A DNA stretch of 28,224 nucleotides from a virus. The translations under genes and the position numbers were made by a program. The stretch lies in IMG/VR virus record IMGVR_UViG_3300046167_000679, positions 1 to 28,224 of that record; one strand, 5' to 3'. A model generated the notes under the pieces. It worked only from the letters and a program-made list of their open reading frames with translations, was not told where the DNA came from and searched no databases. Within the stretch, counting starts at the first letter, position 1. Each line of letters starts with the position of its first letter. Positions 1 to 28,224 of the stretch are shown piece after piece.

Positions 1-1804
1 GCTGCCGCTATTATGCAGGAAGCTGAAGACAACGCACAAGCAGCCGAAGGGTGCCTCTACCGGACCATTGTCTGCCGATGGCATAGCTAAGATGGTTGTG
101 GATTCTGGTGTTGCGGCGTCCAATGAAGAAATCAAAGCAATGCTTGCAGACCCTAAAGCATTTCTAGATGCAAAGGGTATCAACCTTTCTGACATTATCC
201 CAAACCTAGACCCTGCTACTGCAGGAACACTACTAGATCCTAGTAATCCTAATTATGCCCTCAAGGGGCTTGAGAAGTATCTGCCTCAAACAGTTACAGG
301 CGTTGCACCGGTTAGCAATCCTACTGCAGTGGACCCCTCTACATTTACCACAGCGACTGCATCTGATCGCATGAACAACCCGCAGTTTACTATGGACGCT
401 GCCACAGGCGAAGTTCGTGATGCTAACCTAGTGGACGCAGAAGGCTACACGCTGGACATGAAGGGTTCTGCCACAGGCATTAACGCTGATGGTACAGTGA
501 ACCAAACTGGCGAAGCTCTTAACGATTACGCCACACAAAAGTTCAGTTCAATAATCGATACACGAACCGTTGCCGGTAAGCTCATGGCCCAAAACCTTGG
601 CGAAGGTAACTATGTAGATATGAAGTCTACCGTAACCGGACAGCTTGAAATGCTGGCCGATTCTTTTGTTGGCTCAGACGGTGAACCTAAGATCCCTGCC
701 TTTGCTCAAGCACAAGCCCGTGCAGTAGGACGTACAATCACATTTAAGGGTATGACCGGTACTGCAGCCACAGCGGCTATGGCTACCGCCCTGATGGAAG
801 CAAGCCTTCCAATTGCACAGCAAGAGGCGCAGTTCTTTCAAACCCTGACTGTTAAAAACCTAGACAACAAGCAACAGGCTATCATTAACAAAGCTACGGT
901 TCTGTCTAACTTTGATTTGGCTAACCTAGACGCCCGTGAGACTGCAGCGGTACAGAATGCTCAAGCCTTCTTAGAGATGGATCTGAGCAATCTAACCAAC
1001 GAACAACAGGCCTTTATGATTAACACTCAGGCCCGTGTTCAGGTTCTGCTTGAAGACACACAGCAAGAGAATGCCACCCGCCGGTTTTCTGCGGAAAGCA
1101 AGAATGACTTCACTAAGTTTTACACAGAGCTTGGTACGCAGGTTGAACAGTTTAATGCTAACCTGATGTCTGAGCTAAAGCGGTTCAATGCTGGCGAGAT
1201 TAACGATGCCACAGAGTTCCGTATGGCCTTAGAAAATGAGCGCCAACAGTTCTACTCAAAGATGCAGTATGCTGTGGATGAATCTAACGCCCAGTGGCGG
1301 CAGACCGTTGCAACCGCCAACACGCAGATGGCTTATGATGCCGCCGCAATTGATACAAAGAACATTCTGGATATTTCGCAAGAAGGTCTTAACCGTACAT
1401 GGGACCGCACGGACAGTGTCTTGGATTACTTATTTAAGGGTGCGGTTAGCGAGGAAGAGTTTGAGTTGCGTCTTCTCTTAGGTGAGATGCAGGCACAGGC
1501 GGCTACTCCACAGAAGGCAAGCCTCTTTGATACACTTCTGGGCGGTGCCATCAAAATTGGTGCAGCGGCTGCAGGTGCCTCTGATGTACGACTTAAAGAA
1601 AACATTCAGCCCTACGACACACTCAACGGTGTCCAGTTCTACACATGGGATTGGAACGATACGGCCAAGGAGATCGGCTACGACAAGTATCCAACCATGG
1701 GCGTGATCGCACAGGAAGTTCAGAAGACACACCCTGACACGGTAATTGAGGGGCCAGAGGGCTACCTAATGGTTAATTACGGGAAGCTTAAAAATGAAAT
1801 TTGA
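1..1804 (+). CDS. Virion structural protein with C-terminal S74 chaperone domain (5' partial, one frameshift)
   Basis: The gene enters from the left edge. Frame 1 reads AAAIMQEAEDNAQAAEG and then breaks at a GGG run near 48-51; dropping one G joins it to the long frame (GASTGPLSADGIAK...) that runs to 1804. The body is alpha-helical and rich in Ala, Gln and Asn with few aromatic residues, as in rod-like or internal virion proteins. The last 70 or so residues are an intramolecular chaperone (peptidase S74) domain: SDVRLKENI followed by MGVIAQEVQKTHPD. In this family the Ser/Asp-Arg-Leu-Lys site autocleaves after the trimer folds. The domain stops soon after VNYGKL, so the usual C-terminal helix is missing. 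It overlaps the next gene by 11 bp. The domain call is firm; the place of the protein in the particle is inferred. Confidence 0.8.
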   Translation, partial: LPLLCRKLKTTHKQPKGASTGPLSADGIAKMVVDSGVAASNEEIKAMLADPKAFLDAKGINLSDIIPNLDPATAGTLLDPSNPNYALKGLEKYLPQTVTGVAPVSNPTAVDPSTFTTATASDRMNNPQFTMDAATGEVRDANLVDAEGYTLDMKGSATGINADGTVNQTGEALNDYATQKFSSIIDTRTVAGKLMAQNLGEGNYVDMKSTVTGQLEMLADSFVGSDGEPKIPAFAQAQARAVGRTITFKGMTGTAATAAMATALMEASLPIAQQEAQFFQTLTVKNLDNKQQAIINKATVLSNFDLANLDARETAAVQNAQAFLEMDLSNLTNEQQAFMINTQARVQVLLEDTQQENATRRFSAESKNDFTKFYTELGTQVEQFNANLMSELKRFNAGEINDATEFRMALENERQQFYSKMQYAVDESNAQWRQTVATANTQMAYDAAAIDTKNILDISQEGLNRTWDRTDSVLDYLFKGAVSEEEFELRLLLGEMQAQAATPQKASLFDTLLGGAIKIGAAAAGASDVRLKENIQPYDTLNGVQFYTWDWNDTAKEIGYDKYPTMGVIAQEVQKTHPDTVIEGPEGYLMVNYGKLKNEI

Positions 1805-1970
1805 AGACGCAATTGAGAAGTCCATTAAGAGCTTTCTGAAAGGTAGCATGCCCGAAGAGCTTATGAAGGTTCAGGGCAACCCTGTGATCTACACACCTGA
1901 TTACATGGATGAGCTAGAGGAAGATCTAGCAGACATGGAACCCCTAGAAGATGAGGTGGAAGATGTTTGA
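1794..1970 (+). CDS. Small acidic phage protein (58 aa)
   Basis: This short reading frame starts inside the end of the S74 gene (MKFEDAIEKSIKSFLKGSMP) and ends with an acidic tail (DELEEDLADMEPLEDEVEDV), overlapping the next start by 8 bp. The tight overlaps on both sides and lack of any other use for this stretch support a real gene. Composition suggests a helical N-terminal half and a disordered acidic C-terminal half. I do not recognise a family. Its place among virion genes suggests a small structural or assembly protein. Confidence 0.7.
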   Translation: MKFEDAIEKSIKSFLKGSMPEELMKVQGNPVIYTPDYMDELEEDLADMEPLEDEVEDV

Positions 1971-2520
1971 TCCAAAGACAATAGGCCCAATACCGGGTGA
2001 GAACTACACCGCTGATACTCGTAACTATCCATGGCACCGGCCACCAGAGATTGAGACCTATGACGGTACAGTAGAGTACGTCATGGAGCGGATGAACGAT
2101 GAAACCACCGCAGAGATAGTCTACAGTCTTATGGAGCTAAAACGCCCTCTGACTAACATCGTTGCAGGCTTAATGATGCAGGGTATTGGTCGTGGTAAAT
2201 TCCAGATCGACATGGCTATCCTAGCGGCTGGCCCGGTCTACCGTTATCTGCAGATCTTAGCCGACAGTGAGAACATTAAATACGAAGATGGTCTTAATAC
2301 TAAGCGCACACCGATCACCTCCACCACGCTTAAAATGATGATGGGTGTGGTTGATGATGTAGACCCCGAAGAGACAGACCCTGAGAGCGCCGTAGAAGCC
2401 GTCTCAGAGGGCGAAGGCGGTCTTATGGCACCGGCACAGCCTACAGAAGAAATGACCGCCACAGCGGAAGAACAGGCGCTCATGTTGGGCGGCTCTGATA
2501 CTGAAGAAGAGGTGGTGTAA
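1963..2520 (+). CDS. Conserved structural-module protein, unknown function (185 aa)
   Basis: I take the ATG at 1963 (MFDPKTIGPIPGENY) because AGGTGGA lies just upstream; an ATG at 1951 has no clear ribosome site. The first 100 residues are compact, with a conserved-looking GENYTADTRNYPWHRPPEI segment near the N-terminus. The last 60 residues are acidic and low complexity (DDVDPEETDPESAVEA). The stop TAA overlaps the next ATG (TAATG), so translation is probably coupled to the following large virion gene. I believe similar proteins occur beside internal virion protein genes in HMO-2011-like phages, but no function is established. Confidence 0.75.
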   Translation: MFDPKTIGPIPGENYTADTRNYPWHRPPEIETYDGTVEYVMERMNDETTAEIVYSLMELKRPLTNIVAGLMMQGIGRGKFQIDMAILAAGPVYRYLQILADSENIKYEDGLNTKRTPITSTTLKMMMGVVDDVDPEETDPESAVEAVSEGEGGLMAPAQPTEEMTATAEEQALMLGGSDTEEEVV

Positions 2521-4709
2521 TGTCCCTACGGTCAACGAAGAGCCGCATCCAAGGTAAGATTGCTTCTGGTGCATTTAATCAGCCTAACAATACACTGGCA
2601 GACGCTATCGATACCGGTGCTGGTATTATGGCTAAAGGGATCATGCGTCAGGCGGAAGAGAAGCGTCTTGAGGAGCGTGAGGCTAAAAAAGAAAAGGCTG
2701 CAGAAGCCAGACGCCTCGCCGCAGCGCAAGCTAAAAAAGAGGCAGAGGCACGGAAGAACCAGCGCATTGCTAATTCTATTGCCCTCCGCTTTGGTATCGA
2801 CCCCAAAAATGCACAAGGCATGGCATATGTTACTAATGAGGTAGAGATCCATGGCACTGATGCCATCGGCGTAATTCAGAAAGACTTTGATGACCGAAAA
2901 GTCAATCTATCAGAAGTAGAGGTTACTGAAGACTTCGTGACAGGTGCTAGCCCCAATCAAGCACCCCCTATGCGTCTGCCTCCAAATCCTGATGGCAGCA
3001 TGCGTACTACCTTAGATATTGGTGAGGCGATTGATGATCTAGAAGCAACTGGTAGCCCCGCCGCTTCTGCCGCACGGTCTGCAGCCGAAAGCCGTTTCAG
3101 CCCACAACAGCTAAACAAGGGCGAAGTACAGACAGAGACCACAACTTCACAAGGGTTTGCGTTTGATCCTAACGCTAAAAAGAGCGAAATTGATTGGATG
3201 TCTGTATCTCAAACGGACGTTGGTAACCTGCGCCGGTTGCATGATGCAGGCCAACAGGTTCTGGAAGACCAAGATCTTAAAGTACTTGAATTATATGAAA
3301 CTGATTTTGCTGCGGCAGAGGCATTGCAAACAACCACAGCAAACAGAGAATTTAATCAGACAATCATAAAAGAAGACATAGAGGGTCTTCAAGCAATAAT
3401 AGCATCCCCAGATACTGTGTACAGTAAAGAACAAAAAGCTATAGCTCAGACACAACTGGATAATAAGTTAGGCATTGCTCAGACACAAGAAGATGAGCAA
3501 TCCGCTGCAGATGCTCTTGAGTTCCGTAGAAGCCTTGTGGGTAAGGATGCAAATTATCTTAGGGGTATAGGGGCATCTGGAGACTACACTCCACAAGAAA
3601 AGGCAGCGGCTGCGGGACAATTAGCAGCCCTTCCGGGTGAGCCGTTTAATATTACAGATTATGACGATGTTAAGGATGCCACATTAAAGACCATTATTGA
3701 TGACCCAGCCACTGACCCTAAAAAGGTTACTGCCCTGCAGGCTTTGCTGGTTAACCGAAATAACACCGCACCGAAGGTGGATACAAAGAGCCAAGATTAT
3801 CTCATTACATACTTAGATGAATCAGGCCAGAAGCAATCTACTGTAGCTAAGATGGCTGCGGATGGCAGTGGTTTTGTGGATCTAACCTCCCTGAAGCCTG
3901 TTGTTCCCGCCGAAGGTACACAGCCCGTTAACATGGAGCTACAGAGTGATCTGTACGACAACATTGTTAAGATCAACACTTCACTGATTAAACCACTTAA
4001 AGAGCAACGTGTTGCTATGGTTACTACGCTAGCATCAGCTAAGAAGCTTGATGACATAGCCAAACGCAGCCCCGAAATTCTTACCCTTGTAGGCGGTAAA
4101 GTACCTGCGGTTCTAAAGCGTGTAGGTCTTGAAACAAAGGCTTTGGTTGATTTGTTTAACAGCAACGGGTCTATTGAGGGTACTCTGTCCACATTTGATC
4201 AGCGTTTTAATCAATACATCAACGATAGCTCATTGGCGGGTACAGCTAGGGATGCAGCCTTATTCCAAGCAGAAAAAATCAAGATGGCCTTTATGTTTGC
4301 GGCTTCGTCCCTTGGGCAGTCGGGACAAGGTCTATCCGATAAAGATTTCCAAAGAGCCTTGGATATTCTCGACCAAGGTAGCGACTATAAGACCTTTAGC
4401 ATGAATATGCGGTCACAAATGCAGTCTGTTATCCTAATGACGGAAACACAAATCACAGACTTTAATGAGGATGGTTCAGCCATTGCCCTTAATAGTCTAG
4501 ACACTTCAGGCGAGCTTTTAGCCGGTTACCAACAGAATGCTGAGACCTACGCCACCAATCGTGGATTAGGTGATGCATTTGCATGGGCTAAATCAGAGGT
4601 ATCTGAAACCAACACCCTTCCAGTTATCAATTCAAAAGAAGAGCGTGATGCATTGCCATCAGGCACTAAATACGTTGACCCAGACGGCAATGTACGCACA
4701 AAAAAATAA
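2520..4709 (+). CDS. Large coiled-coil virion protein, probable internal/ejection protein (729 aa)
   Basis: It starts on the TAATG overlap with the gene before. Residues about 40-80 are a charged coiled coil (RQAEEKRLEEREAKKEKAAE). The middle is helical, with many short Ala/Gln/Asp-rich repeats, and the C-terminus ends with ALPSGTKYVDPDGNVRTKK, a short module seen at the end of many phage structural proteins. There is no enzyme motif, signal peptide or membrane segment. In T7-like phages the genes in this position, large and helical just before the biggest late gene, encode internal virion or ejection proteins; that role is inferred from size and place. Confidence 0.7.
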   Translation: MSLRSTKSRIQGKIASGAFNQPNNTLADAIDTGAGIMAKGIMRQAEEKRLEEREAKKEKAAEARRLAAAQAKKEAEARKNQRIANSIALRFGIDPKNAQGMAYVTNEVEIHGTDAIGVIQKDFDDRKVNLSEVEVTEDFVTGASPNQAPPMRLPPNPDGSMRTTLDIGEAIDDLEATGSPAASAARSAAESRFSPQQLNKGEVQTETTTSQGFAFDPNAKKSEIDWMSVSQTDVGNLRRLHDAGQQVLEDQDLKVLELYETDFAAAEALQTTTANREFNQTIIKEDIEGLQAIIASPDTVYSKEQKAIAQTQLDNKLGIAQTQEDEQSAADALEFRRSLVGKDANYLRGIGASGDYTPQEKAAAAGQLAALPGEPFNITDYDDVKDATLKTIIDDPATDPKKVTALQALLVNRNNTAPKVDTKSQDYLITYLDESGQKQSTVAKMAADGSGFVDLTSLKPVVPAEGTQPVNMELQSDLYDNIVKINTSLIKPLKEQRVAMVTTLASAKKLDDIAKRSPEILTLVGGKVPAVLKRVGLETKALVDLFNSNGSIEGTLSTFDQRFNQYINDSSLAGTARDAALFQAEKIKMAFMFAASSLGQSGQGLSDKDFQRALDILDQGSDYKTFSMNMRSQMQSVILMTETQITDFNEDGSAIALNSLDTSGELLAGYQQNAETYATNRGLGDAFAWAKSEVSETNTLPVINSKEERDALPSGTKYVDPDGNVRTKK

Positions 4710-4718
4710 GAGGTTATA

Positions 4719-7700
4719 ATGGCAGAAAATTGGTGGGAAGAGGATGAAATAGACCCTTCCGAAACAGGTGATACACCTTCGTCTACCTCTTGGTATAGTG
4801 AAGATGAAGTTGAGGACCAAGACGGTTCAACAACGGAACCTCCACAAGAACAGCTAGATGCTATCAGCACTCAGATGTACGAGGGCATGTCTTATCGTGA
4901 TGCTGCAGACTATTACGACAAGCTTCTGCAGAACCCTAATGTAACCCCACCACCCTCTGTGTTTGGTATGCCTGTACCCGGATATGCTGTGTACAACGAT
5001 CCTGACACAGGAAAGCGTGAGTACATACCGGCACCTAAGCCTAATGCGAATAGGGCTGCAGGCGATGCCATCATACAGGCGGTACAAGCTCCGTTTTCTG
5101 ATGAAGTGTCTTTGTCCGATGCATACGATACTTTTACTAATCCAGAAGCCCGTGTGTCTTTAACTGACAAGGTTTTGATGGGTGCAGGTGAGAGTGTTGG
5201 TGCGCTAGTAGAAACCGGTGCAGCGGCTGCAGAAAAGTTAGGCGTCGAGGGTGCAATGGACGCCGTGGCCCCTTTGGTTACAGAAATTGATACGGGCGAC
5301 AGCATTGCGGATGCTTTGATTACTGATGGCGTACCTGCCATAGTAATGGCCCTTTCTGGCGGTGCGGCAGCCCAGCAACTGGTTAAGAACGCCCCGAAAT
5401 TGATTAAAGGTGCTGCCGTTCTGTTGAGTGCAGAGACAGCCGCTTCTGTTGGCGTAAGCACCAGTGAAGGTAATCTTTTGTTTGGGGACGAAGGTTCCAC
5501 CATGCTTCCTATAAGCAAGGGTCTAGATTTAGGTTCCTCAGAAGCGGATGCCGTTCTTGAGCAACGCTTTAATACTCTTGTTGAGGGCATGTTCCTAAAC
5601 TCTGCACTTGCGGGTGTAGTAGGTACAACCATCGGCGCTGCACAACTTGCGTCCCGGTACACCTTATTGCCGCTTCTGTCTCAAGGAAGTCAGTCTTCGA
5701 TTGAGCGCCGTGTATATGAACAGATTACGGAAAAGCTTGGAGGCATTAATCCAAATGCCACACCAGAGCAAAGAGCCGTTATTCGTGATGAAATTGCTGA
5801 AATAGTAAATCGTAATAAAGATATTCTAGTACCTACTCTGACAGACCTTGAGAAACCCAATACTGTACGTCTGGATACTATATCTGCACTTTTGCGTGGA
5901 GTTACTGATCCTGTTGATAAGACCCGTATCGGTGGTGAGCTGACCGGTCAAATCCAGCGAGGCGGTCAAGGCGCTCCCAGAACTATTGCAGCCTCTGAGT
6001 CATCCTCTAGAGAACTACAGGGCCAGATTGAAGATTACCTTTCTGGTATTGCCGGTGAGACTGCGCAAGATCGTACAGGTACAATTGCGGCTGCAGCCGA
6101 CGAACTAACAGAGGTAGGGCGTGGGCGTGTAACCGATGTTGATGCTGGTGTAGGCGCTGCACAGGATGCTTTTGATGCTTCTACTCAGGAAGTTTTGGAA
6201 GGTCTTCGTAATGCGGATGTTGAATTAAGTGGGCAGATTAGTCGCTTAGAAGACATCACTGGTACTGATATTGTTAAGGGACAGAGTGCATCTTTTGATG
6301 AGGTTAGAGATGGCCTAGTGGCCGCTAAGACCACCATGACAAACACAAAGGATGATCTATACAATGCAATCCCTGAAGGGACGCAATTTGATTACAAAGG
6401 TTTTGCTGAAGTAGTTGATGGCGCTATTGCAGAAATTGACCAGCTAGATACCAGTGGAACCCGCACCAAAAGCATTGAACTGATTTCTACTATACGCAGG
6501 GCTATGTCTCCACGGACTGTTGTTGAAGAGGGTGTACGACCACCCTTTGGCTTTGCAATAGACACAACCAAAACAATTGATGGCGATGATCTTGCGGCAG
6601 AATTGCTTGAGGGTGGTGTGGATTTCCGGGTTCTGTACACCCGTGTGCGTCCAGAGCTATCCAAGCTAATTGATCAGGCCTACCAGCGTGGTGACGCAAT
6701 GGTTGCAGAGAGACTTCGTACCGTAAAAGTGGCAATTGACGAACAGGTTAAATGGGTCAGCAAAAATGGAGACCCCGAAGCCTCAGAAGCCGCTGACGCA
6801 GCCTTAGAATACTACACCAAAGAATTTGCACCTATATGGCGTGACGGTGGTGTAATGGAACGCTTTGGAGACCTGTACAATCCTGTTATGACACGGGGTA
6901 CGCAGAAAGCCGAGTTCCTTGAGCAAAGCCGTGACCTAGTCACAGGTGTTCTGCAAGGTAACAACGCTGACGCCGTTTTGAATATGAAAACTGCATTGTC
7001 TAAAGTAGCTGACCCAAAACCTATTGCTGACTACATGATTGCAGATGTTATTAATGGCTTTGCTGCAGCGGTACGATCAGATGGTATGTCTGCAGAATCC
7101 TTGAAGGGTATGTCGGATCGTCTACGTCAGTACGCTGTGTCCCTTAATGAGGCATTTCCTGACAGAGCAAGTCAAATTAACGGGCTTGTTTCTCGCATCG
7201 AAAGCGCCGCAGGTAATGAGCGTGTGTTGCAGGCAACCTTAGAGCAGGCGGAAGAACTTGCTTCACAAACTCGTACAGACGTTCGTGATTCTGAGCTAGG
7301 TAAATTCTTTAGCAGGTTATCTGGCCGTGAATTGGAAACAAGTGTGGCACCAGAAGCCGCATTCCGCCAGATATTTAAAGAAGCTGAGGGCATTGGTACA
7401 ATCCAAGAGATCCTGAAACGTGTGGACGAACTGCCACCGGCTCGTGCCGATGTTGTAAGGGATGGCATGGAAGCAGCATACTTGAGATACCTTTCTGAAG
7501 GTATTACAGGCGCTAAGATGCAAAGCGGTGGTTCTCAAGCACTAAAAGGTGCCGCTGCAGATAAGATACTTAATGAGGCCAACAGTGTATTAGACATTGG
7601 GCGGCAGGTGTTTAGTACTAAACCTGAAGTGATGGAAACCATAGAGACACTGTTAGAGTCTGCCCGTCTTATTGAACGTCAGAAACAAGCGCAGCCTGTA

Positions 7701-8066
7701 GCAGGTATGTCGCCCACGGTGTTTAACCAAGAAGCTACTCAAGCTACCAACCGCATGATTATGACACTTGTAGGGCCACTTACCCGCACGGGTGCAAAAA
7801 TACGGTCTCTGGCAGGTGCAGCATTCGATGCATTAGACAGCGGGACTAAAGCCTCTATGGTTCTGGATAATATCTTTGCAGATCCAGATTACTTCCTAGA
7901 GCTTTCCCGCAAGTACAACAGGCATCCTATGGACCCTCTGGCACAAGAAAACCTAATAACGGCTCTTACTGCCTCCGGTACTAAAACTGTTAACGCAGAA
8001 TCCAGCTACCTCACCGATCAAAACAATACCAATCAACAGATGGAAAGCTTGCTGGGTTACCAATAA
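4719..8066 (+). CDS. Very large virion protein, probable internal core/ejection protein (1115 aa)
   Basis: This is the longest gene here and the last of the plus-strand late operon. The N-terminal 30 residues are acidic and Ser/Thr-rich. Residues about 195-245 are hydrophobic and small-residue rich (ITDGVPAIVMALSGGAAAQQ), a possible membrane-inserting stretch. The remainder is long helical sequence with acidic and Gln-rich segments. I see no lysozyme or transglycosylase motif. Position and size match T7 gp16-type core proteins that enter the cell with the DNA, so I infer that role; a tail or tape-like function is the alternative. A hairpin follows immediately. Confidence 0.7.
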   Translation: MAENWWEEDEIDPSETGDTPSSTSWYSEDEVEDQDGSTTEPPQEQLDAISTQMYEGMSYRDAADYYDKLLQNPNVTPPPSVFGMPVPGYAVYNDPDTGKREYIPAPKPNANRAAGDAIIQAVQAPFSDEVSLSDAYDTFTNPEARVSLTDKVLMGAGESVGALVETGAAAAEKLGVEGAMDAVAPLVTEIDTGDSIADALITDGVPAIVMALSGGAAAQQLVKNAPKLIKGAAVLLSAETAASVGVSTSEGNLLFGDEGSTMLPISKGLDLGSSEADAVLEQRFNTLVEGMFLNSALAGVVGTTIGAAQLASRYTLLPLLSQGSQSSIERRVYEQITEKLGGINPNATPEQRAVIRDEIAEIVNRNKDILVPTLTDLEKPNTVRLDTISALLRGVTDPVDKTRIGGELTGQIQRGGQGAPRTIAASESSSRELQGQIEDYLSGIAGETAQDRTGTIAAAADELTEVGRGRVTDVDAGVGAAQDAFDASTQEVLEGLRNADVELSGQISRLEDITGTDIVKGQSASFDEVRDGLVAAKTTMTNTKDDLYNAIPEGTQFDYKGFAEVVDGAIAEIDQLDTSGTRTKSIELISTIRRAMSPRTVVEEGVRPPFGFAIDTTKTIDGDDLAAELLEGGVDFRVLYTRVRPELSKLIDQAYQRGDAMVAERLRTVKVAIDEQVKWVSKNGDPEASEAADAALEYYTKEFAPIWRDGGVMERFGDLYNPVMTRGTQKAEFLEQSRDLVTGVLQGNNADAVLNMKTALSKVADPKPIADYMIADVINGFAAAVRSDGMSAESLKGMSDRLRQYAVSLNEAFPDRASQINGLVSRIESAAGNERVLQATLEQAEELASQTRTDVRDSELGKFFSRLSGRELETSVAPEAAFRQIFKEAEGIGTIQEILKRVDELPPARADVVRDGMEAAYLRYLSEGITGAKMQSGGSQALKGAAADKILNEANSVLDIGRQVFSTKPEVMETIETLLESARLIERQKQAQPVAGMSPTVFNQEATQATNRMIMTLVGPLTRTGAKIRSLAGAAFDALDSGTKASMVLDNIFADPDYFLELSRKYNRHPMDPLAQENLITALTASGTKTVNAESSYLTDQNNTNQQMESLLGYQ

Positions 8067-8071
8067 GAAAA

Positions 8072-8095
8072 GCCCCCAGACCGAAATCTGAGGGC
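8072..8095 (+). terminator. Hairpin after the late operon
   Basis: GCCCCCAGA pairs with TCTGAGGGC around a CCGAAA loop, with one mismatch, 5 bases after the stop of the 1115-aa gene. No T-run follows, so it may protect the 3' end rather than terminate on its own. A nearly identical hairpin sits at 8591. Confidence 0.5.
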
Positions 8096-8117
8096 ATGTT
8101 CACTTAACAAAGGGTTA
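8096..8117 (+). repeat. 22-bp direct repeat, copy 1
   Basis: The sequence ATGTTCACTTAACAAAGGG and the next three bases recur at 8379-8400 with two changes. The second copy lies just before the start of the small gene at 8405, so the motif may be a promoter part, regulator site or leader. Confidence 0.6.
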
Positions 8118-8378
8118 GTAACGCCCTTTGGTCTAATTAATAACAGGAGAGCTATCGGGTCAATCGATTCGGTAGTTTTTCTGCTTTTAGGGGGTGCGTA
8201 TACACAACTCTATGTAGTAGGTTGTTAGCTAAAATTTACAACATGAGGTGTTTTGTTTAGTATTTTCAGTGTCAATACTGAATATTTAACGAATACTTTA
8301 TATAGTAGGTTCATCCCTAAACGAATCTGGCCCATAATCTTACTACGGCAGCGATTAGTAACCGCAACTACCGCCGTA
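8118..8378. other. Non-coding AT-rich stretch between late operon and small gene
   Basis: No plausible gene is seen on either strand. It holds a near repeat TAT(G/A)TAGTAGGTT (about 8212 and 8299) and a GTTGT/ACAAC inverted repeat. TTTAACG and TATATAG around 8286-8305 could be a weak promoter for the small gene at 8405, but spacing and match are poor. Confidence 0.5.
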
Positions 8379-8400
8379 ATGTTCACTTAGCAAAGGGCTA
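8379..8400 (+). repeat. 22-bp direct repeat, copy 2
   Basis: ATGTTCACTTAGCAAAGGG plus three bases matches the copy at 8096 except for two positions. It ends 4 bases before the ATG at 8405, where its AAAGGG could also serve as the ribosome-binding site. Confidence 0.6.
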
Positions 8401-8404
8401 CGAT

Positions 8405-8581
8405 ATGTTATTAACAGCAAGACAGGCGCATGACTTAGGTCTCGCACTATTAGATGCTTCTGGTAGGAGCATGAGGTCAGAACAACAGCAAATGGTGGTT
8501 TGTACCGTGGATACGGCTACAGCAATTGATTACCAAGAAGGCTGTTCATACGATCCCGACACAGACACAATTGTGTTCTAA
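8405..8581 (+). CDS. Small orphan phage protein (58 aa)
   Basis: An open frame with a start just after an AAAGGG motif: MLLTARQAHDLGLALLDAS at the N-terminus and DPDTDTIVF at the C-terminus. It stands alone between two hairpins, the only plus-strand gene between the late operon and the convergent replication operon. The stretch LGLALLDAS resembles LGEALLDAS in the small minus-strand gene near 24.1 kb, so the two may be distant paralogues. No known family is recognised; a small regulatory or accessory role is a guess from its isolation. Confidence 0.65.
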   Translation: MLLTARQAHDLGLALLDASGRSMRSEQQQMVVCTVDTATAIDYQEGCSYDPDTDTIVF

Positions 8582-8590
8582 AAAGTAAAA

Positions 8591-8616
8591 CCCCCCAGAC
8601 CTAAATCTGAGGGGTT
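8591..8616 (+). terminator. Hairpin terminator after the small gene
   Basis: CCCCCCAGA and TCTGAGGGG form a stem around CCTAAA, followed by TTCCAATT. The core of 22 bases matches the hairpin at 8072 except for one base, so the two 3' ends share a duplicated element. Confidence 0.6.
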
Positions 8617-8618
8617 CC

Positions 8619-8648
8619 AATTAAAACCGAAACGGAAGCGACCAAACT
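8619..8648 (+). repeat. Solo copy of the accessory-gene leader
   Basis: AATTAAAACCGAAACGGAAG followed by CGACCAAACT closely matches the leader before the GP88-like gene at 24447, but here the ATG is replaced by ACT and no gene follows. It sits directly after a hairpin, as in the accessory cassettes, which suggests an emptied or decayed cassette. Confidence 0.65.
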
Positions 8649-8677
8649 TCCAGCTTCAAATATATTATACGCTTAGG

Positions 8678-8710
8678 GCGCTCCGAGGTCAATGCCACGG
8701 GGCGCTTTAT
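8678..8710. terminator. Terminator at the convergence of the two operons
   Basis: GCGCTCCG and CGGGGCGC form an 8-bp stem with one mismatch, followed on the plus strand by TTTATTCTTT. It lies at the end of the minus-strand operon (stop at 8707) and would stop plus-strand read-through. Confidence 0.6.
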
Positions 8711-8874
8711 TCTTTGTGAAACATATCTTCTATAACTAGCCATAGGGTCATTACAGGCCATGCGAAGACGAACAGAAGGTACATCACTTTTGAGGAACCC
8801 TCTTCTGGCTCAAAGTTTAAAGTCATAAACAAGGAGCCGATCATGTATAGGCACCCGGACAGGTATAAATCCAT
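8707..8874 (-). CDS. Small two-helix membrane protein (55 aa)
   Basis: The last gene of the minus-strand operon starts on a TAATG overlap with the phoH stop. It begins MDLYLSGCLYMIGSLFMTL, then a short acidic loop (NFEPEEGSS), then a second hydrophobic stretch (VMYLLFVFAWPVMTLWLVI), ending DMFHKE. Two membrane spans with a polar loop are clear. No family is recognised. In phages such peptides can be holin-like or sit in the inner membrane; the location with early genes argues against a simple holin call. Confidence 0.7.
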   Translation of the reverse strand: MDLYLSGCLYMIGSLFMTLNFEPEEGSSKVMYLLFVFAWPVMTLWLVIEDMFHKE

Positions 8875-9590
8875 TATGCAGCCTCCTCTTTTATGAAGGC
8901 TTTAATCCATGTTGCACACACATCTGAGCGCACAATATCGTCCACAGTCATTTCTATGACAGGGAAGGGTAGCATCTGGTGTTTGATCATCCTGATGATG
9001 CGACCAAGCCCGGACTTCTCTGCAAGATCCGTCTGCGCAACGTCACCGTTTACCACTACGTTAGTGTTCTCACCTATGCGGGTCAGAAACATTTTTAGCT
9101 CAACGTATGTGGTGTTCTGAGCTTCATCTAGGATGATAAACGCATCATCGAATGATTTACCTCGCATAACAGAAAACGGTTCTACTACGATGTTACCATC
9201 TGACAGCATGCTCTGCACCTTGGTAACACCTAGATGCTTTTTCAGTACATCAATTAGTGGGGCTACCCATGGGGCCATCTTCTCTTCTAGACCGCCCTTA
9301 AAGAAGCCTATGTCACGGCCCCCTGCAGCTACGTTAGGGCGTGTGATGACGATCTTTGCTACACTACCTTCGTAATACATCTTAGCGGCCTGTGTCGCCG
9401 CCATATAGGTCTTCCCGGTCCCTGCGCATCCTGTGACGAATACTAGCGGATCGTTATTAAGTGCCTTTGCGTACAATTGTTGGTTGTAAGTCTTGGGGAC
9501 CAGTTCAATAGACTTAACGTGTTTAGGCGTAGGTGCTTCCCCTTCTGTTATTTTACGTTTTCTTGTGTAACGCCGTGCATTTTTGCTCAT
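8874..9590 (-). CDS. phoH: PhoH-like ATPase
   Basis: A P-loop ATPase of the PhoH family, common in marine phages and believed to act in RNA handling or phosphate-stress metabolism; its true phage role is not settled. Residues near 60 carry Walker A (VTGCAGTGKTYMA) and near 150 Walker B (DDAFIILDEAQNT), with the family segment ITRPNVAAGGRDIGFFKGG between them. At about 238 aa it is the short, single-domain form. I prefer the ATG at 9590 (MSKNARRYTRK) over the GTG at 9596. The basic N-terminal tail may bind nucleic acid. It lies between a nuclease gene and the last membrane peptide of the operon. Confidence 0.93.
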   Translation of the reverse strand: MSKNARRYTRKRKITEGEAPTPKHVKSIELVPKTYNQQLYAKALNNDPLVFVTGCAGTGKTYMAATQAAKMYYEGSVAKIVITRPNVAAGGRDIGFFKGGLEEKMAPWVAPLIDVLKKHLGVTKVQSMLSDGNIVVEPFSVMRGKSFDDAFIILDEAQNTTYVELKMFLTRIGENTNVVVNGDVAQTDLAEKSGLGRIIRMIKHQMLPFPVIEMTVDDIVRSDVCATWIKAFIKEEAA

Positions 9591-9596
9591 ATTCAC

Positions 9597-10016
9597 CTAA
9601 ATTGTTTGTACGAAGGTTGCTTTTTCAAAAGGTACGTCAAAGAACTTCTCGCCGTGTGAGATCTTCACATTGGAGACTTCAACGCAGGGGCTATCCAACA
9701 CAACCTTGCGACCAAACAGGGCTGCATGAGTGAGGCTGTTATTGAAGATCATAAACTGTGTGGGTTTGGTTAAGAACTTTGCCTTGCGTACCGGCAGATG
9801 GATGGTGGGGTACTTAAACTGTACCCCGTGCCACACCGTCTTGACCTCTACCTCACAGAAAAACATTTTGTTCTGGCCCTTAACGACTAGGTCCACCCCA
9901 TATTCGTCAGGATTGTCTTCGCAAGTATAACCAACCGAAGACCAAAACCTTTTAGCCGCTGCCCGTGCCGCTTCATCATACTTGCTGAAGTCTTTCTGTT
10001 GGAATACTTTGTACAT
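9597..10016 (-). CDS. PD-(D/E)XK nuclease-like protein (139 aa)
   Basis: The start at 10016 (MYKVFQQKDFSKYD) is chosen because AGGAAAACAC precedes it. Residues 20-60 contain the pattern of a PD-(D/E)XK fold: GVDLVVKG then FFCEVEVKT, that is Asp followed by Glu-Val-Lys. It probably cuts or binds DNA in replication or recombination, or in host DNA breakdown; the substrate is unknown. The 5' end overlaps the preceding Rmf-like gene by 41 bp and its stop abuts phoH. The exact family is uncertain. Confidence 0.65.
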   Translation of the reverse strand: MYKVFQQKDFSKYDEAARAAAKRFWSSVGYTCEDNPDEYGVDLVVKGQNKMFFCEVEVKTVWHGVQFKYPTIHLPVRKAKFLTKPTQFMIFNNSLTHAALFGRKVVLDSPCVEVSNVKISHGEKFFDVPFEKATFVQTI

Positions 10017-10158
10017 GTGTTTTCCTGTTGTAGAAGTACGCATCATTGAACCCACGTTGCCATTCTTTGTAGAAACGGCTTTTAGGCTTGTAGGCGCACC
10101 GATGGTTGTTCTTGAAGAAGTCTTCATATCCGACTTCGTATGCCTCGTTTTTATTCAT
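9976..10158 (-). CDS. Ribosome modulation factor-like small protein (60 aa)
   Basis: The sequence MNKNEAYEVGYEDFFKNNH, then CAYKP and FYKEWQRGFNDAYF, follows the Rmf pattern of a short helix with GY...G, a Cys-Pro-Tyr-like turn (here CAYKP) and a W..G(W/F) ending. Rmf binds ribosomes and drives them into inactive dimers; a phage copy might silence or reshape host translation. A good site (GAGGCAGG) precedes the ATG. The last 14 codons overlap the next gene and look less conserved. Similarity is by eye, so the family call is moderate. Confidence 0.6.
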   Translation of the reverse strand: MNKNEAYEVGYEDFFKNNHRCAYKPKSRFYKEWQRGFNDAYFYNRKTHVQSIPTERLQQV

Positions 10159-10171
10159 AAACCTGCCTCAA

Positions 10172-10396
10172 TTATTTGAATGAGTCCTCAAGTTCGTTGT
10201 AGCCGCCGATGTACTTTCCTTCAGGGTCAAAGATCTGGGGTACGGTTTTTAGGTCGGCCATTAGAAGCAGGGGCGTGAGCCACCTGCTACTTTTTGATTG
10301 TATGTTGTACTCTGCATACGGTTGCCCCTGTGACCGGAGTACTGCTTTGGCCCGATCACAGAAGTTGCATTGGTCTCTGGTTAAGATTGTGTACAT
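10172..10396 (-). CDS. grx: Glutaredoxin
   Basis: A small thioredoxin-fold protein: the N-terminal strand MYTILTRDQ leads to the redox site CNFC, then TVPQIF provides the cis-proline loop, and GGYNEL the glutathione-side motif. It probably supplies electrons to the RNR encoded just upstream, whose stop lies 9 bases before this ATG. A GTG at 10405 is an alternative start but adds only three residues. Length of 74 aa is normal for a minimal phage glutaredoxin. CNFC instead of CPYC may shift the redox potential. Confidence 0.85.
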   Translation of the reverse strand: MYTILTRDQCNFCDRAKAVLRSQGQPYAEYNIQSKSSRWLTPLLLMADLKTVPQIFDPEGKYIGGYNELEDSFK

Positions 10397-10404
10397 ATCA
10401 ACCA

Positions 10405-12354
10405 CTACGCAGTGAGATCCACGATTTCACAGCTATCGCCAGAGCATGCGAGTGTCTGACTTCCAGAGGTATTGTCTTCTGCCTCATAAGAAGAAAGCTT
10501 CGTCCAATCGATGGCCTTTGGCATAAACGAAAGCATCTGTTCGTACTCAGACTTACCGACATGCTGGTAGGGTGCTTGTTGGTAGGTGTGATCATCAAAC
10601 GGCAGGAACGATACACCAGACATTTCATCGAAATGCTCGTAAACAAATGCGCCTACGTCTAACCATTCAGAACTTTCTACGTTTACAGTCACGCTAGGTT
10701 TGTGTTCGCACCAGTGACGCTGATACATCAGCCACATGTTAAGCTGATCGATGGCTGACATGTCTGCGGTAACTACCGCATTGTCAGGTGCCTTCATTGG
10801 GAAGCTGAAGACGGTGGTTTGATCCGGCTTAAAGGCTTCTGGTTCGTTAGGTACGCCTTGGTCCTTCATAAACTGTGTCAGAGGATCTTTGTTATCACCA
10901 CGAACAGTACGAATGTAGTAAGGGCTATGTCGTGCGTGTATTCCAGAGGCGCTGTCTGTAAGCTGTGAAACTGTACCCGATGGCTTAACGCAAGTTATAG
11001 CAGCCGAAACTTCGATGCCCAGCTTATCAGCCCATTCTTTATTGGTATCAACAGCCACCTGTTTCAGGTCTTCTAGAAGAGCAGCTAGATCGCCCTCTTT
11101 GCCATTGGTTAGGGTGTTGTCCATGATGCCGGTCAGCGACACCCCCAACAGCCGTTCTTCTGCCGTGTTCTTCGCCCACACTTTTCGCAAATAAGGGAAC
11201 TTGGTGTAGGTAGATTGTACCGTTCCCAAAATGGTTGCGATACGGACTTTCCGAACAAGATCTTCTTTAGAGTCTGAAGCACGGATAACTACCTCACTTA
11301 AATTACAAAACTGACCGCCTGTACCTGCAATTGGATTGCCGCTCTTATCGGTCTTTGGTCCCCGCAAGATGATTTCGCTGCACGGGTTAGTTCCCCATTC
11401 AAAGTTAGGGTCACGGCGTCCGTTCTTATTGGCTTGCTTAACAGCGGCTTCCCGATTGAAGATACCACGCTCACCAGAACCGCTTTCTGCCAATGCAGTC
11501 CATTCACGCAGGAAGGACATAGCGTCTGGCTTTTCGGTGTATGCGACAGAGTTATTTGCTAGGCCCATGTGCGGGGCTGTTTCCCACCACTTACCGGACT
11601 TAGCGTGACGCATACGATCATCTGACAGGTTGGATAGAGAGATCATCGCTGAACGCCTCACCCCACCTACCACGACCACTTCACCGATCTTGCACATGAT
11701 GCTGTGACATTCATAGGAAGACAACTTACTGCCTGCAGCCTTTTTGAAGGTATCAATCGTGAAATTAAACAGATCAACCAAAGGCGCTGGGCCAGATGCA
11801 CGACCACCAAAGGTTTTAAGTCTAGCACCGGCTGGGCGAACCTTGCTGACATCCCATGTAGGGATTTCACCGGCGTAGAGCATACTAATCAGAAGGCGAT
11901 ACGCTTTGGCCCAACCCTCTTTGCTGTCTTTCACTACAATGGTTGTATCGCTGTCATAAAGGGTCTCAGGAACCTCTGGCAGGCTCTTGATGTACTGGCG
12001 CTCACAAGAGAACCCTACGCCCGTACCGCACAACAGGATGAACATAGCTTCATCGAAGGCTTTGGGGTCATCGATGACTAGGTATGAACAGTTGTACATA
12101 CATGTATTGTCACGGGCGGCTGCAACACCTGCGGTCATCATGGATCGCATAGAAGGCATAACCTCAAGGCCTGTGATGGCCTCATAGATCTCCTTCTGTA
12201 CTGCGGTGTCCTTAATCACAGGAGCTATAATATTAGAAACATAGCGGTCTCCGGTTTCGCCCCAAGTCTCTCTGCGGCCTGTTTCGTCTAGCCAACGGGC
12301 ATAGCGACTTGTGTGGATGAATGCTTGGTAATCGGTTGGTAGATAGTTATTCAT
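10405..12354 (-). CDS. nrdJ: Class II (adenosylcobalamin-dependent) ribonucleotide reductase
   Basis: Reduces ribonucleotides to deoxyribonucleotides for phage DNA synthesis, with the radical made from coenzyme B12. Seen: the N-terminal SRYARWLDETGRRETW block typical of monomeric class II enzymes; CGTGVGFSCERQ in the barrel; the active-site NPCSEI; GGQFCNLSEVV; and a C-terminal CSGDSC, the CX4C pair that passes electrons to the active site. At 649 aa it is somewhat shorter than the Lactobacillus enzyme. ATG at 12354 has GAGG upstream. No NrdA/NrdB pair is present. Glutaredoxin follows as likely reductant. The host must supply B12. Confidence 0.92.
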   Translation of the reverse strand: MNNYLPTDYQAFIHTSRYARWLDETGRRETWGETGDRYVSNIIAPVIKDTAVQKEIYEAITGLEVMPSMRSMMTAGVAAARDNTCMYNCSYLVIDDPKAFDEAMFILLCGTGVGFSCERQYIKSLPEVPETLYDSDTTIVVKDSKEGWAKAYRLLISMLYAGEIPTWDVSKVRPAGARLKTFGGRASGPAPLVDLFNFTIDTFKKAAGSKLSSYECHSIMCKIGEVVVVGGVRRSAMISLSNLSDDRMRHAKSGKWWETAPHMGLANNSVAYTEKPDAMSFLREWTALAESGSGERGIFNREAAVKQANKNGRRDPNFEWGTNPCSEIILRGPKTDKSGNPIAGTGGQFCNLSEVVIRASDSKEDLVRKVRIATILGTVQSTYTKFPYLRKVWAKNTAEERLLGVSLTGIMDNTLTNGKEGDLAALLEDLKQVAVDTNKEWADKLGIEVSAAITCVKPSGTVSQLTDSASGIHARHSPYYIRTVRGDNKDPLTQFMKDQGVPNEPEAFKPDQTTVFSFPMKAPDNAVVTADMSAIDQLNMWLMYQRHWCEHKPSVTVNVESSEWLDVGAFVYEHFDEMSGVSFLPFDDHTYQQAPYQHVGKSEYEQMLSFMPKAIDWTKLSSYEAEDNTSGSQTLACSGDSCEIVDLTA

Positions 12355-12362
12355 GGTCTGCC

Positions 12363-12788
12363 TCAAACTAAGTCTGTTAAATCGGGTTCTTCATAATTCG
12401 GCCCCTTGAGAACTTTTCCGTCTTCACGGTAAATTACGTCCCCATCGACCCCGAGCTTGCTCATGTTGGATGCATGAACACGGCGCACAGCTTCGTCTAA
12501 ATTCCAGCCAAACGTGGCTGCAAATCCGTATGTGACGTAAACCAAATCCGCTAATTCCTTGAGCATTTCGGGGGCTTCTGTAGCCTCTAGAACTTCAGCG
12601 TATTCCTCTTTGATAAGGACGGTACGCAGAAGGTCTTTCAGGGTTCCCTTGGCCCACTGATGGCCCATGGATTGCTGGTAGGTCCGTGCAAAATGCTGAA
12701 CCATATCCAGAGGTGATTTGCCCAGATATGTATCCGGGTCACGAAGGGCTGCACTGCCTTCATCAAAGTATTCATAGCCGGGGGTCAT
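12363..12788 (-). CDS. mazG: MazG-like nucleotide pyrophosphohydrolase (141 aa)
   Basis: Helical all-alpha NTP pyrophosphatase. The metal-binding pattern is IKEEYAEVLEA (E-E-x-x-E) followed by LKELADLVYVTYG (E-x-x-D), then NLDEAVRRVHASNMSK and the C-terminal tail DGKVLKGPNYEEPDL seen in many phage homologues. It hydrolyses (d)NTPs or alarmones; in marine phages it is thought to shape the nucleotide pool. The start at 12788 is on a TAATG overlap with the gene before, with AGGAAGAG just upstream. The operon neighbour downstream is RNR, fitting nucleotide metabolism. Confidence 0.85.
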   Translation of the reverse strand: MTPGYEYFDEGSAALRDPDTYLGKSPLDMVQHFARTYQQSMGHQWAKGTLKDLLRTVLIKEEYAEVLEATEAPEMLKELADLVYVTYGFAATFGWNLDEAVRRVHASNMSKLGVDGDVIYREDGKVLKGPNYEEPDLTDLV

Positions 12789-13036
12789 TACTCTTCCGCC
12801 TCCAGCTTTGTAATGAGGCGGTCTAAATACCAACGGGCCTTTTTGAGATCTTCAAGACCGCCCTTGTAGGGCCAGCGCCATAAGTATTTAAAAGCATTTT
12901 GCCAGCAATAAGCTACATGAGGCTCACAGTCTGAGCCTTCTACCATGGCTTCCATTGCATCGATGCACTCGATTTCTGCAGAGTTGTAATGCAGGGGCCG
13001 GTTAACCATATCGGTGATTTGGTTGAGATCCATCAT
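12788..13036 (-). CDS. DUF3310-type small phage protein (82 aa)
   Basis: Starts MMDLNQITDMVNRPLHYN after GAGGACACC. The pattern NRPLHYN...IECIDAMEAM...NAFKYLWRW...GGLEDLKKARWYLDRLI is that of DUF3310, a family often named nucleotide kinase-like in phage annotations though activity is not proven. Helical, soluble, normal length for the family. It overlaps mazG by TAATG, consistent with a role alongside nucleotide metabolism. Confidence 0.8.
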   Translation of the reverse strand: MMDLNQITDMVNRPLHYNSAEIECIDAMEAMVEGSDCEPHVAYCWQNAFKYLWRWPYKGGLEDLKKARWYLDRLITKLEAEE

Positions 13037-13043
13037 GGTGTCC

Positions 13044-13340
13044 TCAATTCTTTTTGTTGAAGGGGATGACTTTGGCTTCGGCAATGGCTTGCTCAAGTTC
13101 ATCGGCAGGCTCAAATTCGATTTCCATTTCAGATTGGTCGAGGACCATGTTGCCCAGATCCACAAAAAAGAATGGGTTGTTTTGAACCATGTATCCGATG
13201 CCCTCAACCAGAGCTTCGTAGTGATTAACTTCCTCTTCGGACACGTTTCCTACAAGGTTGCTAAAGGCGCTGAGATTAAATCCTGTATGGTCTACCGGCG
13301 TTATGAATAAGCCGCAGGCGATGGGGTCTTTATCTTTCAT
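13044..13340 (-). CDS. Hypothetical phage protein (98 aa)
   Basis: Begins MKDKDPIACGLFITPVDHTG and ends EAKVIPFNKKN. It is acidic in the middle (EMEIEFEPADELEQAIAE) and probably mixed alpha/beta. No motif that I can assign. It overlaps the preceding nuclease gene by 4 bp and ends 7 bases before the next start, so it is translated within the same operon. A role in replication or DNA processing is suggested only by its neighbours. Confidence 0.7.
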   Translation of the reverse strand: MKDKDPIACGLFITPVDHTGFNLSAFSNLVGNVSEEEVNHYEALVEGIGYMVQNNPFFFVDLGNMVLDQSEMEIEFEPADELEQAIAEAKVIPFNKKN

Positions 13341-13688
13341 TTGTTTTTTCCAATCAGTTTGAAAAAGTGTTCTGCATCCATCAGGGCTAGTGGCTTCTGC
13401 CGATCCGCTTTGATGATTGCGATTGGTTCCGCTTTGGGTGGGCAGTTGGCTTCAGCTTGCTCCATGAATTTGTATGCACTGATCTTGTTCAGAGCCTTGC
13501 ATTCCACAGAGTAGGGAAAGAGCTTTCTAGCAGCCGGTGACAGTTGAATGTCTTCACCGCCTTGGCCCATTCCAGTGGAACGGACATCGTCTGGTTCCAG
13601 TTTCGGAAACAGTGCTAGAATTTTATCTCTCACCCATTGCTGGTGACGCCGGCCCCTTAGCCTTTGCAGACTGAGGTTTTATCGCCAT
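13337..13688 (-). CDS. Resolvase-like PD-(D/E)XK nuclease (frameshifted)
   Basis: The ATG at 13688 follows GAGGATTAAGC and reads MAIKPQSAKAKG. One extra base near 13649-13655 then breaks the frame; removing it gives RRHQQWVRDKILALFP and a 116-aa protein. The core GMGQGGEDIQLS ... YSVECKALNK has the Asp and Glu-x-Lys of PD-(D/E)XK enzymes of the Holliday junction resolvase type. It may trim or resolve replication intermediates. The uninterrupted part is 13337-13633, which could be expressed alone from a downstream start but would lose the basic N-terminal helix. The resolvase name is tentative. Confidence 0.7.
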
Positions 13689-13690
13689 GC

Positions 13691-14541
13691 TTAATCCTCA
13701 ATGAACCAATGTGAGGGCGGTTCCTTTGCCTTCGACATCGGGTGAGGTTTGAACTTCGCTTCGGGATAACAAGCCTTCGTGAAGTCACAGAAGGAACAAG
13801 CCATAGGCAACCGCTTGAGACCGGTGGGTTTCCGATTAAACTTATCGGGGACGGGATCAAACTGCCGCTCTAGAGGCGCTCCGCTCGTAATCTTTTCAAC
13901 CGTGCTTTTCATAGCAAACATGTTGTAAGATTTCTCAGATGCAGAAACATTTGCATCTACGGCAAGCATCGCACCGGTGGACTTGTTCACAACAATCCAA
14001 CCACCCAATTCTTTATCTTGGGCTTGGGCATAACCGGTTAACTGACCGATGTAGCCGAATGGATCGTCTTCTTTAAGAGCCTCATAACCGTTGGACCATT
14101 TCTTATCGAAAGCGAAGGGGCTGCAGGATTTAACGTCATAGATCTTGTGATCAATTTCTATATCGTCTTCACCTTTAATGGTGACTGAGCCAAAGTCCAT
14201 TTCAACAAGATTCTTGCCGCCTGTGATGTTAACATCTGCGACCTTTAAGAATAAGATTAGTGATGCACTCAACGGCGTCACCGATCATCATCTGGACCTT
14301 GAAGTTCTTGGACTTACGTTTCTGTTCAGAACCCATTGCGCCATGTTGTAACTGGCACAGAGGCTTCCCGATGTTTGACATCCGCAGACGAAAATCTCTG
14401 TCTTGCGGCGTAAGCTGCTTGCGAAGAGCCGCCTTAAACTCTTCGCCAGCCTCTTCTATCCAACTGCTCTTCAATGGTTAGACCATCAAATTCATCGTTG
14501 GATAGCTTGTCATTTGTTGCATCCAGTTTGGATTGCAGCAT
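13691..14541 (-). CDS. RecB/Cas4-type exonuclease (two frameshifts)
   Basis: The start MLQSKLDATNDKLSNDEFDG at 14541 overlaps the SSB-like gene stop (TAATG). Extra bases at about 14460 and 14240 split it; removing both gives 282 aa. Seen: MSNIGKPLCQ, a motif early in RecB-family phage nucleases; EIDHKIYDVKSCS with the D-x-K catalytic end; YIGQLTGYAQA with the Gln and Tyr of the family; and CSFCDFTKAC near the C-terminus, a Cys cluster that may hold metal or an iron-sulphur centre as in Cas4/AddB. Probably degrades or processes DNA ends in replication or recombination. Confidence 0.78.
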
Positions 14542-15395
14542 TAGGCTACATCAACAAAATCATCGTCGAGACTGTCTTCGATGTTGAGCGCATTCATTGC
14601 CTTGTTATCAAGCGAACCTTCTTTGATTGCCGTGAAGTATTTGGCATCAATCTCTTGGTTCTCTTTTTTGATCGCTTGGGCAAACACAGACATCGTGTCG
14701 AACACCTGTTGGGTCATATCCAGCTTCTTAGAGAGATCTACCTTGTAGGAAGGTGTGTACCAAACCACAGAGCCGTTTTCGTTATAATCGGCACCCATTT
14801 CAGTCTCGTATTCATAAATGTTTGAACCCTTGGGCAAGTTCTTCATAAAGCCGTTCCAGAAGCCACCAAACGTGCTATTCTTGTGGAACATGATGCAGGG
14901 CTGGTTCTCAATGGAAACCTTCTCACCATCGGCTGTCACGCCGTCATAGCTTACAAGGCCACGGGTTACACGATGCTTCATGGACTTGTAGACCTTTGCA
15001 TCAGCGTAATCCATTTCCTGTAAGGTCTCCCACGAAGGATACCCACAAGCAATGCCGCCTTGAATATCACGGGCTTCATCACGGGGGCTTGGAATGGCGA
15101 TGGACTTGTTCACCAGTGTGCGCTTTCCGTCAATTTCATCCCAATGGAAATACTGAAGGTGTGTAGCTAACGGGCGAAACGTAACGGTCTCGCTGTACAC
15201 CTTTTGATCCATATTAGTTAGGAAGTATGACCCCTCTGGGATAGCCTTCTTCGTTTCCTTGTCCCGTGACCGTGAATTTATTTTAAGCTCTGGTACACGA
15301 ACAATCGCTCCACCAGTGCCGCCTGTTACTTGAGTGCCTAGCAGTTCGTTCATCGCCTGCAGGTCTATTTGATTTACATTTGTAAGATCATTCAT
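14541..15395 (-). CDS. Probable single-stranded DNA-binding protein (284 aa)
   Basis: Sits between the nuclease and DNA polymerase genes, the usual place for the T7-like SSB. The body is beta-rich with many aromatic residues (FRPLATHLQYFHW, NSTFGGFWNGF), and the C-terminus ends in an acidic tail (IEDSLDDDFVDVA), the partner-binding feature of SSBs. I see no named domain. It would coat single-stranded DNA at the fork and contact polymerase and helicase. ATG at 15395 has GAGGAT upstream, and a promoter-like sequence lies at 15427-15456. Function is inferred from position and tail. Confidence 0.68.
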   Translation of the reverse strand: MNDLTNVNQIDLQAMNELLGTQVTGGTGGAIVRVPELKINSRSRDKETKKAIPEGSYFLTNMDQKVYSETVTFRPLATHLQYFHWDEIDGKRTLVNKSIAIPSPRDEARDIQGGIACGYPSWETLQEMDYADAKVYKSMKHRVTRGLVSYDGVTADGEKVSIENQPCIMFHKNSTFGGFWNGFMKNLPKGSNIYEYETEMGADYNENGSVVWYTPSYKVDLSKKLDMTQQVFDTMSVFAQAIKKENQEIDAKYFTAIKEGSLDNKAMNALNIEDSLDDDFVDVA

Positions 15396-15426
15396 CTCGA
15401 TTCGATCCTCTATTAGATGGACTTAC

Positions 15427-15456
15427 AGTATGGCATTACTAAGTGGCACAAGTCAA
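15427..15456 (-). promoter_or_regulatory. Putative sigma70-like promoter for the SSB-nuclease-RNR part of the operon
   Basis: On the minus strand TTGACT and CATACT are 18 bases apart, with the ATG 32 bases downstream. The spacer holds GTGCCACTTAGT, also present in the integrase leader, which may be an operator. Confidence 0.5.
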
Positions 15457-17225
15457 TCATATTCGACTTGATCCAGCCAATTTTTGCCACGAGATGTTTC
15501 TATTTTGAGGGGCAGAATAAAGTCATAATCCCAAAGCTCTTTTGCCTCTTCTGTGACCTTTTCCATGGCCCACTGCAGCACCTCTTTGACCTGTTCTTCT
15601 TCATCAGGATGAGTATCGACCACAATGGAATCATGTACCGTCAGAACAAGCTTGGAGCGCAGGTTTAATTCCTTGAACTTGCGGAAGGCTCGTATGCAGC
15701 TAAGTGGCACAATGTCGGCTGTCGCTGCAGACTGCACAGGGTAGTTAACCTGTTGGGTGTAGTTCTTAGTGCGTCCGTTCTTGCGGCGTTCTTCATTGGG
15801 CCAGAAGAACTGACGCCCGGAGAAGATCTGTATGTGACCGTTCTTCAGTACACCATCTGTTAGCTTCTTGTGATACGTCCCAAGGCCTTTGTAGATCTGG
15901 AAAAAACGGCTGTAATAGTTTTTTATATGCCCTTCATATTGATTCCCAGTGGCCCCATAAATAGGGGCGAACGAATGAGCCTTGGCATTTTGCCTAGCGT
16001 CTTTGCCCACTTCATTAATCTCACACTCATTAATAATGGATGCAGTCTGCTTGTGTAGGTCTTTACCTTCCAAAACATCCTTAATGATCTGCGGATCACC
16101 AGAAAGTTCCCCTGCCATAACAAATTCTAAACCACTGAAATCACTCTCAATAATCAGCCCGTCTTTAAACCGGCTTACCATAGCCTCACGCACAGGAAAG
16201 CCACGCTTTGGCATGTTCTGCAGGTTAGGTGCAGTGGATGACAATCTACCGGTAGCTGTGATGCACTGATTGAACTGTGCATGTAGAATACCGTCTGGCC
16301 GTGTCCATGTTTCGATACCTGCAATGAAGCTGTCTAGGTAGGTGCTGACCGCACTCGCCTCAGTCATTAGCTCAAGGAACTCTACTGCAAGGTCATTGCG
16401 CTTTCTCCGGGCCTGTTCGATCAGAAGCTTGATGGTGTGCTTGTCTGTCTTAAAACCATTAATAGATGCATCGCTAGGGCCGGTAGGGTTAAGCTTGAGG
16501 CCTGCTACCTTGCCATTGGGTACATAGAAAGCTCCTACACCTTTACACTCAGGACACTTGGACAGGTTCTTGTACGGTTCACCCTGCACCTTGTACTTCT
16601 TACCCAGCTTCTGCCGGGTCACAGACTTATACTTCTGGATCAGACCTCTGCCATCGCAGGGGTCACAACATACCACATCAGTTTTGTGCAGAACCTTAGT
16701 GTTTGACCGGTACGCATCGTTAAACTCTTTGCGGTTCATGCGGGGCGGGTACAGAGGCTTACCGGCAGCATTCGTACCGATGTTAAACATCTTAATGTGC
16801 AGGTCTTTGTTTATCAGACCCCGTGAGTAAATGATCTCTGATCGATCTGCACCAGAGGCGAGGTTATAAGGCTTGTCACCCATGACCTGTTCTGTAATTT
16901 CATCCAACCTGTTATTACAAAAGTTATAACGCTCTCTAAAGTGTGCCTCAATTTTGCCCAGCGCCGCCTTATCAATCTTCACACCGTTGCGCTCAATCTC
17001 AACCAAGAACAGAAGCATTTGGTTCATCATGGTGACCACACTCTGCATGCTTTGATTCTCAGGCTTTGCGTAGTCCTCTTGCTGCGCTAGGAAGATGCTC
17101 TCACAGGCTTTTACGTCAGCTTCGGCATACTCAATTACGGTATCAAGGGGCATGGCTTCAAAGCCAACACCGGACTTGAACAGGTCATCAACTAAGTCGG
17201 ATTTCTTCTGTACTATTTCGTTCAT
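15453..17225 (-). CDS. polA: Family A DNA polymerase with DnaJ-type zinc-finger insertion (590 aa)
   Basis: Replicative polymerase. Residues 29-41 carry Exo III (VIEYAEADVKACE); Exo I and II are in the separate gene just upstream. Residues 187-231 hold two CxxCxGxG units (CDPCDGRG, CPECKGVG), the zinc-finger pattern of DnaJ, an insertion reported for HMO-2011-type phages. Motif A is SDFSGLEFVMAGEL (about 361), motif B RQNAKAHSFAPIYG (about 411) with Phe at the position of E. coli Phe762, motif C LTVHDSIVV (about 543). The ATG overlaps the upstream stop (ATGA), with AAGGAG 7 bases before it, so separate translation is possible; a lost base joining both into 714 aa is the alternative. Confidence 0.9.
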   Translation of the reverse strand: MNEIVQKKSDLVDDLFKSGVGFEAMPLDTVIEYAEADVKACESIFLAQQEDYAKPENQSMQSVVTMMNQMLLFLVEIERNGVKIDKAALGKIEAHFRERYNFCNNRLDEITEQVMGDKPYNLASGADRSEIIYSRGLINKDLHIKMFNIGTNAAGKPLYPPRMNRKEFNDAYRSNTKVLHKTDVVCCDPCDGRGLIQKYKSVTRQKLGKKYKVQGEPYKNLSKCPECKGVGAFYVPNGKVAGLKLNPTGPSDASINGFKTDKHTIKLLIEQARRKRNDLAVEFLELMTEASAVSTYLDSFIAGIETWTRPDGILHAQFNQCITATGRLSSTAPNLQNMPKRGFPVREAMVSRFKDGLIIESDFSGLEFVMAGELSGDPQIIKDVLEGKDLHKQTASIINECEINEVGKDARQNAKAHSFAPIYGATGNQYEGHIKNYYSRFFQIYKGLGTYHKKLTDGVLKNGHIQIFSGRQFFWPNEERRKNGRTKNYTQQVNYPVQSAATADIVPLSCIRAFRKFKELNLRSKLVLTVHDSIVVDTHPDEEEQVKEVLQWAMEKVTEEAKELWDYDFILPLKIETSRGKNWLDQVEYD

Positions 17226-17596
17226 GCCGCTCTCCTTTCCGCTGTAGCTTTAAGCGACAATTGCTGACGCTGACCTTTAGCCAGAACGTATTCACCAATC
17301 ATCGTGCAGTAGACTTCTGTTGGGATCTCGAAGCCCATCTCCATCAACCACATCACATCGAACTTAGCGTTGTGTGCAACAATCACATCAGCCTGCTTTA
17401 GAGCCTCACGCAGAGGCGCTGGGCTGTCAGGGTTGGATTTATCGTTGTGGTGGAACACCAGTGTTTGGACAGGCTCACCTAACCAGCAATAGTGCGCAGA
17501 TACGCATCTGTTGTCTGGGTTGAAGGGGGAGTTGTCTATTTTGCCATCAAGTCTTTGTACCGTTGTTTCTAGGTCTAAAACCAATATCTTCTTCAT
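17222..17596 (-). CDS. N-terminal half of the 3'-5' exonuclease domain, split from the polymerase (124 aa)
   Basis: Holds Exo I (ILVLDLETTVQ, with D-x-E) and Exo II (VIVAHNAKFDVMW) of the DnaQ-like proofreading domain, but ends (ATAERRAA) before Exo III, which is at the start of the polymerase gene. Alone it lacks one catalytic Asp, so activity would need both chains to assemble, or one chain from a fused gene. It overlaps the polymerase start by ATGA and its own ATG overlaps the methyltransferase stop by ATGA. Adding one base near 17222 would join the two. Given other indels nearby, natural split and error are both open. Confidence 0.8.
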   Translation of the reverse strand: MKKILVLDLETTVQRLDGKIDNSPFNPDNRCVSAHYCWLGEPVQTLVFHHNDKSNPDSPAPLREALKQADVIVAHNAKFDVMWLMEMGFEIPTEVYCTMIGEYVLAKGQRQQLSLKATAERRAA

Positions 17597-18122
17597 TTCA
17601 TCCGCCCGTAGAATTTTGTTGTTATTGTTGGGTCGTGCCGGTCAAACAGATGCCAGCTACAGTTGTCTTTGCCTGTGGTATTGTCGAACCACTTGACCCG
17701 TCCCTACGCTTACAATCCTGCGAAGCCGGGGTAGGAACTGCATTGCCTGTTTTGTGTGGACCCAATCGCTATCAAACAGGAGCCATGTAGGCCGCAGGTT
17801 TGAGAATGTTTCGATCATCGGATGCAGGATCTTTCGATCCCAAGGTGGGTTCGTAATTATAACATCCGTGCGCCCCAGATGCGGCTCACTTAGATCCAGA
17901 GCATCAAGACATTCTATCTCAATGCTCATCGGATATATGTCGTATGCCGCAGAGCATGTTAGGCCTGCATCGATCAGCGTTTTGATTAAAGCACCATCGC
18001 CTGCACAAGGCTCACAGAAAGACTGAACGTCTTGCAGGTGTGGTACTAGCGGTTTTACTGCCTGCCGCCGGGGTCTTGTAAAAGTCCCGTGGCAGTCTCT
18101 CAAAATCAGATCTCTTCCCCAT
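17593..18122 (-). CDS. DNA N6-adenine methyltransferase-like protein (two frameshifts)
   Basis: The start MGKRSDFERLPRDFYKTP at 18122 is on a TAATG overlap. Extra bases at about 18064-18071 and 17702-17704 break it; restored length is 175 aa with the end GRVKWFDNTTGKDNCSWHLF. Seen: the SAM-binding FCEPCAGDGALI and the catalytic TNPPWD, in the order of beta/gamma-type adenine methyltransferases; the small size is typical of phage members (Dam-like, DUF-type). It could protect phage DNA from host restriction. The uninterrupted middle part is 17657-18103. Confidence 0.78.
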
Positions 18123-18283
18123 TACAGCTTCCAGAGCTTGTTCTGGTTGAGGATCATTTCCTGCAGGAGATCTATCTGACGATTGATAAGCTTCTGCTTG
18201 GTTTCGTTATTAGCATCCCTGCGCTTTTGGCTGTCTTTGAGAAGCTCTTCGTAAAATTCTCTCAGGTCATCTTCACTCAGCAT
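18122..18283 (-). CDS. Small coiled-coil protein (53 aa)
   Basis: Reads MLSEDDLREFYEELLKDSQK at the start and QIDLLQEMILNQNKLWKL at the end. It is almost wholly helical with heptad-like leucines and is highly charged. It overlaps the gene before by 11 bp and the methyltransferase start by TAATG. No family recognised; a small adaptor or DNA-mimic is possible but there is no direct evidence. Confidence 0.7.
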   Translation of the reverse strand: MLSEDDLREFYEELLKDSQKRRDANNETKQKLINRQIDLLQEMILNQNKLWKL

Positions 18284-18575
18284 CAGAAGACCCCCGCAGT
18301 TTATGCAGAAGGGTCTGCGGATCTCCGTAGTGATACCATTTGTTTTTACCGAAAACCCGCCATTTCTTACCGGACAGTGTAACGTGGTACTTCTGGTCTA
18401 TTGTTAGGTGGTCATGGTACACTCTGATACCGTCACCCCCCAAACGCAGAAACTCCAGAGCAAGCTCTAGCTTCGCTAGGTTTTTACTTGCGGTGTTATT
18501 GTAGCTAGTATCTGTCGCAGCCTTTTGCCGTGCGTTTGCTATTTCGGCCAGCAATGTTTCTTCATTATTCAGCAT
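18273..18575 (-). CDS. Hypothetical phage protein (100 aa)
   Basis: The ATG at 18575 overlaps the helicase end by 11 bp: MLNNEETLLAEIANARQKA. The N-terminal half is helical; the C-terminal half looks like a beta structure, with HVTLSGKKWRVFGKNKWYHY then GDPQTLLHKL. The basic, aromatic middle could bind nucleic acid. I do not recognise a family. Position after helicase suggests a replication accessory protein. Confidence 0.68.
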   Translation of the reverse strand: MLNNEETLLAEIANARQKAATDTSYNNTASKNLAKLELALEFLRLGGDGIRVYHDHLTIDQKYHVTLSGKKWRVFGKNKWYHYGDPQTLLHKLRGSSDAE

Positions 18576-19784
18576 AGCGTGATACCTCTGGTTCGATTTT
18601 GCAGTAAATGGCACCGTGAAAACCTGAGAGCTTGTTCTTGGATATGTACAAACAACGCTCAGTGTTCTGTTCATCGTCGCCGCCGCCAGCGGCTTTACCG
18701 ATACCGATGATTACGTCTGCTTCCGCAGCCTTGCCCGTCTTGGAGCCTTCAAGCATTGAGAAGTCGATGCGGGTCTTGCCCTCTGCATCAGCGGATGCCT
18801 GTGACACTGCAATCACTGCACAGTTGTGTCGTTTGGCTACCTCACGCAAGCTTCGGTACAACTCACGGATACGCTCATGCGAAGAGTTATAATTACCAGC
18901 AATGTGAACCTTATCCGCTTGGTCTATGATTAGGATGTCAGGCTTAATACGCTCACAGTAGGCGTTGATCTTATCAAGATCCCAATCTTGCGTGTCTTTA
19001 AAGATCAGCTTGTCCCTAATGCTCATGTAAACAGAATTTGCTAGGTCTGGCTTCTCTGCGATTTGCTCACGGGTCATGTTAGAACAAGCCTGCACAGCAC
19101 GAAGCTTGGTACGCATGCTCTTTTCTTCATTGCCCAGATACAGAACCTTGGCCCCTTGGCTACAGAACCCGCCGGGTGCAGCGCAGATGCTCACCATGAA
19201 CGCTGACTTACCAGTTTCGGGTCGAGCTGCTACAATAGCAAAGTCGCCGCCGCCGAGGCCGTACAGATGACGGGACAGGGTAGAGATATTGAATGCGAAC
19301 TTATTATCATCAGAAACTTCTGCCAGAAGCTCGTAAATATCATCAGTGATGTCTTCACCGAAATCATCTGGCATGTAGCTGTCTGAGATGCGCTCTAGGA
19401 GCGTCTGTAAGCGGCGTAGGGCGCTGGGATCACCCTCAGACATGTTGATGCCTAAGTTGGCTACCTCACGCCCTATGTCCTTTGCGCCAAAGGTTGTTGA
19501 TTACATCAGATGCAATGTCAGAGCTTATAGCTTCTGCATGCTTGATCTGGTCTACAACATCACGGACTTCGTGGATCTCAGCGGATGTAGCCACAGGGTT
19601 TTGTGACAGCCATAAGCTGTACACTTCATCCGGGCTAATATCATGTTCGTATTTGCCATGTGCTTCTTTGACCAAATCATAGATCGCTGCGAAATCGTCA
19701 CTGAATAAACTACGCCGCAAGTTAGCCTGATTCTCTAAGGTAAGTGGCGTTGTTCAGTATTGTTTTTATTAGTTGTTGCTCCAT
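18565..19784 (-). CDS. dnaB: DnaB-type replicative helicase (two frameshifts)
   Basis: Starts MEQQLIKTILNNATY at 19784. Extra bases at 19739-19740 and 19479-19480 split it; restored length is 405 aa. The N-terminal domain is short. The RecA-like motor has Walker A ARPETGKSAFM, the H1a-like LYLGNEEKSMRTK, and Walker B PDILIIDQADKV, then a conserved AVIAVSQASAD (H3). It unwinds DNA at the fork together with the separate primase, instead of the fused T7 gp4. Shorter than bacterial DnaB (about 470 aa). The uninterrupted main part is 18565-19443 and lacks the N-terminal domain. Confidence 0.87.
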
Positions 19785-19842
19785 AGGTCTGCCGTCCTCA
19801 GTGGTTTTAATTGTGCCACCTAGAATAACACCTAGCAGAAAT

Positions 19843-19879
19843 AAAAAAACCCCCAATCTTTCGACTGAGGGCTTTTTCT
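19843..19879. terminator. Bidirectional rho-independent terminator
   Basis: CCCCCAATC and GACTGAGGG pair perfectly allowing two G-U pairs around a TTTC loop. On the minus strand seven T's follow, and on the plus strand TTTTTCTT. On the minus strand it separates the primase-end genes from the helicase operon, so the helicase needs read-through or its own promoter. Confidence 0.85.
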
Positions 19880-19900
19880 TAATTTGTTATGTGTTGTCAG

Positions 19901-20131
19901 TTAGTTCTGACGGAACTTCATCTTGCTGATGTCAGGGCTTTGGTCGCCCCGGCGTTCCTTCATATCTACCTGATGGAAGACTACACGCTTGTTGCCTTTA
20001 ACAATCGCAGCGACTGCTTCTTCCAAACGTGCTTGTTCCTCTGCGGCTTCTCTAAAACCGCCGTCGATGTCATAATCGATGACTACGATTCCTCGTGCTT
20101 TTATGGTCCCATTCCTTCTTTTGAGGACGAT
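19901..20131 (-). CDS. Hypothetical phage protein with uncertain 5' end
   Basis: The clear part reads NGTIKARGIVVIDYDIDGG and ends DISKMKFRQN. It looks like one strand-rich segment then a helix (FREAAEEQARLEEAVAA) and a basic tail. No standard start codon occurs after the upstream stop at 20132; one missing A in an A-run near 20115-20120 would extend it upstream (TDVKQTGDKSSSK). It lies just before a strong terminator. Family unknown. Confidence 0.55.
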   Translation of the reverse strand: MVLKRRNGTIKARGIVVIDYDIDGGFREAAEEQARLEEAVAAIVKGNKRVVFHQVDMKERRGDQSPDISKMKFRQN

Positions 20132-20209
20132 TTATCGCCCGTTTGTTTAACGTCGGTATCTCGACGGATATATAATGTTACGCAGCAATGTGGTCGCCGC
20201 AGATATATT

Positions 20210-20416
20210 TTATATATCGTAAGACGGGGGAGCAGAAGGGGGGTTTGTAGTTTTTGCTGATAAAGCTTCGCCGTTAGGCACACCAAATCTATCACACAGC
20301 GCATTGCTAGAGACCAAGTATCTAGCGGCACGGGATCTAACAGACGCAATCAAGTATGACCAAGTGTATTGGCCCCTTAGTGTATCACATCTTGTATCTG
20401 TCCAGCCGAAAGACAT
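20210..20416 (-). CDS. Small hypothetical phage protein (68 aa)
   Basis: Starts at ATG 20416 with GAGGATCTAAA upstream, overlapping the primase end by 40 bp: MSFGWTDTRCDTLRGQYTW, then a helix SYLIASVRSRAARYLVSSN and a Pro-rich tail. The good ribosome site and position support it. No known family. It may act with primase, given coupled expression. Confidence 0.6.
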   Translation of the reverse strand: MSFGWTDTRCDTLRGQYTWSYLIASVRSRAARYLVSSNALCDRFGVPNGEALSAKTTNPPSAPPSYDI

Positions 20417-21148
20417 TTTAGATCCTCTGTTGTTAGGCGTAAGTTTGTAATCTCGCCGTGCTTCTTAGATAAGTACACTGCTTTACTACTCGCATCATTG
20501 TCAAGTACTAATGTTACTTTTATGTACTTAACTAATTGCTGTTTTATTTCGGTAGTTAAGTTCGTACCTAGCAGGGCGAAGCCTACAACACCCTCAAGCC
20601 TACTAACAGCGCATGCAGAAGCAATATCTTCAACTAAAACAGCGTGTTGTCCTGAACCTACAGTTATGCCTTGTGTGGTATCACCATACTTCCACCACTT
20701 GGGTAGACGCCCGTCTAAGGCTCTCCCAACAGCACCTGTGCCATCATTTGTATAAAACAGAACCCGGTTTTCTGTTGGTAGGTATCTAATCTTTATACTA
20801 CCTGATTCGTATGCTTCCATAGAATTTACATCTTCTAAGTATTTAACAGCGGGTGCATGCTTGCGCACAGATACGGTCATAGTGGGTAACTGGTTAAGCT
20901 TCTTAACTGACCGCCGGGTAGGTGTGCCGCCGACATAGTTCTTGAGTGCGGTTATATCACGCTTACCTCTGCAGACTACCTTTGGCATTGCAAGAGGCTC
21001 TAAAACAGTTCCACACCAGAACACCATCGAACCTGTCTAAGGTGAACTTGTTCCTGCCCCCACAAAAGGGACAGGTAAGTGTTTTATGTTCACCATCGGC
21101 CAGCTTGATCTTCTGCACCACGCTGACCTGTTCTTTGTAACTAAACAT
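20377..21148 (-). CDS. DnaG/TOPRIM-type primase (frameshifted)
   Basis: The N-terminus (MFSYKEQVSVVQKIKL) leads to a zinc ribbon, CPFCGG ... CFRASC. One extra base in 20967-20985 breaks the frame after NAKG; removing it gives 256 aa, continuing RGKRDITALKN. The TOPRIM part has AVLVEDIASACA (catalytic Glu) and TLVLDNDASSKA (D-x-D). It makes RNA primers for replication and is separate from the helicase. Short compared with bacterial DnaG, as in HMO-2011-like phages. Starts inside the zinc-ribbon gene end. Confidence 0.83.
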
Positions 21149-21395
21149 TGTGCTTGATCCTGAAGATCTCTCCGCAGTCTTCGCAGTGATGATGAAACAG
21201 GTAGGAACCCATCTCTTCGCTTTCATCATCTAATTCTTTTAGACCTGTCAGGAACTGGTGGGTCTGTCAGGTACACTACCAGAAGTGTTGGGTCTCCAAC
21301 CTGTATTAAACTGACAGCATGTCTCACAGGCATACGGCCTAGTTGATGCGTACTCTTCTACGCCTTCTAGTGATCTTACTCTTTACTTTGCTCAT
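21141..21395 (-). CDS. Small zinc-ribbon protein (two frameshifts)
   Basis: The first gene of the long minus operon starts MSKVKSKITRR at 21395 after a site with GAGGATAACCC. One extra base near 21358-21365 and one missing base near 21251-21260 break it. The restored frame reads EEYASTRPYACETCCQFNTG, then ends LFHHHCEDCGEIFRIKHNV, so two CxxC-like pairs can hold zinc. Total 84 aa. Such proteins often act as phage transcription factors or DNA-binding adaptors; being first in the operon fits a regulator. Overlaps the primase start by 8 bases. Confidence 0.55.
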
Positions 21396-21403
21396 AGGGT
21401 TAT

Positions 21404-21556
21404 CCTCATTAACCTATAGGTTGGACTAACCCTTGGGCGGGTTAGCCGCAGGCTACACCTAATTGTGAACAAGTCAACCACTTTGTTATGCCAGTTAGTT
21501 ATGGGGTTAGTAACTTACCACCCCACACAACCTATTGTTTTACATAGGTTCTAGCT
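21404..21556. promoter_or_regulatory. Integrase-arm-like control region beside the attachment site
   Basis: No gene is seen. It holds inverted TAGGTT/AACCTA half-sites: a perfect palindrome at 21411-21422, a pair at 21529-21534 and 21545-21550 with a 10-base gap, and a CTAACCC/GGGTTAG hairpin near 21425-21445. This is the kind of sequence where integrase and accessory factors bind. Confidence 0.55.
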
Positions 21557-21598
21557 ATAACCTGAAGGTCGTAGGTTCAAATCCTACTCCCGCAACCA
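21557..21598 (+). other. Attachment site: 3' half of a tRNA (initiator tRNA-Met-like)
   Basis: From ATAACCTGAAGG to CCCGCAACCA the sequence reads as anticodon loop, anticodon-stem 3' side, variable loop, T-arm (GTAGG-TTCAAAT-CCTAC) and acceptor end with CCA. No matching 5' half lies upstream. From memory it fits alphaproteobacterial initiator tRNA-Met, including A at position 72. Phages that insert in tRNA genes carry just this 3' part so that the host tRNA is rebuilt. The integrase lies 1 kb away. The core also has AACCT and AGGTT 9 bases apart. Confidence 0.75.
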
Positions 21599-21646
21599 AA
21601 GTACTGAACTCATTAGGCGAATCCTGATGATTCTATTCTATTCCAC

Positions 21647-21681
21647 ATCATTCTATTTATTTCAATGTAGAATGATCTTTT
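21647..21681 (+). terminator. Perfect hairpin next to the thyX end
   Basis: ATCATTCTA and TAGAATGAT form a 9-bp perfect stem with a 12-base loop, followed on the plus strand by CTTTTATG. It lies right after the thyX stop on the other strand, so could end either strand's transcripts. Confidence 0.5.
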
Positions 21682-22333
21682 ATGCGGAATCATCTTCCGT
21701 CAGTGCATCCCAACTAACAGGAAATAGCTCAATCATCTTACGATCAATCTGGTTGGCTACCTGCCGTGTCTCTTCTTGCGTATCAGGCTTGCAACGTAGG
21801 TTGCACATGGCGGAGAAGGCATCCAAGCTACCCGACCAGTACCATTCGGTCATTGTGTTTTGCGGTAGCACCATCCGGGCTTGCTCTTCGCACACTCCTT
21901 TGTCCAAGCAGACCCTCATACAACGTCAGAGGAATCTGCTGCGATGTTTGGATATGAATGTGCTGTATCTCACCCGTCAGAGCCTTGCTTCTTATCCTGC
22001 GACTGACCACGCCATATATCAGGGCACATAAAACTCGATATTTTCGGTTGTATATCGCCTAGATATTTCGTTCCAACGTAAGAATTTATGCTTCACTAAC
22101 TGCCGTGCCACAAAGATGGGAGCCTTGATATGGAAACTGGCGAAGCAATGTCCGAATGGGCTGATGTGTTTATGGGCTGCAAGGTAACGGATCAGCTTAT
22201 CATCCTTTGCTTTAAGTTTAGGTGGACCCCACGGATTGTCTTCCATGACACTTGTCTTACCAAACGATACCCGTGCTGCGTTAGCCACTGTTAGGTCTGT
22301 ACCCATATGATCAATGTATGTTGCTTTAATCAT
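21680..22333 (-). CDS. thyX: Flavin-dependent thymidylate synthase ThyX (three frameshifts)
   Basis: Makes dTMP from dUMP using FAD and methylene-tetrahydrofolate. The N-terminus MIKATYIDHMG starts at 22333. Extra bases in short runs at 22022-22024, 21973-21975 and 21899-21901 break it; the restored frame is 216 aa. The ThyX signature region reads ARQLVKHKFLRWNEISRRYT, with Lys-His-Lys for the usual Arg-His-Arg, then the phage-type C-terminal part (TMTEWYWSGSLDAFSAMCN). Uninterrupted parts are 22019-22333 and 21680-21919; neither would be active alone. Fits the RNR and MazG functions. Confidence 0.85.
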
Positions 22334-22369
22334 TCTTAATCCTTAGTAATTTTGCACTGATGGCAGGTA

Positions 22370-22528
22370 TCAGAAGGGTGGTTCACCGGAGTGATCCAAA
22401 TCTGGCATGTTGTATTCAAATGCACGGGGTATGGTGGGTTCGTCAGGAACATCATCGGGCAAAGGGGTAGGCATCACACCTACTTGCTCCATCTCCCACA
22501 GAATGTGGCGGGGTATCTCATTTTCCAT
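22370..22528 (-). CDS. Small hypothetical protein (52 aa)
   Basis: Reads MENEIPRHILWEMEQVGVM at the start and MPDLDHSGEPPF at the end, after a TGAGGAAAACC ribosome site. It is acidic and Pro-rich (PTPLPDDVPDEPT), likely mostly disordered. It lies between integrase-linked genes and thyX and overlaps the gene before by 11 bp. No family recognised. Confidence 0.62.
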   Translation of the reverse strand: MENEIPRHILWEMEQVGVMPTPLPDDVPDEPTIPRAFEYNMPDLDHSGEPPF

Positions 22529-22664
22529 TGGTTTTCCTCAATTCATCACGGACTGCTACGATAAGATCGATCAGTCTCTCAGTGGCTTGCTGCGCAGGCT
22601 TGCCTGTCAGCCGTTGCAGTTCTCTCTCAAAGGCCTTTCGGGCCTCAGATACGTCTGTGTTCAT
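22518..22664 (-). CDS. Small helical protein (48 aa)
   Basis: The ATG at 22664 follows AAAAGG: MNTDVSEARKAFERELQRL, then a second helix (QQATERLIDLIVAVRDEL). It overlaps the integrase end by 20 bp. Helical hairpin-like composition; could be a small DNA-binding or regulatory partner. Excisionase is possible by place, but it lacks clear winged-helix features. Confidence 0.62.
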   Translation of the reverse strand: MNTDVSEARKAFERELQRLTGKPAQQATERLIDLIVAVRDELRKTNGK

Positions 22665-23745
22665 GTGAAAACCTTTTATTTTGGGCAGAAGACGCCATTT
22701 TCTTCGTCTTTTTGACGTAAATATTGAGCATTTGTCGGGATTTGTGTCCTGTAACCGCCGAAATTTCATCTTCAGTTGCACCGCTTTCACCTAGTACGGT
22801 AGCGCCAGAGTGCCGAAGGAATTTAATCTTCAGTTTATCAGGCAGCATGCAGTGTTTGCGGATCTTCTGGGCAATTTCATTGTACTTCCACCTGTCATAC
22901 GGTTTGCCTGTCTTCTCGTAATTCACGATAGTTTCATTAGAACCAGCTTGGTTGTGACGGGGTACAATGCGGGAAATAATACGAGGGCTTGCATCTACAA
23001 TAATAGAAGCTTTGGTCTTTTCTTGTATGAAAGTGAAGGTCTCACCATCAAAGTTGTCCCACCGTAGCTGACGCATGTCTCCGGGGCGCTGACAGAGGTC
23101 GTAGCAGAGCAAAGCCAGTGTACCGATAGACCAGTAGCCTAGCTCGTCAGAGGCCTCTACAAAGCGTGTTACCTGCCGTTCTGTCCATACAACGTCACAG
23201 ATCGGGTCAGTGTCCAGTTGGATGATCTTAAACGGGTTGCCACGCAGCTTATCGTTAGCTTCACACACATTCCAAACACGCTTTAGGAACTTAATGGTGT
23301 GCCTCGCCCGGTGTGGCGATACTTCGTCCATCAAATAGGCGTACAGCTTCTGTACATGGTCTTTACGCACGTTTTGGGCCAACATATCGATGAATAGAGT
23401 GCTTCCAGACCCCTAATTTGATCACAGAAAGCCCTTTTATTAGCTGATTGTAGGTGCGTTTACTGTTGTCAGCTAAACGTGACCAAGCCTGCGTCTGCTT
23501 ATAGTAGCCCAGCATACCTAGTACGGTGTTGCTGTTCACATAAACAATGTCATCTTTGTCGGCTAAGTACCGCTGATGCAGAGAATCTATCTCCATGCAC
23601 CTATGAACGGCATCAATCCGGGCATCAAACTGTTCAAAGCCCTACCTGCAGGACGTTCTTTAATGTATTGCGGCGGGTTAAACGCCCACTTTTCACTGCC
23701 ATCACGCAGTTTAATCTGTTTTAGAAACTTAATCTTGTTAGCCAT
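22645..23745 (-). CDS. int: Tyrosine integrase (two frameshifts)
   Basis: Site-specific recombinase acting at the nearby tRNA-type site. The ATG at 23745 (MANKIKFLKQI) has AGGAGG 9 bases upstream. A missing base at 23641-23645 and an extra base at 23410-23413 split it; restored length is 366 aa. The core-binding domain covers residues about 75-170. The catalytic domain shows CQRPGDMRQLRW (Arg I), KFLRHSGAT (second Arg), TGHKSRQMLNIYV (His and the nucleophile Tyr). The first position of the usual HxxR is Lys here. Uninterrupted catalytic part: 22645-23385. Confidence 0.87.
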
Positions 23746-23768
23746 AGTCATGGTCCTCCTAACTCATA

Positions 23769-23797
23769 ACTTAACTAAGTGGCATAAGAGATGTCAA
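23769..23797 (-). promoter_or_regulatory. Putative integrase promoter
   Basis: TTGACA at 23797-23792 and TTAAGT 17 bases later, 24 bases before the int ATG. The -35 is perfect, the -10 weak. The spacer contains ATGCCACTTAG, nearly the same as in the SSB promoter region. Confidence 0.5.
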
Positions 23798-23829
23798 TAA
23801 TGAATATTAGCTATTGCATTCGGTAATAT

Positions 23830-23926
23830 ATAAATGATACTAATTACAGAAGCACTCCTCCCTGTGTTTCTACTACGTCCTCCCCACCTAGCCCCTCGCC
23901 CTTCTCCAGACGGCGGGGGGTTTTTT
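23830..23926 (+). ncRNA. Candidate small RNA with C-rich anti-SD segments and its own terminator
   Basis: A plus-strand stretch without a convincing gene holds CACTCCTCCCTG and CGTCCTCCCC, then a stem CCCCTCGCC/GGCGGGGGG (one wobble) with TTTTTT (23892-23926). A weak promoter (TTGCAT ... GATACT) lies upstream. CUCCUCC could pair with ribosome-binding sites such as the AGGAGG of int. The terminator is clear; the RNA is inferred. Confidence 0.4.
23892..23926 (+). terminator. Rho-independent terminator, plus strand
   Basis: A 9-bp stem of CCCCTCGCC and GGCGGGGGG with an 11-base loop, then TTTTTT. No plus-strand gene precedes it, implying a non-coding transcript or read-through from the attachment region. 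Confidence 0.8.
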
Positions 23927-23930
23927 CATT

Positions 23931-23953
23931 AAAAAAAGGCTCCCGAAGGAGCC
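23931..23953 (-). terminator. Rho-independent terminator, minus strand
   Basis: GGCTCC and GGAGCC around a TTCG tetraloop, followed on the minus strand by seven T's. It ends the small gene at 23968-24199 and isolates it from the integrase. Confidence 0.88.
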
Positions 23954-23962
23954 TCTTAGTTT

Positions 23963-23996
23963 TAAAACTACTCAGGCGTCAGATGATTATGTACCT
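23963..23996 (-). repeat. 34-bp direct repeat, copy 1 (codes for a protein end)
   Basis: TAAAACTACTCAGGCGTCAG and 14 further bases recur at 24224-24257 with three changes. On the minus strand both copies read V(H/Y)NHLTPE and a stop, with a silent Leu codon change. Confidence 0.75.
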
Positions 23997-24199
23997 GATA
24001 TATATAGTAAACTACTTCACATGTGCCACCGTAGGCCAGTCATCGATATGATCACCAGTAGGAACCGAGATAGCTTTGTCGTTCAACAGTATAACTGATT
24101 GTGTTGTATCTGTTTTAATTAAGGCGTCTGAGGCATCGAGCAAAGCTTCTCCAAGCTCTTGCGCCTCTACGGCAGGTCAGAATCATTATAGTACTCCAT
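23968..24199 (-). CDS. Small phage protein ending NHLTPE (two probable indels)
   Basis: Starts MEYYNDSDLP at 24199. A missing base at about 24170 restores VEAQELGEALLDASDALIK, and another near 24027 would carry the frame through CEVVYYIYQVHNHLTPE to the stop at 23968, a 77-aa protein. If the second indel is not real the gene stops at 24012 (VAHVK). The strong terminator follows at once. LGEALLDAS recalls the gene at 8405. No known family. Confidence 0.5.
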
Positions 24200-24223
24200 T
24201 TTAAGAATGTTTCCATTCTGTTC

Positions 24224-24294
24224 TAAAACTACTCAGGCGTCAAATGATTATACACCTCATTTACATGCACACATGTATATACGCCCATGTGCAT
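24224..24294 (-). pseudogene. Remnant of a second NHLTPE-ending gene with repeat copy 2
   Basis: A short minus-strand frame reads MHMGVYTCVHVNEVYNHLTPE and stops at 24229. It contains the second copy of the 34-bp repeat (24224-24257). Only the C-terminal part resembles the neighbour gene, so it looks like a cut-down duplicate. A short inverted repeat (ATGCACA/TGTGCAT) lies around 24264-24294. Confidence 0.4.
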
Positions 24295-24382
24295 TAGTAA
24301 ATACTTAAAATTGGGTCAGAGTTTTTTTCAAAAAATAAAATAATTAATGCTTTTAGAATCGTTTTCTTGTGGATTTAATAAA

Positions 24383-24446
24383 GGCGGGCTTCGACCAAAA
24401 ACTAAAAAAGGCCCGCCAATTAAAACCGAAAAAGGAAACCGACCAA
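24383..24446 (+). promoter_or_regulatory. Hairpin plus conserved leader before the GP88-like gene
   Basis: GGCGGGC (24383) pairs with GCCCGCC (24411), followed by AATTAAAACCGAAAAAGGAA and ACCGACCAAATG. The AAGGAA is the ribosome site. Similar leaders precede the genes at 25644, 25904, 26155 and 27162. Confidence 0.7.
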
Positions 24447-25247
24447 ATGAAACTATTGAAACACAGCCGCCGGCAATACAAAGATTCTCAAATCACAAAC
24501 CGGCACAGAGTACCGCATCGCCTCATTATCATTAATGCCTGATTTTAAAATCTGCCCTAATAGCACAAATGCCGATTGTTTCACTTTGTGCCTCAAATCA
24601 TCGGGGCGGGGCCAAATGAATAGCGTTGCAAAAGGCAGGCAGAATAAGACAGATTATTGGCATTTTGACCGGGCCGCTTTTCTTGCGCAATTGAAAAAGG
24701 AAATTGCAGCATTTGAGAAGCTTTGCGCAAAGCAAGGAAAGCTTGCCGCATTCCGACTAAATACAATATCGGACATACCTTGGGAAAAGTATGGAATTCC
24801 GCAAGCTTTCCCTAATTCAAAATTTTACGATTATTGCAAAAGCGCAAACCGGCTTGGAAAGACTCCCGAAAACTATGACCTGATGTTTTCGTTTTCCGAT
24901 GCGCCCAAATATCAAAGGCAAGTTAACAGGGCTTTGAAAACCGATGCGCCCATGGCGGTAGGTTTTCCGGGGCTTTGTGCCGGTGGGTAATTATTTCATG
25001 GGGCGGGAAATTATCGACGGCGACTTAAGTGACCTCAAAAACCTAAGAGCGCATGGGAAAATTGGTGGGTTTAAAAATCAAAGGAAATGCCGCCACAAAA
25101 AATTCCTCATCGCCCTTTATAGTAGACCCGGCGCAAACAAGCCCTTGCCCTTCCCAAATGCATCGGGATTGCAATCCGCAAAACTTAGCAAGCGCAGGGC
25201 GTGGCTATGCATTGCCGCAGAGTAGGGGGGGGCGGAATAATGTCTAA
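24447..25247 (+). CDS. GP88-like phage protein (three frameshifts)
   Basis: Resembles the phage Gene product 88 family, whose function is unknown. Extra bases at 24466-24467, 24961-24962 and 25064-25065 break it; restored length is 265 aa from MKLLKHSAGNTKILKSQTG. Family marks: the N-terminal SAGNTK, the Cys-rich CPNSTNADC...CLKSSGRG, RLNTISDIPWEKYG, FYDYCKSA and the later MGREIIDGDLSDLKNL with SPFIVDP. The cysteines may hold metal. Uninterrupted main part: 24535-24990. The gene opens the accessory cassette row, and an overlap with the next start couples them. Confidence 0.68.
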
Positions 25248-25387
25248 TAAGATAAATATAAAAGTGACACAGGAACAAGCCTGCCATGTGTTGGAAAAGC
25301 TGAACTCAAGAATATGAATTCACAGAGGCATGTTTTGATGACCAACCATCATTAAAATATCACATAAAAATATGCAAACCATGTTGA
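25240..25387 (+). CDS. Small accessory protein (frameshifted, 48 aa)
   Basis: Starts MSNKINIKVTQEQACHVLEK, overlapping the GP88-like end by 8 bases. One extra A at 25311-25312 stops it early; without it the frame continues YEFTEACFDDQPSLKYHIK to CKPC. Mostly helical, no family. The next small gene starts inside its end. Confidence 0.5.
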
Positions 25388-25471
25388 TTTTTAGTGAGTC
25401 ACTAGGGGATCGAAAATTGGTTTCGATTAGACGCCGCCGAAATGCTCAAAAGAATACAGGGGGCGGAATAG
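25381..25471 (+). CDS. Very small ORF (frameshifted, 29 aa)
   Basis: Begins MLIFSESLG on the end of the gene before. A GGGG run at 25405-25408 breaks the frame; with one G fewer it reads IENWFRLDAAEMLKRIQGAE to the stop at 25471, just before the next ATG. A compact helical peptide whose end fits the next start; its reality is uncertain. Confidence 0.4.
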
Positions 25472-25472
25472 C

Positions 25473-25619
25473 ATGGGCCAACTGTACCAATTGATTGGTT
25501 TTTTCTGCCTGTGGTTTTGGCTGGCAGGACGCTCTTTTTTAACTGGCATAATAAAATGGCTTTACTGTGACAGGGAATCGGTATTAAGTAAGGGGCAGGG
25601 CGCAAGCTTTGCCCTTTAA
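25473..25619 (+). CDS. Small membrane protein (48 aa)
   Basis: Reads MGQLYQLIGFFCLWFWLAG, one clear hydrophobic helix, then a short basic-polar part (FLTGIIKWLYCDRE). The start lies just after the stop of the previous small frame, with GGGGGCGG upstream. The end of the gene forms a hairpin (AGGGC/GCCCT). Possibly a membrane-active accessory peptide. No family recognised. Confidence 0.55.
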   Translation: MGQLYQLIGFFCLWFWLAGRSFLTGIIKWLYCDRESVLSKGQGASFAL

Positions 25620-25643
25620 CTTTGAAACCGAAGGAAACCGACC

Positions 25644-25823
25644 ATGAATTATGTTGTTAAGAAAAAATATCGCATTCTGGAAAATGACATGCCCAAAGGG
25701 GCTTGGATTTATCACGATTTATTCAAAACAAATATTGAATCTGAGGCCTTTGAATACATCAAAACATGCCCAGCGGATAAGCAATGGGACTTTTATGTAA
25801 TCCAATCCACCCGCCCCGCTTAG
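25644..25823 (+). CDS. Small accessory protein (59 aa)
   Basis: Preceded by the leader ACCGAAGGAAACCGACCATG. Reads MNYVVKKKYRILENDMPKG, then FEYIKTCPADKQWDFYVIQS. Mixed alpha/beta, intact, no family recognised. It ends with TAG that begins the first of two near-identical intergenic cassettes. Confidence 0.65.
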   Translation: MNYVVKKKYRILENDMPKGAWIYHDLFKTNIESEAFEYIKTCPADKQWDFYVIQSTRPA

Positions 25824-25906
25824 ATTTTAGCCCTTAGCCCCCTGCATACCGGGGGGCATTGGGCTGCAATCTCGCAGCAATTAAACCGAATAGGATCGAC
25901 CAAATG
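25821..25906 (+). repeat. Intergenic cassette, copy 1 (hairpins plus leader)
   Basis: From the stop TAG through TTTTAGCCCTTAGCCCCC, a nested hairpin (AGCCC/GGGCT outside, GCCCCC/GGGGGGC inside) and then TTAAACCGAATAGGATCGAC and CAAATG. Almost the same 86-89 bases recur at 26069-26157. Confidence 0.85.
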
Positions 25907-26071
25907 ACCAAATCACAAAAAGCGGGAATGAAAATGGCGGCACAACATTTAGCAAACAACAACCACGGGGCTTTTGACAGAATAGTTTCTGGAATGATCC
26001 GCAGCGCCATGACCGATAAGCAAGCCATTGCAATTGAGGCAGCGGCGCAAGAATTGCTAAACGCCGCCTAG
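25904..26071 (+). CDS. Small helical accessory protein (55 aa)
   Basis: Start at 25904 is set by the leader (CGACCAAATG): MTKSQKAGMKMAAQHLANN, then AMTDKQAIAIEAAAQELLN. Fully helical, intact, no family. It lies between the two copies of the cassette repeat, so it could have been inserted or duplicated as a unit. An upstream TTG at 25859 would run through the leader and is rejected. Confidence 0.62.
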   Translation: MTKSQKAGMKMAAQHLANNNHGAFDRIVSGMIRSAMTDKQAIAIEAAAQELLNAA

Positions 26072-26157
26072 ATTTTAGCCCTTAGCCCCCTGCAATACCG
26101 GGGGGCGTTGGGCTGTAATCTTGCAGCGATTAAAACCGATAAGGAAACGACCAAATG
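26069..26157 (+). repeat. Intergenic cassette, copy 2 (hairpins plus leader)
   Basis: Same nested hairpin and leader as 25821-25906, with an added A in the loop and few changes; the leader is AAAACCGATAAGGAAACGAC followed by CAAATG. It drives the DUF932-like gene. Confidence 0.85.
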
Positions 26158-27050
26158 CCATTAGACCTAATCATCACCCGCAAAGAAACCGCCGCCGCTA
26201 TGGAATTGTCAGATATTGCCGAAGCATGTCCGGCGGTCTTAACAGAAACCGCCGCCCCGGAAACCTCTGGCCGCTATGGTTTCATCAATACAATGCAAGG
26301 CCATGCAGATCCTTGGCGACTATGGCTTTCGCCCCTACGCAAGCCACGCAGAGACCCAGTCCCGCAATGCTTCGCACCGGCCCTATGCCATGCATGCAAT
26401 CAGCTTTGCGCACTGATCGGGACCTTAAACGAGAACAACAAAGACTCTCGCCCGGAAATCATTTTGTATAATTCGCACGATGGTAAATCTGCCCTTAAAC
26501 TATTTTCCGGGGTTTTCCGTTTTATTTGCTTCCAACGGAATCGTGGCCGGGAAATGGCTTCCAGAGCAAAATGCGCCATAGCCACACAACGGCCAACGGC
26601 TTTGAAACTATGCTCAAAGATACCGCCGCCAATCTGCCCCGCATGATGCAGCGAGTTGCAGCATTGCAGGAAAGCACGGTCGATAATGAATCGGCCATGG
26701 ATTTTGCTTACAATGCCGCCGCCCTGCGGTGGGAACAAATGCCAGAAAATCGATACGGGGGCTTTATGGCTTCAGATCAAGCCAAGCCGGGCGCATACTT
26801 TGACCACGGCACGGTGCGAGATATGTTCCAAGCTAATCGATACGAAGACCACGGACCCACCGCTTGGCTGGTATTTAACCGTATTCAAGAAAACGTGATG
26901 AGGGGCGGCCCTTCGATTGTCTCACTTACTAGCAGAGCCAAGGAAACCGGGCAGGGGTGGAAACTGCGCAAGTCTAAAGCAATTACTTCCCTGCCTAAAA
27001 CGATCGACGTGAACCGCAAGCTTTGGGACTTAGCCGATGCGCTGGTTTGA
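26155..27050 (+). CDS. DUF932-like phage/plasmid protein (five frameshifts)
   Basis: Starts MPLDLIITRKETAAAMELSD at the leader ATG. Extra bases at 26299-26300, 26414, 26427-26429, 26530-26531 and 26552-26554 interrupt it; restored length is 296 aa. The restored middle reads GDYGFRPYASHAETQSRNAS, then HDRDLNENN, EIILYNSHDGKSALKLFSG, VFRFICSNGIVAGN, which is the core of DUF932 (TIGR03299-like) proteins of phages and plasmids. The C-terminus has the family's WLVFNRIQENVMRGG. Function is unknown in the family. Uninterrupted C-terminal part: 26526-27050. Confidence 0.72.
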
Positions 27051-27129
27051 TCTGATTGGTGATTGCATCGGGGCGGTGGCGGTTTTCGCTACCCCCCTTA
27101 TCGCCCTCTTATGTCGCCTTATGGCTTAG
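27037..27129 (+). CDS. Tiny membrane peptide (30 aa)
   Basis: An ATG inside the DUF932-like end gives MRWFDLIGDCIGAVAVFATP and LIALLCRLMA, a single hydrophobic helix. It fills the gap before the next leader. No clear ribosome site, so expression would rely on coupling. Could be chance. Confidence 0.35.
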   Translation: MRWFDLIGDCIGAVAVFATPLIALLCRLMA

Positions 27130-27161
27130 GCCTAACTTAAAACCGAAAAGGAAATGACCTA

Positions 27162-27455
27162 ATGAAAAAGAAACCAACAAACAAAACCGAATTGAACCCC
27201 GCAGAGCTGCAAATTGTTTTAGATCTGCACAACGCCGCAAAGGATATGATCGATCAATTGCAGGACGGGTTTAGTTGCAGTCTGGAAACCGCCTCAAAGC
27301 TTCAAACCATGCAATATAAAATAGCAAATAGTTTTAACTTCAAACCAATGCAAAATGAAACCTGCGACCATCCGCAACATTGGGCGGATTATGTATTGCC
27401 CGAAGATCCAAGGGCTTGGTTTAGCGATTATGAGCAGGAGCAATGGGATGTTTAG
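27162..27455 (+). CDS. Accessory protein, unknown function (97 aa)
   Basis: Preceded by the leader AAAACCGAAAAGGAAATGAC and CTAATG. Reads MKKKPTNKTELNPAELQIVL, a helical N-terminal half, then CDHPQHWADYVLPEDPRAWF and an acidic end. Intact. The Cys-Asp-His pair could hold metal, but there is no full site. No known family. Overlaps the next gene by 7 bases. Confidence 0.68.
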   Translation: MKKKPTNKTELNPAELQIVLDLHNAAKDMIDQLQDGFSCSLETASKLQTMQYKIANSFNFKPMQNETCDHPQHWADYVLPEDPRAWFSDYEQEQWDV

Positions 27456-27654
27456 GATATGGTTTAAAGACGGTTCAAGCGTTGCAGAGACTGCGGGCGG
27501 TTATAATCTATTCACTAAAGATGAATTGCCTAAGATTGCCGCCCAATTTGGTTTTTGTGCTACTGAATTACTGCAGAAAGGCGAAGTAGATATGCACCAT
27601 GAATTTGGTGAAATTATTGGCGGGGTAATTGAGGTTTATGGTTTAGAAAACTAA
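27449..27654 (+). CDS. Accessory protein, unknown function (68 aa)
   Basis: The ATG at 27449 has AGGAG 7 bases upstream and overlaps the stop before: MFRIWFKDGSSVAETAGGYN, then FTKDELPKIAAQFGF and HHEFGEIIGGVIEVYGLEN. A small alpha/beta domain, intact. Coupled with its neighbour as a pair; the order and sizes recall toxin-antitoxin or anti-defence pairs, but no motif supports that. A terminator follows. Confidence 0.66.
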
Positions 27655-27675
27655 ACCCCCAAAAACCAAACCCCT

Positions 27676-27707
27676 CAAAGCCCTGCCATAACCGGTGGGG
27701 CTTTTTG
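27676..27707 (+). terminator. Rho-independent terminator of the accessory block
   Basis: AAAGCCC and GGGCTTT form a stem, followed by further T's (TTTTTG). It closes the plus-strand accessory cassette series. Confidence 0.8.
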
Positions 27708-27719
27708 CTGTTCTGCTAT

Positions 27720-28224
27720 AACGTACCGCAAACAAGCCGCCACAAGCCCGATGCAATGCTTTGGCAGGTAACACCGCCGGTCAAAGCTTTAGGCCATAGG
27801 AACGGCGCAGAGCGTGGCAAGGAATAGCACAAGCGCAGAGCATTGCAGCGCAGAGCATTGCAGAGCGCCGGGGATGTAGCAGAGCGCAGAGCATAGCCCC
27901 GCATTGCCCCGCCATATCGTGGCGCATAGCGTGGCGCATAACATGCACCGCAGCGGCCCCCGCTACGCCCTCAGAAAACTAGCAAGCCAATTCACCGGCG
28001 CTGTGGCGCTGCAATCTCTTGCGCTTTCCTGTGGCGCTTAGGCTTTATAGAATATCAGAATAGAATTGCTTAGATTTATTCCTTATTTCCAAGGGCTTTG
28101 GCCCCCTTACCTCATACTTTGCAGGTATACCGGTACAATTTAAGCCATAAAAACAAGGGCTTTGGTGCAGAACCGGGCGAAATCAGGCCGGGGCATGCGC
28201 CACCCCCACCCCTACCGGTACCGT
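27720..28224. repeat. Non-coding end with short repeats
   Basis: No credible gene on either strand. It has four copies of GCGCAGAGC (27805, 27833, 27848, 27884), two with ATTGCAG after them, a doubled GTGGCGCATA near 27920, two AAGGGCTTTGG near 28090 and 28165, and a GGTACC-type palindrome at the end. It could be an iteron-like or packaging/partition region, or just low-complexity DNA. Confidence 0.5.

Follow-up and report, generated by a model that had tools for sequence, protein, structure and literature searches.

A 3' half of the initiator tRNA-Met gene as the probable attachment site of an HMO-2011-type podovirus

The stretch of DNA analysed here as a whole (the window) spans the 28,224 bases of a linear virus record. 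It contains a 42-base sequence, ATAACCTGAAGGTCGTAGGTTCAAATCCTACTCCCGCAACCA, that is identical to the 3' part of alphaproteobacterial initiator tRNA-Met genes. These 42 bases are very probably the attP core of an unintegrated temperate HMO-2011-type podovirus of the CRP-3/CRP-235 branch with a marine alphaproteobacterial host, in which the integrase would join the core to the 3' half of the host initiator gene and the tRNA would be rebuilt. The principle has already been demonstrated for Roseobacter phage CRP-3. New here are another member of the group and a modest refinement of where the tRNA gene is cut. The features of the window are listed in Table 1.

Table 1. Positions of the tRNA half, its putative flanking motifs and the neighbouring genes in the window.
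Feature	Position	Strand	Evidence or remark
3' part of initiator tRNA-Met (A35 to CCA76), without 5' half; very probable attP core	21557..21598	+	Exact match to initiator genes; ARAGORN
C39-A76, 38 bp; probable minimal shared core	21561..21598	+	Left edge invariant across the phage group; 30 distinct relatives
CTGAACTCATT, downstream copy of motif TTGATATCATT, 3 mismatches, 6 bases past CCA	21604..21614	+	Offset +6 fixed in most relatives
TTGTTTTACAT, weak candidate upstream copy of TTGATATCATT, about -29 from G42	21535..21545	+	Placed by eye in the window
Thymidylate synthase thyX, interrupted in the contig	21692..22333	-	PF02511 2e-21 (N-terminal ORF); tblastn with CRP-235 ThyX
Tyrosine integrase, catalytic domain ORF, 246 aa	22645..23385	-	PF00589 (Phage_integrase) 1e-15; phrog_1 3.7e-28; conserved R, K, R, H, Y columns
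Integrase N-terminal part, other frames	23411..23736	-	tblastn with CRP-235 integrase; frame break near 23410
DNA primase, split in two frames	20383..21148	-	tblastn with CRP-235 primase
DnaB-like replicative helicase, split in two frames	18568..19732	-	phrog_19 2.9e-53; CRP-235 homology
DNA polymerase A, HMO-2011 type, two overlapping ORFs	15456..17590	-	PF00476 1.4e-58; CRP-235 homology

In tRNA numbering, the 42 bases run from A35 through the 3' anticodon strand, the variable loop, the T-arm and the 3' acceptor strand to the CCA. The host tRNA 3' end is copied exactly to the last base and no 5' half is present, as the original prediction had described. ARAGORN finds no complete tRNA in the 28,224-base window. 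The ungapped match to the 42-mer is 42/42, compared with a best match of 22-27/42 in 20 shuffles of the window.

The identity of the tRNA had been named beforehand as a point on which the original prediction could fail, and it held. In HTCC2255 (marine Roseobacter group), where 30 of the 34 tRNA loci were compared with the 42-mer, the initiator tRNA matches at 42/42 positions and the next best, tRNA-Ile(GAT), at 31/42. The other two CAT tRNAs of this genome match at 29/42 and 27/42. A different isoacceptor was rejected on the distance between the initiator and its runner-up.

At least 116 bacterial genome contigs, chiefly from Rhodobacteraceae and sphingomonads, contain the exact 42-mer. Among 117 inspected copies, 95 have a recognisable initiator tRNA 5' half immediately upstream, nearly all reading CGCGGGATGGAGCAG.... 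The other 22 comprise 10 copies that are masked or cut by a contig end and 12 halves with foreign sequence upstream. Position 7 is A in nearly all initiator genes that bear the 42-mer, and this base pairs with the U66 supplied by the phage. Exact initiator genes of this A7 form occur in Rhodobacteraceae, sphingomonads and marine single-cell alphaproteobacteria. The initiator gene follows the 5S rRNA in Salipiger and Ascidiaceihabitans, and no rRNA was found near that of HTCC2255 within the 8 kb examined. In two marine alphaproteobacterial genomes (L228 and L229), the initiator tRNA is found not after the 5S but upstream of the 16S rRNA, at a distance of about 360 bases. Position 1-72 of initiator tRNAs is usually mismatched. 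The first base of the HTCC2255 initiator tRNA (L331) is T and not C (TGCGGGA...TCCCGCA-ACCA), which gives a U1-A72 pair.

The half was predicted to lie between replication genes and 1 kb from an integrase gene, and both placements are borne out. On one side is thyX, and on the other are the primase, helicase and polymerase genes; 1,047 bases separate the CCA from the end of the integrase ORF. Homologs of CRP-235 genes are present in the same order (integrase, ThyX, primase, gp07, helicase, gp09, polymerase, and gp12-gp19), with further homologs of gp21-gp25, gp59, and gp61. The window therefore contains the HMO-2011-type module order int-thyX-primase-helicase-polymerase as well as homologs beyond it. 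Because CRP-235 homologs occur in the same order over most of its length, the window is assigned to an HMO-2011-type phage of the CRP-3/CRP-235 branch. This 28 kb fragment ends before the capsid, portal and terminase genes of the group.

Compared with CRP-235, the integrase, primase, helicase and thyX genes of the window (18568-23736) contain frame changes or stops that interrupt them. The integrase ORF covers only the C-terminal 246 of approximately 355 residues. Its frame breaks near 23410, where a C-run contains an extra base relative to 8 of 9 alignments. In two other loci (L007 and L122), integrase, primase and helicase each align in a single frame, and this, together with the extra base in the C-run, suggests that the frame breaks are assembly errors. 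With its integrase frame broken in the contig, this copy cannot be claimed to be active. The polymerase region (15453-17596) consists of two ORFs that overlap by 4 bases (17222-17225), with the same break in loci L004 and L085 and one open frame in L122. This break is a natural split or fusion within the close lineage.

The half is found at the equivalent place and in the equivalent orientation in 15 of 15 viral loci that were fetched by integrase similarity alone. Cultured HMO-2011-type roseophages with the half between thyX and primase are CRP-3 (35/35 core bases), CRP-235 (35/35), and CRP-212 (33/35, with a compensated pair in the T-stem). The T-stem occurs in four versions among the relatives (GTAGG/CCTAC, GCAGG/CCTGC, AGAGG/CCTCT, and GTCAG/CTGAC), and pairing is kept in all four. 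The first two of these, each with U66, occur natively in alphaproteobacterial genomes as well. One locus (L016, at 1448 on the minus strand) has a half that ends in GCATCCA, with U73 instead of A73, and a T-stem of GTCAG/CTGAC; this form was not found in the 385 alphaproteobacterial genomes searched. The half is absent from the stretches examined in the subgroup I phages HMO-2011, CRP-1, CRP-2, CRP-207, CRP-345, and CRP-603, and in CRP-738. The attachment site is therefore limited to one branch.

Integration of CRP-3 into the tRNA-Met(CAT) gene of FZCC0040 was shown by sequencing and PCR, and the core overlaps the 3' end of that gene (Zhang et al. 2019, PMC6918029). The target is named there as tRNA-Met(CAT), and the sequence of the half is of the initiator type. 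The published phage-side primers map on CRP-3 to 2829-2849 on the plus strand (attL-R) and 3642-3662 on the minus strand (attR-F). The half of CRP-3, at 3171-3205, is flanked and faced by both primers and so lies within the experimentally verified attP interval. Because this half is initiator sequence, the CRP-3 target is most likely the initiator gene, as judged from the phage side and not from the host gene. CRP-3 (HMO-2011-type subgroup III) resembles the window in its 35/35 half, in the placement between thyX and primase, and in gene order. The two integrases share 44% identity and have the same orientation relative to the half. The window differs in that its integrase and arms have diverged, and integration, which was seen experimentally in CRP-3, is expected for the window lineage by analogy. 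The window phage would integrate as its relative does.

The position of the crossover can be narrowed by comparing the sites of the group. Positions 39-47 are invariant in 30 of 30 distinct relatives (13 window-type and 17 CRP-3-type), where rows derived from pattern searches of genomes and viral contigs, which fixed some bases from position 35 or 42 on, are unbiased only to the left of those positions. Window-type sites keep position 32 in 3 of 13 cases and position 33 likewise in 3 of 13; for CRP-3-type sites the figures are 12 of 17 and 5 of 17. CRP-3-type sites match at position 34 in 10 of 17 and at position 38 in 9 of 17. Positions 32-34 are variable in both groups and positions 35, 36, and 38 in the CRP-3 type, which is invariant only at A37 and from C39 onward. 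The window is unlike an anticodon-loop (class A) site, as its loop reads GCTATAA and that of the host CTCATAA. In unrelated elements at the same gene, C32, T33, and C34 are kept in 12 of 12 genome halves and identity starts at C32. Because identity in the phage group is invariant only from C39, and in unrelated prophages from C32, the crossover probably lies at or 3' of position 39, that is, 3' of the anticodon loop. Nothing can be read from the 3' edge, since the tRNA has to be complete.

A motif, TTGATATCATT, flanks the half among the relatives at offsets of -28 from G42 (well kept in the CRP-3 type) and +6 after the CCA. At most 2 mismatches to the motif are found in 35% of upstream flanks versus 2.5% in shuffles, and at most 3 mismatches in 55% of downstream flanks versus 8%, a comparison that is not a strict test as the flank rows are related to one another. 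The upstream copy in the window is no better than chance. The motif is a candidate integrase or accessory-protein site.

These observations can be combined into a tentative model, to which we give slightly less than an even chance. The phage group would split the initiator gene at or after position 39, so that the host anticodon is always kept and the phage gives only the 3' anticodon strand, the T-arm and the acceptor, and the paired TTGATATCATT motifs at fixed distances would be integrase or accessory sites. The crossover may instead fall within the loop that bears the anticodon, where many elements that target tRNA genes recombine, and loop mismatches would then be tolerated. Anticodon-centred sites are one common class among the 2,083 islands in Islander (PMC4383910), and the loop bases C32-C34 are kept in all 12 elements of other families at the initiator gene. 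A loop crossover is nonetheless rather unlikely for this group, as among the 17 phages of the CRP-3 type only 5 match at loop position 33, 10 at position 34, and 9 at position 38. It would also give CRP-235 a rebuilt tRNA with the wrong anticodon (CAG) if A35-A38 were phage-derived.

An attR border also consists of phage sequence followed by a tRNA 3' half without a 5' half, and such halves occur in genomes, so the half could mark the end of an integrated prophage on a cut contig. This is very improbable. The sequence downstream of the CCA is phage, with a similar stretch in close relatives (CTGAACTCATTAGGCGAATCC in the closest) that is followed by thyX and the integrase gene, and the genes on both flanks, throughout the 28 kb, are phage genes. 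The site is read as attP rather than as a prophage end because of these genes on either side, and the attR reading was rejected on the same ground. Whole tRNA genes have been reported in phages of the same hosts (tRNA-Arg in CRP-7, PMC6918029; tRNA-Thr in CRP-810, PMC11288001), and the half could be what is left of such a gene after decay, without any part in attachment. This too is very improbable, as the half shows no decay (38 bases exact in most of the divergent relatives, paired T-stem changes, a sharp left edge) and CRP-3 integrates at it (PMC6918029; primer mapping).

The unintegrated attP of the original prediction is thus supported by the phage genes on both sides, by the integration of CRP-3 in tRNA-Met(CAT), and by the CRP-3 primers that flank the same half. 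In the proposed mechanism, the tyrosine integrase encoded 1 kb away would act on the attP core and on attB, the identical 3' half within the initiator tRNA-Met gene of the host, and recombine the two. The attL border would be composed of the host 5' half and the phage-supplied 3' half, followed by phage DNA. A full tRNA-Met(CAT) would be rebuilt at attL, and the host would thereby keep translation initiation. The displaced host 3' half would become attR at the far border. A graft of the host 5' half onto the 3' half of the window is read by ARAGORN as a complete tRNA-Met(cat).

The claim that the phage must rebuild an essential tRNA depends on the number of initiator genes in the host. HTCC2255 has one copy, as do several marine single-cell genomes (counts from incomplete genomes), Nereida has two, and Salipiger bermudensis HTCC2601 has five. 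The claim is strictly valid only for one-copy hosts such as HTCC2255.

Other tRNA sites show both likenesses and differences. Anticodon-class sites of tyrosine integrases (Islander, PMC4383910) share with the window an element-borne tRNA 3' fragment and a gene rebuilt on integration, but identity in the window group is invariant from C39 and not from the anticodon loop. Roseophage CRP-810, which integrates in tRNA-Thr (PMC11288001), is likewise a marine roseophage with a tyrosine integrase and a tRNA target, and its junctions were verified by PCR. Unlike the window, it has a 13-bp shared stretch in mid-gene and an attP beside a complete phage tRNA-Thr. For roseophage DSS3phi8 (PMC4961962), a tRNA-Met attachment site near the integrase has been proposed, as in the window; that candidate, near tRNA-Met4, differs in being 63 bp long with 81% identity and 18 bp exact. 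Almost nothing was found in the literature on initiator tRNA or tRNA-fMet as a prophage site.

Several host genomes contain an initiator tRNA or half followed by further same-strand halves; an integrase lies close to the half, and the copies are separated by prophage genes (terminase, portal, tape measure). These belong to phage families other than that of the window. In genome G007, the initiator gene is at 569, halves are at 12082 and 50414, and an integrase is at 48846-50132. In G004, the gene is at 84 and a half at 9521, with an integrase in between. Terminase and portal genes lie between same-strand copies in G002, and a tape-measure gene in G005. Borders at the exact 42-base sequence, whose absence from hosts would have counted against the prediction, are therefore present, for other phage families. 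The initiator gene is an insertion hot spot in which tandem elements each leave a 3' half (G007:C22 569-50455, G005:C16 211873-298198, and G002:C22 11908-75258). In one further case (L156; G003:C12 12582 and 14606), the copies are only 2 kb apart; one is an initiator gene that has a G7-U66 wobble, the other a displaced half. This pair is a very small integrated element. The initiator gene had been called a notable target. Its role as an integration site is supported, but such use is not rare in the alphaproteobacteria.

An integrated copy of the window lineage, expected to show a host initiator 5' half, the core and CTGAACTCATTAGGC in a row, was not found in the genome and viral contig searches. 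Among the 17 viral contigs that have the downstream arm of the window type, every site is attP and none is attL. An integrase alignment search of 395 genomes of one bacterial family gave no integrase close to the window group. Of the best 15 matches in these genomes, none is beside an initiator half; their neighbours are tRNA-Arg, Cys or Leu genes, or there is no tRNA nearby.

In an abundant group of ocean phages, half of the start-codon tRNA of the host is maintained as a precise copy that co-varies. Through this half, phage fragments from metagenomes can be tied to alphaproteobacterial hosts and recognised as capable of lysogeny. In some streamlined hosts the initiator gene is single-copy, and integration there depends on the faithful repair of an essential gene.
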